Positions 1-64,000 of a stretch of DNA of 64,000 bases are shown here, one piece after another (within the stretch, counting starts at the first letter, position 1; every line of letters begins with the position of its first letter). Made by a program: the position numbers and the translations under genes. Location: assembly GCA_019359125.1 (NCBI GenBank), contig JAHHHY010000002.1, positions 620,001 to 684,000 on the forward strand, read 5' to 3'. A model generated the notes under the pieces. That model was not told the origin of the DNA. It ran no database searches and was given only the letters and a program-made list of their open reading frames with translations. This DNA comes from Pleurocapsa minor GSE-CHR-MK 17-07R (GTDB lineage Bacteria > Chloroflexota > Anaerolineae > Aggregatilineales > Phototrophicaceae).

Positions 1-927
1 TGGTCTACCGGCGATACCTACAATGCGGCCTTCGGCCAGGGCTATGTCAACGTGACGCCGATTCAGCTCATTAATTCAATCGCCGCGGTAGCTAACGGCG
101 GCACGTTATATCAGCCGACCATTATCCGTGAGCTGACCGACGCCGATGGTAATGTCGTACGTCCGTTTGAGCCGCAGGTGCTGCGCACCATCAACCTGGA
201 TGAAATTCGCGCTGGCGCGCCTGTCCGCCTGCTGATGCTGGAAGACATGATCATGAATGGGTCCAGCAGTCTGGCCTGCACCTGCGAGCGTACCAGTGAG
301 TGGTATAACCCGGCCCGCTGCAATCCTGAAACGTATACCAATCAGGTGAACATCAACCCGGATGCGTTTGGCGTGCCCGAAATGGTGTCGTATACCGTGC
401 ACGTGCCCTTCCAGTACAACTTCACCGATAACTTCTGCAACGAGATTCGCTTCGACGAAACCTATCGTCCGCCGTTTGTGGAGACTGAGAATATCTTTGC
501 CGCACAGGAGGGCATGCGCCTGACGGTGACGCTGGGCACTGGCCAGGCCGCCAATCTGAGTTATGTCCCCGTGGCGGGCAAGACCGGCACAGCCGAATAC
601 TGCGACGAAATCGCGCGGCCGCTGGGCCTGTGTCGACCGGGCAACTGGCCGGCCCATGCCTGGTTCACGGCCTATGCGCCATATGGCGACAATCCGGAGA
701 TTCTGGTGCAGGCCTTCGTATATAATGGTGGCGAAGGTTCGGCGGTCGCGCTGCCCGTGGTCGTGCAGACGATGGAGGCGTATTTCCGCCTGCAGAACGA
801 ACGCGCAGCAGCGGCGGGGGCTCCGCAGGAGCTGAGTGTGCCGCCGTCATCTTCAACCACACCCGCCACACTGGCGCCTGCTGCGCCTGTGGACGATGTG
901 GCACCTGTGCCTGTTACCGGGGGATAG
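1..927 (+). CDS. mrdA: Penicillin-binding protein 2 (transpeptidase), C-terminal part, truncated by window edge
   Basis: This is the C-terminal part of a class B penicillin-binding protein, the transpeptidase that cross-links peptidoglycan during elongation; the start and the SxxK nucleophile lie left of the window. The frame is open from base 1. It begins with the PBP2 signature STGD-x-YN...GQGYVNVTPIQ and carries the KTGTAE active-site motif at about 580-600. Between these two landmarks is a long insertion with several cysteines (CTCE, ARC, NFC), and more cysteines follow KTG (EYCDE, GLC). The C-terminus is a Pro/Thr/Ser-rich tail. The position upstream of minCDE and rodA fits PBP2 (MrdA) rather than a division PBP. 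The family assignment is firm; the symbol is inferred from context. Confidence 0.88.
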   Translation, partial: WSTGDTYNAAFGQGYVNVTPIQLINSIAAVANGGTLYQPTIIRELTDADGNVVRPFEPQVLRTINLDEIRAGAPVRLLMLEDMIMNGSSSLACTCERTSEWYNPARCNPETYTNQVNINPDAFGVPEMVSYTVHVPFQYNFTDNFCNEIRFDETYRPPFVETENIFAAQEGMRLTVTLGTGQAANLSYVPVAGKTGTAEYCDEIARPLGLCRPGNWPAHAWFTAYAPYGDNPEILVQAFVYNGGEGSAVALPVVVQTMEAYFRLQNERAAAAGAPQELSVPPSSSTTPATLAPAAPVDDVAPVPVTGG

Positions 928-939
928 TCCAACGCGCAA

Positions 940-2100
940 ATGGCCATTTATTCGCCGCAGCAGAGCGCGCGTGCGCGTGTTCAGTACTGGGTGCCGTCGA
1001 TTGCGGCTGGCGCCGTCTCGTGGATTACCTTTCTGGTGTTGGGCGAAACGCCGCTTATTCGGGCCAGCGGCCTGGCATTGATCGTGGTTGGCATGGCGCT
1101 GGCGCTGCGGCACATGGGCGCCGTGCTGTCTGTAGTCGGGGCGCTGGCGCTGGCTTTTTGTCCGGCCTTCTGGGCGCAGACCGGCGGCGCGGAGATGCTT
1201 CAGCCGCTGGAAGTGATCGCTGCGCTGGCCGCGTCGCTGGTGGGCGGGGTGCTGGTGGTCACGCTGAGCAAACAGCGATTTGCCGCGCTGGCCGTCGGGG
1301 TGATCGTGTTTGGCGGGCTGTTCCTGATTGCGGTGGGGACGCCGCGCAGCCTGCGCATGACGACGCTGTTAAGCGCGTGGATGCTGTATCTGCTGATCGA
1401 TGGCCTGTTTGCTGCCAACCCGCGCCCCGACTCGCCGCCAACCGGCCAGCTGGGGCATCAGCACACCTATGGCACGCTGCTGCTGCTGGCCTTTGGCGTG
1501 CTGAATGACCCGCTGTTTGTGATGTTTGCGCCGGCGCTGCTGCTGGCGCTGTTTTTGTCGGGCAAGCGCATGCCACTGCCCTACTGGCTGGTGCTGCTGG
1601 CTGCCGTCATGTGGGGTGCCCGCGGCCTGATCCTGCTGTATGTGGATGCCGATTGGTGGCTGTTTTCGGTCGATATGGCCAAGTCACAGGGGCTGACGGT
1701 GCCCTTCCTGCTGGCCGAGGGCTGGCGCGAGCCGTCGCGCTGGCTGGACATGATCACGCTGGTCAACAATCAGTTCACACCGATTGGCCTGCTGCTGGGT
1801 CTGATCGGGCTGTCGCGCCTGTCGCGCTGGTATCCGCCGGTGGGCGTGGTGCTGATGCTGGCCTTTGCCACCTTTGGGCTGTTCGGCCTGCTGTATTTCG
1901 GCGCAGATGCCTCGGTGCTGCTGCTGCCGCTGCTGATGCTGCTGATCGTGTGGATGACATACGCGGTCTATGCTTTCAGCCACTGGATCCGCCGGGCTGT
2001 GAAGGATCGCCCCGCTGCCTCCGTGCTGAAGTGGCTGGCCCCGGCTGCTTTTCTGCTGCTGCCGCTGACCCTGCTGCTGCGCAATGTGACAGCTTTCTAG
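940..2100 (+). CDS. Polytopic membrane protein of unknown function
   Basis: A 386-residue protein that is almost entirely hydrophobic, with roughly ten predicted membrane segments and a short basic C-terminal stretch (HWIRRAVKDR) before a last helix. I do not recognise a catalytic motif. It starts 12 bp after the PBP2 stop and so is probably co-transcribed with it, and minC follows 72 bp later. Its place inside a cell-shape cluster suggests an envelope role, but the composition (Leu/Ala-rich helices) gives no specific function. The start ATG at 940 is the first in frame after the upstream stop. Confidence 0.6.
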   Translation: MAIYSPQQSARARVQYWVPSIAAGAVSWITFLVLGETPLIRASGLALIVVGMALALRHMGAVLSVVGALALAFCPAFWAQTGGAEMLQPLEVIAALAASLVGGVLVVTLSKQRFAALAVGVIVFGGLFLIAVGTPRSLRMTTLLSAWMLYLLIDGLFAANPRPDSPPTGQLGHQHTYGTLLLLAFGVLNDPLFVMFAPALLLALFLSGKRMPLPYWLVLLAAVMWGARGLILLYVDADWWLFSVDMAKSQGLTVPFLLAEGWREPSRWLDMITLVNNQFTPIGLLLGLIGLSRLSRWYPPVGVVLMLAFATFGLFGLLYFGADASVLLLPLLMLLIVWMTYAVYAFSHWIRRAVKDRPAASVLKWLAPAAFLLLPLTLLLRNVTAF

Positions 2101-2172
2101 CGCGCTTTGCCAGACATTGTGTATAGTTAAGCAATTGTTGCAAGTCCTCATGCTGTTGACTAAGTAGGGTTC

Positions 2173-2880
2173 ATGTCTGAACAACTGGTGGCGATCAAGG
2201 GCGTCAAAGACGGATTGCTGATTACTTTGTCGCCAAACGAAGAATGGATCGCTGTGACGGCCGAGCTTGCCGCGCGTATCGATGAAAAGGGTGACTTTTT
2301 CAGGGGCGCGGAAGTGACCATCGACGTGGGCGCACGCCCGCTGCGCCGTGATGAACTGACGTCTGTGCGCGCATTGTTTGAACGGCGTAATATGCTGCTG
2401 CAGGCCGTGACCAGCGAAAGCCAGAGCACGCTGGACCAGGCGATTGGCCTGGATTTGCGCGTGAACAGCCCGCAGATTGAGACGCCGGCACACTATACCA
2501 ACGGCCAGGACCTGGATAATCTGCCGTTTCGGTCTGAAGAAGAAGGCATTATCGGCGTGGCCATTCGGCGCACGCTGCGTTCAGGGCGGTCGGTGCATTC
2601 CACCGGACATGTATTAATCTATGGCGATGTCAATCCGGGCGCGGAGATCGTGGCCGCCGGGGACATCGTGGTATGGGGGCGTTTGCGCGGCATTGTGCAT
2701 GCCGGCGCAGAAGGCGACGAATCGGCGGTGGTATGCGCGCTGGATATGCAGCCCACCCAATTACGCATCGCGGGATATATCACCGTGTCGCCAATCGATA
2801 AACGGCGCAAGCCGAAACCAGAGACTGCTCTCATCCGTCAGGGTCAGATTGTCGTGACGACCTGGGATGACAAGGCGTAA
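2173..2880 (+). CDS. minC: Septum site-determining protein MinC
   Basis: MinC is the FtsZ antagonist of the Min system; with MinD it blocks Z-ring assembly near cell poles. The 235-residue product has a short N-terminal FtsZ-interacting region and a clear C-terminal beta-helix domain (about residues 115-215), recognisable from the glycine-spaced pattern around HSTGHVLIYGDVNPGAEI and VVWGRLRGIVHAGA. The distinctive GD-N-GAE and WG-L-G-HAG motifs identify the family. minD starts 24 bp downstream, so the two are one transcription unit. The N-terminal domain is divergent, as is usual. Confidence 0.93.
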   Translation: MSEQLVAIKGVKDGLLITLSPNEEWIAVTAELAARIDEKGDFFRGAEVTIDVGARPLRRDELTSVRALFERRNMLLQAVTSESQSTLDQAIGLDLRVNSPQIETPAHYTNGQDLDNLPFRSEEEGIIGVAIRRTLRSGRSVHSTGHVLIYGDVNPGAEIVAAGDIVVWGRLRGIVHAGAEGDESAVVCALDMQPTQLRIAGYITVSPIDKRRKPKPETALIRQGQIVVTTWDDKA

Positions 2881-2904
2881 TCAAGAAAGGAAATCAGCAA
2901 CACT

Positions 2905-3762
2905 ATGGCGTCAAACACTGGGGCAGCGGGGGCATCCGGTTCACCGAAGAAATCATCAACCGGCGCGAAGGTCGTCACGATCACATCGGGCAAGGGTGGT
3001 GTGGGCAAGACGACGACGACCGCGAATGTGGGCGTGGCGCTGGCCCGCATGAATCAGCGCGTCGTGCTGATTGATGCGGACATCGGCCTGCGCAATCTGG
3101 ATATCGTGATGGGCCTTGAAAACCGGATCGTGTATGACCTGGTGGACGTGGTGGAAGGGCGCTGCAAGCTGCGCCAGGCGATGATCAAGCACAAGATTCT
3201 GCCGGAATTGTATCTGATTCCTGCGGCGCAGACGCGCGACAAGACGGCGGTCAGCCCGGCGGATATGATCAAGATTGCCGACCAGCTGCGCCCGGAATTT
3301 GACTTCATCCTGATCGACTGCCCGGCGGGTATCGAGCGTGGCTTCCGTAATGCGGTGGCCCCGGCGGACGAAGTATTGATCGTGACCAACCCGGAAGTCT
3401 CGGCGGTGCGCGACGCTGACCGCATCATCGGGCTGCTGGAGGCCGAAGGCAAGGGACCCGCCCATCTGGTGCTGAATCGCGCCAAGGCCGACATGATCAA
3501 GCGTGGCGAAATGCTCAGCCCGTCCGATGTCACGGACATATTGGCTATTAAACTAATTGGGATTGTGCCTGAAGATGATAGTGTGGTGCCATCTTCGAAC
3601 AGCGGCACGCCGCTGGCCATGCTGGATGCTTCGCGGGCCGGGCAGGCCTATCGCAATATTGCCCGGCGCCTGATGGGAGAGACCGTGCCTTTCATGCCAT
3701 TGGAAGACAACAGCGGGATCTTTAAGCGAATCGGGAGATTGTTTGGCGGCCAGGGCGGCTGA
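2905..3762 (+). CDS. minD: Septum site-determining ATPase MinD
   Basis: MinD is a ParA/MinD-type ATPase that binds the membrane when ATP-loaded and recruits MinC and MinE. The deviant Walker A motif (SGKGGVGKTTTTANVG) lies at about residues 28-43, followed by the switch I aspartate in VVLIDADIGLRNLD and Walker B at FILIDCPAGIE. The C-terminus ends in an amphipathic helix (GIFKRIGRLFGG), the membrane-targeting sequence of this family. The N-terminus has about 22 extra Ser/Ala/Lys-rich residues before the Walker A strand. It is followed by minE after 23 bp. Confidence 0.96.
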   Translation: MASNTGAAGASGSPKKSSTGAKVVTITSGKGGVGKTTTTANVGVALARMNQRVVLIDADIGLRNLDIVMGLENRIVYDLVDVVEGRCKLRQAMIKHKILPELYLIPAAQTRDKTAVSPADMIKIADQLRPEFDFILIDCPAGIERGFRNAVAPADEVLIVTNPEVSAVRDADRIIGLLEAEGKGPAHLVLNRAKADMIKRGEMLSPSDVTDILAIKLIGIVPEDDSVVPSSNSGTPLAMLDASRAGQAYRNIARRLMGETVPFMPLEDNSGIFKRIGRLFGGQGG

Positions 3763-3785
3763 AGTACGTGTGGGGGAGGGTTGCA

Positions 3786-4103
3786 ATGCCAGGTTTCTTC
3801 GAGTCGCTGTTTGGAAAGTCTAACAAGACAACCAGCGGGTCAACCGCAAAAGAGCGGTTGCAGTTTATCCTGCTGCACGATCGCATCAACCTGCCTCCGG
3901 AAAAACTGGAGGCCATGAAAGCCGAAATCCTGCAGGTCATCTCCAAGTATGTATCGGTGGATGACAGCGGTGTGGATTTTGCGCTGCAAAACCGCGAACG
4001 GATTCCGGCCATCGTGGCCAACATCCCGTTCACCAAGCCGGTGGAGCCGCCTGATCCGGATGATGACCTGCCGCCATTGGGGTCATCGCGAAAGGAAAGC
4101 TAA
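3786..4103 (+). CDS. minE: Cell division topological specificity factor MinE
   Basis: MinE stimulates the MinD ATPase and drives its oscillation or polar release. The 105-residue product has the N-terminal membrane-targeting amphipathic helix (FFESLFGK), the conserved RLQFILLHDR segment that contacts MinD, and the topological-specificity beta strand domain. The C-terminus carries an acidic/proline tail (VEPPDPDDDLPP). I chose the ATG at 3786 rather than an upstream in-frame start at 3768, because GGGAGGG at 3774-3780 sits at Shine-Dalgarno distance from it. Confidence 0.92.
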   Translation: MPGFFESLFGKSNKTTSGSTAKERLQFILLHDRINLPPEKLEAMKAEILQVISKYVSVDDSGVDFALQNRERIPAIVANIPFTKPVEPPDPDDDLPPLGSSRKES

Positions 4104-4106
4104 GAA

Positions 4107-4136
4107 TAGACCCGGCTTTTCGCGTTCTGCTATAAT
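4107..4136 (+). promoter_or_regulatory. Candidate sigma-70 type promoter for rodA
   Basis: A perfect TATAAT box lies at 4131-4136 with TAGACC at 4107-4112 as a weak -35, 18 bp spacing. It falls in the 63-bp minE-rodA gap, so rodA may have its own promoter besides read-through from the min genes. Confidence 0.5.
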
Positions 4137-4166
4137 GCTGCTGATGTTCGGTGACGGAATTCATCC

Positions 4167-5276
4167 ATGAAACCCACTGGCAGCATTTGGAAACAATTTG
4201 ATTTCATTCTGTTGGGCGCAAGCATTCTGCTCACCATCTTCGGTGTGCTGATGATCCGCAGCGCCACACTAGATGCCATTGACCCGGAATTGATCGCTCG
4301 CGTGCCAGACCAGATCCGCTTTGCGTTTCTGGGTTTTGGTGTGCTGCTGGCCCTGGCCGCCCTCGATTACAAGCTGCTGGGCGGCATCCACATGTGGCTG
4401 TATCTGCTCATGATTGTGCTGCTGTTTCTTGTCACGCTGTTTGGCGTGGAAGGCGACGGCGGCGCGCAAAGCTGGCTGAACGTGGGCATCCGCATCCAGC
4501 CCAGCGAAATCGCCAAGGTGCTGATTATTATTACGTTGGGGATGCTGCTGGCGCGCAATTATGAGCGAATTGGCCATCTGAGCACGCTCGTCAAGACGCT
4601 GCTGCATGTAGGCATTCCAGCCATCCTGATCTTCATCCAGCCTGACCTGGGCATGACGATCGTGCTGGCCGTGCTGTGGTTCACGATGGTGTGGGCGGCT
4701 GGCCTGCGCCTGAAGCATATCGGCATTGGCCTGCTGGTATTCGGGCTCGCCGCGCCGATCGCCGTCCCGGTAGCATTCTCGCAGATGCAGCCGTATCAGC
4801 GCAGCCGCATCACCTCGTTCATCTTCCCGGAAAGCGATCGCGACGCGTACTACAACATTTTGCAGGCGCGCATCAGCATCGGCTCGGGCGGACTGCTGGG
4901 CAAGGGCTACGCCAACGGCCCGCAGAATACCGGACGCTTCCTGCGCGTGCGCCACACGGACTTCATCTTCAGCGTAATCAGCGAGGAATTCGGTCTGGTG
5001 GGTGGCGTGGCCACCATGTCGCTGATCGGCGTGGTGATCTTCCGCATCCTGCGCGGTGCGCGCCGCGCCGCCGACCCGTTCGGCAGCCTGATTTGTTACG
5101 GCGTGGCGTCGTTCATTTTCTTCCAGACATTCGTCTCCATCGGCATGAATCTCAGTCTCATGCCGGTGACCGGCCTCACATTGCCCTTTATCAGTTCGGG
5201 CGGCACTTCGCTGCTGTCCACGCTGGCAGGCATCGGGCTGGCCGAAAGTGTCATCATGCGCGGGCGGCGTATTTAG
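4167..5276 (+). CDS. rodA: RodA/FtsW-family peptidoglycan glycosyltransferase, probably RodA
   Basis: A SEDS-family polymerase that extends glycan strands from lipid II at the elongation complex. The 369-residue membrane protein has about ten helices and the family signatures QPDLGMT near the middle, the SGGLLGKG...RVRHTDFIFSVISEEFG loop and the terminal PFISSGGTSLL motif. It is shorter than most FtsW and lacks an FtsW-like tail. With PBP2 (MrdA) encoded in the same cluster, RodA is the better call: the two form a SEDS-bPBP pair. The ATG at 4167 has little upstream Shine-Dalgarno signal. Confidence 0.9.
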   Translation: MKPTGSIWKQFDFILLGASILLTIFGVLMIRSATLDAIDPELIARVPDQIRFAFLGFGVLLALAALDYKLLGGIHMWLYLLMIVLLFLVTLFGVEGDGGAQSWLNVGIRIQPSEIAKVLIIITLGMLLARNYERIGHLSTLVKTLLHVGIPAILIFIQPDLGMTIVLAVLWFTMVWAAGLRLKHIGIGLLVFGLAAPIAVPVAFSQMQPYQRSRITSFIFPESDRDAYYNILQARISIGSGGLLGKGYANGPQNTGRFLRVRHTDFIFSVISEEFGLVGGVATMSLIGVVIFRILRGARRAADPFGSLICYGVASFIFFQTFVSIGMNLSLMPVTGLTLPFISSGGTSLLSTLAGIGLAESVIMRGRRI

Positions 5277-5333
5277 CGCGACTGGCCCGCCATAACCGTC
5301 TTTTACCTATCCGCTTCGCAGAGGTGTTGTTGC

Positions 5334-7037
5334 ATGTCCAGCCCGTTGAATCCAGAGCACGTCGAGCTTGCCGTGCTGTTGTTTCCGCATATCACCAAAA
5401 CGGTGGAGGACTGGCTGGCAAAATACCCGCCGCGCCAGCTTCCCGACGGCGCAAAGGTGACGCGTTTTGCCCCCAGCCCGACCGGCTTCGTGCACATCGG
5501 CAGCATCATGACCTCGATGGTCAGCCGCCGCGTGGCACATCAGTCTGGCGGGGTGTTCATCCTGCGCATTGAAGACACTGACAAGAAGCGCGAGCAGGAT
5601 GGCAGCGTGGAAGCCATCGTGCGCAACATGATCAACTTTGGCCTGGCGCCCGATGAGGGATTCGTGCAGGTGGAGCCGGACCTGGAGCGCGGTGCGTATG
5701 CCCCGTATACCCAGAGCGAGCGCGGCGAGATTTACGAGACATTCGCCAAATACCTGGTGGAGCGCGGCCTCGCTTATCCGTGCTTCGCGACCGAGGAAGA
5801 GCTGGACCGCAATCGCAAATTGCAGGAAGCCCAGCGCGTGAAGCCCGGCTATTACGGCAACTGGGCCAAGTGGCGCACTGCCTCGCTGGACGATGTGAAG
5901 GCGAAGCTGGCCGCGGGCGAAAAAGCTGTCATCCGCATTCGTGCGCCTTATCCCAGTGAGGCGCGCGTGCGCTTCACCGACGCGGTGAAGGGGGATCTCG
6001 ATCTGCCGGCCAATGATCAGGACATGGTGCTGCTGAAATCTGGTAACCGCCTGCCGACCTATCATTTTGCGCATGTGGTGGACGACACGCTGATGCGCGT
6101 GAACCTGGTGACGCGCGGTGACGAATGGCTGCCATCTGCCCCGCTGCATGTGCAGATTTTTGAGTATCTGAACCAGCCGATCCCAACCTATGCCCATCTG
6201 GCGCCGATTGCCAAGCAGGACGGCGCGTCAAAACGCAAGCTGAGCAAGCGCAAGGACCCGGAAGCAAATGTGGCTTACTACTATGAGCTGGGGTATCCGG
6301 TACAGGCTGTGACCGAGTATCTGCTCAACCTGGCCAATTCTGACTTTTACGACTGGCGTAAAGCCAATCCGATGACGCCGAATACCGAATTTGAGGTGCG
6401 TCTGGACAAGATGCAGGTGTCCAGCGGCCTGTTTGACCCGGTCAAGCTGAATGACATCAGCAAGGATGTGGTGGCTACGTACACCGCCGAACAGGTGTAT
6501 GACTACGTGCTGGCGTGGGCCGAACAATATGAACCGACGCTGGCCGACCTGCTGAAGGCCGATCCGGCGTTTGCGCTGCGCGTCTTCAATGTCGAGCGCA
6601 CGGGCGATCAGCCGCGCAAAGACATCGTGAACTGGAGCGACGTGCATCGCGCCTGCGGCTTCTTCTTTGACAGCCTGTATGATGCCGCCATCACGGGCGG
6701 GGGCTATCCGTTCCCGGCGACGATTGCCCGGGCGGATGTGGTCGCCATTCTGGAGCACATGACCGGCTTCGATATGGCCCAGACGAAAGACGATTTCATC
6801 GCCGGGATGCGCGCTTATGCAGAGACCAATGGCTTCGCGCGTGATATGAAAACGTTCAAGAAGGATCCGGCCTCGTTCAAGGGGCATTTTGGCGATGTGA
6901 TGATGGTGGTGCGCGTGGCGCTGAGTGGCAAAACCAACACACCCGACCTGTATGAAATTATCCATGCGATTGGCCGGGAGGCGCTGCTGGCCCGCCTGAA
7001 TCGCGCAACATCGTGGGCGCAGGAAAACCTGGCCTAG
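5334..7037 (+). CDS. gltX: Glutamyl-tRNA synthetase, long form
   Basis: A class I aminoacyl-tRNA synthetase that charges tRNA(Glu). The HIGH motif appears as HIGS at residues 54-57 within FAPSPTGFVHIGS, and the KMSKS loop as KLSKR at 302-306. The product is 567 residues, longer than the roughly 480-residue E. coli type, with an N-terminal extension of about 40 residues and an expanded C-terminal half; forms of about 550 residues are known in other bacteria such as clostridia. The start ATG at 5334 follows GAGGTG. tRNA-Gln lies 54 bp downstream, which raises the question of whether this enzyme also mischarges tRNA(Gln). Confidence 0.93.
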   Translation: MSSPLNPEHVELAVLLFPHITKTVEDWLAKYPPRQLPDGAKVTRFAPSPTGFVHIGSIMTSMVSRRVAHQSGGVFILRIEDTDKKREQDGSVEAIVRNMINFGLAPDEGFVQVEPDLERGAYAPYTQSERGEIYETFAKYLVERGLAYPCFATEEELDRNRKLQEAQRVKPGYYGNWAKWRTASLDDVKAKLAAGEKAVIRIRAPYPSEARVRFTDAVKGDLDLPANDQDMVLLKSGNRLPTYHFAHVVDDTLMRVNLVTRGDEWLPSAPLHVQIFEYLNQPIPTYAHLAPIAKQDGASKRKLSKRKDPEANVAYYYELGYPVQAVTEYLLNLANSDFYDWRKANPMTPNTEFEVRLDKMQVSSGLFDPVKLNDISKDVVATYTAEQVYDYVLAWAEQYEPTLADLLKADPAFALRVFNVERTGDQPRKDIVNWSDVHRACGFFFDSLYDAAITGGGYPFPATIARADVVAILEHMTGFDMAQTKDDFIAGMRAYAETNGFARDMKTFKKDPASFKGHFGDVMMVVRVALSGKTNTPDLYEIIHAIGREALLARLNRATSWAQENLA

Positions 7038-7051
7038 CCGGGGTTTCAGCC

Positions 7052-7080
7052 TTGATTGTGTTTTGGGCCCATGCTAGAAT
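7052..7080 (+). promoter_or_regulatory. Promoter for tRNA-Gln
   Basis: TTGATT at 7052-7057 and TAGAAT at 7075-7080 are separated by exactly 17 bp, and the tRNA begins 11 bp after the -10 box, the distance expected for a tRNA promoter. Confidence 0.65.
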
Positions 7081-7091
7081 TCTGGCCATAT

Positions 7092-7162
7092 TGAGGGATA
7101 GTTCAACGGTAGAACAGTGGACTCTGAATCCATTAATCTTGGTTCGAATCCAGGTCCCTCAG
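7092..7162 (+). tRNA. tRNA-Gln(CTG)
   Basis: A complete cloverleaf can be folded by eye. The acceptor stem is TGAGGGA with TCCCTCA, the D arm is GTTC-AACGGTA-GAAC, and the anticodon stem GTGGA/TCCAT encloses the loop CTCTGAA with anticodon CTG. The T arm CTTGG-TTCGAAT-CCAGG has one G-T pair. The discriminator base is G, typical of tRNA(Gln), and CCA is not encoded. It reads CAG codons. Confidence 0.93.
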
Positions 7163-7168
7163 CAGCAG

Positions 7169-7196
7169 ACGCCGTCTCACACGAGACGGCGTTTTT
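7169..7196 (+). terminator. Rho-independent terminator after tRNA-Gln
   Basis: A perfect 10-bp stem, ACGCCGTCTC and GAGACGGCGT, encloses the loop ACAC and is followed by TTTT. It ends the tRNA transcript and isolates the NYN gene downstream. Confidence 0.92.
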
Positions 7197-7267
7197 GTTA
7201 TCCCCGGTTTGCCCGTCCCGCTTTGATGTTATGATTACTATGCACTTCTCTAACTTCAGGGTCCGAT

Positions 7268-8044
7268 ATGATGAATGCCAATAAACGGTTTGCACTGCTG
7301 ATTGACGGCGACAATGCCCAGGCCTCGCTGCTGCCGCAAATGCTGGCCGAGGTCAGCAAGTACGGCACGGTGATCATTCGTCGTGTATACGGCGACTGGA
7401 CCGAACCGAACATGAAAAGCTGGAAAGAGGCGCTGCACAATTATGCCCTCCAGCCGATGCAGCAGTTTCGCTATACCGTGGGCAAGAATTCCACCGACAG
7501 CGCCCTGATTATCGACGCCATGGATATTCTGTATACGTCTGGTGTGGATGGCTTCTGCATCGCCTCCAGTGACAGCGACTACACCCGACTGGCCACGCGC
7601 ATCCGTGAAAAAGACCTGTTTGTGCTGGGCATTGGCAGAAACCTGACGCCGCGCTCGTTTGTTAATGCGTGCAATGTCTTCGTCTACACCGAGAATCTGC
7701 AGGCCATGCCGGATGTCAGCCTGCCTGAGATTACGCCCGAACCGGACGCGTCCAGCGCCGCGCGCACGGATGCCGAGGCCGCCAGCCCGGTGCGCCTGAA
7801 GAAGCTGTTCCGCACCGCGTTCGATACCGCCGTGCTGGACAATGGTTGGGCACATCTGGCGACGGTCGGCCATGCGCTGCGCCAGATTGATCCCGGGTTT
7901 GACCCGCGCACGTATGGGCACAAGGTGCTGTCCCAGCTCGTGCTGGCCTATCCGGACTTCATCGAGGTGCGCAACGCCAAGACCTCCGGCGGCAACAAGG
8001 TCATCCTGATTCGGCTGAAATCGGGCAACAAGACGGCCAAATAG
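7268..8044 (+). CDS. NYN-domain (LabA/DUF88) ribonuclease-like protein with C-terminal LOTUS/OST-HTH domain
   Basis: The 258-residue protein starts with a NYN (PIN-like) nuclease domain at about residues 5-145. The conserved acidic residues are visible in LLIDGDNA, VYGDWTE, STDSALIIDAMD and SSDSDYTRL. After an Ala/Glu-rich linker, residues about 175-250 match an OST-HTH/LOTUS fold (RLKKLFRTAF...YGHKVLSQLV). Members of this family are thought to be metal-dependent RNases guided to RNA by the LOTUS domain; the substrate here is unknown. The gene stands alone between the tRNA terminator and a globin gene. The ATG at 7268 overlaps an ATGATG pair; I took the first. Confidence 0.85.
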   Translation: MMNANKRFALLIDGDNAQASLLPQMLAEVSKYGTVIIRRVYGDWTEPNMKSWKEALHNYALQPMQQFRYTVGKNSTDSALIIDAMDILYTSGVDGFCIASSDSDYTRLATRIREKDLFVLGIGRNLTPRSFVNACNVFVYTENLQAMPDVSLPEITPEPDASSAARTDAEAASPVRLKKLFRTAFDTAVLDNGWAHLATVGHALRQIDPGFDPRTYGHKVLSQLVLAYPDFIEVRNAKTSGGNKVILIRLKSGNKTAK

Positions 8045-8154
8045 CGCGGCGGATGCGTGAATGCGCGTGGGCCTGCCACGCAAAAATCCGACTTATGTTA
8101 TGATGTCAGTATAAACCCCTGATGTGCATCAGTAGTTTCCCGCGGAGGATGGTC

Positions 8155-8568
8155 GTGGCATTGACGGACCAGCAGCGCCAGATCGTCGCAGAAAGTTTCT
8201 CGCGCCTCATCCCCATTTCAGAACATGCTGCGGCGATGTTTTACGATCGGCTGTGGGAGATCGCCCCTGAAACCAGGCCCTTGTTTCATGCCACCGATAT
8301 GCCCCAGCAGGGCATGAAGCTGATGCAGACGCTGGGCATAGCGGTGCGCGCGCTGCATGACATCGACAGTATCGTACCGGTGCTGCACGACCTGGGCGCG
8401 CGCCATATACGCTACGGCGTGACGGTCGATCAGTTTGCGCTGGTCAAAGACGCGCTGCTGTGGATGATCGCGCAGACCTTGGGCGAAGACTATACGCCGG
8501 AGGTCCACGAGGCATGGTCTGATGCTTTCGACCTGATTACCAGCATCACCGTCAGCGCCTACGAATAA
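8155..8568 (+). CDS. Single-domain haemoglobin-like globin (first copy)
   Basis: A 137-residue bacterial globin of the flavohaemoglobin-type single-domain class, without a reductase domain. The proximal histidine is in LGARHIRYGV, the CD-corner phenylalanine in PLFHATD, and a glutamine is in the E-helix region (MPQQGMKLMQTL). Likely roles are O2 or NO binding/dioxygenation. I place the start at GTG 8155, preceded by GGAGGA at 8144-8149, because the product then aligns end to end with the second globin at 11075; an in-frame ATG at 8149 overlaps the Shine-Dalgarno. The two globins are about 2.9 kb apart. Confidence 0.87.
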   Translation: MALTDQQRQIVAESFSRLIPISEHAAAMFYDRLWEIAPETRPLFHATDMPQQGMKLMQTLGIAVRALHDIDSIVPVLHDLGARHIRYGVTVDQFALVKDALLWMIAQTLGEDYTPEVHEAWSDAFDLITSITVSAYE

Positions 8569-8745
8569 GCGCTGCACGCGCATGTGCTCAGCGGCATCCG
8601 TAATGCTCGCCTGCGCTTCAGCACTGCACACCCCCATTTTCTCCCTCAAAATCCCCCAATCCTGTAAAAACCTGTAAACATTTCAGGTTGCCTTTCTATT
8701 AGGCGCGCAATAAGCGCTTAATAGGCGCTCGATCCTTAGTATGAG

Positions 8746-8759
8746 AACTATCGATAGTT
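8746..8759. promoter_or_regulatory. 14-bp perfect palindrome upstream of small secreted protein
   Basis: AACTATCGATAGTT is a perfect palindrome about 50 bp before the start at 8810, in a 241-bp gap that also holds repeated CCTGTAAA words near 8663-8680. It may be a protein-binding site; no regulator is assigned. Confidence 0.35.
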
Positions 8760-8809
8760 TTCAGGGCCATGACCAACCCGTCGTGGCCCCTACTAAGGAG
8801 AAGCAGCAC

Positions 8810-9088
8810 ATGAAGTTCTTCAAGACCCTCGCAGTTTCCGCATTGCTGGCTGCACTTGTCGCCGGTGCATCGGGTGCATCCGCACAGGACGGTCGTTCGG
8901 TGAAAGGCGGCGGTGGCGACATCATTATTTTCGACATCGTCGATTCGGTTCAGCGCGCAAGTCGTCCAGCGGGCGGCGGCGGGGTTGGTGGCGACATCAT
9001 TGTCTTCGACATCGTCGACTCGGTTCAGCCACTTGTTCCCGGCAGCACCGGTGTCGACATCCTGATTGCTGAAACGACGGAACGCTAA
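8810..9088 (+). CDS. Small secreted protein with duplicated GGDII-FDIVDSVQ unit
   Basis: A 92-residue protein of unknown function. Residues 1-25 form a Sec signal peptide (MKFFKTLAVSALLAALVAG, cleavage likely after ASA). The mature part is built from two near-identical copies of GGDII[IV]FDIVDSVQ separated by a Gly-rich spacer, and a third degenerate unit, GVDILIAE, near the end. At DNA level the copies at 8912-8953 and 8987-9028 match at 39 of 42 bases, so the duplication is recent or conserved. The start at 8810 has AAGGAG upstream (8795-8800). It lies between a globin and a larger secreted protein whose mature N-terminus also begins with GDIII. Confidence 0.7.
   Translation: MKFFKTLAVSALLAALVAGASGASAQDGRSVKGGGGDIIIFDIVDSVQRASRPAGGGGVGGDIIVFDIVDSVQPLVPGSTGVDILIAETTER
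8912..9028 (+). repeat. Direct repeat pair, 42 bp, inside secreted-protein gene
   Basis: Copies at 8912-8953 and 8987-9028 start with GGTGGCGACATCATT and differ at three positions, all third-codon or conservative changes. The spacer encodes a Gly/Ala/Pro stretch. Confidence 0.9.
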
Positions 9089-9098
9089 TTCGGACAAA

Positions 9099-9134
9099 GG
9101 CTGGGCTGCACCGGAATTTCAGTGCAGCCCAGCC
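9099..9134 (+). terminator. Strong intergenic hairpin (attenuator or terminator-like)
   Basis: A perfect 13-bp stem, GGCTGGGCTGCAC with GTGCAGCCCAGCC, and a 10-base loop between the two secreted-protein genes. There is no U-tract, so it may be an RNA-stabilising or attenuating element rather than a full terminator. Confidence 0.5.
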
Positions 9135-9193
9135 GCCCGCATCATCGACTTGTTTTGACTTCCTAGACCATCGACTTCCTGAAAGGTTCAGCC

Positions 9194-10942
9194 ATGAAAC
9201 GCCTGCTCTGTCTTCTGATACTCACATTTATCGTCGCGCTGGGTGCCTCCGGCGTGTCCGCCCAGGGCGATATCATCATTGCCCCGCCTGCTGCAACGCC
9301 AGCACCTGCCCGTGATTCTGACGGCGATGGCCTGCCCGACAGCAGCGACCTGTGTCCGACGGCGGCGGGACCGCGCGAAAATGGCGGCTGCCCGGTCACG
9401 TTTGTGACGCCGGTGCCCAGCCAGACTCCTGTGCCGCCCGTGAATAATCCGCCGGTGAATGACCCGCCGGCCGGTGTCCCGAATCCCAGCCAGCCGCCGT
9501 CGTCTGATGCTCCGGTGGAACCGCCTGCGCCGGTTGTCCCGCCTTCGGCCGACCAGCCGGTCGTGGCTCAGCCGCCAGCGTTCATCCCCCCGGCTCTGCC
9601 GTCTGACGGCTGCTATGTCACGCCTGAAGGCCCGTTCGTGGTGAACGTCCGCGAAGCTGCCGGGATGGATGGGGCGATCATCGGCGAGCTGTACCCTGGT
9701 GCCGTGTATACAGCCAATGGTTACGTGCTGAATGGTGCTGACGCCTGGTTCGTGCTGCAAGGCTACGAGATGGCCGATGGCCGCACCGGCTATGCCTCGA
9801 ACACAGTGGTCGTATCGTCCGGTTGCGCGGAAATCGCACAGGCTGCCATTGAACTCGAAAGCCCCATCATTAGTTCTTACAGCGTCTCCGGGCATGCTGC
9901 GTCGGGCATGCAGTGCGGTGTCCGCCCCGGCACGACCATCGTGCAGGCCTGCTGGTGCCCCACCAATGACTCTGCCTGCGTGGAGCAGCTCGTCGCGATC
10001 TGCTACGGCGGCTCCGCCTACATTGAGCAGGGCCCCGATACGACCGCCTGCTGGTATGAGTTGACGTCGGGCATCAACGATTTGGCCACGCTCGCCACGG
10101 ACTGCGAAGTGCGAGGTTTGAATCATGGTGTGACGGTGCTGGCCTGGGCGCGTGTGGATGGCGTGTCGCCGCTGAACAGTTCGCCATTCGATGGGCGCTT
10201 CCTGGCGGCCAGAGACCTGTTGCGGGACTGCGCCGGGGGTATTCCCGCGGTAGAAGCGGCTGCACAAAACGAAGACTGCGTCGAAGCGCTGGACCATGGT
10301 GTGACGGTGCTGGCCTGGGCACGCGTAGATGGGACGACTGGCGATGATGTGATCGTGGATGGCAGCATTATCACAGGTGAAAACCCGGCGGCGGCTAACG
10401 GTGGCCATGCTGGCCAGATGACGATTGAAAGCTGGGCGATGGGCTGTGGGGCTGGCCTGGATGAAGTCGTGGTGGCGGATGACGGCGCACAGCCGGACCC
10501 GATGGTGCTGACGATCGTGCCTGCCACGACGCAAAGCAGTGAAGGCCGCCCGATGGAGAGCATGTCCCTGAACTTCACCAAGATTGAATACAGCCGCGTT
10601 GACGAAGGCGTCAGCATTGACCTGATGGGCACCGAGTGGAATCGGCCGCAGTCGCACGATGATGGCAGCACCACCGTGGAATACTGCGTCTACGTGGAAC
10701 TGTATGAAGTCGGCGTGTTTAACCAGGTGTGCTACGAGATTGAAGTTCCTCCGAACTGCGAGCTGGTGGCCTCTGAAGCGGGTGTTTACAACGTCGTATG
10801 CGAGGGTGAAGGTGTCGTGCAGATTAATCCGGATATGCCGACGCTGCCCGGCCTGGAACTGACGGTGCCGACCCGCACCGAGCCACTGATGCCCGCCTAT
10901 ATGAAGCTAGAAGGGGTGGATGGCAGCAGCGGCAGTGATTAA
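9194..10942 (+). CDS. Secreted multi-domain protein: TSP3 calcium repeat, Pro-rich stalk, SH3-like module, Cys-rich repeats
   Basis: A 582-residue exported protein of unknown function. A signal peptide at residues 1-24 ends at VSAQ. The mature protein starts GDIIIAPP and continues with a thrombospondin type-3 motif (DSDGDGLPDSSDLCP), a proline-rich stalk to about residue 135, and a bacterial SH3-like domain (about 138-215; FVVNVREAAG...GRTGYASN). Two Cys-rich modules containing HGVTVLAWARVDG follow at about residues 310 and 367, and the C-terminal half is largely beta. It looks like a surface or matrix protein with Ca2+-binding and wall-binding parts. TSP3 and SH3-like modules recur in the kinase at 55470. 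ATG 9194 follows GAAAGG. Confidence 0.72.
   Translation: MKRLLCLLILTFIVALGASGVSAQGDIIIAPPAATPAPARDSDGDGLPDSSDLCPTAAGPRENGGCPVTFVTPVPSQTPVPPVNNPPVNDPPAGVPNPSQPPSSDAPVEPPAPVVPPSADQPVVAQPPAFIPPALPSDGCYVTPEGPFVVNVREAAGMDGAIIGELYPGAVYTANGYVLNGADAWFVLQGYEMADGRTGYASNTVVVSSGCAEIAQAAIELESPIISSYSVSGHAASGMQCGVRPGTTIVQACWCPTNDSACVEQLVAICYGGSAYIEQGPDTTACWYELTSGINDLATLATDCEVRGLNHGVTVLAWARVDGVSPLNSSPFDGRFLAARDLLRDCAGGIPAVEAAAQNEDCVEALDHGVTVLAWARVDGTTGDDVIVDGSIITGENPAAANGGHAGQMTIESWAMGCGAGLDEVVVADDGAQPDPMVLTIVPATTQSSEGRPMESMSLNFTKIEYSRVDEGVSIDLMGTEWNRPQSHDDGSTTVEYCVYVELYEVGVFNQVCYEIEVPPNCELVASEAGVYNVVCEGEGVVQINPDMPTLPGLELTVPTRTEPLMPAYMKLEGVDGSSGSD
10124..10332 (+). repeat. Internal direct repeat encoding HGVTVLAWARVDG
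   Basis: Copies at 10124-10161 and 10295-10332, about 171 bp apart, share nearly all of their 38 bases. Each is preceded by a cysteine codon, so the coding unit is a duplicated Cys-containing module. Confidence 0.85.
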
Positions 10943-10962
10943 GCGAACTGCGCGCCCGAAAC

Positions 10963-10991
10963 TTGCCAAAATTGTAATCTGTACATAATAA
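10963..10991 (+). promoter_or_regulatory. Candidate promoter for second globin
   Basis: TTGCCA at 10963-10968 and TAATAA at 10986-10991 with a 17-bp spacer, directly after the upstream stop and 84 bp before the globin start. Confidence 0.5.
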
Positions 10992-10992
10992 A

Positions 10993-11022
10993 GTGTGAGG
11001 GGAGTTATGGCTTCCCTCACAC
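10993..11022 (+). other. Hairpin in globin leader
   Basis: GTGTGAGGG and CCCTCACAC form a perfect 9-bp stem with a 12-base loop, just after the proposed -10 box. It may be a 5' UTR structure or the end of the upstream transcript; there is no U-tract. Confidence 0.45.
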
Positions 11023-11074
11023 CGCCATCTCAGTCCGATTCGAACTGTTATCATCATGAAGGATTCAACGCACT

Positions 11075-11500
11075 ATGAGCATTTCAGATTCCCAGAAGGC
11101 CATCGTCCAGAGCACGTTTGCCCAGGTGACAGACGCCGACCAGCTTGCCTCCCGTTTTTATGAGCGCCTGTTTGAGATCGATGCCTCCACTGCGCCTATG
11201 TTCCACGGGGATATGTCGGAGCAGCGCAAGAAGCTGATCCAGACGCTGGCCGTGGTCGTCAATGGGCTGGATAACCTGGAGGGCATTGTGCCCGCCATCC
11301 AGAGCCTGGGCAAACGCCATGTCCAGTACGGCGTCACGGTGCAGCATTGGGACAGCGTGGGCAGTGCCCTGTTGTGGACGCTGGGCGACACCTTTGGCCC
11401 CGCCTTCACTGACGAGGTGAAGCAGGCCTGGGCGTCCGCCTATAACCTGGTGGCCCAGACGGCCATCTCCGCCGCTTACGAGACGCCATCGCAGAACTAG
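11075..11500 (+). CDS. Single-domain haemoglobin-like globin (second copy)
   Basis: A 141-residue globin paralogous to the product of 8155-8568. The proximal histidine is in LGKRHVQYGV, the CD phenylalanine in APMFHGDMSEQ, and the E-helix region is QRKKLIQTL. It is of the single-domain type with no reductase. The start ATG at 11075 follows GAAGGA at 11058-11063. It has its own candidate promoter and is followed by a large hairpin, so it may be transcribed alone. Likely functions are O2 or NO chemistry; the nitrite reductase about 10 kb downstream would be a source of NO in the same genome. Confidence 0.88.
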   Translation: MSISDSQKAIVQSTFAQVTDADQLASRFYERLFEIDASTAPMFHGDMSEQRKKLIQTLAVVVNGLDNLEGIVPAIQSLGKRHVQYGVTVQHWDSVGSALLWTLGDTFGPAFTDEVKQAWASAYNLVAQTAISAAYETPSQN

Positions 11501-11525
11501 CGGTGGTTCGTGTGGGTGTAATCGT

Positions 11526-11572
11526 GACTGCGGGGACAGGTAGCGGGAAAACCCGCGCTGTCCCCTGCGGTC
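11526..11572 (+). terminator. Large hairpin after second globin
   Basis: A stem of about 18 pairs with small bulges: GCGGGGACA pairs with TGTCCCCTGC, and GCGGG-AAAA-CCCGC forms the tip. It lacks a clear U-tract, so termination is likely but unproven. Confidence 0.5.
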
Positions 11573-11633
11573 ATTGTGCTTTGAGACGGTGTCCAGCCTG
11601 GATCGCGTGTTGAACGCAGTAAAGAGCAGGGGT

Positions 11634-12098
11634 ATGGCGTACAAGGTGTCCTGGATTGTCCCTAACCGCGTTCTGTATATCCTGCAGACGGGCGATATTA
11701 CGCTGGAGGATATCCGCCTGTCCTCTGTGCAGATTGCCGACCATCTGGAGTCGGCTTATGCATCTTCGGGCGGCACGATGGTCATCGGCGTCGTCGATAT
11801 GCGCGATATCCGGCTGGGCCATGTCATGCGCTCGGTGGTGACTGCGGCAGTCAAGGACATTGCCAATGTCATTGATTCGCGGGTGTGGCGCGCCAAGCCT
11901 GGCTTCGTAGTGCTGATCACCGGCAGCGACTCAGCCAAGCTGCTCGTCTCGCTGATTATTCGCATTTCGACGCAGCCGATGACCACTGTCGGCACCATGG
12001 CGGAAGCCCTGACGGTTGTCAGTTACATGTATCCGGAGCTGAAAGAACAGCTGGACCAGTACCGCGACTCTGACGAGCAGGCACAGGCGGCCCCGTGA
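11634..12098 (+). CDS. STAS/SpoIIAA-like small protein (paralogue A)
   Basis: A 154-residue soluble protein. Its N-terminal pattern, M-x-Y-x-x-x-W-x-[IV]-PNR-[VL]-x-Y, followed by a strand ending in a GD-x-T turn, resembles STAS or SpoIIAA-like domains; I infer the fold from pattern only. It is paralogous to the next gene (both open with YxxxWxxPNR). Start ATG 11634 is preceded by AGGGG; an upstream in-frame start at 11574 would run into the hairpin. It stands first in a run of three genes ending in a BTAD regulator and may act as a partner or sensor in that unit. Confidence 0.6.
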   Translation: MAYKVSWIVPNRVLYILQTGDITLEDIRLSSVQIADHLESAYASSGGTMVIGVVDMRDIRLGHVMRSVVTAAVKDIANVIDSRVWRAKPGFVVLITGSDSAKLLVSLIIRISTQPMTTVGTMAEALTVVSYMYPELKEQLDQYRDSDEQAQAAP

Positions 12099-12131
12099 GG
12101 CCGCTGCCGAGGATATTCAGGGAGAATCTAT

Positions 12132-12536
12132 ATGCCTTATCAGGCTGAATGGCACATTCCCAATCGCCTGGTGTATGCACGAGGCTGGGGGCGCATGACG
12201 GTGCAGGACATGGAACTGCACACTGCCATGTGTATGAAGTTCCTGTCTGAAGCGGAACAGAATGCCCCTGGCGGACACGTGACGATGATTTTTGACGCGC
12301 TGGAAGTGGAGTCCATTCCACCGCTGTATCTGATGCTGCCCTCGGCGCTGCCAGTGCTGCGGATGCAGAACCGCACAGAATCCATGATTTTTGTATCGAT
12401 GAACAAGGGCATGCGCACCATCCTGCAGCTGACCGGCCATGTCATGAATTTCAAAGTCCGTTTTGCGACCAGTTCACAGGAAGCACTGGAAATTGCGGAA
12501 AGCATCCTGCAGCAGGAAAACCGCGCAGAAAAGTAG
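12132..12536 (+). CDS. STAS/SpoIIAA-like small protein (paralogue B)
   Basis: A 134-residue paralogue of the preceding gene, sharing the opening W-x-IPNRLVYARGWG and the alternating strand-helix pattern, with a strand at HVTMIFDALEVE where an STAS domain would hold its phospho-acceptor loop; no obvious conserved serine is seen. It starts 33 bp after paralogue A, with GGGAGAA at the Shine-Dalgarno position, and ends 36 bp before the BTAD regulator, so the three genes are probably co-transcribed. Confidence 0.58.
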   Translation: MPYQAEWHIPNRLVYARGWGRMTVQDMELHTAMCMKFLSEAEQNAPGGHVTMIFDALEVESIPPLYLMLPSALPVLRMQNRTESMIFVSMNKGMRTILQLTGHVMNFKVRFATSSQEALEIAESILQQENRAEK

Positions 12537-12572
12537 CCCGCTGAGACGATAGAAGGCGCACAGTAAAGCAGC

Positions 12573-15383
12573 ATGAAGACCGGCATTCGCATTTGCACGC
12601 TGGGCAGACTGACCATCGAGCGCGATGGAGAGATGGCGGAGAAATTTGTCTCCACCAAGGCCATGCTGCTGTTTGTCTATCTGGCGATGCACCCCGGTGA
12701 GCACAACCGGCGCCGGCTGGCCTCGATGCTGTGGAGCGAAACAACCGATGAGCAGGCGCTGAAAAACCTGCGCACCGTGCTCTCGAACCTGCGCCAGCAG
12801 ATGGATGATGTGCTGTTCGTCTCGCATGAGTCGCTTGCTATCGACCCGGATGCCGTTGTCACCGTGGATGCGCTGGAGTTTGAGACAGGCAGCCTGCACA
12901 TGCTGTCTGGCGGGTCTGGCGCGCCTGGGGCGCTGAAGGCCATGCAGGCGCTGGCAGACCTGTATAAAGGCGGATTTCTGGCGGGCACGGTCGTGCGCGA
13001 TGCGGCTGACCTCGATGAGTGGATCCTCGAAAAGGGCCAGCAGCTTGAGAGCCTGTATATGCGCCTGCTGCTGGAGATCGTGGAAACCGCACACAGGCAG
13101 GCTGCCTACGACACTGGCCTGAATGTGGCCCGCAGGCTGGTCAGCCTGGATCCACTGTGGGATGTGGCCCAGCGCCAGTTGATGCGCGCGCTGACGTACA
13201 ACAACCGCGCCAGCGAGGCGCTTCAGCAGTATGATCGCTTCGTCACGCTGCTGCACGACGAGCTGGACGCCTCGCCAGATGACGAGACGACTGCGCTGGC
13301 CGAGCAGATTCGCTCTCGTGCAATTGCCCCGCCGCAGTCCCCTGCGCGGTCTGCCATCGTGCTGCCGGATATGCCGTTTATCGAGCCGGTGGAAGATATT
13401 CAGATCGCCCAGCGCATGCTGAATACGCCGCAGTGCCGCCTGCTGACCGCCTTTGGCATCAGCGGCATCGGCAAGACCGCGCTGATCACCCAGCTTGCTT
13501 TTCAACGCCAGGAATTGTACGGCGATGGCACCTTTATGGTGTCCATCAACAGGGACCAGACGGCGCGTGACCTGCCTGGCCTGATCGCGCATGCGCTGGG
13601 CATCGAGCCTGCTGGCCAGGCTGATCATACCGTGCTGGAAGCGCTGGTCCTGGAGCGCCTGCGCGCCAGCCATTTGCTGCTGGTGCTGGACAACTTTGAG
13701 GTGATTCTGCCTGAGACTGGTTTTATTCAGCGCATCTTGGACGAGTCCGCCCGCGTGCAGGTGCTGGTTGGGTCGCAGTCGCCGCTGAACATGTTTCGCG
13801 AATGGCTGCTGCCACTGAAGGGGTTGAGCGTGCCGTCCGCCGATGATGCCGCGCCAGCCAGCTACGAGGCTGTGCGCCTGTTCGAGCTGACGGCCCAGCG
13901 CATCAATCCGCGCTTCAGCCTGATGGACAATCTGGCGAGCGTGGTACGCATCTGCCAGTTGGTCGATGGCCTGCCGCTGGCGATCGTCATTGCGGCTGGC
14001 TGGACGCAGGTGGTGCCGCTGCAAAAGATTATCGACAACATCATGGAAGGGCAGGAGTTCAACCTGCCGCTTCAGCAGGCGCTGCCAGCCCATCACCAGA
14101 GCCTGGAGATGATGCTGGAATACACCTGGAACACGTTGAGCCCGGCCGAGCAGCACGCGCTGACCGCGCTCTCGATCTTCAACTTCACCAGTGACCTGGA
14201 CGAGATTCTGCATATCTGCGGTGTGGAGCTGGCCACGCTAGCCGCGCTGATTCAGCGGTCGCTGATCCAGAAATATGACGACAAGTACCGGATGCACCAA
14301 TTGGTATGGCGCTATACCCGCCGCAAGCTGCTCTACAGTGACCAGAAAGAGACGCTGGAACGCGCCTATCTGGCCTACTACACGAGGCGGCTGGCCCAGT
14401 TGTATGAGGCGCAGTTGCAGCCACACGACATTTTTGTCTCGATGGATGCGCTGTACGGCAATATCTGGCACTTTGACTGGATGAGCAGGGCTTTCCAGCC
14501 CGTGTATATGCTGTCGATGTCGCGCTTCCTGATGTCGTACTGGGAGGTGGCGCAGGTGGAAGCCAGCAGCGCCATACGTCGTCAGTTCGAGCTGATTCCG
14601 CAGGCTGACCTGCCGCGGGAGCTGGGCTTCCTGCTGAACGTGCAGCTTGCGCGGCTGTATCTGCTGCACGGCTACCGGGACAGCGCATCTGCCTGCCTGA
14701 CCAAAATCATGCGGGAGCATCAGACCGACACGGAATGGCGTGATCTGAGCCTGTTTTTCCTCATCTGCGCGCAGGTCATGGCCCCGAAAACTCTCGACGA
14801 CGACCTTGCCGACAGCACGGGGATTATCTGGTTGTCGAACATTCGCCTGGCGCGCCTGCTGCTGGACACGCGTGACGATGATGCGGCACGGGTGGTGCTG
14901 GGCAGCCTGCTGGCGCTGGTCGAATCATCCGTCCAGCGGGCTGGCCTGCTGGCGGCTGTTGCGGCCGTCGCGGCTGATCATGCGGATTGGGATGGCGCTC
15001 TGGAAGGCTTGTCGGCTGCGTTGGCTGAATTGAGTGGAGTGCCTGACAGCCCGCTGGCGCTGCCGTTGCAGCTGGCGCTGATGCGCGTCACGGCACATCT
15101 GGGCCAGCAGGACGCCTTTTGTCGGCATCTGTCGTCGGCCCTGCGACTGTGCGCCGCGCTGAATCTTCCGGCCCCGCTGCTGCATGTACTCGATTTCTGG
15201 GCGCGCACGCTCATCGACTGGCATGAACATGACCTGGCTATCCTCGTGCAGGAGACGGCCGATGCCCTGCACGCGCAGGTCGCGTCTGCTCAGTGGGGTA
15301 ATCTGCCTGCACTGGGCGATATCGTGCGCCACGTCGCCAGTCTGTCCCCCGATTGCTTCCCATTAGCCGACTCACGCGCCTGA
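12573..15383 (+). CDS. BTAD/SARP-type transcriptional regulator with STAND ATPase domain
   Basis: A 936-residue regulator of the AfsR/SARP-like class. Residues 1-95 form an OmpR-type winged helix, residues about 100-250 the bacterial transcriptional activator domain (helical, ending ALQQYDRFVTLLHDELDASP), and residues about 285-560 an NB-ARC/STAND ATPase with Walker A GISGIGKT (K301) and Walker B LLLVLDNFE near 370. The rest is helical, TPR-like. Such proteins switch on promoters when ATP and a ligand are bound; the targets are unknown. Its co-directional neighbours are the STAS-like pair upstream. The winged helix starts almost at residue 1, supporting ATG 12573. Confidence 0.86.
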   Translation: MKTGIRICTLGRLTIERDGEMAEKFVSTKAMLLFVYLAMHPGEHNRRRLASMLWSETTDEQALKNLRTVLSNLRQQMDDVLFVSHESLAIDPDAVVTVDALEFETGSLHMLSGGSGAPGALKAMQALADLYKGGFLAGTVVRDAADLDEWILEKGQQLESLYMRLLLEIVETAHRQAAYDTGLNVARRLVSLDPLWDVAQRQLMRALTYNNRASEALQQYDRFVTLLHDELDASPDDETTALAEQIRSRAIAPPQSPARSAIVLPDMPFIEPVEDIQIAQRMLNTPQCRLLTAFGISGIGKTALITQLAFQRQELYGDGTFMVSINRDQTARDLPGLIAHALGIEPAGQADHTVLEALVLERLRASHLLLVLDNFEVILPETGFIQRILDESARVQVLVGSQSPLNMFREWLLPLKGLSVPSADDAAPASYEAVRLFELTAQRINPRFSLMDNLASVVRICQLVDGLPLAIVIAAGWTQVVPLQKIIDNIMEGQEFNLPLQQALPAHHQSLEMMLEYTWNTLSPAEQHALTALSIFNFTSDLDEILHICGVELATLAALIQRSLIQKYDDKYRMHQLVWRYTRRKLLYSDQKETLERAYLAYYTRRLAQLYEAQLQPHDIFVSMDALYGNIWHFDWMSRAFQPVYMLSMSRFLMSYWEVAQVEASSAIRRQFELIPQADLPRELGFLLNVQLARLYLLHGYRDSASACLTKIMREHQTDTEWRDLSLFFLICAQVMAPKTLDDDLADSTGIIWLSNIRLARLLLDTRDDDAARVVLGSLLALVESSVQRAGLLAAVAAVAADHADWDGALEGLSAALAELSGVPDSPLALPLQLALMRVTAHLGQQDAFCRHLSSALRLCAALNLPAPLLHVLDFWARTLIDWHEHDLAILVQETADALHAQVASAQWGNLPALGDIVRHVASLSPDCFPLADSRA

Positions 15384-15439
15384 TCATCACTGGAAATCCG
15401 CCGTCATTTGCCTGATGTGAAGTTCTGTAAATTCGGATG

Positions 15440-15457
15440 GTTCGGTATTGACCGAAC
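15440..15457. promoter_or_regulatory. Palindromic operator upstream of GbsR-type regulator
   Basis: GTTCGGT-ATTG-ACCGAAC is a perfect inverted repeat with 7-bp arms, 15 bp upstream of the regulator start. A site this close to the gene suggests autoregulation. Confidence 0.55.
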
Positions 15458-15472
15458 TCAACGAACAGGAGT

Positions 15473-15967
15473 ATGCTGTCTGTTATGGAAAACACAGAGA
15501 AAACCCAACAGTTTATAGAAGTATGCGGCCTGTATTTTGAAGGGATCGGCCTGACGCGTATCGCCGGACGCATCATCGGCTGGCTGCTGATTTGCGAGCC
15601 GCCGCACCAGCAGCAGTCTGAGCTGGTCGAGGCACTGGGCGCCAGCAAGAGCTCTGTCAGCGTGGCGCTGAAAGACCTGACGATGCTGTATCTGGTGGAG
15701 CGCGTGTCATTTCCGGGAGACCGGCGCACGTATTATCGAACCGCCAAAGACATGTGGAGTCGATCGTTTCGGGCGCGCATGCATCAGCTGACCGAACTGC
15801 GCCTGCTGAGCGAGCGCGGCCTGGAGGCGCTTCAGGATGCGACCCCAGAGCGCCGCAAACGGCTGTCGTTCATGCGTGATATGAACGGCTTTATGGAAAC
15901 CGAATTTCCCAGGATGCTGGACGCCTGGGACAAGATCAAAAAAGATAAAGGCTATGACGACCTGTAA
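15473..15967 (+). CDS. GbsR/MarR-family transcriptional regulator
   Basis: A 164-residue winged-helix protein of the GbsR subgroup of MarR-like regulators. The recognisable parts are RIAGRIIGWLLICEP, the HTH LVEALGASKSSVSVALKDL and the wing VSFPGDRRTYYR, followed by a helical dimerisation tail. An alternative start is ATG 15485 (fifth codon); the only Shine-Dalgarno-like GGAG (15468-15471) is very close to 15473 and far from 15485. It lies 36 bp upstream of a glycosyltransferase gene, the likely target, and has a palindrome immediately upstream. Confidence 0.82.
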   Translation: MLSVMENTEKTQQFIEVCGLYFEGIGLTRIAGRIIGWLLICEPPHQQQSELVEALGASKSSVSVALKDLTMLYLVERVSFPGDRRTYYRTAKDMWSRSFRARMHQLTELRLLSERGLEALQDATPERRKRLSFMRDMNGFMETEFPRMLDAWDKIKKDKGYDDL

Positions 15968-16003
15968 AGCAGGCGCCATTGCGCACCAGCGGAGGGTGCA
16001 GCT

Positions 16004-17281
16004 ATGACCAGAATTCTCATCATCACGATCGGTTCGCGCGGCGATATTCAGCCCTTTGTCGCGCTGGGCCAGCGCCTGTTGTCGGCCGGTTACGAGGTGG
16101 CGCTGCAAACGGCCGAGTCGTATCGTCCGTTTGTGGAGGGGCATGCTGTCCCCTATATGCACATGAATAACGACTTCATGGAGCTGACCGAATCGAAGTC
16201 TGGACAGGCGGCCACCGAAGGCAAGAACAGTCTGGCGCTGATCCGCGAGGTGATGCCGCGCCTGCGCAGCATGCTGCATGACGAATGGGCAGCGGCACAG
16301 GCTTTTCAGCCGGATGCGATTATCTACCATCCGAAGTCGCTGGGAAGCCGCCACATCGCCGAGGCACTGAAGATTCCCGCCATCATGTCGCTGTCGCTGC
16401 CTTTGTCCACACCGACCCGCGCCTATCCCACGCCGATCATGTATGGCGTGAAACTGGGAGGCGCATTCAATCGCTTCAGCTACAGGTTTGTCGATCTGGC
16501 GACGGCGCCATACGCGGGCATGATCAATGAATTCCGGCAGACGCAGCTCGGCCTGCCCAAAGCGGGGCGCTTTGCCAGCGATCTGATGACGACCAGCGGC
16601 CAGCCAGTGCCGGTGCTCTATGCCTACAGTCCGCATGTGGTGCCGGTGCCAGAGGACTATCCCCCGTCCGTGCATGTCACGGGATACTGGTTCCTTGAAG
16701 CGGATCCCGCCTGGAAACCTTCGCCTGAACTGTTGCGTTTTCTGGAGGCAGGCGCGCCCCCGGTGTATGTCGGGTTTGGCAGCATGTCCGGCGCAAAGGC
16801 GCAGGCGCGCGCGCAGATGGTCATCGAGGCGCTGAAGCAGGCGGGTCAGCGCGGGGTGCTGGCCAGCGGCTGGGGCGGCCTGAAAGCTGCCGAGCTTCCG
16901 GAGGGGATTTTCATGCTCGATCAGGCGCCGCATGACTGGCTGTTTCCACGCATGGCGGCCGTGGTGCATCACGGCGGCGCGGGCACGACAGCGGCCGGTC
17001 TGCGGGCGGGCAAGCCATCGGTCATCGTGCCCTTCATCGCCGATCAGCCATTCTGGGGCAGGGTGGTGCACGATCTGGGCGCTGGCCCGGCCCCGATTCC
17101 GCAGAACCGTTTGTCGGTGGCGGGACTGTCTGGTGCGATTCGGCAGGCTGCGACGGATTCCGCTATGCGCGCAAAGGCCGAAGCACTGGGCGCAACACTG
17201 CGCGCTGAAGACGGATTAGGGAATGCGGTCGCTGCCCTGGGGCGTTTGCTGCCCCAGCCTGTCGCGGTCGCTAGTCCCTGA
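16004..17281 (+). CDS. UDP-glycosyltransferase-like (GT1/GT28) enzyme
   Basis: A 425-residue GT-B glycosyltransferase of the sterol-glucosyltransferase/macrolide-glycosyltransferase type. The N-terminal motif ITIGSRGDIQPFVALGQRL is characteristic, and the donor-binding motif HHGGAGTTAAGLRAGKP lies in the C-terminal domain, followed by PFIADQPFWG. It would transfer a sugar from a nucleotide donor to a small or lipid acceptor. ATG 16004 follows GGAGGG. Its 3' end overlaps the convergent VOC gene by 11 bp. The GbsR-type gene just upstream suggests substrate-responsive expression. Confidence 0.88.
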   Translation: MTRILIITIGSRGDIQPFVALGQRLLSAGYEVALQTAESYRPFVEGHAVPYMHMNNDFMELTESKSGQAATEGKNSLALIREVMPRLRSMLHDEWAAAQAFQPDAIIYHPKSLGSRHIAEALKIPAIMSLSLPLSTPTRAYPTPIMYGVKLGGAFNRFSYRFVDLATAPYAGMINEFRQTQLGLPKAGRFASDLMTTSGQPVPVLYAYSPHVVPVPEDYPPSVHVTGYWFLEADPAWKPSPELLRFLEAGAPPVYVGFGSMSGAKAQARAQMVIEALKQAGQRGVLASGWGGLKAAELPEGIFMLDQAPHDWLFPRMAAVVHHGGAGTTAAGLRAGKPSVIVPFIADQPFWGRVVHDLGAGPAPIPQNRLSVAGLSGAIRQAATDSAMRAKAEALGATLRAEDGLGNAVAALGRLLPQPVAVASP

Positions 17282-17666
17282 TCGGCTGAAACAGCGTGAC
17301 CTGCAAGCCTTCGGGCGAAAGCAGGCGCGCATTCAGGTCGTTCCACGGCGTCAGCTTTGGCGGATGCACCAGCGTCGCGCCATAGGCCAACGCGCGCTCT
17401 ACGGCGGCGTGCACATCCGGCACCTCAAACGCAAAACGAATCTGCCCGCTGACGCGCTGGCCCACTTCAAGCTGGTCCACCGCGTCGGCGTGCGCATGAT
17501 CGAAGACTTCCAGCGTGCCGCGCCCGGCAAAGAAAATCTGCCCGTTGCCGGCATTCGTCCACAGGTCACCCGGTTCCAGGCCAAGGCCGTCGCGGTAAAA
17601 CGACGTCACCTTCTCAAAGTCATCCACCGTCAGCGCCACGCGCAGCTCAAAGACAGGCATTGTCAT
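17271..17666 (-). CDS. VOC-fold (glyoxalase/bleomycin-resistance) protein
   Basis: A 131-residue single-domain vicinal-oxygen-chelate protein. It shows the paired beta-alpha-beta-beta-beta pattern: FELRVALTVDDFEKVTSFYRDGLGLE at the start, FAFEVPDVHAAVERALAYGA in the middle and LLSPEGLQVTLFQP at the end. These proteins bind a metal or small molecule and include glyoxalases and antibiotic-binding proteins; nothing shows the substrate. I chose ATG 17666, or its neighbour 17660, with GAAAGAAG upstream, over a start at 17738 that adds a non-conserved, basic leader. Confidence 0.75.
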   Translation of the reverse strand: MTMPVFELRVALTVDDFEKVTSFYRDGLGLEPGDLWTNAGNGQIFFAGRGTLEVFDHAHADAVDQLEVGQRVSGQIRFAFEVPDVHAAVERALAYGATLVHPPKLTPWNDLNARLLSPEGLQVTLFQPIRD

Positions 17667-17751
17667 ACTTCTTTCGTGTGCGATCATGAGTTGACGTGCA
17701 GATGATGAGCGCTGCGCTATCCTTACGTAGGGGCACATGCTGGAGGGGTGT

Positions 17752-18057
17752 ATGTCAGATAGCGAACAGATTGAGAAGATTCGACAGGCGATTATGCGCT
17801 ACCGCGAGCTGCTGGACCTGCTGCATGAGCGCATTCCGCTGGGCGAGGGCAGGTACAATGCATTGTTTGACCGTCTGACGGAGGAGCAGCGCCAGCTGCC
17901 TGAGAAAGAGCGCCAGCGCGAGGCGGCGATACTTGCGCTGGAAGACCTGGAGCCGCTGCGTCGTGCTGTGCTGCGGATGCAGTTTGAAATGCGCGACTTT
18001 GAGAAGTCGTTTGATGAGCTGTACGGCAATCTGGTGCCCGCTGAACCAGGGACATAG
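17752..18057 (+). CDS. Small helical/coiled-coil protein of unknown function
   Basis: A 101-residue, highly charged protein that is almost entirely helical by composition (RQAIMRYRELLDLLHERI, EEQRQLPEKERQREAAIL), suggesting a coiled coil. There is no signal peptide or catalytic motif. Start ATG 17752 is preceded by GGAGGGG at 17742-17748, a near-ideal Shine-Dalgarno, so I prefer it to the in-frame 17737. It stands alone between a divergent VOC gene and a hairpin shared with the convergent dioxygenase-like gene. Confidence 0.6.
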   Translation: MSDSEQIEKIRQAIMRYRELLDLLHERIPLGEGRYNALFDRLTEEQRQLPEKERQREAAILALEDLEPLRRAVLRMQFEMRDFEKSFDELYGNLVPAEPGT

Positions 18058-18100
18058 GCCGCCATACAGGATGACGGGCCGCCCCGCTGACAATACAACG

Positions 18101-18144
18101 GGGTCACGCACAGGCCGAGGTGTTGGACAGCCTGTGCATGACCC
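18101..18144. terminator. Bidirectional hairpin between convergent genes
   Basis: GGGTCACGCACAGGC and GCCTGTGCATGACCC pair at 14 of 15 positions around a 14-base loop, midway between the convergent ends at 18057 and 18165. No strong U-tract is present on either side. Confidence 0.5.
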
Positions 18145-18164
18145 GTATTGGTTGCGCCGATGCG

Positions 18165-19127
18165 CTAGTTCGCCGGCATGACGATTGGCTTCAGGCCAGC
18201 CTCGATCTGGGCGCGGCGCGGCTCCAGGAACGGCGGCAGCGCCAGCCGCTCGCCCAGCGTCGCCAGGTCTTCGTCGGCCGCGAAGCCCGGGCCGTCGGTG
18301 GCAATCTCGAACAGGATGCCGTTCGAGATGCGGAAGTAGATCGACTCGAAGTAGTAGCGGTCGATGAAGTTCGACACCGGCAGGCCGACACCAGCGACGC
18401 GCCCGCGCCAGTACTGCTGTTCCTGCTTGTCGGCCACCCGGAACGCGACATGATGCACGCCACCCGCGCCCGGATGCGCCAGCCGCTCGGCCGGTTCCTC
18501 CATCACCCACAGCTCGCGGCCGGGGCCACCTGCGCCGATGTTATAGATGACCACCACGCGGCCGTCGGGGTAGGTCGCCCGCGCCGACTCGGTGAAGTCG
18601 AGCACGCGCGTCAGGATCGGGTCGGTGTATTCCAGCGACGGCACCGACAGCATGCTGGCGTAGAAGCCCCGGATAGCATATTCCACATGCACACCGGCCC
18701 CGTCCCACACTTCACCTTCGTAGTCCGCGCCGCCGTCATCGACCAGCATCAGGCGCTGACCCTCGAAATCGTCAAAGCGCAGCACAGCACGACCGTTGAA
18801 GGTCTCGATGCCGTTGTGCGTCACGCCGCGTTCGCTCAGGCGCGATGCCCAATAGTCCAGCGCCGCGCTGCCATTCACCCGGAAGGCCGTCAGCGTGATG
18901 CTGTCGGTGCCGCGCCGTTCTTTGCCCGCCATCGGCCAGTCGAAGAAGGTCATGTCGGTGCCGGGCGTGCCCACCTTGTCGGCATAGAACAGGTGATAGG
19001 CCTTCACATCGTCCTGGTTAACAGACTTCTTGACCAGGCGCAGGCCTAAGGTCTGCGTATAAAAAGCTGCATTCTCGCCAATTCTGGCCGAGACCGCGGT
19101 GACGTGGTGGATACCGTACAGATTCAT
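18165..19127 (-). CDS. Ring-cleaving dioxygenase-like VOC protein (MhqO/MhqA type)
   Basis: A 320-residue protein made of two VOC modules, similar in layout to the MhqO/MhqA extradiol-dioxygenase-like family of quinone and aldehyde stress responses. Metal-ligand candidates are the histidines in GIHHVTAVSA and GVHHVAFRVA and the glutamate near the end of the second module (NGILFEIATDGPG). Start ATG 19127 has GAGGAG 9 bp upstream; a start at 19148 is also in frame but lacks this. It is divergent from a MarR regulator, with a multi-half-site operator in the gap. Confidence 0.83.
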   Translation of the reverse strand: MNLYGIHHVTAVSARIGENAAFYTQTLGLRLVKKSVNQDDVKAYHLFYADKVGTPGTDMTFFDWPMAGKERRGTDSITLTAFRVNGSAALDYWASRLSERGVTHNGIETFNGRAVLRFDDFEGQRLMLVDDGGADYEGEVWDGAGVHVEYAIRGFYASMLSVPSLEYTDPILTRVLDFTESARATYPDGRVVVIYNIGAGGPGRELWVMEEPAERLAHPGAGGVHHVAFRVADKQEQQYWRGRVAGVGLPVSNFIDRYYFESIYFRISNGILFEIATDGPGFAADEDLATLGERLALPPFLEPRRAQIEAGLKPIVMPAN

Positions 19128-19189
19128 GACAGGGAACTCCTCGCTCATTGTGCTGCCGGATCGTGAGCGTCCGCAGCCAGGTTACCGGA

Positions 19190-19217
19190 TTGACAGTTAA
19201 CAGTTTTATGTTAAACT
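19190..19217 (+). promoter_or_regulatory. Promoter of marR-type gene overlapped by operator
   Basis: TTGACA at 19190-19195 is a consensus -35 box; TAAACT at 19212-19217 is a plausible -10 with 16 bp spacing. The palindromic operator lies between and over these boxes. Confidence 0.55.
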
Positions 19218-19234
19218 GTTTGATGTAAAACAGT
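19199..19234. promoter_or_regulatory. MarR-type operator with three half-sites
   Basis: Two overlapping inverted repeats share the middle half-site: AACAGTTT-N6-AAACTGTT (19199-19220) and ACTGTTT-N6-AAACAGT (19215-19234). Both are perfect in the arms. The site sits in the divergent gap between the MarR gene and the dioxygenase-like gene, so it can control both. Confidence 0.75.
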
Positions 19235-19307
19235 ATAGGACGACCGTCCGTTTTTGTCAAGAACGGTTGAGTAAGAAACGCATCAGAACGCAGAAAGGCA
19301 TCCCGCC

Positions 19308-19760
19308 ATGCCGACGAAATATTCAGGCACGCCCGACGAGTTGCGCGCGCTGAACGCCTACATCAAGCTGCAGCGCGCCGCTGAATCCGTGCTGGCACGC
19401 ACGAACGCACATCTGGCCGCGTATGGCCTGAGCACCAGCCAGTTTGCCGTGCTGGAGGCACTCTATCACCTGGGCACGCTGTCGCAGCGCGACCTGGCCG
19501 AGAAGCTGCTCAAGACCACCGGCAATATGTCGACGGTGCTGAAGCATATGGAGGAGCGCGGCATGCTCAGCCGGGAACGCGACGCGGCCGATCAGCGCTA
19601 TATGCAGGTGCGCATCACCGACAGCGGGCGCGCGCTGATCGATGCCGTGATTGCCCCGCATGTGGCCGGTGTGGTGGCGGATATGAGCGTGCTGACGCCG
19701 GAAGAACAGGAAGAACTGGGCCGCCTGTGCCGCAAGCTGGGGCGCAGGGAAGGCGCATAA
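19308..19760 (+). CDS. MarR-family transcriptional regulator
   Basis: A 150-residue MarR repressor. The winged helix is clear: LSTSQFAVLEALYHLGTLSQRDLAEKLL, recognition helix TTGNMSTVLKHMEERGML and wing SRERDAADQRYMQVRIT, followed by the dimer helices. There is no cysteine, so redox sensing by thiol as in YodB/MhqR-type members is unlikely; a small phenolic ligand is more plausible. It is divergent from a dioxygenase-like gene and 53 bp upstream of another VOC gene, with a palindromic operator in its promoter. ATG 19308 has GAAAGG upstream. Confidence 0.9.
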   Translation: MPTKYSGTPDELRALNAYIKLQRAAESVLARTNAHLAAYGLSTSQFAVLEALYHLGTLSQRDLAEKLLKTTGNMSTVLKHMEERGMLSRERDAADQRYMQVRITDSGRALIDAVIAPHVAGVVADMSVLTPEEQEELGRLCRKLGRREGA

Positions 19761-19813
19761 AGCAGCGCAGTTAGAAGATTAACGCATAACAAGGAAGAGA
19801 AGGACTGGAAACC

Positions 19814-20419
19814 GTGAAGAAGATTCAGACGCAGGGCGTGCATCACATCACCATGATCGGCGCAGACCGCCAGACCAGCATCGATTTCTGGGAAGGCGTG
19901 CTGGGCATGCCGATGATTTTCGAGCAGCCGAATCTGGACGTGCCCAGCCAGAACCATCTGTATTTTGATCCGGGCGATGGCCGCCTGATTACTGTCTTCA
20001 CCGACGAGACGCGCACGCCAGACCCAGCGCGCAATCCCGAAGGCATCGGCAACCTGCATCATCTGGCCTTCATGGTATCGCGCGCGATGTATACGCAGAT
20101 TCCCAAACGGCTGGACGAGCGCGGCATCAGCCACACCGGGCCGGTCGACCGCGGTTTCATGGACTCGATCTATTTCCGCGATCCGCTGGGCCAGCTGATC
20201 GAATGCGCCTGCTATAAATTTGAGCCGCCCGTGGGCATCAGCCATGCGCGGGTGCTGCTGGAGGCGCACAAGCTGCGCGTGGCGCGTGGCGACTACAACA
20301 TCAGCGATGAACATCTGGCGGATGCGATTACGCTGCTGGTGGAGGGCACCCAGCCCACGTTATCCGACGACCGCACGCCGAAAGACCCGTATACGGCAAA
20401 GCCGCCGGTGTGGGACTAG
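19814..20419 (+). CDS. VOC-family dioxygenase-like protein
   Basis: A 201-residue VOC protein with metal-ligand candidates in GVHHITMIGA, in NLHHLAFMVS and in the glutamate of GQLIECACYKFEPP. Its resemblance to the first VOC gene of the cluster suggests a common detoxification role against electrophilic or aromatic compounds. The start is GTG 19814 with a GGAA-type Shine-Dalgarno. It is probably co-transcribed with marR, 53 bp upstream, and is followed by a strong terminator. Confidence 0.8.
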   Translation: MKKIQTQGVHHITMIGADRQTSIDFWEGVLGMPMIFEQPNLDVPSQNHLYFDPGDGRLITVFTDETRTPDPARNPEGIGNLHHLAFMVSRAMYTQIPKRLDERGISHTGPVDRGFMDSIYFRDPLGQLIECACYKFEPPVGISHARVLLEAHKLRVARGDYNISDEHLADAITLLVEGTQPTLSDDRTPKDPYTAKPPVWD

Positions 20420-20458
20420 TTTGCAGTTTTTGCCATAATGGCCTGATGTAAAGAAGCA

Positions 20459-20486
20459 AGCCCCGGACGTATCATCCGGGGCTTTT
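20459..20486 (+). terminator. Rho-independent terminator after VOC gene
   Basis: AGCCCCGGA and TCCGGGGCT form a perfect 9-bp stem with a 7-base loop followed by TTT. Confidence 0.85.
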
Positions 20487-20520
20487 GGTTGTGTCCGCCA
20501 TGCGGACTTTTGTGCTCCGT

Positions 20521-20550
20521 TTGTGCAATACGCCCGCCCACGACTACAAT
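20521..20550 (+). promoter_or_regulatory. Candidate promoter of Crp/Fnr gene
   Basis: TTGTGC at 20521-20526 and TACAAT at 20545-20550 with 18-bp spacing, about 30 bp before the start codon. Confidence 0.5.
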
Positions 20551-20581
20551 CCACGACAGGTTGATCCGCGCTGGAGTCGCC

Positions 20582-21256
20582 ATGAGTTCTGAGGTCACCG
20601 CCGAACAACATCTGGCCAGGCTGCCCTATTTCCAGGGTCAGCCCGCCGAGGTCATCGCCTCTCTGGCCAGCCGGACGCGGCTTGTGACCGCCCAGCCGGG
20701 GCAGGTCCTGTTTCTGGAGGGAGAACCGTCCGATGGGCTGTGGATCGTCGCGACCGGCCGAGTAAAAGTCTACAAACTCAATACTCAGGGGCAAGAGCAC
20801 ATCCTGCGCATTTTCGGGGACGCAGACACGTTCAATGATGTCACTGTGCTTGATGGCGGCCCGAATCCGGCCAATGCTGCTGCGCTGAGCGAAACGCGCC
20901 TGTGGGTGCTGCCCGCTGACGCTTTTCGCGACCTGCTGCTGAAAGACAATGCGTTTGCCGTGCGCGTGGTGCAGATGCTGTCCGGGCGCGTGCGCAGCCT
21001 GGTGCGCCAGATTGAAGACCTGACGTTGTATTCGGTGATCGTGCGGCTGGCGCGCCTGCTGCTCAATCAGGCAGATGACCCGGCACTCAGCGGAACTGGC
21101 GTGACGCGGGCGGCGCTGGCGCTGCATCTGGCGACTACCCCGCAGACCATCAGCACGGCGCTGCGCGAGCTGGAAGTGGCTGGCGCAATTGAATTCGACC
21201 GCCATCAGATTCGTATCGTCCACGAGGACCTGCTGCGCAGCATCGCTATGCTGTGA
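20582..21256 (+). CDS. Crp/Fnr-family transcriptional regulator
   Basis: A 224-residue regulator with an N-terminal cyclic-nucleotide-like beta barrel (LVTAQPGQVLFLEGEPSDGLWIVATGRVKVYKL), a long dimer helix (SGRVRSLVRQIEDLTLYSV) and a C-terminal winged helix (TRAALALHLATTPQTISTALRELE). No N-terminal cysteine cluster is present, so it is not a classical Fe-S Fnr; a Dnr/Nnr-like NO-responsive type would fit the downstream nitrite reductase, but this is inference. Start ATG 20582 follows GGAG. An upstream in-frame start would run over the terminator and promoter. Confidence 0.88.
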   Translation: MSSEVTAEQHLARLPYFQGQPAEVIASLASRTRLVTAQPGQVLFLEGEPSDGLWIVATGRVKVYKLNTQGQEHILRIFGDADTFNDVTVLDGGPNPANAAALSETRLWVLPADAFRDLLLKDNAFAVRVVQMLSGRVRSLVRQIEDLTLYSVIVRLARLLLNQADDPALSGTGVTRAALALHLATTPQTISTALRELEVAGAIEFDRHQIRIVHEDLLRSIAML

Positions 21257-21393
21257 GGCGTTGTTCACCCCTGCTTTTCCCATAAGCTCATCCATGACGC
21301 AAATTGATGCCCGTGACTTCATCTGGCTGAAGTACATGGCTGTCGCATTCCGCTATGCTGTGGATATGATGCCGCTCTGCAAAGGGGGATGGG

Positions 21394-21627
21394 ATGTCTG
21401 AACCAGGCTGGATGCCACGCATTGTACGATCACTGTGCGATGGCTGTGGTGCCTGTATCCGCGAGTGCCCGACCGGGGCGCTGGGCTGGAAGGACGGCCG
21501 CGCTGACCTGCTGTTTCCAGACAAATGCATCTACTGCGCGCACTGCGAAGCCATTTGCCCCACCTTTGCCATCGAACTGCCTTACCTCGTTATCAGGCCT
21601 GAGACGCCTTCACAGGAGAAAAAATGA
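21394..21627 (+). CDS. 2[4Fe-4S] ferredoxin
   Basis: A 77-residue ferredoxin with two cluster motifs: CDGCGACIRECPTGAL in the first half and CIYCAHCEAICP in the second, each C-x2-C-x2-C-x3-C-P. It is a soluble low-potential electron carrier. Its stop overlaps the start of the nitrite reductase gene (ATGA at 21624-21627), so the two are translationally coupled, pointing to a partnership with electron delivery or maturation of that enzyme, although NirK normally takes electrons from cupredoxins or cytochromes. Start ATG 21394 is preceded by GGGGGATGGG. Confidence 0.88.
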   Translation: MSEPGWMPRIVRSLCDGCGACIRECPTGALGWKDGRADLLFPDKCIYCAHCEAICPTFAIELPYLVIRPETPSQEKK

Positions 21628-23120
21628 ACGGAAAAGCGATTAACCAGAACGTTGCCAGCGCGGTGCTGATCGCGTTTGCGGTGCTCATTATTGCAATTTT
21701 GCCAATTCGCATTGAACTGAGCGTGCCGTCTGCGCGTGCACAGGAAACACCCGTCGCGGCGTCGGCCGGCCCGCAGACGGTGGAATACACGCTGCGTACG
21801 GTCATCGGCGGGACGCCCTCAATGGCGTTTCAGGGGGTCGGTGGCGAGATTGACGGGCTGATGAATCCGCTGCTGACGGCCAACGTGGGCGACACCGTGC
21901 GCATCACTGTCGTCAACGGTGATCCGGTGCTGCACGACCTGACGATCACGGAATTTGGCGTCTCGACCGGCGAAATGACCGAAGACGAACAGACCGTGAC
22001 GATTGAGTTTGTGGCGACCACCCCAGGCGACTTTATCTACTTTTGCAGCGTGCCCGGCCACCGCGAAATCGGCATGCTGGGCACCGTGCGCATCACCGGC
22101 GAAGCGCCTGCCGAAACTTACGTCGCTGCCCCCGCTGGTGCGTCTGCCGTCGCTGCGCCTGTGATTGCGCCTGCTGCGGCCGATGCTGTTTCCGTCGTGC
22201 GCAATCCTGCCGATATGCCGCCGCCCGTTGGCGACCGTGGCCCGGAGACGATTCGCGTCGACCTGCACACGGTGGAAGTGACCGGCACGCTGGCTGATGG
22301 CACCACCTTCAACTACTTCACGTTTGACGGCACGGTGCCCGGCCCGATGCTGCGCGTTCGCGTAGGCGATACAGTCGACATGCACCTGTTCAATGACGCG
22401 ACAAGCCTGTTCCCTCACTCGATTGACCTGCATGCCGTGACCGGCCCCGGCGGCGGCGCGGTCTACACGCAGACGCTGCCCGGCAATGAAACCTCGTTCA
22501 CCTTCCAGGCACTCAACCCGGGCCTGTATGTGTACCACTGCGCCACGGCCAGCATCCCGCATCACATCAGCTCTGGTATGTACGGCCTGATCCTGGTCGA
22601 GCCCGCCGGCGGACTGCCGCCAGTCGACCGCGAGTTCTACATCATGCAGGGCGACATGTACACCCAGTTTCCGTATGGCACGGCCGGCCACCAGCCCTTC
22701 AGTATGGACCATATGAGCCATGAAGATGCCGATTACCTGGTGTTCAACGGCGCTGTCGGCGGGCTGACCAGCGATGAAAATGCGCTGCGTGCCAGCGTCG
22801 GCGAGACGGTGCGCATTTACTTCGGCGTCGGCGGGCCCAACTACACCTCGTCGTTCCATGTGATTGGCGAGATTTTCGACCGGGTATATGACCAGGCCTC
22901 GCTAACCAGCGAACCGCTGACCAACGTGCAGACGACGATCGTCCCCACGGGCGGCGCGGCTGTGATCGAGTTTCAGGTCGATGTCCCCGGTCGCTATATT
23001 CTGGTCGACCACTCGCTGAGCAGGCTGGAACGCGGTCTGGCGGGCTACCTGATCGTGGACGGTGAAGAAAATCCGGCCATCTTCCACGGCGAGGGCGCCT
23101 CGAATATGTCAGGTCACTGA
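21624..23120 (+). CDS. nirK: Copper-containing nitrite reductase with extra N-terminal cupredoxin domain
   Basis: NirK reduces nitrite to NO. This 498-residue exported protein has an N-terminal hydrophobic signal/anchor to about residue 38, then a plastocyanin-like cupredoxin (about 50-160; C141, H146 and M151 in FCSVPGHREIGM) and a two-domain NirK core. In the core the type 1 copper ligands are H265, C306, H314 and M319; type 2 ligands are H270, H305 and H463; and the catalytic pair is D268 and H412. All are present, so the enzyme should be active. The extra cupredoxin may act as a tethered electron donor. ATG 21624 overlaps the ferredoxin stop; CAGGAG is upstream. Confidence 0.9.
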   Translation: MNGKAINQNVASAVLIAFAVLIIAILPIRIELSVPSARAQETPVAASAGPQTVEYTLRTVIGGTPSMAFQGVGGEIDGLMNPLLTANVGDTVRITVVNGDPVLHDLTITEFGVSTGEMTEDEQTVTIEFVATTPGDFIYFCSVPGHREIGMLGTVRITGEAPAETYVAAPAGASAVAAPVIAPAAADAVSVVRNPADMPPPVGDRGPETIRVDLHTVEVTGTLADGTTFNYFTFDGTVPGPMLRVRVGDTVDMHLFNDATSLFPHSIDLHAVTGPGGGAVYTQTLPGNETSFTFQALNPGLYVYHCATASIPHHISSGMYGLILVEPAGGLPPVDREFYIMQGDMYTQFPYGTAGHQPFSMDHMSHEDADYLVFNGAVGGLTSDENALRASVGETVRIYFGVGGPNYTSSFHVIGEIFDRVYDQASLTSEPLTNVQTTIVPTGGAAVIEFQVDVPGRYILVDHSLSRLERGLAGYLIVDGEENPAIFHGEGASNMSGH

Positions 23121-23144
23121 TAGCTTAGGTTGTATCTGAAAGCA

Positions 23145-23180
23145 AACGCGGCAGGGGAGATTGCTCCCCTGCCGCGTTTT
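23145..23180 (+). terminator. Terminator between nirK and Zn-transporter genes
   Basis: AACGCGGCAGGGGAG and CTCCCCTGCCGCGTT form a perfect 15-bp stem with loop ATTG, followed by TT. It lies between convergent genes and may act on both. Confidence 0.85.
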
Positions 23181-23201
23181 GTGTGTCATGACGGCATCGC
23201 G

Positions 23202-25391
23202 CTATGGCGCAGCCTGCTTTTCGAAGCGCAGCGGACGCATGCCGTTCAGCGTGACCAGCAGCGACATGCCCACGTCCGCCAGGATGGCGACCCATAGCGA
23301 GGTAAAGCCGAAGAAAGCCAGTCCCAGAAACAGCGCCTTGATGCCGAAGCTGAGCGCGACATTCTCCAAAATCAGGCGTCGTGCAAAGCGGGCCAGTCGG
23401 ATCGCGTAGGGAAGCTGACGCAGGTCGTCGGCCATCAGCGCGACGTCGGCCGTCTCCAGCGCCTGCGGGCTGCCCGCGCCGCCCATCGCGATGCCCACAG
23501 TGGCGGCTGCCAGCGCAGGCGTATCGTTGATGCCGTCGCCCACCATGGCCACGCTCCCGTAATCGCGCATCAGGTCGCGCAGATGGCGCAGCTTGTGCTG
23601 TGGCAGCAAATCGCTGTAGGTCATGTCGAGTTTCAGCGGCCTGCTGACGGCCGACGCGACGGTCTGGTTGTCGCCGGTCATCATAACGGTTCTCAGGCCC
23701 ATGCCTTTCAGCGAGGCAATCACGTCGCTGCTTTCCGGGCGCAGGCTGTCGGCCAGCGTGATCATGCCGCGCACGGCCGTGTCCTGCGCCACCAGCATGA
23801 CGGTCTGGCCGTCCCTCTCTGCCTCCCACGCTCGCGTGCACACCGCCGCCTCGTGGGGATAAGCCTGGTCGAAATGGCGATGACTGCCCAGCGCGACCGC
23901 ATGCCCGCCCACGTTGCCGGTCGCGCCGCGTCCAGCTTCCGCCACGACTTCGGCAGCAGGGGCATAGTGCGCTGCCAGACCGCTGGCCTGCGCCTGCCGC
24001 ACGACTGCCTGTGCCAGCGGGTGCGATATCCCCTGTTCGACAGACGCGGCCAGTGCCAGCACGTCGTCGCAGTCGGCACACGGCTCGCCGGTGGCGCAGG
24101 CAAACGCGCGCCAGCCGGTGACCACAGGCGTCCCGGCGGTCAGGGTGCCTGTCTTGTCAAAGGCAATGACCTTCACGTTGCCCAGTGCCTCCAGATGCGC
24201 GCCGCCCTTGATGAGCACGCCGCGCCGGGCCGCCGCGCTAATCGCGCTGATAATCGTGACCGGCGTGCTGATGACCAGCGCGCACGGGCAGGCGATCACC
24301 AGCATCGAGAGCGCCCTGTACAGCCAGCCATGTGCCTCGGCGGTGTCGTAAAAGGGCTGGCCGAACAGCAGCGGCGGCACGACCGCGATCAGCGCAGCCA
24401 GCACCATGACCGCCGGGGTATAGACTTCCGCGAAACGGTTGATCAGCCGCTGGGTGGGTGCGCGTTCGCTTTGCGCCTGTTCCACCAGATGGATGATGCG
24501 GCTCAGGGTGTTGTCTTCGGCCAGATGCGTCACTCGAATGGTGAGCGCGCCCGCGCCATTGATCGTGCCCGCAAATACCCCGTCCCCGGCCGACTTGTCC
24601 ACCGGCACACTTTCGCCCGTGATCGGCGCCTGATTGACGCTGCTCGACCCGCTGAGGACGTCGCCATCCATCGGGATGTTATCGCCCGGCCGCACCAGGA
24701 TGACGTCGCCCATGCGCAGCGCCTCGACCGGCACCGTTTCCTGCATGTCGCCCAGCACGCGGATGGCCTCGCGTGGTTTCAGGCGCATCAGCCCGCGGAT
24801 GCTGTCGCGGGCGCGGTCTGCCGTGTAGCCTTCCAGCGCCTCGCCCAGCGCAAACAGGAAGATGACGGTCGCGCCCTCCAGATATTCGCCGATCCAGATC
24901 GCACCCAGTGCCGCCACCGTCATCAGCAGGTTGATATTCGCCCTGCGGTTGATGCGCAGGGTATTCAGGCCGCTGCGGGCGATGGGGTAGAGCGGCAGCA
25001 GCATGGCGACGATGTAGGCGACCGCCGTGATGTTTTCCGGCAGTGTAAAGATGAGGGACAGTGCCAGTGTGATGAGGGCTAGTCCGCCACCGGCCAGCGC
25101 CAGCCGCGTCTCGGTGCGCTTTTGCAGATAGTCCCAGAAGCCAGCGATGCCCCCGCGCATGGGAACAGATGGGGCGGGGCTTGCTGCGGACTCGTCGGCA
25201 ATCGATTTGCCCAGGGCTTCCACGCGGGTCTTTAATACCTCGAACGGCACATCCCCGTTCAGGCGCATGCGATTGGTGGTGAAATCCACCTGCACATGCT
25301 GCACGCCGTCCAGCCGACCGACGCCTTCCTCCAGCTCGCGGGCACACCCGGCGCAGTCCATGCCCTGTATTGTGTAGATTTTCTCGCTCAT
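23202..25391 (-). CDS. zntA: Zn/Cd/Pb-transporting P1B-type ATPase
   Basis: A 729-residue heavy-metal efflux ATPase. The N-terminal metal-binding domain holds GMDCAGC near residue 10. The core has the P1B-2 metal-site helix CPCALVISTPV, the phosphorylation motif DKTGTLT and the hinge GDGINDTPALA, and it ends in two helices. The CPC plus downstream features fit ZntA/CadA for Zn2+, Cd2+ and Pb2+, not CopA. Start ATG 25391 is chosen because GMDCAGC then sits where a HMA domain belongs; an open frame back to 25574 overlaps the repressor gene and is not homologous. An SmtB/CadC-type operator lies just upstream. Confidence 0.92.
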   Translation of the reverse strand: MSEKIYTIQGMDCAGCARELEEGVGRLDGVQHVQVDFTTNRMRLNGDVPFEVLKTRVEALGKSIADESAASPAPSVPMRGGIAGFWDYLQKRTETRLALAGGGLALITLALSLIFTLPENITAVAYIVAMLLPLYPIARSGLNTLRINRRANINLLMTVAALGAIWIGEYLEGATVIFLFALGEALEGYTADRARDSIRGLMRLKPREAIRVLGDMQETVPVEALRMGDVILVRPGDNIPMDGDVLSGSSSVNQAPITGESVPVDKSAGDGVFAGTINGAGALTIRVTHLAEDNTLSRIIHLVEQAQSERAPTQRLINRFAEVYTPAVMVLAALIAVVPPLLFGQPFYDTAEAHGWLYRALSMLVIACPCALVISTPVTIISAISAAARRGVLIKGGAHLEALGNVKVIAFDKTGTLTAGTPVVTGWRAFACATGEPCADCDDVLALAASVEQGISHPLAQAVVRQAQASGLAAHYAPAAEVVAEAGRGATGNVGGHAVALGSHRHFDQAYPHEAAVCTRAWEAERDGQTVMLVAQDTAVRGMITLADSLRPESSDVIASLKGMGLRTVMMTGDNQTVASAVSRPLKLDMTYSDLLPQHKLRHLRDLMRDYGSVAMVGDGINDTPALAAATVGIAMGGAGSPQALETADVALMADDLRQLPYAIRLARFARRLILENVALSFGIKALFLGLAFFGFTSLWVAILADVGMSLLVTLNGMRPLRFEKQAAP

Positions 25392-25437
25392 TGCATCCCT
25401 TGCTTCGGCTGACAGCCGAGTGGACGGGTCAGGTTGT

Positions 25438-25458
25438 GATATGAATAAGCGTTCATGT
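25438..25458. promoter_or_regulatory. SmtB/CadC-type operator upstream of zntA
   Basis: TGAA (25442-25445), N6, TTCA (25452-25455) matches the TGAA-N6-TTCA core recognised by zinc-sensing ArsR-family repressors. It is 47 bp before the zntA start, so zntA has its own control site. Confidence 0.65.
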
Positions 25459-25479
25459 GTTTTGATAAATGTTGATGCA

Positions 25480-25833
25480 TTAATGCGCCACATGCAGCAG
25501 ACCCTGCGCGAATAACTGGCGCACATGGTCGTCGTCCAGCGCGTAATACACGTGCCGACCTTCCTTGCGCGCACGCACCAGTTTCAGGTCACGCAGGAAG
25601 CGCAGCTGATGCGAGATGGCCGACTGCGTCATGCCCAGCGCCGTCTCCAGCGAATGCACGCATACTTCGTGCTCCAGCAGCAGCGAGATGATTTTCACCC
25701 GTGTGGGGATGCTGAGCGCGGTGAACAGCGCCGCCAGGCGTTCAGCCGTGGGCGTATCGAGCACGCGCGCCTTGAGCGCCTCGCCTGCCGCTGCATCGTC
25801 TTCGTTTACGCACACGATATCGATCGCGTCCAT
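25480..25833 (-). CDS. ArsR/SmtB-family metal-responsive repressor (CadC/SmtB type)
   Basis: A 117-residue winged-helix repressor. The N-terminal CVNEDD and CVHSLE in the HTH region resemble CadC-like metal sites, and the C-terminal helix DDDHVRQLFAQGLLHVAH carries the Asp/His pattern of the SmtB/CzrA alpha-5 zinc site. The HTH is LGMTQSAISHQLRFLRD with a wing RKEGRHVYYAL. It would repress its own promoter and zntA and release on Zn2+ or Cd2+. It is transcribed ahead of zntA on the same strand with an 88-bp gap. Confidence 0.9.
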   Translation of the reverse strand: MDAIDIVCVNEDDAAAGEALKARVLDTPTAERLAALFTALSIPTRVKIISLLLEHEVCVHSLETALGMTQSAISHQLRFLRDLKLVRARKEGRHVYYALDDDHVRQLFAQGLLHVAH

Positions 25834-25851
25834 CTACCCGTCCCGAAAAAC

Positions 25852-25873
25852 ACATGAATGATTATTCATATGT
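25852..25873. promoter_or_regulatory. SmtB/CadC-type operator upstream of repressor gene
   Basis: TGAA (25855-25858), N6, TTCA (25865-25868) within ACATGAAT-GATT-ATTCATATGT, 19 bp before the repressor start. It is the second copy of the core found upstream of zntA. Confidence 0.7.
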
Positions 25874-25936
25874 TAGCACATCTGGCATCGCGCTGTCAAT
25901 CACACCAACCTGCTTGCCAACAGATGCTTTTTGTCG

Positions 25937-25958
25937 ATATGATTCAAATCATATTGAA
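25937..25958. promoter_or_regulatory. ArsR-type operator of arsenic operon
   Basis: ATATGATT-CA-AATCATAT is a perfect palindrome (25937-25954), and TTCAA-N6-TTGAA (25943-25958) overlaps it. It is 25 bp before the arsC start; the ArsR-ArsC fusion in the operon is the likely ligand. Confidence 0.65.
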
Positions 25959-25983
25959 GCAATTGTGATTGAAAGGATGTGAC

Positions 25984-26427
25984 ATGGCGAAGCGAGTGAT
26001 TTTTATTTGCACGGGAAATTCTGCGCGTTCACAGATGGCGGAGGGCTTTTTACGCCACCTGGGCGGCCCTGACTATGACGTGCACAGCGCGGGCATGGAA
26101 GCCAAAGGGCTGCATCCGCTGACCGTGCAGGTGATGGCCGAGGTCGGCATCGATGTGTCCGGCCAGCGCAGCAAAAGCGTGACCGAGTACATGGGCCGCG
26201 CCTTTTTTGACGACGCGATGATCGTGTGCCGCCGCGCCGAGGACGACTGCCCGACGATCAATGCCGACGCCAAACGCGTGCATCGCTGGATCTTCGATGA
26301 CCCGGCGCGTGCCAGCGGCACTGACGAGGAAAAGCTGGCTGCCTTCCGGGCCGTGCGCGACCAGATTGAAGCGCGTATTCGCCTGTGGCTGGCCGAAACT
26401 GCCGAAGCGAATCCGGTGCGCTCATGA
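25984..26427 (+). CDS. arsC: Thioredoxin-coupled arsenate reductase
   Basis: A 147-residue low-molecular-weight phosphatase-type arsenate reductase that turns arsenate into arsenite. The P-loop CTGNSARS starts at C9, and C82 and C89 (VCRRAEDDCP) provide the relay pair of thioredoxin-coupled enzymes, with the same 7-residue spacing as in ArsC of plasmid pI258. The start ATG 25984 has GAAAGG upstream. It is the first gene of a translationally coupled run with the ArsR-ArsC fusion and a metallophosphoesterase. Confidence 0.9.
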   Translation: MAKRVIFICTGNSARSQMAEGFLRHLGGPDYDVHSAGMEAKGLHPLTVQVMAEVGIDVSGQRSKSVTEYMGRAFFDDAMIVCRRAEDDCPTINADAKRVHRWIFDDPARASGTDEEKLAAFRAVRDQIEARIRLWLAETAEANPVRS

Positions 26428-27188
26428 CGCTGGCCGCCGCGCACGACCTGCCGCCGCTGATTCCGCTGCTGGCCAATGAGGTCCGCTGGGGGCTGCTGCG
26501 TGCGCTCATTCCGGGGGACCGGCAGGTTAACGAACTGGTGGAGCTTGCGCGCCAGCCGATGAACCTGGTGTCCTATCACCTGAAGAAGCTGCGCGAGGTC
26601 GGCATCGTGGTCACGCGCCGCAGCGAGGCCGACGCCCGCGACGTGTATTACAGCCTGGACATGGCACGCCTGCACGCCCTGTATGTGCAGACGGGTGCGG
26701 CGCTGCATCCCGGATTTACCACAGCGGGAAGCAGTGCAGCAACTGGTCCCCTGCATAAGCCGCTTCGGGTGCTGGTGCTGTGCACGCACAACAGCGCCCG
26801 GTCGCAGATGGCTGAAGGATTTTTCCGCCACATGGCCCCTGAATCCGTCACCGTGACCAGCGCCGGAAGCCACCCGACGCGCGTGCATCGTGATGCCATT
26901 GCGGCGATGGCGGCTTTCGGCGTCGATATCAGCAGCTACCAGTCGAAGGGCTTTGACGCGGTGCAGGGCAAGCCAGACTATGTCATCACCGTGTGCGATA
27001 AAGCCCGTGAAATCTGCCCGACGTTTTCCAGTGGGACACAGCAGCTTCACTGGGGCTTCCCGGATCCGACGATTATTGCAGACGCTGCCGAGCGAACCCA
27101 CGCGTTCGCGCACACGGCTCAACAGCTGCGCACACGTATTAGCTACTTTATGGCTGCCTTGCCAGCCGCAACAGAGGATACTGAATGA
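26424..27188 (+). CDS. ArsR-family HTH fused to arsenate reductase domain
   Basis: A 254-residue fusion. Residues 1-95 are an ArsR-like winged helix (VRWGLLRALIPGDRQVNELVE, SYHLKKLREVGIV) with wing RRSEADARDVYYSL. Residues about 110-245 are a second LMW-phosphatase-type reductase with P-loop CTHNSARSQMAEGF and the C-x6-C pair VCDKAREICP. The regulator domain shows no obvious arsenite-binding cysteines, so sensing could be through the reductase domain. The ATG overlaps the arsC stop (ATGA), so the two are coupled. It duplicates the ArsC activity of the preceding gene. Confidence 0.86.
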   Translation: MTLAAAHDLPPLIPLLANEVRWGLLRALIPGDRQVNELVELARQPMNLVSYHLKKLREVGIVVTRRSEADARDVYYSLDMARLHALYVQTGAALHPGFTTAGSSAATGPLHKPLRVLVLCTHNSARSQMAEGFFRHMAPESVTVTSAGSHPTRVHRDAIAAMAAFGVDISSYQSKGFDAVQGKPDYVITVCDKAREICPTFSSGTQQLHWGFPDPTIIADAAERTHAFAHTAQQLRTRISYFMAALPAATEDTE

Positions 27189-27919
27189 CGACAATTGCGA
27201 TTTTTGGCGATATCCACGGCAATCTGCCTGCGCTGGAGGCGGTGCTGGCTGACATCGACGCGCGCGGCCTGACGTCACTTTACTGCCTCGGTGATCTGGT
27301 GGGCTATGGCACCTGGCCGAATGAAGTGGTGGAGACGATTCGCGCGCGCGCCATCCCCACGCTGATGGGCAATTACGACCAGGGCGTGGGCCAGGACAGC
27401 GACGACTGCGGCTGTGCCTACAAGACCGATATCGAGCGCCAGCGCGGCGAGCTGTCGATTGCGTGGTCGAACGCGCATACGTCAGCCGAAAACAAAGCTT
27501 TCCTCCGGGCCCTGCCGGCACACATTCCGGTGCAGGTGGGCGACCTGAAGGTGCTGCTTGTGCACGGCAGCCCGCGCAAGGTGAACGAATACCTGTTTGA
27601 AGACCGGCCGGATGACTATTTCGTGCGCATTATGGATGGCGTCGATGCCGATGTGCTGGTGTGCGGCCACACGCATCTGCCCTATCACAAGACGCTGCCG
27701 GATGGCCGACAGATCATCAATGCGGGCAGCGTTGGCAAGCCGAAAGACAGGAATCCGGTGGCGGGTTATGTCACGCTGACGGCCGAGGGCAGGCAGCTCA
27801 AGGTCGACTTCATCCGCGTGCCCTACGATGTCGAGCGGGCCGCCGCAGCGATAGAGGCCACGCCGGAAGTGGGCGGTATGCCACACGCATTTGCCCAGAT
27901 GCTGCGTGATGGCGGCTGA
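27185..27919 (+). CDS. Calcineurin-like metallophosphoesterase (YfcE/MPP family)
   Basis: A 244-residue metallophosphoesterase. The metal-binding residues are in IFGDIHGN, LGDLVGYG, GNYDQ, VHGSPR and CGHTHLPY, giving the D-x-H, GD-x2-G, GNH/D and GHTH pattern. These enzymes hydrolyse phosphodiesters or phosphomonoesters; the substrate is unknown. The ATG overlaps the stop of the ArsR-ArsC fusion (ATGA). An MPP gene coupled to ArsC activity suggests a role with arsenylated or phosphorylated metabolites; this is inference. Confidence 0.83.
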   Translation: MTTIAIFGDIHGNLPALEAVLADIDARGLTSLYCLGDLVGYGTWPNEVVETIRARAIPTLMGNYDQGVGQDSDDCGCAYKTDIERQRGELSIAWSNAHTSAENKAFLRALPAHIPVQVGDLKVLLVHGSPRKVNEYLFEDRPDDYFVRIMDGVDADVLVCGHTHLPYHKTLPDGRQIINAGSVGKPKDRNPVAGYVTLTAEGRQLKVDFIRVPYDVERAAAAIEATPEVGGMPHAFAQMLRDGG

Positions 27920-27937
27920 TTGCTTCCCCTGATCCTT

Positions 27938-27975
27938 GCGGAGGGCGCAGGCTGGATCTGGCGCGCGCCCTCCGC
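27938..27975 (+). other. Hairpin between arsenic operon and MFS gene
   Basis: GCGGAGGGCGC and GCGCCCTCCGC form an 11-bp stem with a 16-base loop. TACAAT at 27981-27986 follows and may be the -10 of the MFS gene; there is no U-tract. Confidence 0.4.
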
Positions 27976-28019
27976 CGCGCTACAATGGCGGCTCACGCCT
28001 GTGTGAGCCTGCTTACCCC

Positions 28020-29363
28020 ATGACCGCTGAAAACAAACTGACTTTCAACCGCGCCTTCCCGATCATCGCGCTCACGTTTGTCGATGTGCTCGGCCTGACC
28101 GTGCTGCTGCCGATCCTGCATCTGTACGCGACAGCTTACAGCGCCACACCCGCGCAAATCGGCCTGACCGCGGCGGCTTTTCCGCTGGCCCAGCTCATCG
28201 GCGTGCCGGTGATGGGCGCGCTGTCCGACCGCTTTGGCCGCAAGCCGCTGCTGCTCATCAGCCAAATCAGCACGTGCATTAGCTTCCTGCTGCTGGCCTC
28301 GGCCACGTCGCTCGAGATGGTGGTCTTTTCGCGCCTGGTCGATGGGCTGTTCGGGGCAAATTTCGCGACTGCGCAGGCGGCCATCACTGACCTGACCGAT
28401 GAGGAGAATCGCACGCGCGGGCTGGGGCTGATCGGCGCGGCGTTTGGCTTTGGCTTCCTGATCGGCCCGGCGATTTCGCTGTTCGCGCTCGAATTTTCCG
28501 ATGGCAATATGGCGATGCCCGCGCTCATCGCCGCTGCCTATTCCTTCGTCAGCATCCTGATCACACTGTTCGGTTTCAAGGAAACGCTGCCACCCGGCCA
28601 CCGCGGGTCAGTGGGGAACAGCCTGCGCGGGATTTTCGGCGCGTTAGGGCGCACGCTGAATCGCCCGGCCATGCGCCCACTGGTGACGCTGATGTTCGCG
28701 CAGCAGTTTGTGTTTTACGCGTTCGAGAGCCTGCTGGGGTTGTTTCTGCTCAGCAAGCTGGGCCTGCTGGGGCAGGGCAGCGCGCTGATGTTCATCTATG
28801 TCGGCCTCCTGCTGATCTGGACGCAGGCACGGCTGATCGGGCGGATGCGCGCCCGGCTGGGGGATGCCCGGCTGGCGCAGGCGGCGCTGGGCCTGCTGGC
28901 GGTCGGCCTGCTGCTGGTGGCGCTGACGCCCGACAGCCCGCATCCGTTCTATGTGCAGCGCATCGTCGAAAATGCCATGCTGGACTATGCGCCCAGCGCC
29001 GCCGAGTCCATCGTCGGGGCGATCAATGTGCCGCTGCCGCTGGACAGCCAGCGCGGGTTTGGCGGGCTGCTGTGGCTGCTGGTCGCGCTGGTGCCGCTGA
29101 CGGTGGGGGCGGGGCTGATTCGCCCGGCGCTGAACAGCCTGATGGTGAAGCGCTCGCCCGCCGCGGAAACAGGCGCGGTGCTGGGCGTCAGCGCGTCGTT
29201 CGTCAGCCTGGCCAATGCCTGCGCGCCGGTGCTGGCCGCGCTCGTCATGCAGGCCGCCGGGGTATCGGTCCCGTTTCTGGTCGGCGGCCTGCTGCTGACA
29301 CTGCTCAGCCTGCTCAGCCTTGTCGCCATCCGGGGCGATCAGCCAGCGAAAGTGGCGTCATAG
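28020..29363 (+). CDS. MFS transporter, TetA-like drug-efflux type
   Basis: A 447-residue MFS protein with motif A GALSDRFGRKPLLLISQIS after TM2, and about twelve helices. An unusually long loop, about 50 residues with many Asp/Pro/Ser residues, lies between the two later helices near residue 320 (DSPHPFYVQRI...). The family includes TetA-like antiporters. It lies 100 bp after the arsenic operon on the same strand, so it could be the efflux partner of arsenate reduction, since no ArsB or Acr3 is seen; a drug pump is equally possible. Its 3' end overlaps a convergent lipoprotein gene by 25 bp. Confidence 0.75.
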   Translation: MTAENKLTFNRAFPIIALTFVDVLGLTVLLPILHLYATAYSATPAQIGLTAAAFPLAQLIGVPVMGALSDRFGRKPLLLISQISTCISFLLLASATSLEMVVFSRLVDGLFGANFATAQAAITDLTDEENRTRGLGLIGAAFGFGFLIGPAISLFALEFSDGNMAMPALIAAAYSFVSILITLFGFKETLPPGHRGSVGNSLRGIFGALGRTLNRPAMRPLVTLMFAQQFVFYAFESLLGLFLLSKLGLLGQGSALMFIYVGLLLIWTQARLIGRMRARLGDARLAQAALGLLAVGLLLVALTPDSPHPFYVQRIVENAMLDYAPSAAESIVGAINVPLPLDSQRGFGGLLWLLVALVPLTVGAGLIRPALNSLMVKRSPAAETGAVLGVSASFVSLANACAPVLAALVMQAAGVSVPFLVGGLLLTLLSLLSLVAIRGDQPAKVAS

Positions 29364-29785
29364 CTGACTCCCGTCACCGTGCCATAGGCGGGCACCAGGT
29401 CGAACGTGACGCGCGTTGCCCCGCGTACCTCTATCGGGCCCTGATAGGTGATTGGAGCGCCGGGCCTGGCCGTCAGCAGTACCGGAATACCCAATCCGTT
29501 ATTGACGCGGAGCTGCAACTCGCCAGATTCGATGCTGACGATGATGATGCTTTCGACGACGTTGTTGAGCGTGACAACCTCGTCGAGGTCGATGGAAACA
29601 TACTGTTCCTCGCTGATTTCGCCATAGCTGGCTGTACATCTCACCGTCCAGTTGGAGGCCAGCAGTGCGACGGCCTGGATAGATGATGAACACGACTTGA
29701 GGCCTTCGCAACCAGCCAGCGCCAGCATGGCGAGAATTGCGAGGAAGAAGGTCAGTCGGCCGGGGCGATGAGTTTGTCTGAACAA
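29339..29785 (-). CDS. Small predicted lipoprotein of unknown function
   Basis: A 148-residue protein with a signal sequence and lipobox LALAGC near residue 26, so it is probably anchored in the membrane. The mature part is beta-rich (ELQLRVNNGLGIPVLL, GATRVTFDLVPAYG), with no motif I recognise. It overlaps the end of the MFS gene by 25 bp, and the two genes converge. Confidence 0.65.
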   Translation of the reverse strand: MFRQTHRPGRLTFFLAILAMLALAGCEGLKSCSSSIQAVALLASNWTVRCTASYGEISEEQYVSIDLDEVVTLNNVVESIIIVSIESGELQLRVNNGLGIPVLLTARPGAPITYQGPIEVRGATRVTFDLVPAYGTVTGVSYDATFAG

Positions 29786-29872
29786 GGTTTCTGCTCCATG
29801 ACCCGGCCAACTGCTGCAATCGTCACGCGTGGCCGTGCTGACTGAGTTATAGCACGGTTGCCGTTTTGCTGC

Positions 29873-30313
29873 TCAGCGGGCCAGCGCCGCTGCCGTCCGG
29901 CGCATGAACCACCACGCGACCAACAGCAATGCGGCCACCATCACATGGCGCAGCATAACGCTTGCGCCCGCGCCACTGGACAGGACCAGCAGCGCATCGC
30001 CAACCGGCATAACCACGCCGACCAGCACGAAAGTCGCCAGCCCTTTGAAATTGCGCATAGCCAGCAGCACCAGCCCAAAGACCGCCAGAAACAGCGCGCG
30101 GATGCCATACACGGCGACGAACGAGGTTTCGCCGGTGGCCTGCAGCGGGGTGCCGAAGGTGATGGCGAAGCCCACCGGGTCAGTGAAAGCGCGGAAGGCA
30201 TTGAAGAACATGTAGGCGATCAGGGCGACAGCCAGCCAGAAGCCGACGGTGCGGACCGGGTAACCGGCAAACAGGGCAGTTCGTTCGGTCGTGGTGCGAA
30301 TCGTTGCGGACAT
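29873..30313 (-). CDS. Small membrane protein, DUF4267/DUF4345-like
   Basis: A 146-residue protein with four predicted membrane helices and a conserved-looking loop GIRALFLAVFGLVLLAMR. It resembles small DUF4267/4345-type membrane proteins, at low confidence. Its ATG shares one base with the sigma-factor stop on the same strand (TAATG), so the two are translationally coupled. This makes it a candidate anti-sigma or co-regulated factor of the ECF sigma gene. Confidence 0.55.
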   Translation of the reverse strand: MSATIRTTTERTALFAGYPVRTVGFWLAVALIAYMFFNAFRAFTDPVGFAITFGTPLQATGETSFVAVYGIRALFLAVFGLVLLAMRNFKGLATFVLVGVVMPVGDALLVLSSGAGASVMLRHVMVAALLLVAWWFMRRTAAALAR

Positions 30314-31176
30314 TATGTGTTCTCCTCAGGGTTGAACGAGTCTTCGTCTGGGTCATTGGGCGAGAGTACAGGACGCAGCAGCGCGACAAAATCGGCGCGG
30401 GCCGCATACTGTGGATGGGCACGCACCAGCGCCATGCTGCGCTGCGCGGCATCTATCCGGCGATCTTCGGCCAGCAGGGCGGCCTGTGCGCTGGCGGCAT
30501 CATGCGCGTCGCCTAGCTGTAAGTTGTTTGGGTCGAGCCGTCCCGTCTGCTGTTTGGACGCGACGTGTTTATGGCAGCGGCACGGATTATCTGGATTCAC
30601 TATGCCGCAGGTGTCCTGCATGAAGGTGATCAGCGCCCGGCGCGCGCGCGACACGCTTTGGCGGTAGGCCGCCGGGCTGATGCCGATCATGGCCGCGGCT
30701 TCGTCACCGGGCAGGCCGATCAGCTCGGCCAGAATGAGCGCCATGCGCTCACGCGGCGACAGACAGCGCAGCATACCCAGCGTGCAGCTTCGTTTGACTT
30801 CCTCTATCAGCGCGGCGTCTTCGACCTCGTCAGCGGGATTTGGCTCGTTCAGCGCCAGGCTGGCCTCCAGCCGGTCGGCCAGCGCCTCAAACGACATCTG
30901 CCCACGTGAGCGGTCGCGCGTGCTGATATTCAGCAGGGTATTGGTGGCCATGCGGTACATCCATGTCGTGAACGCGCTGTCGCCGCGAAACTCGCTCAGG
31001 TGCGTCACCAGGCGGATGAGCACCTCTTGTGTCGCGTCCTCGGCGTCGGCGGGCACGGCCAGCATGCGCAGCGCCAGGTTATAGACATAGCCCTGCACAT
31101 GGCCAATCAGTGTTTCCAGTGCCTCTTTGCTTCCTTGTTTAGCGTCCTGCGCCAGCCGATTCAGGTCTGCTTCCAT
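30313..31176 (-). CDS. ECF-type RNA polymerase sigma factor with C-terminal extension
   Basis: A 287-residue ECF sigma factor. Region 2 is at about residues 20-90 (EDATQEVLIRLVTHLSEFRGD...TWMYRMATN) and region 4 at about 125-185 (LSPRERMALILAELIGLPGDEAAAMIGISPAAYRQSVSRARRAL), followed by about 100 extra residues with a Cys/His cluster, CGIVNPDNPCRCHKH. Such an extension may bind zinc or act as a built-in regulator. The next gene is coupled through TAATG overlap. No anti-sigma protein of the usual zinc-ribbon type is seen nearby. Confidence 0.84.
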   Translation of the reverse strand: MEADLNRLAQDAKQGSKEALETLIGHVQGYVYNLALRMLAVPADAEDATQEVLIRLVTHLSEFRGDSAFTTWMYRMATNTLLNISTRDRSRGQMSFEALADRLEASLALNEPNPADEVEDAALIEEVKRSCTLGMLRCLSPRERMALILAELIGLPGDEAAAMIGISPAAYRQSVSRARRALITFMQDTCGIVNPDNPCRCHKHVASKQQTGRLDPNNLQLGDAHDAASAQAALLAEDRRIDAAQRSMALVRAHPQYAARADFVALLRPVLSPNDPDEDSFNPEENT

Positions 31177-31344
31177 CGCTGTTCCTTTCCTGCTGCCTGT
31201 TCTAAAAGATTAGACACAGGCCGCAGCATGTTTGTGACAAAGAACCACTGCCCGCCGTATGAACCCACATGGTACACCCCTGGTATTGGCCCCTGCGCTA
31301 GAATCAAGCTTGTCGCGCAGATCGTGCGCTCAGAAGGGCTCCCC

Positions 31345-32559
31345 ATGCACAATGACCCCAGGCAGACCTCAACCGCCCGCAAAGCCGGCCGCTTCAGCGC
31401 GGATGAACGCAACGCCATGCGCGCCTTTTTGCAGCGCAGCGAAGTGCGTCTGTCCACCATCCATCGCGTCGCCGTCGGATTCATCAGCGGGGCAGGGCTG
31501 TTGTTTCTGTTTCCCGTTTTCCTGAAAGACGGTGTGCTGGCGGTGATGCGCGGCATCTTCGACTACGTGCCGCCGCCCGCCGCAGACCTGACGGGCACGC
31601 TGGGCATCATCGCCACCTACCTGCTGGTGTTGTACCCGTTTGCCCTGTCGCTGGCGATTCCGGCGGCCGCGCTGATCCTGCTGCTGAAAGACATCGTGCG
31701 CTTTTACTTCGTCGGGCATCCGCCCAGCTTTCCCGAAGAACACTTCAACCCGCGCTTCGTGCTGACCGGCATCGCCTTTTCGCCCGACGAGAGCGAAGAC
31801 GTGAAAGCGCGCGTGCTGCGCTATCAGTATGGTACCGACCTGATCAATTTTGTCATCTCGCAGTCCGATGCAAAAAGCCGCTATTTCAGCGGGCTGATCG
31901 ACAAGCCGCATCGTATGATCGTGCCGCGCACGCGCAAGCTGCCGCGTCTGATTCGCCGGGATGTGCTGGAAGTGCCCAGCGGCAAGGCGCTGGATGCGCT
32001 GGAAGACGATGACATTGTGCGCGTGCATGGCACTGTGCATGTCGCCGACGAGGACGAGCCAGTGCTGCATGTGCCCTATGTCGACCGCACGCTGAAGGAA
32101 ATCGACCGCTTCAATGCGGCGCTGGGGCTGGCCGGGCTGTATGACCGCGAGCTGTATCAGGAAGTGGCCAAGACGGAGGTCTCGCTGGTGCGCCATGCCA
32201 TCCTGCTGCGGCGGCTGGTGCTGCGCTACTTTCAGGCGCTGCTGATCCTGATCTGGACCAGCCTGCTCACGTTCATGATGCTGCCGTTTTTACAGGATGA
32301 GCGCGAGCGTATTCCGGTGCTGATTGTGTTTTCGGTCGCGTATACCGTGTGGGCAGCGGCCGCGCCCTATATTGTGGATATGCCGCTGATGTGGCTGGCC
32401 AGCATGAGCCGTGATGACGTGAAGAAGCGCGGGATTCGCCAGTTTCAGGAGAGCGACGGCCTGCACTATTTCAGCAAGCTGACGCGCTGGTCGTGCTACC
32501 TGGCGCTGGCGGCCACGATCTTGTCGCTGGCTCTGGAGCTGGGTCTGAGGCTGGTCTGA
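31345..32559 (+). CDS. Multi-pass membrane protein of unknown function
   Basis: A 404-residue protein with four strong helices: two near residues 30-60 and 75-110, and two more near 300-345, with a last one at the C-terminus. A cytosolic core of about 180 residues separates the pairs (DLINFVISQSDAKSRYFSG, RKLPRLIRRDVLEVPSG). No domain is recognised. Start ATG 31345 is in front of the conserved-looking N-terminus; the open frame before it belongs to non-coding leader. It is divergent from the ECF sigma gene. Confidence 0.6.
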   Translation: MHNDPRQTSTARKAGRFSADERNAMRAFLQRSEVRLSTIHRVAVGFISGAGLLFLFPVFLKDGVLAVMRGIFDYVPPPAADLTGTLGIIATYLLVLYPFALSLAIPAAALILLLKDIVRFYFVGHPPSFPEEHFNPRFVLTGIAFSPDESEDVKARVLRYQYGTDLINFVISQSDAKSRYFSGLIDKPHRMIVPRTRKLPRLIRRDVLEVPSGKALDALEDDDIVRVHGTVHVADEDEPVLHVPYVDRTLKEIDRFNAALGLAGLYDRELYQEVAKTEVSLVRHAILLRRLVLRYFQALLILIWTSLLTFMMLPFLQDERERIPVLIVFSVAYTVWAAAAPYIVDMPLMWLASMSRDDVKKRGIRQFQESDGLHYFSKLTRWSCYLALAATILSLALELGLRLV

Positions 32560-32633
32560 CGCGATTCAGGCGTTTTCATTGGCGCGATGCTTGAGTACAA
32601 TCGCGCTTCAGTCATCACATGCCGGAGCGACTT

Positions 32634-32891
32634 ATGGCCCCACCGCTGCAACCCCCAAACTATACGCGCACCGCCATGATCGGCGCAGTGCTGGCCGTCA
32701 TTGGCATCATCCTGTTCGTGCTGTTGTGGATTGGGCTGGGCAACGCTGGCGTCGCCAACGCACCGCGACTGTTTGCGTCGATGTGCGTACCCCCGCTGAT
32801 CATCGGCCTGATCGTGGGCAGCTATGCCCTGTTTGCCCGGCGGCACGGCGTCAGCCAGGTGCTGGAAGAAGACCCGACGAACCCGGAATAG
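32634..32891 (+). CDS. Small two-helix membrane protein
   Basis: An 85-residue protein with two hydrophobic segments (MIGAVLAVIGIILFVLLWIG and ASMCVPPLIIGLIVGSYAL) and a short charged tail. The start is ATG 32634, with GGAG at 32623-32626, rather than in-frame ATG 32619. No family is recognised. It lies between a membrane protein gene and a convergent methyltransferase. Confidence 0.5.
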   Translation: MAPPLQPPNYTRTAMIGAVLAVIGIILFVLLWIGLGNAGVANAPRLFASMCVPPLIIGLIVGSYALFARRHGVSQVLEEDPTNPE

Positions 32892-32904
32892 GTCGACTGA
32901 CCCG

Positions 32905-33573
32905 TCACGGTTTCGCGAAGCGGTAGGCGACCACGACTGGTTTTCCGCGCATCGCGGGCGGGGCCACAGCATCCGGCACGCCCGGCTCGCGCACGGCCTC
33001 CAGCCGCAGGCCGGCATCATGCCCAACATTTATGACGCTGCTGAGCGCATGCACATAATGTTCCACTTCACGGGCGCGCCCGTCTGACCCGGTGAACGTG
33101 CGCCGCGCCCCGTTCATATACGCGTACGGGTGAAAATCGCTGACCAGCGCCCATCCCCCCGGGCGCAGCACCCGCGCAATTTCCTGCATCGCGGCATCTA
33201 CCCGCTTCAGATGGCCGATCGCCAGCGCGCAAATAATGCCGTCCATACAGGCCGGGCGCATCGGCAGCGCGTCCATATCCGCCCCGATACGCGTGTCAAG
33301 CGCGTTGTGCGCCAGCATGTCGATGCTGTTGTCGGTGCAGATCACGCGTGCCGCGCCGCGCTGCATAGCGATGTGCCCGTAGCGACCGGTGCCGCCCGCC
33401 AGATCAAGCACCGTCTGCCCGGTCATGTCTGGCAGCAGCGCCAGCATACAGGCTTCTTCGGCCTGCATCAGCGCGTTGTGCGCGTGCGGGGGATAGTGCG
33501 CGGCCCACTGCGCGTAGGCGTCCACGCTGGACAGCGGCGCGGCTGCCTCCCCGGACCCCAGCAGGTTCTTCAT
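32905..33573 (-). CDS. SAM-dependent methyltransferase
   Basis: A 222-residue class I methyltransferase. Motif I is VLDLAGGTGRYGHIA, followed by an acidic residue in VICTDNSIDML, ALPMRPACMDGIICALAIGH (motif IV-like) and LRPGGWALVSDFHP (motif VI-like). I place the start at ATG 33573, just after the upstream stop at 33576. In the radical-SAM operon it could methylate a modified peptide or lipid product, but no precursor gene is visible. Confidence 0.78.
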   Translation of the reverse strand: MKNLLGSGEAAAPLSSVDAYAQWAAHYPPHAHNALMQAEEACMLALLPDMTGQTVLDLAGGTGRYGHIAMQRGAARVICTDNSIDMLAHNALDTRIGADMDALPMRPACMDGIICALAIGHLKRVDAAMQEIARVLRPGGWALVSDFHPYAYMNGARRTFTGSDGRAREVEHYVHALSSVINVGHDAGLRLEAVREPGVPDAVAPPAMRGKPVVVAYRFAKP

Positions 33574-33575
33574 TC

Positions 33576-34115
33576 TCACTGCCAGTTTTCCCATATCGGA
33601 ATGCTGTCTTTCCCGGCGGCAAGGCCGACATGCGTGTACTGGATAGTGGAAACGATCATCAGGTCGGCCCACAGGCGAAAAGCAGCGTCGTTGTCGCTCA
33701 GGGCATGGCGCGTGCCATCCGGCAGGTACAGCCAGCGATAGGCGATGTGACGGCGTTCCTCGCGCGTCGTCCGCCTGACCAGCTCGGCATACCACAGCGG
33801 CAGCGGGAACGGCTCGTCGTCTGGCTCGCCTTGTCTGCTGGAGCGCCAGTAGCCGAAGGCGATGCCTGCCGCCCCCAGCAGATAGACCGGCGTGTTCAGG
33901 CGAAACTGCGCGGCCACCAGCAGCCCTATGCTCAGCAGCGCCATGCCGCCCCAGAAGCTCATGTGCGAGACCGGATCAAAGAAAATCTCGTTGGGCTGAT
34001 ACAGCTCCCAGCGCCGCAGGATAATGCCTTTCAGGCGGCCGCTGAGGATAAGGGTCAGCCGGATGAGGAATCCCAGGCTCACCAGTGCGACGACGGCCAG
34101 GACGACGATGCTCAT
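33576..34115 (-). CDS. Membrane protein of unknown function in radical SAM operon
   Basis: A 179-residue protein with three predicted helices (residues 3-24, 55-72, 74-90) and a cytosolic C-terminal part (PFPLPLWYAELVRRTTREERRH). No known motif. It starts 4 bp after the radical SAM stop and ends 2 bp before the methyltransferase, so the three genes form one operon. Confidence 0.58.
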   Translation of the reverse strand: MSIVVLAVVALVSLGFLIRLTLILSGRLKGIILRRWELYQPNEIFFDPVSHMSFWGGMALLSIGLLVAAQFRLNTPVYLLGAAGIAFGYWRSSRQGEPDDEPFPLPLWYAELVRRTTREERRHIAYRWLYLPDGTRHALSDNDAAFRLWADLMIVSTIQYTHVGLAAGKDSIPIWENWQ

Positions 34116-34119
34116 GCTG

Positions 34120-35169
34120 CTACAGGCTCATCAGACTGCGCGGCCCCTTGTAGAGCGGACACACGCATTTGCCACATTCACGACGCTGTCCAGAGCGCAC
34201 CGCATCGCGCATGGCGACAGCCTCCGGGCTGTTGATAGCGGCGCGCAGCCCCCCGTTTAGTTTGCCGACGGCGGGCAGGAAGTAGCACGGGCGAATCGTC
34301 CCGTCGACTTCGATGACGACCGATGTTTGCGGGGCATTGCAGCGCACGGGCGGAAATGGCCCCTCGGCGAGGCTGGCGTGGAAGTAGGGCACCATGCGGC
34401 GCAGCTTGTCCGGCGATTCGCTGATGCGCCCGCTGGCAAACAGGCTGGCGTGGCGCACAAACAGCGTTTCCAGCGAGGCCTCGAACAGGGCGATATCGTC
34501 GTGCGAGAGCGCGCCTGCGGGCGGCTGATGCGGCGAGACCGGAATCAGCGGCAGGTCGGCGGGCAGCTCCTCGAAGCGTGGCCCGAAGGCGAACGGGTTG
34601 CTGGTGTCGATGGCGAGAAAGCTGATGTGATTGACATCAGCCGCGACGGCCCGCGTGATGATCGCGTCCAGCTCGGCATAATTATCACGCTGGATGGTGG
34701 TCCGCGTCGTCACCGGGATGCCTGCCTGGCGCGCCAGCGTGATGCCCTCGAACACCAGGTCAAGCGCGTCCACGCCACGGATGCGCGCATAGGTGGCGGC
34801 TTTTCCGGCGTCGATGCTGACGACCAGTTCGTCCACCTGCGCGATGACATCGGCCGACTGTTTCTTGAGCAGCAGGCCGTTGGTTAACAGGATGACGCGC
34901 ACGCCCTGTGCCCGAAACTGCCGCGCGATGTCCGGCCATTCGGGATGCTGCATGGCTTCACCGCCGCTCAGCACGACCCATTTCATGCGCAGCGACGCGG
35001 CATCGCCGGCCAGCGATGCAATCAGGTTCATGTCCATGTTGCGGCGCGGGCTTTTCCAGATGTCGCACATGATGCAACGGCTGTTGCAGCCATCGGTCAG
35101 ATAAAGCACGGCGATGGGCAGCGTGGACAGGCGCGACGAGACGAGGTTGGGCAGGTGATGGATGCTCAT
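34120..35169 (-). CDS. Radical SAM protein with SPASM-like C-terminus
   Basis: A 349-residue radical SAM enzyme. The [4Fe-4S]-binding CNSRCIMC motif gives C28, C32 and C35, followed by a (beta-alpha)8-type core with VVLSGGEAMQHPEW and NGLLL. The C-terminal region has further cysteines (VRCNAPQTSV, IRPCYFL, CGKCVCPLY) typical of SPASM/Twitch auxiliary clusters. These enzymes modify peptides, proteins or carbohydrates; the target here is unknown. It heads an operon with a membrane protein and a methyltransferase. Confidence 0.86.
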   Translation of the reverse strand: MSIHHLPNLVSSRLSTLPIAVLYLTDGCNSRCIMCDIWKSPRRNMDMNLIASLAGDAASLRMKWVVLSGGEAMQHPEWPDIARQFRAQGVRVILLTNGLLLKKQSADVIAQVDELVVSIDAGKAATYARIRGVDALDLVFEGITLARQAGIPVTTRTTIQRDNYAELDAIITRAVAADVNHISFLAIDTSNPFAFGPRFEELPADLPLIPVSPHQPPAGALSHDDIALFEASLETLFVRHASLFASGRISESPDKLRRMVPYFHASLAEGPFPPVRCNAPQTSVVIEVDGTIRPCYFLPAVGKLNGGLRAAINSPEAVAMRDAVRSGQRRECGKCVCPLYKGPRSLMSL

Positions 35170-35251
35170 GAATTCATTCTAGTTCGGGAAGGTCATGTTC
35201 ACAAATTGTGCTACAATGGAGGCCAAATTTTGCGCCAGAACAGACACCTAC

Positions 35252-36622
35252 ATGCTCAATCCTGAATTCCTGAAAAACGGACCCGGCCCCCGCCTGGCCT
35301 TCCTTGAACAACCAGAGTCGACGTCGATTGCGGAGACGCTGGTGTCGTTTGCCAATACTGAAGGCGGGACGCTGGTCGTCGGGCTGAAGGAAAATGGCGA
35401 GGCCACCGGGAAATTTGACCCCGAAATGCTGGCCAAGGCGCTCAAAGATGCCGACGCACTGACCAGCCCGCTGGTGGTGACGGGCAACTGGGAGCCGGTC
35501 GAGGTCGAGAATGCCAACGTGTACGCGCTGCGTGTGCCGCGCAGCATCGAGCTGCACGCGCTGACCGATGGCCGCGTGATGATTCGCGGCGACAAGAACA
35601 ATCGTCCGCTGGGCGGCCAGGAAATCCTCAAGCTGGCCAGCGCCAAGAGCACCGGCGATTTTGAGTCGGAGGCCGTCGCTGGCGTCACCAAAGAAAATTT
35701 CAGCCCCAAGATCATCGAGGAATATATCGCCAAGCGTGCCGAGCGCACCAAGCGCCCGTTCAACGGCAAGGTCGATGACCTGCTGCGCGAAATCGGCGCG
35801 ATCGACTCGGCTGGCCGCCCGACGGTCGGCGGGATCCTGTGCTTCACCGAATTTCCCCAGCAGTGGATGCCGCAAAGCTCGGTCGTGTTTGCCAAGTTCG
35901 TGGGCAAGACGCCGCGCGGTGAAAACGGGCTGGCTGGCTACACGCGCCGTGAAGAACTGACCGGCCCGCTCCCGCGCCTGATCGAAGCGTCGTGGAACCT
36001 GATCTGGAGCGAGATGGCCGTGGGCGCGGTGGTGAAGGGCCTGGAGCGCGAAGACCAGACCGAGTATCCGCAGTTTGCCGTGCGCGAAGCAATCGTGAAT
36101 GCTGTGTGCCACCGCGACTATCGCCTGAAAGGGCGGCGCATCGAGATTCGCATGTACAGCGACCGCCTGGAAGTCATCAGCCCCGGCGGACTGCCCGGCT
36201 TTATCACCGTGGAAAATATCGTCGACGAGCATTTCAGCCGCAACCCGCGCATCGTCAATGGCCTGTTCCAGTGGGGCTACATCGAGGAGCTGGGCCTGGG
36301 CATCGACCGCATGATGGAAGTGATGGAGCAGGCGGGGCATCTGCCGCCCAGCTTTGACGCGCGCCCGTACAGCTTCGCCGTCACGCTGTATAACGCCCGT
36401 GAGCGCCAGCAAATGCCCGACTGGGTGCGCAATACCAACCACCGCCAGTCTCGCGCGCTGCAATACATTCGCGAACACGGCTCGATTACCAACCGCGAGT
36501 ATCGCGGGCTGTGCCAGGGCGTCAGCGCCGAGACGCTGCGCCTGGACCTGGCTGATATGGTGGAGCAGGGCATCCTGCTCAAAGTCGGCTCCAAAAAAGG
36601 TACGTACTACATCCTGAAATAG
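35252..36622 (+). CDS. AlbA_2/HATPase_c_4 domain transcriptional regulator (RecG-like family)
   Basis: A 456-residue protein. Residues about 20-150 form an AlbA_2 (Schlafen-like) domain (ESTSIAETLVSFANTEGGTLVVGLKENG), and about 250-350 a HATPase-like domain (REAIVNAVCHRDYRLKGRRIEIRMY). The C-terminus is a winged helix (SRALQYIREHGSITNREYRGL). This architecture is often annotated as an ATP-dependent regulator or helicase-like protein; its ligand is unknown. Start ATG 35252 is preferred to a frame from 35195, which runs across a TACAAT promoter box at 35212. It is followed 13 bp later by a histidine kinase gene. Confidence 0.8.
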   Translation: MLNPEFLKNGPGPRLAFLEQPESTSIAETLVSFANTEGGTLVVGLKENGEATGKFDPEMLAKALKDADALTSPLVVTGNWEPVEVENANVYALRVPRSIELHALTDGRVMIRGDKNNRPLGGQEILKLASAKSTGDFESEAVAGVTKENFSPKIIEEYIAKRAERTKRPFNGKVDDLLREIGAIDSAGRPTVGGILCFTEFPQQWMPQSSVVFAKFVGKTPRGENGLAGYTRREELTGPLPRLIEASWNLIWSEMAVGAVVKGLEREDQTEYPQFAVREAIVNAVCHRDYRLKGRRIEIRMYSDRLEVISPGGLPGFITVENIVDEHFSRNPRIVNGLFQWGYIEELGLGIDRMMEVMEQAGHLPPSFDARPYSFAVTLYNARERQQMPDWVRNTNHRQSRALQYIREHGSITNREYRGLCQGVSAETLRLDLADMVEQGILLKVGSKKGTYYILK

Positions 36623-36635
36623 CAGAGGAAGCCGT

Positions 36636-37598
36636 ATGACAGGCAGCAATGGCCGCCAGACCCGCGGTCTGTTTCGGTGGTTTCAGCGTGAACCCCAGCC
36701 TGTGGCATCAGCCGATGACCCTGAACAGCGCCAGTTGAAGGCGCAGGTGGAGGCGCTGCGCATCAGCCATGCCGCGGCGCGTGAACAGATGCTGCGCCTC
36801 GACGAGGTCAAGTCCGACTTTATCACCATTGCCAGCCACGAGCTGCGCACGCCGCTGGCCCAGATTCGCGGCTGCACCGATGTGCTGGATGCGCTGTATG
36901 AGGCTGACGCGCTGGACGGTGAAGAACTGGGCGCGATGATCGTGAACATCCGCAAGGCCAGCGAGCGCATGGAAGAGCTGATCGCGGCCATGCTGGATGT
37001 CAGCCAGCTGGACGTGGATGCGATGGACCTGCACTTCACACCGATCACGCTGGAGAGCGCGATGCGCCTCGCGATTGAGCCGCTGACCGAGGCCATGCGC
37101 CAGCGCAAGATTGGTCTGTCGGCGCGCGGCCTGAAAGGCCTGCCCGGCGTCAATGCGGATATGCAGCGGCTGGTGCAGGCGCTGCGCAATGTGCTGGTGA
37201 ATGCGGTCAAATATACGCCTGATGGCGGCAAGATCGATATCAGCGCTGTTGAACAGGCGCACGAGGGCAATCCCGACGAAGCCAAGATTCACATCACGAT
37301 TGCCGATACCGGCGTCGGGATTCAGCCGGAACACCTCGAACTGATCTTCCACAAGTTTTTCCGCGGGCACGACCCGTCCCTGCATTCGACCGGCTCGTAC
37401 AAGTTCATGGGCGCTGGGCCTGGGCTGGGCCTGACGATTGCCAAAGGCGTGATTGAGGGGCACGGCGGGGAAATCTGGGCGGAAAGCTCTGGCTATGACG
37501 CGCAGGCCTTTCCTGGCAGCGCGTTTCACATCCTGCTGCCGCTGCACCCCCCGGCGCAGAAAAACCGCATCGACCTGAAAACTCAGACGGCCGGATAG
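36636..37598 (+). CDS. Soluble sensor histidine kinase
   Basis: A 320-residue kinase with no membrane segment. It has a coiled-coil-like start, the H-box SHELRTPL with phospho-acceptor H68, the N-box VLVNAVKYTPDGG, the G1 box ADTGVGI and the G2 box GPGLGLTIAKG. It lacks PAS or GAF input domains, so it may act downstream of the AlbA_2 regulator encoded 13 bp upstream. Its 3' end overlaps the convergent murI gene by 16 bp. Confidence 0.86.
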   Translation: MTGSNGRQTRGLFRWFQREPQPVASADDPEQRQLKAQVEALRISHAAAREQMLRLDEVKSDFITIASHELRTPLAQIRGCTDVLDALYEADALDGEELGAMIVNIRKASERMEELIAAMLDVSQLDVDAMDLHFTPITLESAMRLAIEPLTEAMRQRKIGLSARGLKGLPGVNADMQRLVQALRNVLVNAVKYTPDGGKIDISAVEQAHEGNPDEAKIHITIADTGVGIQPEHLELIFHKFFRGHDPSLHSTGSYKFMGAGPGLGLTIAKGVIEGHGGEIWAESSGYDAQAFPGSAFHILLPLHPPAQKNRIDLKTQTAG

Positions 37599-38401
37599 CC
37601 TGTCACGGGCGCCTGGATGATGCGTCCGGCAGTTGCGCCGGGCGTCAGCGTCGCGATGTCGCGCGCCAGCTTGGCCGGGTCGCCAGTCGTCAGATAGACC
37701 GTTCCGCCAGCTTCATCCAGCGGGGGCAGCACGCGCCTGGTCTGGCGTGTCACGCCGTCCGCCGGGTCCACCAGCGCCAGCCCCGGATACAGCCTGCCGA
37801 GCATCGGCGCCAGAAACGGAAAATGTGTACAGGCCAGCACGAGCTGGTCGGCCCCGGCGGCGATCAGCGGATCGACGTGATCGCGGATGACGGTTTCGCC
37901 GTGCGCTGAGTCCCAGTCGCCGCTTTCCACCAGCCGCACCAGCTCCGGGCTGATGCGCGTGATAACGTTCACATGTGAGGCGTGGTCGTGCACCACCCGC
38001 TGATACAGCATGCCGCCGGCCGTCGCCCGCGTGGTCAGCACGCCAATCACGCCTGACTGCGTCGCGGCAGCAGCAGGCTTCACGGCTGGCTCGATGCCCA
38101 CAATTGGCTTGTCGGGGAAGGCCTCACGCAGGGCATACAGGCTGGTCGCGCTGGCGGTGTGGCAGGCCAGCACGAGTGCGCGTGCACCGGCGTCAAACAG
38201 CAGCCGGGCCGCGGCCTGCACATAGGTATCAATTTCTTTGACGGGGCGGTCACCATAAGGCACGTGCGCCTGGTCGGCATAAAAGACCAGCGGCACGCCG
38301 GGCATCTCACGCTGCATCACGCGCAGCACAGAGAGGCCGCCGACACCACTGTCAAACACGGCCAGAAAATCACGCGGGAGCCCGTCTGGAAGCGACTGCA
38401 T
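37583..38401 (-). CDS. murI: Glutamate racemase with unusual active-site residue
   Basis: A 272-residue racemase that makes D-glutamate for peptidoglycan. The DSGVGGLSVL motif near the start and the two catalytic cysteines are present: C80 in ACHTASA and C191 in LACTHFPFL. The first motif is normally ACNTA; here the residue after C80 is His instead of Asn, which could alter activity or specificity. It starts 9 bp after the glutamine-amidotransferase-like gene on the same strand. Confidence 0.88.
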   Translation of the reverse strand: MQSLPDGLPRDFLAVFDSGVGGLSVLRVMQREMPGVPLVFYADQAHVPYGDRPVKEIDTYVQAAARLLFDAGARALVLACHTASATSLYALREAFPDKPIVGIEPAVKPAAAATQSGVIGVLTTRATAGGMLYQRVVHDHASHVNVITRISPELVRLVESGDWDSAHGETVIRDHVDPLIAAGADQLVLACTHFPFLAPMLGRLYPGLALVDPADGVTRQTRRVLPPLDEAGGTVYLTTGDPAKLARDIATLTPGATAGRIIQAPVTGYPAV

Positions 38402-38410
38402 CTCGTTTGA

Positions 38411-39148
38411 CTAACCGCGCGCCAGCATGCGTTCGCGGGCGGCGTCCACAAACGTCTGGAACAGGCGGCGCATGCCATCGTCCGACTGGTACAGGTCTTC
38501 GGGGTGCCACTGCACGCTGAGCACGAACGCCTTGCCCGGCACTTCCAGCGCTTCGACCACGCCATCCGGTGCGGAGGCCGTCACCACGGCATTTGGCGCG
38601 GCCAGCTCCACCGACTGATGATGGATGCTGTTGACCTGCACATGGGTGGTGCCCAGGATGCTGGCCAGACGGCTGTCCGGCTGAATGGTGATATCATGGA
38701 TGCGCGTGGCGCGCGGCGTCTCGTTGGAGATGTCGTGGTGCAGGTCGGTGTCCACCTGCGATGGGATATCCTGAATCAGCGTGCCGCCCAGCGCCACATT
38801 GAGCACCTGGTGTCCACGGCAGATGCCAAAAGTGGGCATGTCGTCGCTGACCGACCAGCGCGCCAGCGTCAGCTCGATGGCATCGCGGGCATCGTCCACC
38901 AGGCCGAGCTGCGGATGACGATCGGCATTGTACTGCGCCGGGTCGACATCCGGACCGCCGGGCAGCAGCAGGCCATCCAGACGGTCATAGATTTCACGCA
39001 GGGTGTCGGTGTCCATGTGGGTGGGGATATACACCGGCAGGCCACCCGCCTCGGCGATGGCGCGCGCATTGGGCGCATACATGCGGTTATACGGATTGCC
39101 ATTGATGATGATGGACGACGAGGTGATGCCGATCAATGGACGGGTCAT
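38411..39148 (-). CDS. puuD: Class I glutamine amidotransferase-like hydrolase (PuuD-type)
   Basis: A 245-residue peptidase C26-family protein. The nucleophile elbow FGICRGHQ has catalytic C110 and the triad histidine and glutamate are in VQWHPE. PuuD removes gamma-glutamyl groups from gamma-glutamyl-GABA in putrescine breakdown; this member may act on other gamma-glutamyl compounds. It starts at ATG 39148 and ends 9 bp before murI, giving a two-gene glutamate-related unit. Confidence 0.85.
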   Translation of the reverse strand: MTRPLIGITSSSIIINGNPYNRMYAPNARAIAEAGGLPVYIPTHMDTDTLREIYDRLDGLLLPGGPDVDPAQYNADRHPQLGLVDDARDAIELTLARWSVSDDMPTFGICRGHQVLNVALGGTLIQDIPSQVDTDLHHDISNETPRATRIHDITIQPDSRLASILGTTHVQVNSIHHQSVELAAPNAVVTASAPDGVVEALEVPGKAFVLSVQWHPEDLYQSDDGMRRLFQTFVDAARERMLARG

Positions 39149-39236
39149 GCGAATTCTTCCCTGTATGGAGACACTCTCTGGGACGTTTCGGGGGAGCGGC
39201 TCACCCCTGCTGTGCTGATTTCTGACCTGTATACGA

Positions 39237-39261
39237 CAAAGGGGCGGTCATGACCGCCCCT
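39237..39261 (-). terminator. Terminator after rplS
   Basis: AGGGGCGGTC and GACCGCCCCT pair perfectly around AT; on the minus strand TTTG follows. It lies 38 bp after the L19 stop. Confidence 0.8.
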
Positions 39262-39298
39262 GCCTGAAAATTCAACTGCTGTGCCTGGCGGACGCCGA

Positions 39299-39640
39299 CT
39301 AGCGACGTTCCTTGAGGCGGGCTGCCTTGCCGCGCAGATCGCGCAGGTAGTACAGCTGGGCGCGGCGGACCTTCGCCTTGCGCACGACTTCGATCTTCTC
39401 GATGCGCGGGCTGCGCAGCAGGAACGTGCGCTCGACGCCGATGTTGTGCGATGCAATACGGCGAACGGTGAAGTTCTTCTCGTTGCCGCCCTTGCGCTGG
39501 CGAATGACGACGCCCTGGAACATCTGGGTGCGTTCCTTGTCGCCTTCGACGACGCGGATATACACCTTGATGGTGTCGCCCGAATTGAACGCGGGGAAGC
39601 CGCGGTCGGGGGCCTGAAGTGCCTTGATAAGTTCGTGCAT
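39299..39640 (-). CDS. rplS: 50S ribosomal protein L19
   Basis: A 113-residue L19 protein, located at the 30S-50S interface. The family signature [20 protein letters not shown] and [15 protein letters not shown] are present, and the C-terminus is highly basic. It has its own promoter and terminator and stands apart from the trmD-rimM-rpsP genes that usually neighbour rplS. ATG 39640 is the expected start. Confidence 0.97.
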
Positions 39641-39757
39641 GGGTGGAGTCCTTACCCTAATGCGCCGCCGTCCACGTTCTAAAGGGGGCAGTTGTCGAAA
39701 GAGACGCGTGCCGCTAAACGCCCGTGCTGCGCTGATCTTTTACTGACAGCATCAGGC

Positions 39758-39785
39758 ATTATATCAGTCACAAGGCGGCAATCAA
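39758..39785 (-). promoter_or_regulatory. Promoter of rplS
   Basis: On the minus strand TTGATT (39785-39780) and a perfect TATAAT (39763-39758) with 16-bp spacing, leaving a leader of about 110 bases before the L19 start. Confidence 0.65.
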
Positions 39786-39801
39786 GACTCGGTTAGCCCG
39801 G

Positions 39802-40350
39802 CTACAGCCCCAGCTGGCGGGCGACGCGCATCAGCCCGACGATACTTTTGCTGTCAATAATGTCGCCGCGCTCAATCATGGCCAGGGCTTCGGACACTGG
39901 CACACGCTCCAGATGGATGGCTTCGTCATCGTCCATGGGCAGGCTGCTTTCCTGAAGCTCACGCGCCAGAAACAGATGCAGGAACTCACTGGTGTAGCCC
40001 GGCGCCAGATAGATGCCGCCCAGCCCCAGCAGGCGGCCCGGCTTATAGCCGGTTTCTTCCTGAAGCTCACGCTCTGCACACACGAAGGGGTCTTCGCCTG
40101 GCTCCAGCGTGCCCGCCGGAATTTCCAGCAGCATGCGCCCGGCCGCAAAGCGATACTGCCGCACCAGCAGCACGTGATCCTTCTCATCCAGCGCGACGAT
40201 GCCCACGCCACCCGGATGCCGCACCACTTCGCGCTTGCTGGTGCTGCCATTGGCAAGCTGAATATCGGCCAGGATGAGCGTGACGACGCGGCCGCTGTAG
40301 ACGGTCGTTTCCTGAAGCGAGATTTCCGGTTGAATGTCGGGAGTGGTCAA
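39802..40350 (-). CDS. Nudix hydrolase (ADP-ribose pyrophosphatase type)
   Basis: A 182-residue Nudix enzyme. The Nudix box runs from GTLEPGEDP through RELQEETGYKPG, matching Gx5Ex7REUxEExGU, with an upstream beta strand of the ADP-ribose-type subfamily. It would hydrolyse ADP-ribose or related nucleoside diphosphates. I place the start at TTG 40350, because GAAAGGA lies 8 bp upstream; an earlier TTG at 40377 overlaps that signal. Confidence 0.86.
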   Translation of the reverse strand: MTTPDIQPEISLQETTVYSGRVVTLILADIQLANGSTSKREVVRHPGGVGIVALDEKDHVLLVRQYRFAAGRMLLEIPAGTLEPGEDPFVCAERELQEETGYKPGRLLGLGGIYLAPGYTSEFLHLFLARELQESSLPMDDDEAIHLERVPVSEALAMIERGDIIDSKSIVGLMRVARQLGL

Positions 40351-40375
40351 AGGCGCACATCCTTTCGGGGAAGAC

Positions 40376-40402
40376 AAAGGGCGCAGCCATCAGACTGCGC
40401 CC
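40376..40402 (-). terminator. Terminator after LysM lipoprotein gene
   Basis: On the minus strand GGGCGCAG and CTGCGCCC form an 8-bp stem followed by TTT, 24 bp after the LysM gene stop. Confidence 0.7.
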
Positions 40403-40426
40403 CGAAGATGAACTGTTCGCGGGGCG

Positions 40427-41449
40427 CTAGGCCGCCGGAATCGTGATGACCTGGTTGATAAAAATCAGGTTGATATTCGAGATGCCGTTGCACGACGCGA
40501 TCGAGTTCACAGGGACATTGTAGCGCAGTGAAATCTGGAACAGCGTCTCGTTCTGCTGCACGGTGTACTGCTGGCCGGCGCACGAGCTGGTGCCGCCGCT
40601 CGAATTGGCGGTGATCGGGGCGCCAGTGCCGCTGGTGCCGCCGCAGCCGGGAATATTCAGCACCTGGCCGACGATAATCAGCGCGGGATTGACGATACCG
40701 TTGGCCGATGCGATGGCGTTGACAGTCGTGTTGTAGCGCAGCGAGATGCGGAACATGTTGTCACCTGCCACGACCGTGTGCGTGCAGGTGGTGCCCGGAT
40801 TGGTGATGATGGGTGGCGTGATCGTCGGTTGCAGCGGGTTGAAAATAGTTGCCGTGGGGCCGAGGATGGCCTCCATCGTTTGCGTCATGGGGTAGGCGGC
40901 TGTCTGCGTCGCGCCCGCGATAAATGCGGTAGCGGTCAGCGCCAGCGGATCAATCGGTTGCTCGACAATCACACCCGCCCCAATTGCCAGCGCGGTGGCG
41001 GTCTGGGCCAGAGGATCGATCTGGAAGATGTCTGGCTGCACCTGCGCCCCCAGAGCGAGATTGGCCAGCGCGGTGGCCGTCATCACCAGCGGGTCGGCCT
41101 GTACGACTTGCAGTGGATCGGGCGTGGGCGTGATGATGGCCGCGACCGCGACATTGGTCAGTGCCAGCGCCAGCGGATCAGGCGTATTGGTAATCGCGAT
41201 CATCTCTATGACCGCAGGTTCAGGCGTATCGGTGGGCAGCGGCGTATCTGAAGGAAGCAGCTGCTCCTCGGTTGGCGGCGGCAGCGGGGTTTCGGTGGGA
41301 ATGTCGGTGAAGGTGGCCTGCGAAAATGCCACGCTGGTGGATTCGAGGCTGTTTCCTGCCGGCGTAAAACAAGCCGCAAGTGTCGTCGCCATAAACAGCG
41401 ACGCAGCAAGCGTGATGGTGCGTAATGGTTTCAGCGGGTGACGCATCAT
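40427..41449 (-). CDS. LysM-domain lipoprotein with DPL-TATA repeats
   Basis: A 340-residue lipoprotein with a lipobox TLAAC near residue 27. After a Thr/Pro/Leu-rich stretch, the middle has four repeated units of the form DPL-x3-TATA (for example DPLVMTATALANLALGA, DPLAQTATALAIGAG, DPLALTATAFIAG), and the C-terminus contains two LysM domains (HTVVAGDNMFRISLRYNTTV and QYTVQQNETLFQISLRYNVPV), which bind peptidoglycan or chitin-like glycans. Start ATG 41449 has GAAAGG upstream. It is probably an envelope-anchored binding protein. Confidence 0.78.
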   Translation of the reverse strand: MMRHPLKPLRTITLAASLFMATTLAACFTPAGNSLESTSVAFSQATFTDIPTETPLPPPTEEQLLPSDTPLPTDTPEPAVIEMIAITNTPDPLALALTNVAVAAIITPTPDPLQVVQADPLVMTATALANLALGAQVQPDIFQIDPLAQTATALAIGAGVIVEQPIDPLALTATAFIAGATQTAAYPMTQTMEAILGPTATIFNPLQPTITPPIITNPGTTCTHTVVAGDNMFRISLRYNTTVNAIASANGIVNPALIIVGQVLNIPGCGGTSGTGAPITANSSGGTSSCAGQQYTVQQNETLFQISLRYNVPVNSIASCNGISNINLIFINQVITIPAA

Positions 41450-41572
41450 CCCGACCTTTCCTGCTGCCGGATATCTGTCAGCCAAATAGCCAACTTAGAA
41501 CGTAATTATAACGATGTGCACGCATTGCACAACTGTAAGCGGCATGAATGAACGCCGGCTCTGTGCAGTTTA

Positions 41573-42682
41573 CTACTCCGGATAGGCGCGGATGGGCAGC
41601 CCGACGCTGACGACCGTGCCCGACTCTGGCTCACTGTCCACCGTGAATGTGCCGCCGCTCAGCTCGGTCAGGCGCTTGGCGATAATCAGGCCGAGGCCGC
41701 TGCCCTGGTCCTCGTACTGATTGCGCTCGAACTGACTGAATCCGCCGATATTGTGGATGTGTTCCACGGGGAAGCCGCGACCCTTGTCGTGGAATTCCAG
41801 CATATACAGGTCGCCTTTTACCTTGCCAATCAGGCGCACTGGCGTGCCCTTCTGTGAGAACTTGAAGGCGTTGTCGATCAGCTCGATGGTGATCTTCTTC
41901 AGGTATTCATCGCTTAGGCCGATACAGGCGACATCTTCCATGTCCTGCGTGAAATCATCCGCGCGGTCACGCGCCTTGGCATGTTCGCGGGCGTATCCGG
42001 CGATGCTGTAGGACGGGTACAACTGATAGCCAGCGCGGAAACTTTCAAACAGGCGCGGGTCACCAGCGATCAGCTCGGTCTGGGCGTAGGTGATGTAATT
42101 CTCGGTCAGGTGATACAGCCGGTTAGCCGCCTTGTAGATGTGCGTGGCCATTTCTTCGACACGCTTCGGGTCCATGCCTTCGGCATCCGACATCAGCAAA
42201 TCGCTGAAGCCCAGAATGACATTCAGCGGCGTACGCAGCTCATGGGGCAGGGCCAGGATGATATTACCGCGCAGGTCGTCCAGGCGGCGGGCGGCCTGTT
42301 CTTTCATCTCAGCCTGTTTTTGCAGGCGCGCCTTAATCGAATTCATTAGCTCGTGCACGGTAAACGGCTTGGTCAGGAAGTCGTCCGCGCCCAGGCTCAT
42401 GCCGTGGCGCATATCCAGCCTGTCGGTGCGCGCTGTCAGGAAAATGAACGGAATGGTGGCTGTGGTCGCGTCGCGGTGCAGCTCTTCAATCACGCCATAG
42501 CCGTCCATAACGGGCATCATGATGTCGCAGATGATGAGATTTGGCATGATCTCGCGTGCTTTGGCCACGCCGTCCAGCCCGTTTTCCGCGCCGTAGGTTT
42601 CGTAGCCCTCGAAACCCAGCATTTCTATGATGTCTTTGCGCAGGGTTGGCGCGTCTTCAATCACAAGTATCTTCGTGGTCAT
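41573..42682 (-). CDS. Response regulator receiver-histidine kinase hybrid
   Basis: A 369-residue protein with an N-terminal REC domain (phospho-acceptor D53 in IICDIMMPVMDG, with conserved T and K in FLTARTD and TKPF), a coiled-coil linker and a histidine kinase part with H147 in PHELRTPL, the N-box IDNAFKFSQKG and G2 DQGSGLGLII. Its ATG overlaps the stop of the upstream kinase gene by 4 bp (ATGA), so the two are coupled and probably form one phosphorelay; the targets are unknown. Confidence 0.86.
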   Translation of the reverse strand: MTTKILVIEDAPTLRKDIIEMLGFEGYETYGAENGLDGVAKAREIMPNLIICDIMMPVMDGYGVIEELHRDATTATIPFIFLTARTDRLDMRHGMSLGADDFLTKPFTVHELMNSIKARLQKQAEMKEQAARRLDDLRGNIILALPHELRTPLNVILGFSDLLMSDAEGMDPKRVEEMATHIYKAANRLYHLTENYITYAQTELIAGDPRLFESFRAGYQLYPSYSIAGYAREHAKARDRADDFTQDMEDVACIGLSDEYLKKITIELIDNAFKFSQKGTPVRLIGKVKGDLYMLEFHDKGRGFPVEHIHNIGGFSQFERNQYEDQGSGLGLIIAKRLTELSGGTFTVDSEPESGTVVSVGLPIRAYPE

Positions 42683-45615
42683 GATGGCAGATCTCCCACA
42701 GTATCAATGGGAAAGGATAATGTAAATTCAGTGCCGATGCCAAGCTGGCTTTGTACCGCGACAGTGCCGCCATGCAGCTCCACCGCCTGTTTAACAATAG
42801 ACAGTCCCAGCCCTGTGCCGTCGATGTGCTCTACGTTGCTGCCGCGATGGAATGGTTCAAACAGCCGCTGCTGGTCCTCCTGAGAGATGCCAAACCCTTC
42901 ATCCTGAACGCTGATGTCCAGGGACGTGCTCGTCTGCATGATGCGCACCAGAATCTCCGTTCCCCGCGGTGAATATTTGATCGCGTTGGAAAGCAGATTC
43001 GTCAGGGCACGGCGCATCCAGCGGTCGTCAGCGAACATGATGAACTGCCTGCCCGAACGCGTCACTGTGAAGGTGTGCGCGCTGCCGATGCCGGTTTTCA
43101 GCTCATTAATGATCGATTCGCACAGATCCGCAAGATTGAGCTGTCCCCACAGCAGATCATTTTTGCCCAGCTCCTGCGCGCGGCCCAGCGTGAGCAGCTC
43201 GTCCAGCATGCGCGTCAGCCGGGTCACCTGAAGCTGGATGCTTTCCATCTTCTCGGCCCGCTTTTCATAGCCCATGCGCTCGCCGTGCGTATTCAGCAGG
43301 TCGGTGGCGGCGCGGATCATCATCAGCGGGGTGCGGAATTCATGCGAGGCACGCGAGATAAAGTGCGACTTGAGCTCGCTCAGCTCGCGCTCGCGGTTGA
43401 GGGCGGTGCGCAGGTCGCGCTCCAGTTGTTTGCGTTCGGTGATGTCGCGGATACTGCACACGATACTGGTGACAGAAGGGGCGCCCGAGGATTTCTCCAT
43501 GACGGGCGAGATGGCGACATCGGCGTCAAAGGCGGCCCCGTCACGGCTGTCCATCATCAGCTCGATGCGCTGAGGCTTGCCGCCGGTCACGACTTCCGCC
43601 AGCGCCTGCTGTAACATGCTGGCGTAAAAAGGCCCGGTCAGGCGCTCGAACGGCTTGTTGAACAGCTCGTCACCGTGGTATCCGAACATGTTCTCGAAAG
43701 CCTGGTTGGATTGCTGGATGCGCCCGTCCCGGCGCAGCAGCAGGATGGCGTCGCTGCTGTTATTGAGGATGGCTTCGGTGCGGTCTTTGATACGATTCAG
43801 TTCGCTTGTGCGCTCCTGCACGCGCTGCTGAATTTCGCGATAGAGCAGCTGGTTTTCCAGGATGGTGACGGCCCGCTCGGCCAGCGTGCGCAGCACCTGA
43901 ATCTGCTCTGTGTCAAAGGCATTGACTTCGATGGCCTGCAAGTCAATCACGGCCAGACAGCGCTGGGTGCCGCGCATTGGTACGACCAGCTCGGCCCGGG
44001 TATTCGGGTGGAACGAGACGTAATCCGGATCCTGCGAGACATCCTGGGCGCACACGATTTCGCCGGTCCGCACTGCCCGTGCGATCAACCCGGTCGTGAC
44101 AACAGCGCCCTCTTCAAGGGGAATATTGAGGATGCCAGCGCGGGCGGCCGGCCGCAGGATATGGTTGCCGCCGCTTTGCTCGACGGCGATGATGGTGCAT
44201 TCCACGTCCGGCATTTCGCGCGAGACAATCTGCGCCAGACGGTCATACAGCTCCTGCGGGGAACTGCTGTCGATCAGGCTGGTCGTGAGCAGGGTGCTGG
44301 TGGCGCGGTTGATCGACCGAAGCTGGGCGGCATCACGATAAATCGAATCGATCAGATGGGCATGCTCCAGCGCGACGGCTGCCTGATCGGCAAATGCCTG
44401 AAGCTGTGGCACATGTTTGACCTGGAATTTATTGGAAGAATCGCCGTCCAGACAAAGCAGTCCGAGGATGTGACCATAAGCAGACAGTGGCACCGCAACC
44501 CACGATTTGATCCATTCGGTTTCCGGAATTAGCCGCCAGGTCGGATACACATCGACGTTTTCCACCAGCACGGTCGTATTGTCGCGCAGTACGCGGGTAA
44601 AGGTTTCAAAGTCATCTGGATTGATGCCGGTGCCCACGGCCGTGTGGTGGTTGCTGAACATTGAGCTGCGTCCGCGGAAATAAGCGACGCGCAGCTGGCC
44701 GTCTTCCAGCAGCATGATGCTGGCGGCATCGTGCTGCACCACCTGCCCGATGTGATCGAGCAAGCCGTTATACACCGCTTCCACATCAAAGGTTTGCGAG
44801 AGCAGGCTGGCCAGATCGCGCAGTGACTCGGCCTGTTCGCGCTGTTCGCGCTCCGAGGCTTCGGCAATCTTGAGCGCAGTGATGTCCGTCAGCGAAATTA
44901 ATACGCCATCCAGCAGCTCCCCGCGCAGCACCGGATTGCCAGTCAGCTCGACATGGTGTGTGCGCCCATTGACCTGCAGCTCGACCTGCAAATGGCTGAC
45001 CGGTTGGCCCGAAAACAGCACCGCTGCGGCCGCGCGCAGTCCGGGAATCTCGCTAAGGGGCTGGCGTATTTCGGGGGCATCGTTCCCGCCAAAAAAGTCG
45101 CGGAAGGGCTGGTTCAGCAGGTGCGGATTCCCGGCCGGGTCGTACAGCGCCATGGGGGTTGGGGCATTGTCGAAAATCTGGTAAATCGAGCTGAGCGTCT
45201 GGTCATGCGACATGCCGAACACGCTGAAGCGTTCGCGCCTGTGGTGCCGCCTGAGCAGATGCATCAGCCGCTGGGCATCGGTCTGGGCGATGAGCAGGCT
45301 GGTGAGTACATCATCGGCACCGGCCGCGAAAGCCGCATCGATGGCGACGCTGTCGTCTGGCGTGCACACACACAGCATCAGCGGGCGCATCGGCTGGGCA
45401 TACAGACGCCGCACAATCGCGACCGCATCAGCCAGCGCCGAATCAATCAGCAGGATATCCACCGGATTGGTGTAGAGCGCGGACTGTACTGCCTGGGGAG
45501 AGTCTGCGGGCAGCACAAAACAGCCAGCGGATTGGAGGACGTCCGTGGCATGCGAAATATAAGCCGGATCGCTGTGGCCTATGAGTATGACAGGCGCCGC
45601 AGAGAAGTCCTGCAC
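42679..45615 (-). CDS. Multi-domain sensor histidine kinase (REC-like, PAS, GAF, GAF, PAS, HisKA, HATPase)
   Basis: A 978-residue soluble kinase. Residues about 8-125 resemble a receiver domain with a degenerate acceptor site (DILLIDSALADA). PAS motifs are at about 150-265 and 620-745, and two GAF domains at about 290-435 and 450-600. H758 lies in SHEFRTPL, followed by the HATPase with NAIKYSPRG and GTGLGLSI. It integrates several inputs, probably redox or small-molecule signals, and is coupled to the downstream REC-kinase. Confidence 0.86.
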   Translation of the reverse strand: MQDFSAAPVILIGHSDPAYISHATDVLQSAGCFVLPADSPQAVQSALYTNPVDILLIDSALADAVAIVRRLYAQPMRPLMLCVCTPDDSVAIDAAFAAGADDVLTSLLIAQTDAQRLMHLLRRHHRRERFSVFGMSHDQTLSSIYQIFDNAPTPMALYDPAGNPHLLNQPFRDFFGGNDAPEIRQPLSEIPGLRAAAAVLFSGQPVSHLQVELQVNGRTHHVELTGNPVLRGELLDGVLISLTDITALKIAEASEREQREQAESLRDLASLLSQTFDVEAVYNGLLDHIGQVVQHDAASIMLLEDGQLRVAYFRGRSSMFSNHHTAVGTGINPDDFETFTRVLRDNTTVLVENVDVYPTWRLIPETEWIKSWVAVPLSAYGHILGLLCLDGDSSNKFQVKHVPQLQAFADQAAVALEHAHLIDSIYRDAAQLRSINRATSTLLTTSLIDSSSPQELYDRLAQIVSREMPDVECTIIAVEQSGGNHILRPAARAGILNIPLEEGAVVTTGLIARAVRTGEIVCAQDVSQDPDYVSFHPNTRAELVVPMRGTQRCLAVIDLQAIEVNAFDTEQIQVLRTLAERAVTILENQLLYREIQQRVQERTSELNRIKDRTEAILNNSSDAILLLRRDGRIQQSNQAFENMFGYHGDELFNKPFERLTGPFYASMLQQALAEVVTGGKPQRIELMMDSRDGAAFDADVAISPVMEKSSGAPSVTSIVCSIRDITERKQLERDLRTALNRERELSELKSHFISRASHEFRTPLMMIRAATDLLNTHGERMGYEKRAEKMESIQLQVTRLTRMLDELLTLGRAQELGKNDLLWGQLNLADLCESIINELKTGIGSAHTFTVTRSGRQFIMFADDRWMRRALTNLLSNAIKYSPRGTEILVRIMQTSTSLDISVQDEGFGISQEDQQRLFEPFHRGSNVEHIDGTGLGLSIVKQAVELHGGTVAVQSQLGIGTEFTLSFPIDTVGDLPS

Positions 45616-45682
45616 ACCGGGTTATCCTTGGCTGGTTGGTATTTGACGTGCCTTAAGTATATGCGAAATGTTACCGCGTTAA

Positions 45683-46510
45683 TTATTGAGAAGCGATGCC
45701 TGTGGCCACAAGTATCAGCAGGATGATGCCGGCGATGATGCGATAGACCCCGAAGGGTGCAAAGGTGTGCGTCGCCACATAACGCAGCAGCCAGCGAATC
45801 GACAGCCAGGCGACGATGCCGGCCACGACTGCGCCGATGAAAAAATAGAGCAGGTCAGCAGTATTGATTTCGTCCAGGCTGAACACCAGGTCGGCAATGG
45901 TAGCGAGGCCCAGCGTGGGGATGGCCAGGTAAAACGAGAACGCTGTCGCCGTCTGGCGGTTCAGGCCGGTCAGCATGCCGCCGACGATGCTGGCGGCCGA
46001 GCGCGATACGCCCGGAATCAGCGCCAGCGTTTGCAGCAGGCCGATGATGAGCGCGTGGCGCGGGGTGATCGTTTCCAGCTCAACGGTGGTTGTGGTCAGG
46101 CTGCGGATGCGCGGCAGCCGTTCCACGGCAATCAGGGCGATACCGCCCACGATCAGCGAAATAGCGACGACGACCGGGTTGAACAGCACTTCCTTGATAA
46201 TTTCCCTGGTCAGCACGCCGATGATAGCTGCCGGGAAGAAGGCGACAATCAATGCGAGGGCGAAACGCTGGGTGTCGCGGCTGGCCGTCAGGGTGGAGAG
46301 CTTTGCCAGCAGATCGGCGCGGTACCAGGCGATGACGGCGACGACCGCGCCCAGTTGAATGAAAATCTCGAAGGACTCAATGGTGCCGGGGCCCATCGCC
46401 GGGCGCAGGATAGCGACCGCGGCGATCAGGTGGCCAGTCGAGGAAATCGGCAGAAATTCGGTGACGCCTTCGATGATGCCAAGCAGGATGACTTTAATCA
46501 GTTCGAGCAT
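45683..46510 (-). CDS. uppP: Undecaprenyl-diphosphatase
   Basis: A 275-residue membrane phosphatase that regenerates undecaprenyl phosphate for wall synthesis and gives bacitracin resistance. Both family motifs are visible: EGVTEFLPISSTGHL near the start and PGVSRSAASIVGGML in the middle. The upstream MFS gene ends 24 bp before it, so it may be co-transcribed from the type VII-like locus side. Confidence 0.94.
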   Translation of the reverse strand: MLELIKVILLGIIEGVTEFLPISSTGHLIAAVAILRPAMGPGTIESFEIFIQLGAVVAVIAWYRADLLAKLSTLTASRDTQRFALALIVAFFPAAIIGVLTREIIKEVLFNPVVVAISLIVGGIALIAVERLPRIRSLTTTTVELETITPRHALIIGLLQTLALIPGVSRSAASIVGGMLTGLNRQTATAFSFYLAIPTLGLATIADLVFSLDEINTADLLYFFIGAVVAGIVAWLSIRWLLRYVATHTFAPFGVYRIIAGIILLILVATGIASQ

Positions 46511-46534
46511 GCTGAAATGCCTTTGTCAGAGGGT

Positions 46535-47818
46535 TCAGGGGGTGGGTGACGCGGCCACGGGTGACTGTTCGCGCTGGGCGGTGCGGCGATCGAGATAGCG
46601 CAGCACGGCGGCCCACAGGACCAGCGGAATCAGGGACAGGATGCCCGTCACGGCGACGATGATGCGTACACTGCCATCGCCATAGGCCTCCAGCGCAGCA
46701 CCCGTCGCGATGATGCTGAGCACGCTGAATAACTGGAATCCGGCCATGTCCAGCGAGAAGATGCGCCCCAGATAGGCATCATCGACGGTCTTCTGCAGAA
46801 TAGCCGAGCTGTACGTCCAGTACAGGCTGCTGCCGATGGCCTTGACCATCATCGAGAGCGCGGCGATGGCCAGCACAGGCGCGCCGGCCAGCAGGAACCA
46901 GCCTGCGGCGATGAAGCCATAGCCCGCCAGAATGATACGGCGCATGCTGCGCACCGATCCGTTATTCCAGCGTTCCACCAGAATTGGCCCGAGAATGGCG
47001 CCAATGCCGAACGCGCTCCAAAGCACGCCCAGCGACCCACTGCCGTCCTCGCCCAGCACAAATAAGCCGGTTGCATACACGATCAGCAGCGCGTCGACAT
47101 TGCCCACGTTGCCGCCGGCCTTGACCAGCAGCGTGAGCAGCGTCTCCGGGTTGCGGCGGGCATAGCGCAGGCCTTCGATGTAGTCGCGCAGGCCGCTGCT
47201 CTGATGGGTCTTGCCTTTCGTGGGATGGGTGACTTCACGCGGCAGGCGGATGCTCCAGATCAGCAGCGCCGAGACGGCAAACGTGGCGGCGTCGAACAGC
47301 AGCGCGATGTTTGACCCCAGCAGGCCGGAGACCAGCCCGCCCAGCGCGCCGCCCACAGCCAGCATGATCGACCAGGTGACGCTGCCCAGAATGTTGGCAG
47401 CTACCAGGTCCTCACGGTTGACGACGGCAGGCAGCAGCGCTGACCGTCCGGGTTCGAACAGCGAGGAGAAGCTGAACTGGATAATCGTGAGCAGGTAAAT
47501 CAGCCAGACGCGGTCCGGCCCGGTGGCGAGCAGAAAGCCGAGCACCACGAAGATGCGCACCACGTCGCTGATGATGAGCAGGCGACGGCGGTCGTAACGG
47601 TCGAGCAGCACCCCGGCCAGCGGGCTGACGATGAGGGGAGGCAGGAAGCGCGCCAGCAGCAGCAGGCTGATGGCCAGGCCAGAGCCGTCTGTGTAGCGCG
47701 CTACCAGGGCCGACAGCACGATGGTATTGAACCAGTCCCCGATGAGACTGACAGCCTGCGCGCCCCACAGACGCGCATAAGCCGGATTGCGGCGCAGGAG
47801 TTGAATGGCACTGATCAT
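46535..47818 (-). CDS. MFS transporter (EntS/MFS_3 type)
   Basis: A 427-residue MFS protein with about twelve helices. It resembles the enterobactin-exporter/MFS_3 branch (AQAVSLIGDWFNTIVLSALV, motif DRYDRRRLLIISD). Substrate unknown. It starts 51 bp after the CHAP-effector gene and is probably in the same operon. The gene could serve export in the wall- or effector-related locus, but family members often export small molecules. Confidence 0.76.
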   Translation of the reverse strand: MISAIQLLRRNPAYARLWGAQAVSLIGDWFNTIVLSALVARYTDGSGLAISLLLLARFLPPLIVSPLAGVLLDRYDRRRLLIISDVVRIFVVLGFLLATGPDRVWLIYLLTIIQFSFSSLFEPGRSALLPAVVNREDLVAANILGSVTWSIMLAVGGALGGLVSGLLGSNIALLFDAATFAVSALLIWSIRLPREVTHPTKGKTHQSSGLRDYIEGLRYARRNPETLLTLLVKAGGNVGNVDALLIVYATGLFVLGEDGSGSLGVLWSAFGIGAILGPILVERWNNGSVRSMRRIILAGYGFIAAGWFLLAGAPVLAIAALSMMVKAIGSSLYWTYSSAILQKTVDDAYLGRIFSLDMAGFQLFSVLSIIATGAALEAYGDGSVRIIVAVTGILSLIPLVLWAAVLRYLDRRTAQREQSPVAASPTP

Positions 47819-47869
47819 AGTGGTTTTACACGCTGACGGCCGCGCGCCGCAGCGCCGATCGTGCCGTCC

Positions 47870-49213
47870 CTATGCCTGGGTTTCCCACGGAAAATACATG
47901 TAGGTGATGTTGGGTCCGCTGACCTCATCCGTGAGCGACGATAATAACACAGGCGTGTGATTAAAGTTATCGGTAACCCACACGCTGCCGTCCGGTTCCA
48001 CGCGCTCGACGTACAGCACATGGCCGAAGCGGTCATCCGCGAACGAGTGCTCCGGCTGCATCACCATAACCGAGCCGGGCAGCGGCACGTCGCCCATCTT
48101 GATGCCGTATTCCGGGTGGCGCAGCGCATTTTCCGGCCACAGATAGGCATTGTTCGGGATGCCCGGCGGAATCGGCATGCGGCTGCACACGAAGTTGACG
48201 CAGTTGACCGAGTTGTCGGCCTGGCGCGTGGCATTGAGGATGGCGTCGCTGGTGCGGCCGCCTTCCAGGCTGGCGATCAGCTCCAGGTCGGCACCGGCAC
48301 CGGGGCTGACGCGCTCCAGGCGGTCCTGCAGGCTGGTGATATTATTGGTCGCGTTTTCAATGTTCTGCTGTGAAGCCGCAATTTCGGCGTCAATCGCGGC
48401 AAGCTGCTCGCGCAGGCCGCGGACGCGCGCGTTCGGCGTGACGCCTGCGCTCGTTCCCAGCACCTGGGTCAGGCGGTCCAGCTCGCCCTGAATTTCGGCA
48501 CGTCGACCTTCAAGGGTCGTCAGGTTGCTTTGTTCAGTCTCCAGTGCCGCCTGCTGGCGCGTTAATTCCTGCATCATCGCCTGATTATGCTGGTTGGCAT
48601 AGGCATCCAGCGGCGGCGCTTCCAGCACGACTTCGGGCTCGCTGGACGACGATCCGCCGCCCGATGATCCCCCACCGCTGCTGCTGGTGCGTCCGCGTCC
48701 CGAGCTGCCGCCGCCCACACCGCCACCCGACGAACTGCCGCCGGTGCCTGATGTACCACCTGTGCCACCCGTGCCACTGTTACCAGCATTCCCGCTGTTG
48801 CCCGGGCTGTCGCCGGATTGGCCGGGCGGTGTGCCGCCCTGTCCCGGGGGCGTCCCGCCCTGACCGGGCGGTGTACCTCCCTGTCCGGGGGGAATGAACA
48901 CATCTCCGCCGCCGCCGCCGGGCGCATCGGGGCCATCGCCAGACTGGCGCACGGCTTCTTCAATGGCGTCGGCTGCTTCTTCCAGCCTGTGCGAGAACGA
49001 TTCCAGCTCGTCAGGCCAGGTATCCATGATGGAGCGTTCGCGGCGATACTCCGCATAGAATTTATCGGCGGCAGGGCTTTGGAAGCCGCGCACGACCAAC
49101 TGGTCCACGATACCGTGGGCGACATTCTTGGCATTGCGCACCGTCTCGGCAGAATTCACCAGAGACGATGCTGCCAGTCTTAGTTCGTCAATCCGGGCTT
49201 CAAGAGAACTCAT
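47870..49213 (-). CDS. Putative type VII-secreted effector: WXG100-like head, Gly/Pro/Ser-rich linker, C-terminal CHAP amidase domain
   Basis: A 447-residue protein. Residues 1-95 resemble the non-canonical WXG100 protein encoded at 54941 (compare FQSPAADKFYAEYRRER with FSSPSADAFRAEYGRLT). Then comes a linker with three PPGQGGT repeats and a Gly/Ser-rich stretch, a helical coiled-coil region (about 200-320) and a CHAP domain with catalytic C338 (NSVNCVNFVCSRM), H398 (RFGHVLYVERV) and the following DNFN motif. No signal peptide is present. The head would target the export motor and the CHAP domain would cut peptidoglycan, as wall hydrolase or antibacterial toxin. No immunity gene is obvious. 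It starts 11 bp after the single-pass membrane protein gene. Confidence 0.8.
   Translation of the reverse strand: MSSLEARIDELRLAASSLVNSAETVRNAKNVAHGIVDQLVVRGFQSPAADKFYAEYRRERSIMDTWPDELESFSHRLEEAADAIEEAVRQSGDGPDAPGGGGGDVFIPPGQGGTPPGQGGTPPGQGGTPPGQSGDSPGNSGNAGNSGTGGTGGTSGTGGSSSGGGVGGGSSGRGRTSSSGGGSSGGGSSSSEPEVVLEAPPLDAYANQHNQAMMQELTRQQAALETEQSNLTTLEGRRAEIQGELDRLTQVLGTSAGVTPNARVRGLREQLAAIDAEIAASQQNIENATNNITSLQDRLERVSPGAGADLELIASLEGGRTSDAILNATRQADNSVNCVNFVCSRMPIPPGIPNNAYLWPENALRHPEYGIKMGDVPLPGSVMVMQPEHSFADDRFGHVLYVERVEPDGSVWVTDNFNHTPVLLSSLTDEVSGPNITYMYFPWETQA
48820..48895 (-). repeat. Short tandem repeats coding PPGQGGT linker
   Basis: Three 21-bp units encode PPGQGGT in the linker of the CHAP protein, with synonymous changes between units. 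A fourth partial unit follows as PPGQSGD. Confidence 0.75.
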
Positions 49214-49224
49214 CGTAGTTTGCC

Positions 49225-50205
49225 TTATGCTCCAGACGGCAAGGCGAGTGGGATGATAATCGGCACGGGGTCCTGCCCGGATGGCACCGGGGGAATCACG
49301 GTCAGGGCCGCAGGGATACTTGTATTGGGCACTTCAAAGACGACCCATCCAGCACTCTGATTGTTGTCTGCGATGCGCTCGGAAAGGCGTGATTCGCCAG
49401 CCGGACCGACGTTGCGCAGAGGCGGAATATTCGTCAGGGTATCGGTCGTGATAAACAGGTCCGCTTCCGGCGGGTCGCTGCAAATACTGCCATTGCGGCA
49501 TTCAAACACAATTCGCACCGCCACCAGTCGCGCGCCCTGCGTGGCAGTCACCAGCTCACCATCTTCATTGACGATGCGGCCAGAATTATCTTCCACAGCC
49601 GACACCTGCAGGATGCCGGATTCGTAGATAGCCTCAAAGTCTTCCGGGCGCAGCGCGATGCTGCGGTCTGGCGCCAGTGTGGGAAGCGGACCCTGCTGGT
49701 TATTCAGATTAGTCGGCGGCTGGCCGAAATTTGTGCCGGCCACCTGGGTCGCTGCAGGGGTATTGCCCCCGCCACCGCCCAGCAGGCTGACAACGACGAT
49801 GCCGATCATCAGGCCAATGGCGGCAAACGCGCCCGCTTTCCACAGGTCGACGCCCAGCGGCTTTGGCAGCTTGCGTGCAGGTGGGGCGTCAACGCCTTCT
49901 TCAGGCATCTCCAGCGGCTCATCGGTCTCGACGCCTTTGGAGGCATACTGGTCTTCCTGCTCCAGCGTGTCGGCCGCGATGCGCGCATAGCGATCGTTTT
50001 TCGGCAGCTTTTCCACCAGCACCTTGAGCTTTTCCATGCGCGTGGCGCGGTCGTCTGCTGCCTGTGCATCCAGCCACATCAGCAGCGGCGTCTCTTCTTC
50101 CGACGGACGCGAATGCTCTGCCGTAAATTCTGCCAGCAGCCGCCGCACTTCAGACCGGCTTCCGTTGAACAGCGCAATGTTTGCCTTGATTAGTTTCGCG
50201 TCCAC
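49225..50205 (-). CDS. Single-pass membrane protein of type VII-like locus
   Basis: A 326-residue protein with a cytosolic N-terminal region of about 120 residues (helical, VRRLLAEFTAEHSRPSEEETP), one membrane helix (about 123-143, KAGAFAAIGLMIGIVVVSLL) and an extracellular, beta-rich C-terminal part (RLVAVRIVFECRNG...). Start GTG 50205 is 3 bp after the EccC-like stop, with GGAAG upstream. Its topology is like EccB or EssB of known type VII systems, but sequence homology is not evident; a structural-role analogue is inferred. Confidence 0.62.
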   Translation of the reverse strand: MDAKLIKANIALFNGSRSEVRRLLAEFTAEHSRPSEEETPLLMWLDAQAADDRATRMEKLKVLVEKLPKNDRYARIAADTLEQEDQYASKGVETDEPLEMPEEGVDAPPARKLPKPLGVDLWKAGAFAAIGLMIGIVVVSLLGGGGGNTPAATQVAGTNFGQPPTNLNNQQGPLPTLAPDRSIALRPEDFEAIYESGILQVSAVEDNSGRIVNEDGELVTATQGARLVAVRIVFECRNGSICSDPPEADLFITTDTLTNIPPLRNVGPAGESRLSERIADNNQSAGWVVFEVPNTSIPAALTVIPPVPSGQDPVPIIIPLALPSGA

Positions 50206-50208
50206 AGC

Positions 50209-53200
50209 TTACTTCCGTTTCGTCGGCTTCAGATTGCGGCCCATCAGGTCGTCGATCAGGCCGACGGTATCAATATCCAGGTTTACAGTGGGCACATTGC
50301 CCGAACGCGCGCTCGGCGGTGGCTGATACAGATCATCCACACTGGCCGGATTCTGCCAGCTGGCGCGCTCAAATTTGCCCCACAGGCGGTCGTTGATCTG
50401 CGCCACATAGCCAGACGCCGATTCGATGTGCGCCACCTGCACCACCTTGATCTGGTTCAGCAGCGGCACATAGATGCGGCCTTCAGGCATGGCGTCGTTC
50501 GACAGGCCGGTCGTGCGCACGTTCAGCTTTTGCAGGCTTTCTTTCACCATCAGGCCAAAGCCGGAGCGCTTGAGCAGCAGCTGCTTGATCAGCGGGTCGC
50601 TGGTGCGTTCCAGATAGCCCGCCACCCACATATACAGCCCCAGCTCGCTGTGCAGACGGGCATGATCGCGCAGTTGCAGCAGCACCTCAGGATTGCCCGC
50701 CAGTGCCTCGCTGGTCTGGTCATAATCATCGATGACGACGACGGTGGCTGGCAGCTCCGGTGGTTCGTCAGCCTCGAACTCATGATCGCGGATGGACGCA
50801 TAGAACGCATTCATCTCGCTTTGCAGATTCATGAGCTGGGCTTTCAGCTCAATCGGGTCGGTCACCCGTTTGATGACGTGCTTCAGGTTGGTCAGCCCAC
50901 GCATGCTGCGGCCGTTGAAGTCCACCAGCAGGAAGCGCAGTTTCTCAGGCGAATGCAATTGCGCGGCGCTGAGCACTGCCGCCTGCAGCATATTCGTCTT
51001 GCCGGAACCAGGTGGCCCGGTGACCACAAACTGCGGCCCCTGCGCCCACCAGTCCAGCGTATAGACCGATTGCGCGTCATCGTCATAGCGGCCGAGCGGC
51101 GTGACCACATGGTAATCGCTGCTGCGCGTAATCGGTGTCGACAGCGTGTACAGCGGCACAATCGTCGGCAGCGGCTCGATCGGGGCGGGCGCCTGTGCGG
51201 CTGCGCCGCGCGTATCCGGCGCCAGCTTTTTCATATTGAGGTAGCCCAGCTTGAGCTGTCCGACAATCTCGCCACAGGCGGCCAGAGTATCCTGGTCGTC
51301 GTCGGTGGCACGCAGCGTCGGCAGCGCGATCTGCGCGGCCAGCGGCGGATTGTTCGAGACAAAGCAGCGCCCGCCCGGCAGGTCCGGGGAGGCCTGCACG
51401 CGCCCCACAGCAATCAGATAATCGGCCGGGTCGCCCAGCTCCAGCGCGATGCGCTGCTGCATCAGCGAGCGCAGGCGGTCGGGCACAATGTTGGGCGAGT
51501 TGGCGCTCATGACGACGAAGATACCGACGCCGCGGCCTTCATTGACGAGGCGATCGAGGTCAGCCATATGGGTATCGCGGTAAGCGTCGCGGAACTGCTC
51601 GTACTGGTCCACCATGATGACGATGACCGGCGCGAACGGCTCGGCACGGCCTGCCTGACGATCATCCAGCAGTCGCGTCATGCGGTTGAACAGGCGGCGG
51701 ATGCGCTCTGGCTCATTACCGTAAATCACGCGCTCGGCGTGGGGCAGGTCGCCCAGCACATCCAGCCCGGTGCCGGTGAAGCTGACGAAGTACATATGCA
51801 GCTTGTCCGGCGCGTGCAGCAGGGCGAGGCTGATGGCCAGCGTGCGCATGACCATCGTCTTGCCGCTGCCCGGGCTGCCCATGATGAGCACGTGGCCGTC
51901 GCGGCGGTTGGTTTTGCTGCCGTCGCCCGCGCTGGCGTTCAGGTGCAGCCAGAGCGGATGCTGCGTGCGGTTATACACGTCGTCCAAAATGCCGATCGGC
52001 GCGGAGCCGGTGCGGACAGGATTGTTGTCGTGGTCTGTGCCTGGGTCCGCCCACGCGAAGCCATCCCAGCCGACCGTGTTCGACTTGGCGAACGGCTTGG
52101 CCAAGGTGATGCGTTCTTCCAGCGGTGGCAGCAGCAGCGGCTTCATCCACGGCACCGATTCGTCCTTGCTGTAGCTGACGATTGTGTCGACGATGGCGCG
52201 GGCCACGGTATAGGGCTGCTGAATCTCGATCGGCCCGGTGGGGGCTGATGCGCCGTTTCCGCCGCCGGCCGCGTCGGGCGGCATCGACTGGAACGAGGTG
52301 CGCGTCTCCGGCATCAGGCTGATTTTTTCGCCTTTTTCGTCGATCAGTTCCAGCACAAATTCTTCTTTGGGGGCCTCATCTTCGGCCTTGCGCTCGTAGT
52401 CACCGCCGACATAGGCCGTCTGGAATTGTTTGAACAGCCCGGCAGCACCGACCTGGAAATAGCCGCGACCGGGCCAGCCAGGGGGCAGGAAGGCGGCGTC
52501 AGGGCGGCGCAGCATGGCGCGGCTGGCCTCCACGTTCTGCACGCGCAGGCAGATGCGGAATTGCAGGTTGGCGTTCATCTCGTCGGTGATGACGTCCATC
52601 GGGCTTTGCGTGCCCAGCAGCAGATGCAGGCCCAGCGAACGGCCGACCTGCACCGTGCGCACGAGCTCACGCATGAAGTCCGGCATCTCTTTGGCCAGCT
52701 GCGCGAATTCGTCCACGATGATGAACAGGTGCGGCAGCGGCTTGAAGGTCGGGTCATCCAGCCGCGAGGGGTTGGACACGAAGAAGCGGTGATACTGGTT
52801 GATATCGCGCACGTTCATGCTGTCAAGGAACTGCTGGCGGAAGGCGGTTTCGGCCTTCAGCGCCTCCAGCGCACGGCTGACGCGAATCGAGTCGAGGTTG
52901 GTGACGGTGCCGACGGTGTGTGGCAGGCTGGAAAATACGTTGAAGGTGGCGCCGCCTTTGAAGTCGATCAGCAGCAGCGTCAGCAGGCGCGGGTCATGCT
53001 CCAGCACGAGCGCGCAAATCAGCGTCTGCAACAGTTCAGACTTGCCGGAGCCGGTGGTGCCCGCCAGCATGCCGTGCGGGCCGTGATGGTCTTCATCGAG
53101 CGCGATCAGCGTATCGACCGCCAGGCTCTCGCGGCCAATCGGCGCGGCAAACGGGATCATGCCCTTGCGAATCGGGCGCTTCCATTTGGTCTTGATGCGC

Positions 53201-54522
53201 GGGCGCAGGTCATCGACGAAGCGCACGCCGTACATTTCGAGGAAATCGACGCGGCGCGGGATGCGGCCGGCGCCGCCGCTTTCGCGCACGACCACGGCCG
53301 ACAGCGCACGGGTGATGTGTTCGGCGTCCTGTGGGCTGAGGCCGTCGATAGCTTTGCCTTCCACTTCGAAGCCTTCTTCGCCCACGCGGGAGTATACGAA
53401 GCTCTCGTCATTGCCGATATTGATGACGCTGTTGCACAGGCTGGGCACGTTCTCGAAGCTGTTGACCAGGCACAGGGCAGATGCACTCACGGACGCGCCA
53501 TCTTTCAGGATGGTCGTATACACAGATTCCGATTCCACCAGCGCGGGGTCATCGAAAATAATCAGCAGATGCGGCGATTTGGCGCCTTTGGCTTCCTTGC
53601 GCTCATCGATCACCTGGCCCAGCAGGCCCATCAGGTTGCGCATGCTGTTGTTGTCAGACGCGATCAGGTCGGCAGCGCCACCGCGATGGCTCTGGCTGGC
53701 GTGCGGCATCCAGTCCATCCAGCGCCAGTCGTCGGCATTGGCCTGCGAGGTGATCAGGTGGATGTGGATTTCCTGGGGCGCATGCGTGAGCGCGATATTG
53801 CAGATGGCTGCGCGCGCGGCCTTCAGGACCGAAGCGCGTTTGCCGCACATGCCGATGCTGACATCTTTGGTCAGCGATGCGATGATCGGCGCGGCGGGCA
53901 GATAGCGATACTGATCGGCCAGCTTCAGCGCGCGGTCGAGCAGCGGGCTGTCGGTGTCGGGATCCGGGGTATTGATACGCACAGCAGACGGGACACGGCC
54001 GACACCGATGCGGAATGCCGCAAAGTCGGTGTCCGTCGGGCGGCGCTCCCACAACCGCTGATCGCGGGTGAGGGCGGCGTTCAGCCAGTCCTGCGGGCGG
54101 GGAAAGTCATATTCAAGGATGGCCTGCTGGGCATCGTGTGACGCCTGCAGGCGGATGCGCTTCTTTTCCAGCATGCGCACGTAATTCAGTTCGGCCTCAC
54201 GACGGCGGCGTGCCTGGTCGTTCTTGCGCGAACGCTGGGCGAACACTGTGCCGGCGATGGTGAAAAAGCCCAGCAGCAGCATCGGCAGCGCGAAGCCAAT
54301 GCCTTCTCCGCCGCCGGACGTCGCGCCGCGGAAGACATAAAAAATGCCCATCACGGCGATACCCAGGACGGGCACAATGGCGGCAAGGACATTCTGATCC
54401 TGCTGGTCCTGCGGAGCAGGCGGCGCGGGAATGCCCACTTCCTCCGTCTCCATCGCGGGAAACTGGATGCGCGGTGGACGGTTAAAATTAGCGGACTGCG
54501 CGCGTTCTTCGTTGGATGCCAT
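50209..54522 (-). CDS. EccC/EssC-like type VII secretion motor with three FtsK/SpoIIIE ATPase domains
   Basis: A 1437-residue membrane ATPase, the motor that recognises WXG100 substrates and drives export. It has two N-terminal helices (about 44-64 and 75-95), then three ATPase domains with Walker A lysines K494 (GTTGSGKS), K888 (GSPGSGKT) and K1175 (GPPGSGKT). The first domain has a clear Walker B, LFIIVDEFAQL; the later ones VIVIMVDQYEQF and TVVVIDDYDQT. All three P-loops look intact. No N-terminal FHA is fused as in EssC of Firmicutes. It is followed by the single-pass protein and effector genes, and preceded by the WXG100 pair and a terminator-like hairpin. Confidence 0.9.
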   Translation of the reverse strand: MASNEERAQSANFNRPPRIQFPAMETEEVGIPAPPAPQDQQDQNVLAAIVPVLGIAVMGIFYVFRGATSGGGEGIGFALPMLLLGFFTIAGTVFAQRSRKNDQARRRREAELNYVRMLEKKRIRLQASHDAQQAILEYDFPRPQDWLNAALTRDQRLWERRPTDTDFAAFRIGVGRVPSAVRINTPDPDTDSPLLDRALKLADQYRYLPAAPIIASLTKDVSIGMCGKRASVLKAARAAICNIALTHAPQEIHIHLITSQANADDWRWMDWMPHASQSHRGGAADLIASDNNSMRNLMGLLGQVIDERKEAKGAKSPHLLIIFDDPALVESESVYTTILKDGASVSASALCLVNSFENVPSLCNSVINIGNDESFVYSRVGEEGFEVEGKAIDGLSPQDAEHITRALSAVVVRESGGAGRIPRRVDFLEMYGVRFVDDLRPRIKTKWKRPIRKGMIPFAAPIGRESLAVDTLIALDEDHHGPHGMLAGTTGSGKSELLQTLICALVLEHDPRLLTLLLIDFKGGATFNVFSSLPHTVGTVTNLDSIRVSRALEALKAETAFRQQFLDSMNVRDINQYHRFFVSNPSRLDDPTFKPLPHLFIIVDEFAQLAKEMPDFMRELVRTVQVGRSLGLHLLLGTQSPMDVITDEMNANLQFRICLRVQNVEASRAMLRRPDAAFLPPGWPGRGYFQVGAAGLFKQFQTAYVGGDYERKAEDEAPKEEFVLELIDEKGEKISLMPETRTSFQSMPPDAAGGGNGASAPTGPIEIQQPYTVARAIVDTIVSYSKDESVPWMKPLLLPPLEERITLAKPFAKSNTVGWDGFAWADPGTDHDNNPVRTGSAPIGILDDVYNRTQHPLWLHLNASAGDGSKTNRRDGHVLIMGSPGSGKTMVMRTLAISLALLHAPDKLHMYFVSFTGTGLDVLGDLPHAERVIYGNEPERIRRLFNRMTRLLDDRQAGRAEPFAPVIVIMVDQYEQFRDAYRDTHMADLDRLVNEGRGVGIFVVMSANSPNIVPDRLRSLMQQRIALELGDPADYLIAVGRVQASPDLPGGRCFVSNNPPLAAQIALPTLRATDDDQDTLAACGEIVGQLKLGYLNMKKLAPDTRGAAAQAPAPIEPLPTIVPLYTLSTPITRSSDYHVVTPLGRYDDDAQSVYTLDWWAQGPQFVVTGPPGSGKTNMLQAAVLSAAQLHSPEKLRFLLVDFNGRSMRGLTNLKHVIKRVTDPIELKAQLMNLQSEMNAFYASIRDHEFEADEPPELPATVVVIDDYDQTSEALAGNPEVLLQLRDHARLHSELGLYMWVAGYLERTSDPLIKQLLLKRSGFGLMVKESLQKLNVRTTGLSNDAMPEGRIYVPLLNQIKVVQVAHIESASGYVAQINDRLWGKFERASWQNPASVDDLYQPPPSARSGNVPTVNLDIDTVGLIDDLMGRNLKPTKRK

Positions 54523-54560
54523 GCCAGAAAAATCCGTTTCTAAACCAAATCAAGTATGGC

Positions 54561-54610
54561 AAAAACCCTGACCGGGGCGCGGTGTGGTATTTGTGCACCG
54601 GCGGTCAGGG
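54561..54610 (-). terminator. Intercistronic terminator between WXG100 and motor genes
   Basis: On the minus strand CCCTGACCG pairs with CGGTCAGGG (9 bp), followed by TTTTT. It lies between the WXG100 stop (54644) and the motor start (54522), so the substrates can be made in excess of the motor. Confidence 0.75.
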
Positions 54611-54643
54611 GGTCAATCAGGTGTTACGTGCGGACGATGCAGT

Positions 54644-54913
54644 CTAGAATGCTTCGTCGGCGGTCTGCATGCGGCGGGCCTGATTTTCCAGGTCAGTCGC
54701 GAAGCTTTCGAGAATCTGCACCCAGCGTTCCATCTGCGGGCGGGCATCTGCCCACATATTGAAGAAACGCTCGGCGCGGCGGCCCATCCAGTTGATCGAT
54801 TCGACCGTTTCGTTCAGCGTATTAATTTCGGTGCGCACGGCATCGGCCTGCTGGCGGATGGTCGCGGCGCGCTGGAAAAGCTCGGTATAAGGGACGCGAA
54901 TCATATCGCTCAT
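54644..54913 (-). CDS. WXG100-family protein (canonical)
   Basis: An 89-residue ESAT-6-like helical protein. The WXG motif is WMG in SINWMGRRAERFFNMW, flanked by helices of heptad character. Such proteins form dimers exported by type VII systems and recognised by the motor. The C-terminal signal Y-x3-D/E is not obvious, though EF/AF at the end may play a part. It starts 27 bp after the second WXG100-like gene. Confidence 0.88.
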   Translation of the reverse strand: MSDMIRVPYTELFQRAATIRQQADAVRTEINTLNETVESINWMGRRAERFFNMWADARPQMERWVQILESFATDLENQARRMQTADEAF

Positions 54914-54940
54914 GAGATTTTATCCTTTCAGCGCGGCGGC

Positions 54941-55222
54941 TTAGGTAGGCCGTGACGCGGCTTCAATTTCGTCGGCCGAGGCGAGCAGCTTTTCCTTGAA
55001 CAACATCAGGTCAGAATACGCTTCGCGCAGGTCGCCGGTCAGGCGGCCATATTCTGCACGGAAGGCATCTGCCGACGGGCTGGAAAAGCGATCGGGGCCG
55101 ATGGCAGTCACCTGCGCATTGGTCGCATCCATTGATTCGCTGACGCGCTGGGCACTGTTGCCAATCGTATTGGCTGCCTCGCGCATTTCTGTAATTCGGG
55201 CGAGCAGTTCGCCACCTTCCAT
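54941..55222 (-). CDS. WXG100-like protein without canonical WXG
   Basis: A 93-residue helical-hairpin protein of the same size as the WXG100 neighbour. The turn reads RFSSPSADAFRAEYGRL, where the WXG tripeptide would be, so it is a non-canonical partner, as in many ESX heterodimers. It aligns with the N-terminal 95 residues of the CHAP effector. A candidate promoter lies 50 bp upstream. Confidence 0.82.
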   Translation of the reverse strand: MEGGELLARITEMREAANTIGNSAQRVSESMDATNAQVTAIGPDRFSSPSADAFRAEYGRLTGDLREAYSDLMLFKEKLLASADEIEAASRPT

Positions 55223-55271
55223 GGTTCTGTCCTTTCTAATGATCGAGCCACGTGCTTGACTCTATTAGTCG

Positions 55272-55301
55272 ATGATATGCCCAAAAAAGAATCTGTGCCA
55301 A
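55272..55301 (-). promoter_or_regulatory. Promoter of WXG100 pair
   Basis: On the minus strand TTGGCA (55301-55296) and TATCAT (55277-55272) with 18-bp spacing, in the gap between the kinase stop and the WXG100 start. It provides a separate start for the type VII-like unit. Confidence 0.55.
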
Positions 55302-55383
55302 CCACTTTCCTGATGGTTTTTATATGTTTTTATGGGGTCTTCCCTCAAAACAGCCTGCATCAGCGGATATCAGTTGGGTGACA

Positions 55384-55414
55384 GCAGGGTGCAGGCTGGC
55401 TTAATGCACCCTGC
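55384..55414. other. Inverted repeat, 10-bp arms
   Basis: GCAGGGTGCA and TGCACCCTGC pair perfectly around an 11-base loop, between the kinase stop and the WXG100 promoter. It is one of two stem-loops in this 247-bp gap. Confidence 0.6.
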
Positions 55415-55421
55415 ATCGATG

Positions 55422-55459
55422 CCGGACAGCCCCTGATCATGCTCACAGGGACTGTCCGG
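55422..55459 (-). terminator. Hairpin after kinase gene
   Basis: CCGGACAG and CTGTCCGG, extended by CCCTG/CAGGG after one mismatch, form a long stem 11 bp after the kinase stop. It lacks a U-tract on the minus strand but is well placed to end the kinase transcript. Confidence 0.55.
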
Positions 55460-55469
55460 TTTAATCAGC

Positions 55470-58400
55470 CTATGGCGCGACCGGCTCCAGATAGTAGGTA
55501 TCGGGTGCGACACCTTCGGCAATCCAGCCCTGCGGGCCGCCGATAATCTGCACTTCCCACCAGGTCAGCTGGTCCACCGGGTCGCACACCGGGCCGCCCA
55601 GAATCTGCATGCGTCGGCCTTCGGCAAACTGGTTACGGATGCCGCCGTTGGTGGAGGGTTCGTCGCGCACACGCAGTGGGTCGCCGTCCGCGGTAACGAC
55701 TGCTGCACCGCCGATGGCCACGCGTGGTGGCGGGCCGCCCGCACAGCCGCCGCCGGAGATCGTCGGCACCGGGGTGGGGGTCGCTGTAGAGCGCGCCAAT
55801 GGCACCGGATCTTCATTGTCGTTCAGGCCGTCACCATCCGTGTCTGGCAGGGTCGGGTCGGTGCCAATATTCATCGCCTCGTCACCGTCCAGCAGCTGGT
55901 CGCCGTCCGTATCGCGGTTGAGCGGGTCTGTGCCCCACACACGCACTTCCTCACCGTCATTCAGGCCGTCTTCGTCGGTATCGGCCAGGAAAGGATCCGT
56001 GCCCATTTCAAGTTCGCGGAAAGTTGCCAGGCCATCCCCGTCCGGGTCTGCACCAGCAGTGGCAGTCGCCGCGAGTGGAATCGATGTTTGAACGGCCGCC
56101 TCGGTCGCTGTGAGCGCCAGGTCGGTGGCGCGTACTTCGGCCGTCGCCGTGATATTGCGCGGGGTGACCACGAGCTGGTTGAAGAGCGTCACGCCCAGGC
56201 CAATCACGCCTGCCAGCGAGATACCCAGCAGGCCCAGAATCCAGCGCGGCAGGATGGCCGGGTTGACCAGGTCGCCCATGTGCGTCTGCGGGTTCAGGCC
56301 TTCTTCCTGCGGCACCACGCCAATTTCAAAAGTCACCGATTCAGGTGTGCCGATGAAGATGGTCTTTTTCGCGGACATCTCGACCGGGATAATTTCTTTT
56401 TCACCCGGCTTCAGCACGAATTGTTTTTTGGCCAGCCCGGCATTCAGCAGCTCTTCACGGTCACGCGCATAGATATTGAACGTGGTGAAGGTATTGCCTT
56501 TGTTTTCCACTTCCAGGTCGATCTTGCCCCGGCGCTTTTTCAGGCGCTGCGGCTCAATCTTGCTGACGTAGGTGTAATACGGCTCGATTTGCAGGACAGC
56601 CTGCATGGCCTCGGACTGAAGGCCCTGCGCACGGGCTGTGGCGCGCACTTCAAATGGATGAGCGCCGGCTTTCGAGCTGGGGCGTCTGGGCGGATGGAAA
56701 GTAATCTGTGCCGTGTCTTTCTGCTTGGGCATCAGATAGATCGTCTGCTGCGGCTCGGTATACCACTCCGGATCGAGGCCGATGACCTGAATGGTGAAGT
56801 GGTCCACCAGATTGCTGTCATTCTGTACTTCCAGCGACAGCGTCATGCGTGAACCGGCATCAACCTTGACGGTCGAGCCCATCAGCTTCAGGCCGATTTG
56901 TTCGCGTTCGGTATAGTTCGGCGCATCCTGGCCAATACCGCCAGCGCTGCTGCCCTGCCCGGCGTAACTGCCCTGGGGGGCATATGACGGGGAAGGCATT
57001 GGCGGCGGATTATAGGCCGGCGGCTGCGACGGCGCAGGCATGCTGGGGAATCCCGGAACAGCGGCTGGCGGCGTATACATCGGCGGCTGCGAGGGCGCGG
57101 GGAATCCGGCTGGCTGCATGGGCGGCGGCGTGTACGGCGTATTCGATGGTGCAGGCGGCTGTGACGGGGGCGGGGCCGACTGGTTCTCCAGCTGGGTGAA
57201 GCTGAGCTGGGCGAACTGATTGGCCGCGGCCTGATTACCTGCCTCGATGGTCAGCCAGAATTCGCCGATGCGGAACTGCTGCCCGGGTGTGACAAATTCG
57301 GGCGCGTTTTCGGCCAGACGGCGTTCGTTGATATAGGTGCCGTTGCTGGAACCGAGGTCAATCAGACGGTAGCGGCCGTCAAATGCGCGCTCCAGCCGTG
57401 CGTGTGAGCGCGAGACCTTGGTGCCCACCAGCACGATATCGCGGTCGTCCGCGCGGCCAATGATGAAGACGTCTTTGTTCAGCGGCACGGCCCATGAACT
57501 GCCATCGGTGCCGGTGACCAGCAGGCGGTCCATGCCGGCCTGTCCGGGGGACACAGGCACGGGCTGCTGCTGCGGAGCCGGGGTCATCGGCGCTGCTGGC
57601 TGAGACACGGGCGCGGGCACATACGTCGGGGTGGGGCCGGCCTGCGGCGGCGGCGCGGATGGCGTTGATGCGGCGGGGGCTGGGCTGGGCGCATTGGCAC
57701 CGGAGCCGCCCAGCGATTTCAACCGCTGAATCTCGCGCGACATGTCGCCCGCCGTCTGATAGCGGTCGTTCGGGTTCTTCTGCGTCGCTTTCACGATGAT
57801 GCGCTCGATATCGGCCGGGAAGCCAGGGCGCTGCTCAGACGGCTTCGGCAGCGGCTCGCGCACGTGCATGCGGATCGCCTCGGTGATCGAGCGTGGCTGA
57901 TAGGGCAGCTTGCCCACGGTCAGCTCATACAGCATGATGCCCAGCGCGTAGATATCCGCGCGATTGTCCACTTTTTCGGCTTCGGCCTGTTCGGGGGACA
58001 TATAGGCAAACGTGCCCATCGGCACACCGCTCATCGAATGCACATTGCTTTCGGCCAGCTTCGCCAGACCAAAATCGGTCACCAGGCAGCGATAGCCGCT
58101 GGTTGCGCTTTCATCCCGTTTCAGCAGGATGTTGTCCGGTTTGATATCGCGGTGCGTCATGCCCTGCTGGTGCGCATAATGCAGCGCATCGCAGATCTGG
58201 CGCGTGAAATCTGCCGCCATGACGGTTTCGATTGTCTTGCCTTTGTCGCGCTGTTCCTTGATGAAGTCGCGCATGCTGCCGCCGGACACAAGGTCCATCA
58301 CCAGAATGAGCATGCCCTCGGTGTTGTCGAAGGAAAGGATGCGCACAATGCCCGGATGATCCAGGCTGGCTGCCGCGCGCGCTTCCTGGAGGAAACGCTT

Positions 58401-58568
58401 CTGAAACTGATCCTGGGCCGACAGATGAGGGTGCATCACCTTCAAGGCGACCTGGCGCTGAAGATTCAGATCGGTGGCCTGATAGACCGCGCCCATGCCC
58501 CCGGTGCCGAGCACTTTCTCGACACGGTAATGCGCGACGACCTTTCCGATCATATCCTGTTCTGTCAT
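55470..58568 (-). CDS. Transmembrane Ser/Thr protein kinase with FHA, TSP3 and SH3-like modules
   Basis: A 1032-residue protein. Residues about 12-275 are a Hanks-type kinase with K43, catalytic D141 in HRDIKPDN and D165 in DFG, all intact. Pro-rich linkers flank an FHA domain at about 346-440 (RSHARLERAFDGRYRLIDLGSSNGT). Ig-like modules follow at about 545-760, a membrane helix near 772-795, TSP3 calcium repeats at about 840-925 (TDTDGDQLLD-type), and an SH3-like domain near 950-1032. The outside half could sense the wall or ligands. Its place between the eCIS and type VII-like genes makes it a candidate regulator of both. Confidence 0.87.
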   Translation of the reverse strand: MTEQDMIGKVVAHYRVEKVLGTGGMGAVYQATDLNLQRQVALKVMHPHLSAQDQFQKRFLQEARAAASLDHPGIVRILSFDNTEGMLILVMDLVSGGSMRDFIKEQRDKGKTIETVMAADFTRQICDALHYAHQQGMTHRDIKPDNILLKRDESATSGYRCLVTDFGLAKLAESNVHSMSGVPMGTFAYMSPEQAEAEKVDNRADIYALGIMLYELTVGKLPYQPRSITEAIRMHVREPLPKPSEQRPGFPADIERIIVKATQKNPNDRYQTAGDMSREIQRLKSLGGSGANAPSPAPAASTPSAPPPQAGPTPTYVPAPVSQPAAPMTPAPQQQPVPVSPGQAGMDRLLVTGTDGSSWAVPLNKDVFIIGRADDRDIVLVGTKVSRSHARLERAFDGRYRLIDLGSSNGTYINERRLAENAPEFVTPGQQFRIGEFWLTIEAGNQAAANQFAQLSFTQLENQSAPPPSQPPAPSNTPYTPPPMQPAGFPAPSQPPMYTPPAAVPGFPSMPAPSQPPAYNPPPMPSPSYAPQGSYAGQGSSAGGIGQDAPNYTEREQIGLKLMGSTVKVDAGSRMTLSLEVQNDSNLVDHFTIQVIGLDPEWYTEPQQTIYLMPKQKDTAQITFHPPRRPSSKAGAHPFEVRATARAQGLQSEAMQAVLQIEPYYTYVSKIEPQRLKKRRGKIDLEVENKGNTFTTFNIYARDREELLNAGLAKKQFVLKPGEKEIIPVEMSAKKTIFIGTPESVTFEIGVVPQEEGLNPQTHMGDLVNPAILPRWILGLLGISLAGVIGLGVTLFNQLVVTPRNITATAEVRATDLALTATEAAVQTSIPLAATATAGADPDGDGLATFRELEMGTDPFLADTDEDGLNDGEEVRVWGTDPLNRDTDGDQLLDGDEAMNIGTDPTLPDTDGDGLNDNEDPVPLARSTATPTPVPTISGGGCAGGPPPRVAIGGAAVVTADGDPLRVRDEPSTNGGIRNQFAEGRRMQILGGPVCDPVDQLTWWEVQIIGGPQGWIAEGVAPDTYYLEPVAP

Positions 58569-58664
58569 AAGAGTCCCCCGCGGTAAGGGATAAATCGCGT
58601 GTGTAGGTGAGGGTAATGAGAATAATTATATCGCTGAAATACAGATACGCGAACGATCTCAATG

Positions 58665-58692
58665 AAAAAGGCACCGGTTGCAGCCGATGCCT
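58665..58692 (-). terminator. Terminator after eCIS core gene
   Basis: On the minus strand GGCATCGG and CCGGTGCC pair with one T-G wobble, followed by TTTTT. It lies between the DUF4157 gene and the kinase, separating the eCIS operon from the next unit. Confidence 0.8.
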
Positions 58693-58727
58693 CTCCATGG
58701 ATGTCGCCCAGTGTCTGCCGACTGCTG

Positions 58728-59513
58728 CTAGCAGCAGTCTTTTTCGTCGCGCTTGGCCTGCACGGGTGCGCCGCCGGTCTGCTGCACGACGTGCGTCAGC
58801 TCGTGCGCCAGCAGTTCCTGGCCGCCAGAGCTGCCGGGGTTGAATTCGCCGCCGCGGAAATAAATGTCATTGCCGGTGGTGAAAGCGCGCGATCCCAGCG
58901 AACGGTTGAGCGTATCCGACTGGGTATCGGTGTGAATATTCACGTTCGAGAAGTCGTGGCCCATGCGATCCGCAAAGAAGCTGGTGCTTTCCTGGGGCAT
59001 GCTCTGGCCGCTGCCGCTGGTCGAGGCGATCTGCTGCTCGATATCGCCGCCGACGTCAAACGAGCCGCTCATATCCACCTGCTCATCGGTGCGGGCCAGC
59101 ATGAGTTCTTCATCTTCCGACTCGCCGCCTTCGCTTTCGCGCTGGATGCGCTTGAGCGCGATTTCTTCTTCTTCCATCTCGCCGCCCTCGCTTTCGCGCT
59201 GGATGCGTTTCATGGCCAGCTCGTCTTCCTCACCGGCGCGCTGCACCGACGATTCGCTGGACCCGCTCATTACCTGCGCGGCGACGGTATCGGCTTCACG
59301 TTCATAGGCGTCGTCTGCTGCGCCGACGGTCATCTTGGCCTGAATGCCGATGCCGTCCATCAGGCGCTGCACCGCTTTGTTGCCGATGACTTTCTGCAGA
59401 TCGACCACGCTTCCGGTATCGATCTGAGCAGTATTTGACCGTGTGGATTGGGTTTCCGGCGTGCGCGTCGTTTTGGCCGCAACCCGCGATTCGTGCGTAT
59501 GATACCCTGCCAT
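58728..59513 (-). CDS. DUF4157 / eCIS-core domain protein
   Basis: A 261-residue protein with the eCIS-core (DUF4157) features: VGAADDAYEREADTVAAQVM, then GHDFSNVNIHTD and GQELLAHELTHVVQQ with the HELTH zinc motif. The domain marks proteins associated with extracellular contractile injection systems. Two acidic direct repeats (RIQRESEGGE) lie between, and the protein ends soon after HELTH with a basic tail and two cysteines (KRDEKDCC), so no toxin domain is attached. ATG 59513 is chosen for its GAAAGG spacing; GTG 59522 overlaps that signal. Confidence 0.9.
   Translation of the reverse strand: MAGYHTHESRVAAKTTRTPETQSTRSNTAQIDTGSVVDLQKVIGNKAVQRLMDGIGIQAKMTVGAADDAYEREADTVAAQVMSGSSESSVQRAGEEDELAMKRIQRESEGGEMEEEEIALKRIQRESEGGESEDEELMLARTDEQVDMSGSFDVGGDIEQQIASTSGSGQSMPQESTSFFADRMGHDFSNVNIHTDTQSDTLNRSLGSRAFTTGNDIYFRGGEFNPGSSGGQELLAHELTHVVQQTGGAPVQAKRDEKDCC
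59121..59207 (-). repeat. Direct repeats in eCIS-core gene
   Basis: CTCGCCGCC[CT]TCGCTTTCGC-type 30-bp units at 59121-59150 and 59178-59207 differ at one base, period 57 bp (19 residues). They encode RIQRESEGGE followed by an acidic run. Confidence 0.88.
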
Positions 59514-59574
59514 GTCGATCACCCTTTCAGATCGTTATCTCTAAGAACAGATTATACACCGATAATTTATTGCG

Positions 59575-61035
59575 CTACGTGATTTCCAGCGTATAGGATG
59601 CAAATGCCGGTTTGTTGTCCAGAATCAGACGGTCCAGCATCTCACGCGTGACATTGGTTTCCACGCTGCTCAGCTCAATGCGCACCGTGAAATGGGCGGC
59701 TTCCTCGATGATTTCCGGCCGGACGCCGGTATACAGCTCCAGCAGACGCTCCATGCCAGCGCGGGTGCCACGGCGCTGGGCCAGCCACCCCGCCTGCGAG
59801 AACAACAGGCGCTGACGTTCTGCGGGCAGCTCGGCGCTGATATAGATATCGAAGATACTCGCCAGCCAGCGCACCCATTCCAGCGGCGCGACCTCCGGCG
59901 TGTAATACATGTCCATATTGTCGATGATCCAGATGGCCGGGCTCATCATCGCCTCGGCGAGGATCATATAGCGGCCCAGAAAATCATCATCGAGATAAAT
60001 GCCAGGCAGATACTTCATCCACGTGCTGGCGTCGCGCGGCATGCCCACCGGATACATGCTGTGTCCATTGCTGGACGGAGGGGCAGGCGGCAGCGGCGGC
60101 AGCGGTTCTTCGGGAATCAGGCTGGCGCCATCTCCGCCGATGCGCGGGGGCAGCTTGTCAAACGGATCGTCCGACTTCTTCTCCGGCTTGGCAGCAGGTT
60201 CTTCTTTCGGCGCAGGCTTGGGCTTCTCGATGCCCGGCGGTGGCTCCACCGACAGGGCAGGTGCCTCGACTGGCTTCTCTGGTTCCTTCTTCTTCGGCGC
60301 TTTTTCCGGCGACGGTTTGGCAGCAGGGGCATCAGGCGCGACCGGCGTAAACAGGAACGATTTGCCTTCGTCGGGTTTCGCTTCTGCGGTTGGCTTTTTC
60401 GCCGGCTTTTCAGGCGCAGGCGGTGTCGTCAGTTCTTCGACCGCGTCCAGCGCAGAATCGAGGGCTTTCTCGGCGGCGCTCGCCAGGCTTTCGATGAGCG
60501 ACGGCGGCGTGGTGACCGGCTGATAATCATCCTCAGGCACCACAGGCTCAGGCGGAGGCGCCTTTTGTTTCGGGGCAGGCGGAAGGACCTCTGGTTCCGG
60601 TTCCGGCTCTGCCTCGGCCTGGGGAATATCTCCCACGACAAAGGCCACGTCTACGGGAAGCTGGTCCATCGGGTCTTCGGCGGCGTCCTCTGGCGTGCTT
60701 TCTTCTTCAGCTTCGCCTTCGGGCAATTCGATGTGCTCAAAACGCACCACAAACGGGCCCATGCGGATGGATTCACCGGGCTGGAGCACCTGGGGTACGT
60801 CGGCCTTCAGGCGCTGATCGTTGTACCAGATGCCGTTGCTGCTGTTCAGGTCGCGGACAGCCAGCTCGCCATTGATCCACTCAAAGCGCATGTGATGGCG
60901 GCTGATCTCGCTGGACGCCAGCACCAGTTCGTTATCGGCCGAGCGACCCGCGCGCAGGCCAGTAGGCGGCACGCGCACGATTTCGTCGGTGATATTGGGT
61001 CCAAAGATCGTAAAGACAGCAGTTGGGCCGTTCAT
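59575..61035 (-). CDS. FHA domain fused to phage-tail/eCIS tail protein
   Basis: A 486-residue fusion. Residues 1-105 form an FHA domain with GRSADNELVL, SRHHMRFEW and DLNSSNGIWYNDQRL, which bind phosphothreonine peptides. A long Lys/Pro/Glu-rich linker follows, and residues about 340-486 match the TIGR02242-type tail protein (YLPGIYLDDDFLGRYMI, WLASIFDIYIS, AQRRGTRAGMERLLELYTG). The tail part belongs to the baseplate-proximal gpI-like proteins. The FHA gives the injection machine a phosphothreonine-reading element. It starts 9 bp after the baseplate J-like gene. Confidence 0.83.
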   Translation of the reverse strand: MNGPTAVFTIFGPNITDEIVRVPPTGLRAGRSADNELVLASSEISRHHMRFEWINGELAVRDLNSSNGIWYNDQRLKADVPQVLQPGESIRMGPFVVRFEHIELPEGEAEEESTPEDAAEDPMDQLPVDVAFVVGDIPQAEAEPEPEPEVLPPAPKQKAPPPEPVVPEDDYQPVTTPPSLIESLASAAEKALDSALDAVEELTTPPAPEKPAKKPTAEAKPDEGKSFLFTPVAPDAPAAKPSPEKAPKKKEPEKPVEAPALSVEPPPGIEKPKPAPKEEPAAKPEKKSDDPFDKLPPRIGGDGASLIPEEPLPPLPPAPPSSNGHSMYPVGMPRDASTWMKYLPGIYLDDDFLGRYMILAEAMMSPAIWIIDNMDMYYTPEVAPLEWVRWLASIFDIYISAELPAERQRLLFSQAGWLAQRRGTRAGMERLLELYTGVRPEIIEEAAHFTVRIELSSVETNVTREMLDRLILDNKPAFASYTLEIT

Positions 61036-61044
61036 TCAGACCCC

Positions 61045-63024
61045 TTATTCGATGCGAACATCATGGGTTGCCGATGCGACGATACCCTGCGGCGGCAGCG
61101 GCAGCACCGCCAGCGCCTCGCCACGCGTGAAGCTGCCGCGTTCGTAGGTGGCCGGATAGAGCGCAGCCGCGCGCACAGATTCGACGCCAGGCACAGCCAG
61201 CAGCGCCGCCATGATGTCGCCGATGTTCAGGTCACGGCCAAAAGGCCAGCCCTTGCCATCATGCCCACCCGTGATCGGGTTGAGGAAGTTATACAGCTTG
61301 TCCTCGGCTTTCTGGCGGGTTTCTTCGGCAGGTGCGCTGGGCAGCACGCGGATGCGCACATCCGTCTCGACGAACTGATATGACGGCGGCAGCACGTCCA
61401 GCTGGGTGGCCAGCATGCGGCGCTCATCCAGATAGGCGAAAATGATGTCACGCAGGTCCTGCGACAGGCTCAGGCTTTCCGGCGCAATATAGCCTTCCGG
61501 TGACTTGATGCGCGGGATGATCAGCACCTTGATTTCGCCACGGGCGGTGGTGGGCGGTTGCAGGCAGAACGCGCGCGACACCATGCCGGGTGCTGCTTCT
61601 TCGGCCAGATAGGCGAAGTCCTGGGCGGTCACGGCGCGGTCAAGCGAGCGCAGGAAGCCGGGCACGCGCTGCTTGGCGGTATCCAGCTTTTCGGCATCCA
61701 GGCCGCCGCGTGCCGCGATGCGGTTGGTCACCCGGGCGATATACGGGATGTTCGACTTCATGATGGTGATGGTTTCAGCCGCCAGATTGCCCTGCTGCCC
61801 GCCGCCGAAGCGATAGGCCCGCATGACGATCATGGCGTTCTTGGGCGGCATGGCGCCGAAGCACTGGATGCTGCCATCGCGCTGGGGCAGGGCGGGTCCG
61901 AAATGGATTTCGCCGGTGCTGCCGTCGAGCGTGTAATGCTTGTCATCGGGCAGCGAGCTCGAGAAGTCAGCGACTTCCGCCCAGCGTTCGTCGCGGCCGT
62001 CATCGCGGCGCACGATGATGTATTCCTGCGACTTGATGCGCGGCACGACCGGCGTGTGTGCCAGGAAAAAGCGCTGTCCCGGGGTGCCGTCAGAGCGACC
62101 AAGAATTTCGTTCTTGATGCGCGTGACATTGGTGGACTCGATGGTGATGCCCCAGCTTGCGATGCTCATCTGCGTGATCGTGGGGCTGACGCCATACGTG
62201 CGCTGCGAGCGCGTCGGATCCAGGCGGCAGCGCACCCAGAAAGCAGTGACTCCGCCACGGGTGCCTTTCGACAGCTTCGGCAGGTGAATGCGCACCAGGC
62301 CGGGCGTGTTCAGGCCCAGCGTGCCGTCCATGTCGAGCGCGACTGGCATCCAGTTCTGTTCGGCGTCGACGCCCATCACTTCCCACACATACGGGGGATT
62401 GTTGGGGTCGATACCGGCGCCTTCAGCCCGTGCCACCGAAATCTGGATGCCCAGAATATGGTGGCTCAGGTCCTGCTCAAAGCCAATGTAAAAGGCGTCA
62501 CCCTGTTTGGGCGGCTTCGACTCAAAGGCGAGGAAGCTTTCGTTGCCACCCAGCACACGGCGCGCTTCATAGCTCTTGAATTCGCGCTGGCCGGTTCTGC
62601 CCGTCGAGCTGGTGAGCACATGCGCCAGCTTCGGCACATAGATTTCGACCGGCACGTCAGTGCTGAAGACGATGGCCGGGTCGGTGTCGGTGCGCACGGT
62701 GGAGACTTCTGTGCCGTCTGGAATCGTGATGTCGTTTGCCTGTGGCACCGTCAGCCAGAAGGTGACCGGCACGCGGGCCGGCTCTGCTTCCTGCATACGG
62801 ATGCCAATCATCTCCATGAATTTCACGTACATCTTGTCTGGCACGCGATTCAGGCGATACAGCACGATATCGGTCATCCACGCGAACAGCTCGATCAGCG
62901 TGATGCCCGGGTCACTCAGATTATGGTCTGTCCATTCAGGACAGTACAGCGGAATGCGGCGTCGCGCCTCATCAACCAGGTCACGGAAGCTGCGATCGTC
63001 CAGCTTGGGTGTTTCGAATCCCAT
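61045..63024 (-). CDS. Baseplate J-like assembly protein (TIGR02243 type)
   Basis: A 659-residue baseplate protein similar to the J-like/TIGR02243 family of contractile injection systems. Typical features are the N-terminal DDRSFRDLVDEARRRIPLYCPEW...LSDPGITLIELFAWMTD and the C-terminal REVRA-like EVTIRVLPSAP region. It forms part of the baseplate wedge. It is placed between the gp25 and FHA-tail genes, 12 bp and 9 bp from them. Confidence 0.88.
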   Translation of the reverse strand: MGFETPKLDDRSFRDLVDEARRRIPLYCPEWTDHNLSDPGITLIELFAWMTDIVLYRLNRVPDKMYVKFMEMIGIRMQEAEPARVPVTFWLTVPQANDITIPDGTEVSTVRTDTDPAIVFSTDVPVEIYVPKLAHVLTSSTGRTGQREFKSYEARRVLGGNESFLAFESKPPKQGDAFYIGFEQDLSHHILGIQISVARAEGAGIDPNNPPYVWEVMGVDAEQNWMPVALDMDGTLGLNTPGLVRIHLPKLSKGTRGGVTAFWVRCRLDPTRSQRTYGVSPTITQMSIASWGITIESTNVTRIKNEILGRSDGTPGQRFFLAHTPVVPRIKSQEYIIVRRDDGRDERWAEVADFSSSLPDDKHYTLDGSTGEIHFGPALPQRDGSIQCFGAMPPKNAMIVMRAYRFGGGQQGNLAAETITIMKSNIPYIARVTNRIAARGGLDAEKLDTAKQRVPGFLRSLDRAVTAQDFAYLAEEAAPGMVSRAFCLQPPTTARGEIKVLIIPRIKSPEGYIAPESLSLSQDLRDIIFAYLDERRMLATQLDVLPPSYQFVETDVRIRVLPSAPAEETRQKAEDKLYNFLNPITGGHDGKGWPFGRDLNIGDIMAALLAVPGVESVRAAALYPATYERGSFTRGEALAVLPLPPQGIVASATHDVRIE

Positions 63025-63036
63025 GCGAACCCCCCT

Positions 63037-63426
63037 CTAAGTTTGCTGTGGGATAACGTAGAAAGGAAACACGAGGTTGCGCCGGTCATTCTGACCTTTG
63101 ATCTCATAAATGATCTCAACGGAGAGCGCGCCCAGATCGTGTTCCGGTATGACATTGATTTCTTCCAGCCGCACCCGTGGTTCCCAGCGGGTGAGGGCTT
63201 CGCGCACATAACGCTCGGCCACAATGGCTGTTGCCTCGTTGCACGGGTCAAAAATCAGCTCGTGAATACGGCAGCCAAAATCAGGCCGCATCACGCGCTC
63301 GCCCGGGCAGGTCATAATGATGATACGCATGGCCTGGCGAATATCCACATCCTCGCTGGCCATCTCCACACGGTCTCGATCGTCCAGTTTTGGTGGGAAC
63401 GACCACCCTTTTCCTACGAAGCTCAT
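63037..63426 (-). CDS. gp25-like baseplate protein
   Basis: A 129-residue protein of the gpW/gp25 family that links sheath and baseplate. It has the segments VDIRQAMRIIIMTCPGERVMRPDFGCRIHELIFDP and VREALTRWEPRVRLEEINV. Start ATG 63426 fits the family N-terminus, and its length is typical. It is followed 12 bp later by the baseplate J-like gene. Confidence 0.9.
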   Translation of the reverse strand: MSFVGKGWSFPPKLDDRDRVEMASEDVDIRQAMRIIIMTCPGERVMRPDFGCRIHELIFDPCNEATAIVAERYVREALTRWEPRVRLEEINVIPEHDLGALSVEIIYEIKGQNDRRNLVFPFYVIPQQT

Positions 63427-63493
63427 CGTAAACAGCCCTGTCTACACTGCTAAAGTATTTTGTGCCGAAACCGGCGGCTTGGCAAACACTGCT

Positions 63494-64000
63494 TCAGTTG
63501 ATCATCACAGCAGAACCCTTCAGCGTCAGGGTGCCGCTGGACTGGATGGTGATACTGCCGTTGCCCTGGATGGTGATGGTGGCACCATTGATGTTGAGTG
63601 ACGCTGGCGTCTCCAGCTTGGCACCGCCGGTCCCCTTCAGATTCAGGTTTGAAGTGGCCTCGATGGTGGCGTTGCTGGTGGCCTTCGTCTCGAAATTGGC
63701 CTGCGTTTCGATTTTGTAATCCCCGGTAGCCCTGCTGGTTGACTTGCCCTTCAGCTCGGTATTCATGTCGCCTTCTGACGTGGTCTCAATGAGATTATTG
63801 GCCGCATCGAAAAGCATGACATGCTTGCCTTTGCCATCTTTCAGCGTGATGGCCTCCTCGCCCGATTTGTCGTTAAAGAGCAGCGTGTGGCCGATGCGTG
63901 TCTTCAGCATCCGGTGTTCAACGTTGCCATCTGCAATCGCGCTGTTAGGGGCTTCCGGCGTTTTATTCTTGTTTGACCACATGCCGCCCAGCACATATGG
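63494..64000 (-). CDS. VgrG/gp5-like spike protein, C-terminal part, truncated by window edge
   Basis: The open frame runs to the right window edge, so the start is outside. It covers 168 codons. At the edge the sequence PYVLGGMWSNKNKTP resembles the end of the OB-fold of VgrG/gp5 spike proteins. The following repeats (LNLKGTGGAKLETPASLNI, ITIQGNGSITIQSSGTLTL) form the triangular beta helix of the needle tip. It is 67 bp before the gp25 gene in transcription order. Confidence 0.82.
   Translation of the reverse strand, partial: PYVLGGMWSNKNKTPEAPNSAIADGNVEHRMLKTRIGHTLLFNDKSGEEAITLKDGKGKHVMLFDAANNLIETTSEGDMNTELKGKSTSRATGDYKIETQANFETKATSNATIEATSNLNLKGTGGAKLETPASLNINGATITIQGNGSITIQSSGTLTLKGSAVMIN

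What the first reader, a model, noticed from the sequence alone, without database searches (positions are those of the whole stretch)
59575..61035. FHA domain fused to an injection-system tail protein
An FHA domain reads phosphothreonine. In type VI systems, kinase-FHA circuits (PpkA/Fha) control assembly. Here an FHA is fused to a structural tail protein of an eCIS, with a Ser/Thr kinase nearby. This could be an independent case of phosphothreonine control of a contractile machine.
Basis: partly seen in the sequence, partly recalled or inferred. Interest (0 to 1): 0.75.

Follow-up and report, generated by a model that had tools for sequence, protein, structure and literature searches.

The report
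Kinase-linked phosphothreonine reader on injection baseplate
In many Chloroflexota bacteria, one baseplate protein of an internal, phage-tail-like injection machine carries a phosphothreonine-reading domain and is usually encoded beside a matching membrane kinase, which suggests that phosphorylation docks or fires the machine.

Summary
The fusion is real: 486 aa with an N-terminal FHA domain (Pfam 58 bits), a disordered linker and a C-terminal Tail_P2_I domain (30 bits). The tail domain is the homologue of Cis12, a baseplate wedge protein of the Streptomyces coelicolor CIS (9gtp). The baseplate-J and sheath neighbours match the same machine, so this is most like a class IId "cytoplasmic" CIS, not an extracellular one. 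The fusion recurs in several Chloroflexota groups. All five FHA core residues (R, S, H, N, G) are kept in 45 of 52 non-redundant FHA-Cis12 proteins. In 28 of 37 informative loci with an intact FHA, a catalytically complete Ser/Thr kinase follows, usually fused to its own FHA, an Ig-like region and a transmembrane helix. Eight of the other nine genomes hold such a kinase elsewhere. None of 48 FHA-less Cis12 loci has one beside it. Where Cis12's FHA lost core residues, the adjacent kinase is missing or a pseudokinase (6 of 6 loci), but the tree-corrected test is not significant. Best reading: phosphothreonine-dependent docking of the baseplate on a bitopic kinase, analogous to CisA and to T6SS PpkA/Fha. 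I found no published description in the library searched. Binding, phosphosites and firing are untested.

The parts
59575..61035 (-). FHA-Cis12 (FHA fused to tail protein I / baseplate wedge protein), 486 aa
60757..60954 (-). FHA domain, residues 28-93; R31, S45, H48, N67, G68 invariant in 30 of 30 aligned proteins (window included)
59605..59916 (-). Tail_P2_I / Cis12 domain, residues 374-477 (homologous stretch about 326-486)
55470..58568 (-). Ser/Thr kinase-FHA-Ig-TM protein with C-terminal TSP3 and a weak SH3_3 match, 1032 aa, proposed docking and signalling partner
57756..58529 (-). Kinase domain, HRD and DFG motifs present, nearest solved structure PknB
57264..57464 (-). FHA domain of the kinase; core R, S, H, N, G invariant in 16 of 16 aligned partner sequences
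56259..56900 (-). Ig-like region of the partner, immediately before the TM helix
56178..56246 (-). Predicted transmembrane helix (model helix 775-797; hydropathy maximum 2.26)
58728..59522 (-). eCIS_core (DUF4157) protein, 264 aa, between FHA-Cis12 and the kinase
61045..63024 (-). Baseplate J protein, Cis11 homologue (9gtp_1K, E 3e-146)
63037..63426 (-). gp25-like sheath initiator (Cis9 position)
63494..64000 (-). 3' part of the VgrG-like spike gene; the gene and the rest of the CIS operon lie beyond the window (L021:495-13234)

Best explanation
This is the baseplate wedge protein Cis12 of a class IId-like (cytoplasmic) contractile injection system, extended at its N-terminus by a phosphothreonine-reading FHA domain on a flexible tether. 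Its partner is the bitopic kinase encoded next to it: kinase, FHA and Ig-like region before one TM helix, TSP3/SH3-like region after it. Proposed mechanism: an envelope signal makes the kinase autophosphorylate or phosphorylate a nearby protein. The FHA domains of Cis12 (six copies per baseplate, by homology with S. coelicolor) then bind the phosphothreonines together. This docks the free cytoplasmic particle on the membrane and permits firing, the role played in Streptomyces by the bitopic protein CisA. PP2C-like phosphatases found at some loci would reset the switch. Shown here: fusion, homology, conserved FHA core, linkage, intact catalytic motifs, predicted TM position. Inferred: binding, phosphosite, topology, docking, firing.
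For: (1) FHA core R,S,H,N,G kept in 45 of 52 FHA-Cis12 proteins. In the 30-row alignment the linker has 11% mean identity to the window protein (gaps counted as different) against 41% for the FHA. (2) An adjacent catalytically complete kinase is present in 28 of 37 informative loci with intact FHA, against 0 of 48 with FHA-less Cis12 (Fisher p 5e-15, not tree-corrected). Its ORF begins within 2 kb in 27 of the 28. In 25 of the 28 kinase and FHA are in one ORF, in L106 and L218 the gene is split over two frames, in L187 no FHA is fused. (3) Eight of the nine remaining loci lie in genomes with a kinase-FHA-Ig protein with HRD and DFG elsewhere. (4) Among 61 relatives a strong match to the partner's Ig region (E at or below 1.2e-22, a threshold set after seeing the list) occurs in 15 of 18 genomes with FHA-Cis12 and 2 of 43 without. 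(5) All six informative loci with a degenerate Cis12 FHA lack an adjacent complete kinase. In the first FHA of the partners of L169, L170, L171, L172 and L175 the Arg is Gln or Ser. (6) Cis12 and Cis11 identity from 9gtp. (7) CisA precedent (PMC12237407, passages). CIS particles were purified from T. carboxidivorans and seen unanchored in the cytoplasm of R. castenholzii, and close cisA homologues are said to be absent in Roseiflexus (PMC12998442, passages). (8) PP2C-like genes within about 10 kb downstream of FHA-Cis12 in L111, L222, L109 and L108.
Against: Tree correction leaves few independent events: 5 pairs on starred branches, about 2 in the same direction, 0 opposite, about 3 with no difference; sign test not significant. 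G221 (L178) has an intact Cis12 FHA but only a kinase-less FHA-FHA-Ig protein was found. G121 has degenerate Cis12 FHAs at two loci yet holds catalytically complete kinases, one of them fused to FHA and Ig. In three informative loci of genus g30 the adjacent kinase lacks the catalytic Asp (HES/HQS) although the FHA is intact; the complete kinase is unlinked. Five further intact loci have no kinase adjacent, only elsewhere in the genome. Weak matches to the partner's Ig region (E at or below 0.001) occur in 55 of 61 relatives, so the co-occurrence depends on the threshold. Degenerate FHAs persist without complete adjacent kinases, so some may act without phosphate. No linker threonine motif shared across clades was seen (by eye). 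Published tomograms show unanchored particles in intact Roseiflexus cells (PMC12998442), so docking has not been seen.
Confidence: 0.5

Rival explanations
1. Phosphate-independent structural adaptor: the FHA fold links the baseplate to the membrane protein constitutively, as the FHA-like cytoplasmic domain of T3SS YscD does (recalled), and the kinase is incidental.
For: Yop-YscD_cpl also matches both FHA regions. FHA-like domains persist on Cis12 and its partner in loci without a complete adjacent kinase (L169-L172, L175).
Against: The phosphothreonine-contacting residues are kept in 45 of 52 proteins, which a scaffold would not need. All six informative loci with altered residues lack an adjacent complete kinase, as a role for phosphate predicts, though G121 has complete kinases elsewhere.
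Confidence: 0.2
2. GarA/OdhI-like switch within the particle: the kinase phosphorylates Cis12 itself (linker or N-terminus), its FHA folds back on its own phosphothreonine or on another Cis12, and this controls assembly or stability, not membrane docking.
For: A disordered linker with threonines (4.4 per 100 aa over the linkers printed) next to the FHA. GarA and OdhI are among the closest FHA folds.
Against: Linker threonines are not in a motif seen across clades. Linkers shrink to about 30 residues in many homologues. The partner keeps a predicted TM helix, which assembly control would not require.
Confidence: 0.15
3. Bystander: STPK/FHA genes are abundant in Chloroflexota and the FHA was picked up without a specific role in the CIS.
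For: 22 FHA and 28 kinase matches in the window's own genome. The fusion was seen only in Chloroflexota-type loci.
Against: A same-strand kinase within 2 kb downstream by chance has probability about 0.6% at the density of the window's genome, yet the kinase begins within 2 kb in 27 of 37 intact informative loci. FHA-less CIS-like loci of the same order have none (L223-L226, L228, L229: 0 of 6).
Confidence: 0.1

Closest known systems
S. coelicolor class IId cytoplasmic CIS with the membrane protein CisA (PMC12237407, passages read)
   Same: Cis11, Cis12 and sheath homology; [quoted passage not shown]
   Different: S. coelicolor Cis12 is 190 aa and matches over the tail domain only. The paper's main text has no mention of kinase or FHA. 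CisA is described there as a largely unstructured N-terminus, a TM segment and a solute-binding-like domain, with Cis11 as its predicted contact.
Roseiflexus castenholzii / Thermogemmatispora carboxidivorans CIS (PMC12998442, passages read)
   Same: Same CIS lineage and phylum. T. carboxidivorans PM5 is L151 here, with intact FHA-Cis12 and a complete kinase next to it.
   Different: The paper's main text mentions neither FHA nor kinase. [quoted passage not shown]
T6SS threonine phosphorylation pathway PpkA/Fha (PMC3953482 and PMC12607579, abstracts and section lists read)
   Same: Membrane Ser/Thr kinase, phosphothreonine-reading FHA protein, contractile machine.
   Different: There the FHA is in a separate accessory protein, which binds phosphorylated TssL in one system. 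Here it is fused to a baseplate wedge protein, and no TssJ, TssL or TssM Pfam match was listed among the 30 proteins scanned.
eCIS loci with GerE regulators and histidine kinases (PMC8213781, passages read)
   Same: A kinase gene next to an eCIS operon.
   Different: Histidine kinases paired with a transcription factor, in 9% of GerE-containing eCIS operons; FHA is not mentioned.
GarA/PknB of mycobacteria (6i2p)
   Same: Among the nearest solved folds of both the FHA and the kinase.
   Different: A metabolic regulator; no contractile machine.

Membership tests
FHA phosphothreonine-binding domain | FHA profile and fold | tested here: met
   PF00498 58 bits; Z 17.6 to DgcB FHA over 100 residues
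FHA phosphothreonine-binding domain | Arg, Ser, His and Asn-Gly core residues conserved | tested here: met
   Present in the window protein; 45 of 52 FHA-Cis12 proteins
FHA phosphothreonine-binding domain | Binds a phosphothreonine peptide | not testable with these tools
   Needs a binding assay
CIS class IId (cytoplasmic CIS) | Core genes: sheath, tubes, cap, AAA, spike, gp25, Cis11, Cis12 | tested here: met
   no PAAR or fibre family was among the Pfam matches listed
CIS class IId (cytoplasmic CIS) | Closest to S. coelicolor CIS structures | tested here: met
   Sheath: 8bky/9gtp E 2e-157, 8bl4/9gts 2e-154, next 9ezm 6e-108; Cis11 E 3e-146; Cis12 E 7.5e-24, the only PDB match. No CIS class tree was built here
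CIS class IId (cytoplasmic CIS) | Particles stay in the cytoplasm | not testable with these tools
   Reported for R. castenholzii in PMC12998442
T6SS PpkA/Fha pathway | T6SS membrane complex TssJLM | tested here: inconclusive
T6SS PpkA/Fha pathway | Membrane kinase plus FHA protein at the locus | tested here: met
T6SS PpkA/Fha pathway | PP2C phosphatase at the locus | tested here: inconclusive
   Near FHA-Cis12 in L111, L222, L109, L108; in the window genome a PP2C-like match only elsewhere
CisA | TM-anchored membrane protein downstream of baseplate genes | tested here: met
   Ig partner with a TM helix in 29 of 37 informative intact loci
CisA | Sequence homology to CisA | not tested
   CisA sequence not fetched; PMC12998442 reports no close homologue in Roseiflexus

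The most novel reading that the evidence does not exclude
Chloroflexota carry a phospho-gated, cell-internal contractile machine. A membrane stress-sensing kinase recruits the particle through six FHA-bearing baseplate proteins and so licenses its firing through the producer's own membrane: an origin of kinase-FHA control separate from the T6SS, in a different lineage of contractile machines, with decay into pseudokinase and degenerate-FHA versions in some lineages.
Probability: 0.35. Interest if true: 0.88.

Novelty: new variant of a known kind. Interest (0 to 1): 0.77.

Why it matters
[quoted passage not shown] This finding names a specific candidate pair, FHA-Cis12 and a bitopic kinase, with point mutations that would test it. 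It would also show kinase-FHA control in a second lineage of contractile machines, with the phosphothreonine reader built into the baseplate.

Tried and rejected
Ideas rejected or weakened. (a) Chance FHA match: rejected. (b) Extracellular CIS label: weakened; the closest structures are of the S. coelicolor CIS. (c) Kinase nearby by density: rejected. (d) Conserved phospho-acceptor motif in the linker: looked for by eye in the linkers; none seen across clades, though SFLFTP recurs in the window, L102 and L103. (e) Tree-corrected association: attempted, not significant. (f) FHA-Cis12 in viral contigs: one distant match only, query residues 341-441, outside the FHA (three tail-domain patterns were used, so an FHA on another tail protein would be missed). 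(g) VIA-align rows spanned residues 1-107 only; the tail domain rests on Foldseek and hmmsearch. (h) Papers, judged from listings: searches (25 of 1,120 listed) showed no paper on FHA or Ser/Thr kinase control of a non-T6SS CIS; one search was a search for the T6SS pathway. One search listed one paper holding both of its terms (PMC13222765, an engineered nanosyringe in mice), not opened. In the main texts of PMC8213781, PMC11297309, PMC10020575, PMC12237407, PMC12998442 and PMC13314943 FHA has 0 mentions each. The 2019 eCIS survey is not held, and supplements were not open.

Rows dropped before the counts: 15 of 106 (downstream sequence under 2.4 kb in 11, masked in 2, ORF cut by a contig end in 2). 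Three of the dropped rows (L126, L128, L221) do have a complete kinase next to them. L169, L118 and L122 passed narrowly (2455, 2460 and 2495 bp). The four-motif screen scored L174's kinase as complete; one search requires HRD and DFG or DLG, so L174 (HGD, DYG) counts as a pseudokinase there. The unlinked kinases were checked for HRD and DFG-like words only. In one search the intact side counts any adjacent complete kinase (L187 included) or an unlinked kinase-FHA-Ig, while the degenerate side counts only kinase-FHA-Ig found through the Ig region, so the two sides are not searched equally.

Full report
OBSERVATION. The ORF at window 59575-61035 (-) is 486 aa. Pfam gives FHA at residues 28-93 (58 bits) and Tail_P2_I at 374-477 (30.2 bits), both over the curated cut-offs. 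The window is G000:C5:620001-684000 of an unnamed 4.85 Mb genome. The closest loci with public titles are MAGs named Chloroflexi bacterium OLB15 (70% identity over the tail domain), Anaerolineae bacterium CH4 and Aggregatilineales bacterium BIN16. The AlphaFold2 model shows a confident FHA, a mostly confident tail domain and a disordered linker. The FHA fold matches phosphothreonine-binding FHAs.

WHAT MACHINE. The operon continues beyond the window. In the direction of transcription: AAA ATPase, Pvc16-like cap protein, sheath, tube, tail-assembly-chaperone-like protein, second tube, a 1188-aa low-complexity protein, CIS_tube, VgrG-like spike, gp25, Baseplate_J, FHA-Tail_P2_I, eCIS_core protein, then the kinase. 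A profile of the tail domain finds one solved sequence, 9gtp_E of the S. coelicolor CIS baseplate, six chains (E 7.5e-24). Baseplate_J matches 9gtp_1K, twelve chains (E 3e-146). This fits the wedge of two Cis11 and one Cis12 described in PMC12237407 (passages), so the fusion protein is Cis12. The sheath is closest to the same machine (E 2e-157). I therefore call it a class IId-like, Streptomyces-type cytoplasmic CIS. That class name is from the papers; I did not build a CIS class tree.

CONSERVATION OF THE FUSION. Among 61 genomes (own plus 60 relatives), 23 have a tail-domain match; the 18 strong matches (E below 1e-36) all carry an N-terminal FHA, and no FHA was found with the 7 weak ones, two of whose ORFs run off the stretch held. 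In 400 genomes of the phylum 74 have a Tail_P2_I match. I first examined 30 of those places, of which 14 had an FHA, and some others later. A scan of genome contigs with one tail pattern found 67 loci, 30 with an FHA. By title 29 of these 30 are Chloroflexota (Anaerolineae, Ardenticatenia, Ktedonobacteria, Roseiflexus, Thermogemmatispora tikiterensis, T. aurantia, T. carboxidivorans and others; placing these names in the phylum is recalled) and one is labelled Bacteroidetes (L112). In all I collected 124 tail ORFs, 106 non-redundant, 53 with an FHA. Of 52 with the FHA core fully aligned, 45 have R, S, H, N and G; the others are RAHTG (2), RAHSG, RAHNP, RSHQP, RSHSG and SAHQP.

THE LINKED KINASE. 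In the window the gene after the eCIS_core gene encodes a 1032-aa protein: kinase, FHA, Ig-like region, one predicted TM helix, TSP3 and a weak SH3_3 match. The kinase is closest to PknB. Of 106 tail ORFs, 91 are informative: at least 2.4 kb of unmasked downstream sequence and an uncut tail ORF. With an intact Cis12 FHA (37 loci), a catalytically complete kinase (HRD with DFG or DLG) lies within 6 kb downstream on the same strand in 28; 3 have a pseudokinase there (HES/HQS); 6 have none. In 27 of the 28 the kinase ORF begins within 2 kb. With a degenerate FHA (6 loci), 5 have only a pseudokinase and 1 none. With no FHA (48 loci), none has a kinase. An Ig-like partner with a TM helix after the Ig region is present in 29 of 37 intact loci; in the other 8 none was found in the stretch held. 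Chance of a same-strand kinase within 2 kb is about 0.6% from the density in G000. Six FHA-less CIS-like loci of the same order have none.

THE EXCEPTIONS. I tested the nine intact loci without an adjacent complete kinase. A kinase-FHA-Ig protein with HRD and DFG lies elsewhere in G029, G040, G041, G019 and G539, and in the pseudokinase genomes G059, G054 and G466, plus G043, which is redundant with them. Only for G221 was none found; it has a kinase-less FHA-FHA-Ig protein. So for 36 of 37 intact loci a complete kinase was found, adjacent or not. Control in the degenerate group: of five genomes, G121 does hold catalytically complete kinases, one fused to FHA and Ig; in G130, G305, G439 and G368 none was seen in the stretches examined, and weaker matches in G130 were not fetched. 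The contrast 36/37 against 1/5 has Fisher p 2e-4, but the rows are related and the two sides were not searched equally. On the tree (quick method) FHA-Cis12 falls in two large clades (24 and 16 rows), a pair and a single row. The independent-pairs test gives 5 pairs, about 2 agreeing, 0 opposed, about 3 without difference, not significant. I treat the association with the presence of an FHA as strong and the residue-by-residue co-decay as suggestive.

GENOME CO-OCCURRENCE. A strong match to the partner's Ig-like region (E at or below 1.2e-22, a threshold set after seeing the list) occurs in 15 of the 18 relatives with FHA-Cis12 and in 2 of 43 without; weaker matches (E at or below 0.001) occur in 55 of 61. 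Of the three misses, two have masked sequence downstream of FHA-Cis12 and in one the contig ends there.

MECHANISM. Inference: the FHA on a flexible tether, six copies per particle by homology, would bind phosphothreonine on the kinase or on a protein it phosphorylates at the cytoplasmic face of the membrane. In S. [quoted passage not shown] In R. castenholzii particles lie free in the cytoplasm, close cisA homologues are said to be absent, and the authors say the mechanism may differ (PMC12998442, passages). T. carboxidivorans (strain PM5 is L151), a species from which particles were purified there, has the intact FHA and the complete kinase. PP2C-like proteins within about 10 kb downstream in L111, L222, L109 and L108 would complete a switch. 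Nothing here shows binding, phosphorylation, topology or firing.

COMPARISON. In the T6SS, PpkA phosphorylates Fha or TssL and the FHA protein is a separate accessory (PMC3953482, PMC12607579, abstracts). It works like that pathway by analogy; no TssJLM match was listed among the 30 proteins scanned, and the core genes are those of a CIS. I found no description of FHA or Ser/Thr kinase control of such CIS in the library (listings), which lacks most subscription papers and the 2019 eCIS survey.

VERDICT. Observation confirmed. Interpretation partly supported and widened: an FHA-Cis12/kinase module on cytoplasmic-type CIS, widespread in Chloroflexota. New variant of a known kind; interest 0.77.

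Noticed in passing
window 50209-55222 (-) and 47870-49213 (-): Two WXG100 proteins, an EccC/FtsK-like protein with three FtsK_SpoIIIE stretches, a 326-aa protein and a WXG100-CHAP protein follow the kinase: a type VII-like secretion cluster contiguous with the CIS operon. Parts of it recur in L104, L103 and L216, and beside the unlinked kinases of G029 (L231) and G008 (L240).
   Followed up: partly
L021:3032-6598 and window 58728-59522: A 1188-aa low-complexity CIS-operon protein carries repeated VQRK / IQPxR words, and the eCIS_core protein carries similar KRIQRES words; possibly a shared binding motif.
   Followed up: no
L179, L180, L186 (tail ORFs): Some Cis12 proteins carry, in place of the FHA, an Ig-like domain that matches the Ig region of the kinase partner, as if the N-terminal slot of Cis12 exchanges domains with its membrane partner.
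   Followed up: partly
L088, L089, L214 and L108, L109, L110, L113: CIS-linked pseudokinases: one genus lost the catalytic Asp of the adjacent kinase, and several partners carry a second kinase domain with an altered DFG motif.
   Followed up: partly
L022:452-7702: About 21-29 kb from the FHA-Cis12 gene in the window's genome lie another kinase, a PP2C-like protein and three FHA proteins.
   Followed up: no
L112: A contig labelled Bacteroidetes encodes an Anaerolineae-type CIS whose tail domain is 56% identical to the query; probably a misassigned metagenome bin.
   Followed up: no
L108:17994-20171, L109:17797-19932, L110:9474-11537, L113:18712-20457, L222:14537-16684: A family of about 700-aa proteins, with two hydrophobic segments and a C-terminal FHA in L108, L109 and L110, lies downstream of FHA-Cis12 in five loci (directly after the kinase in L108, L109, L110 and L113), with PP2C-like genes after it in L108, L109 and L222.
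   Followed up: partly
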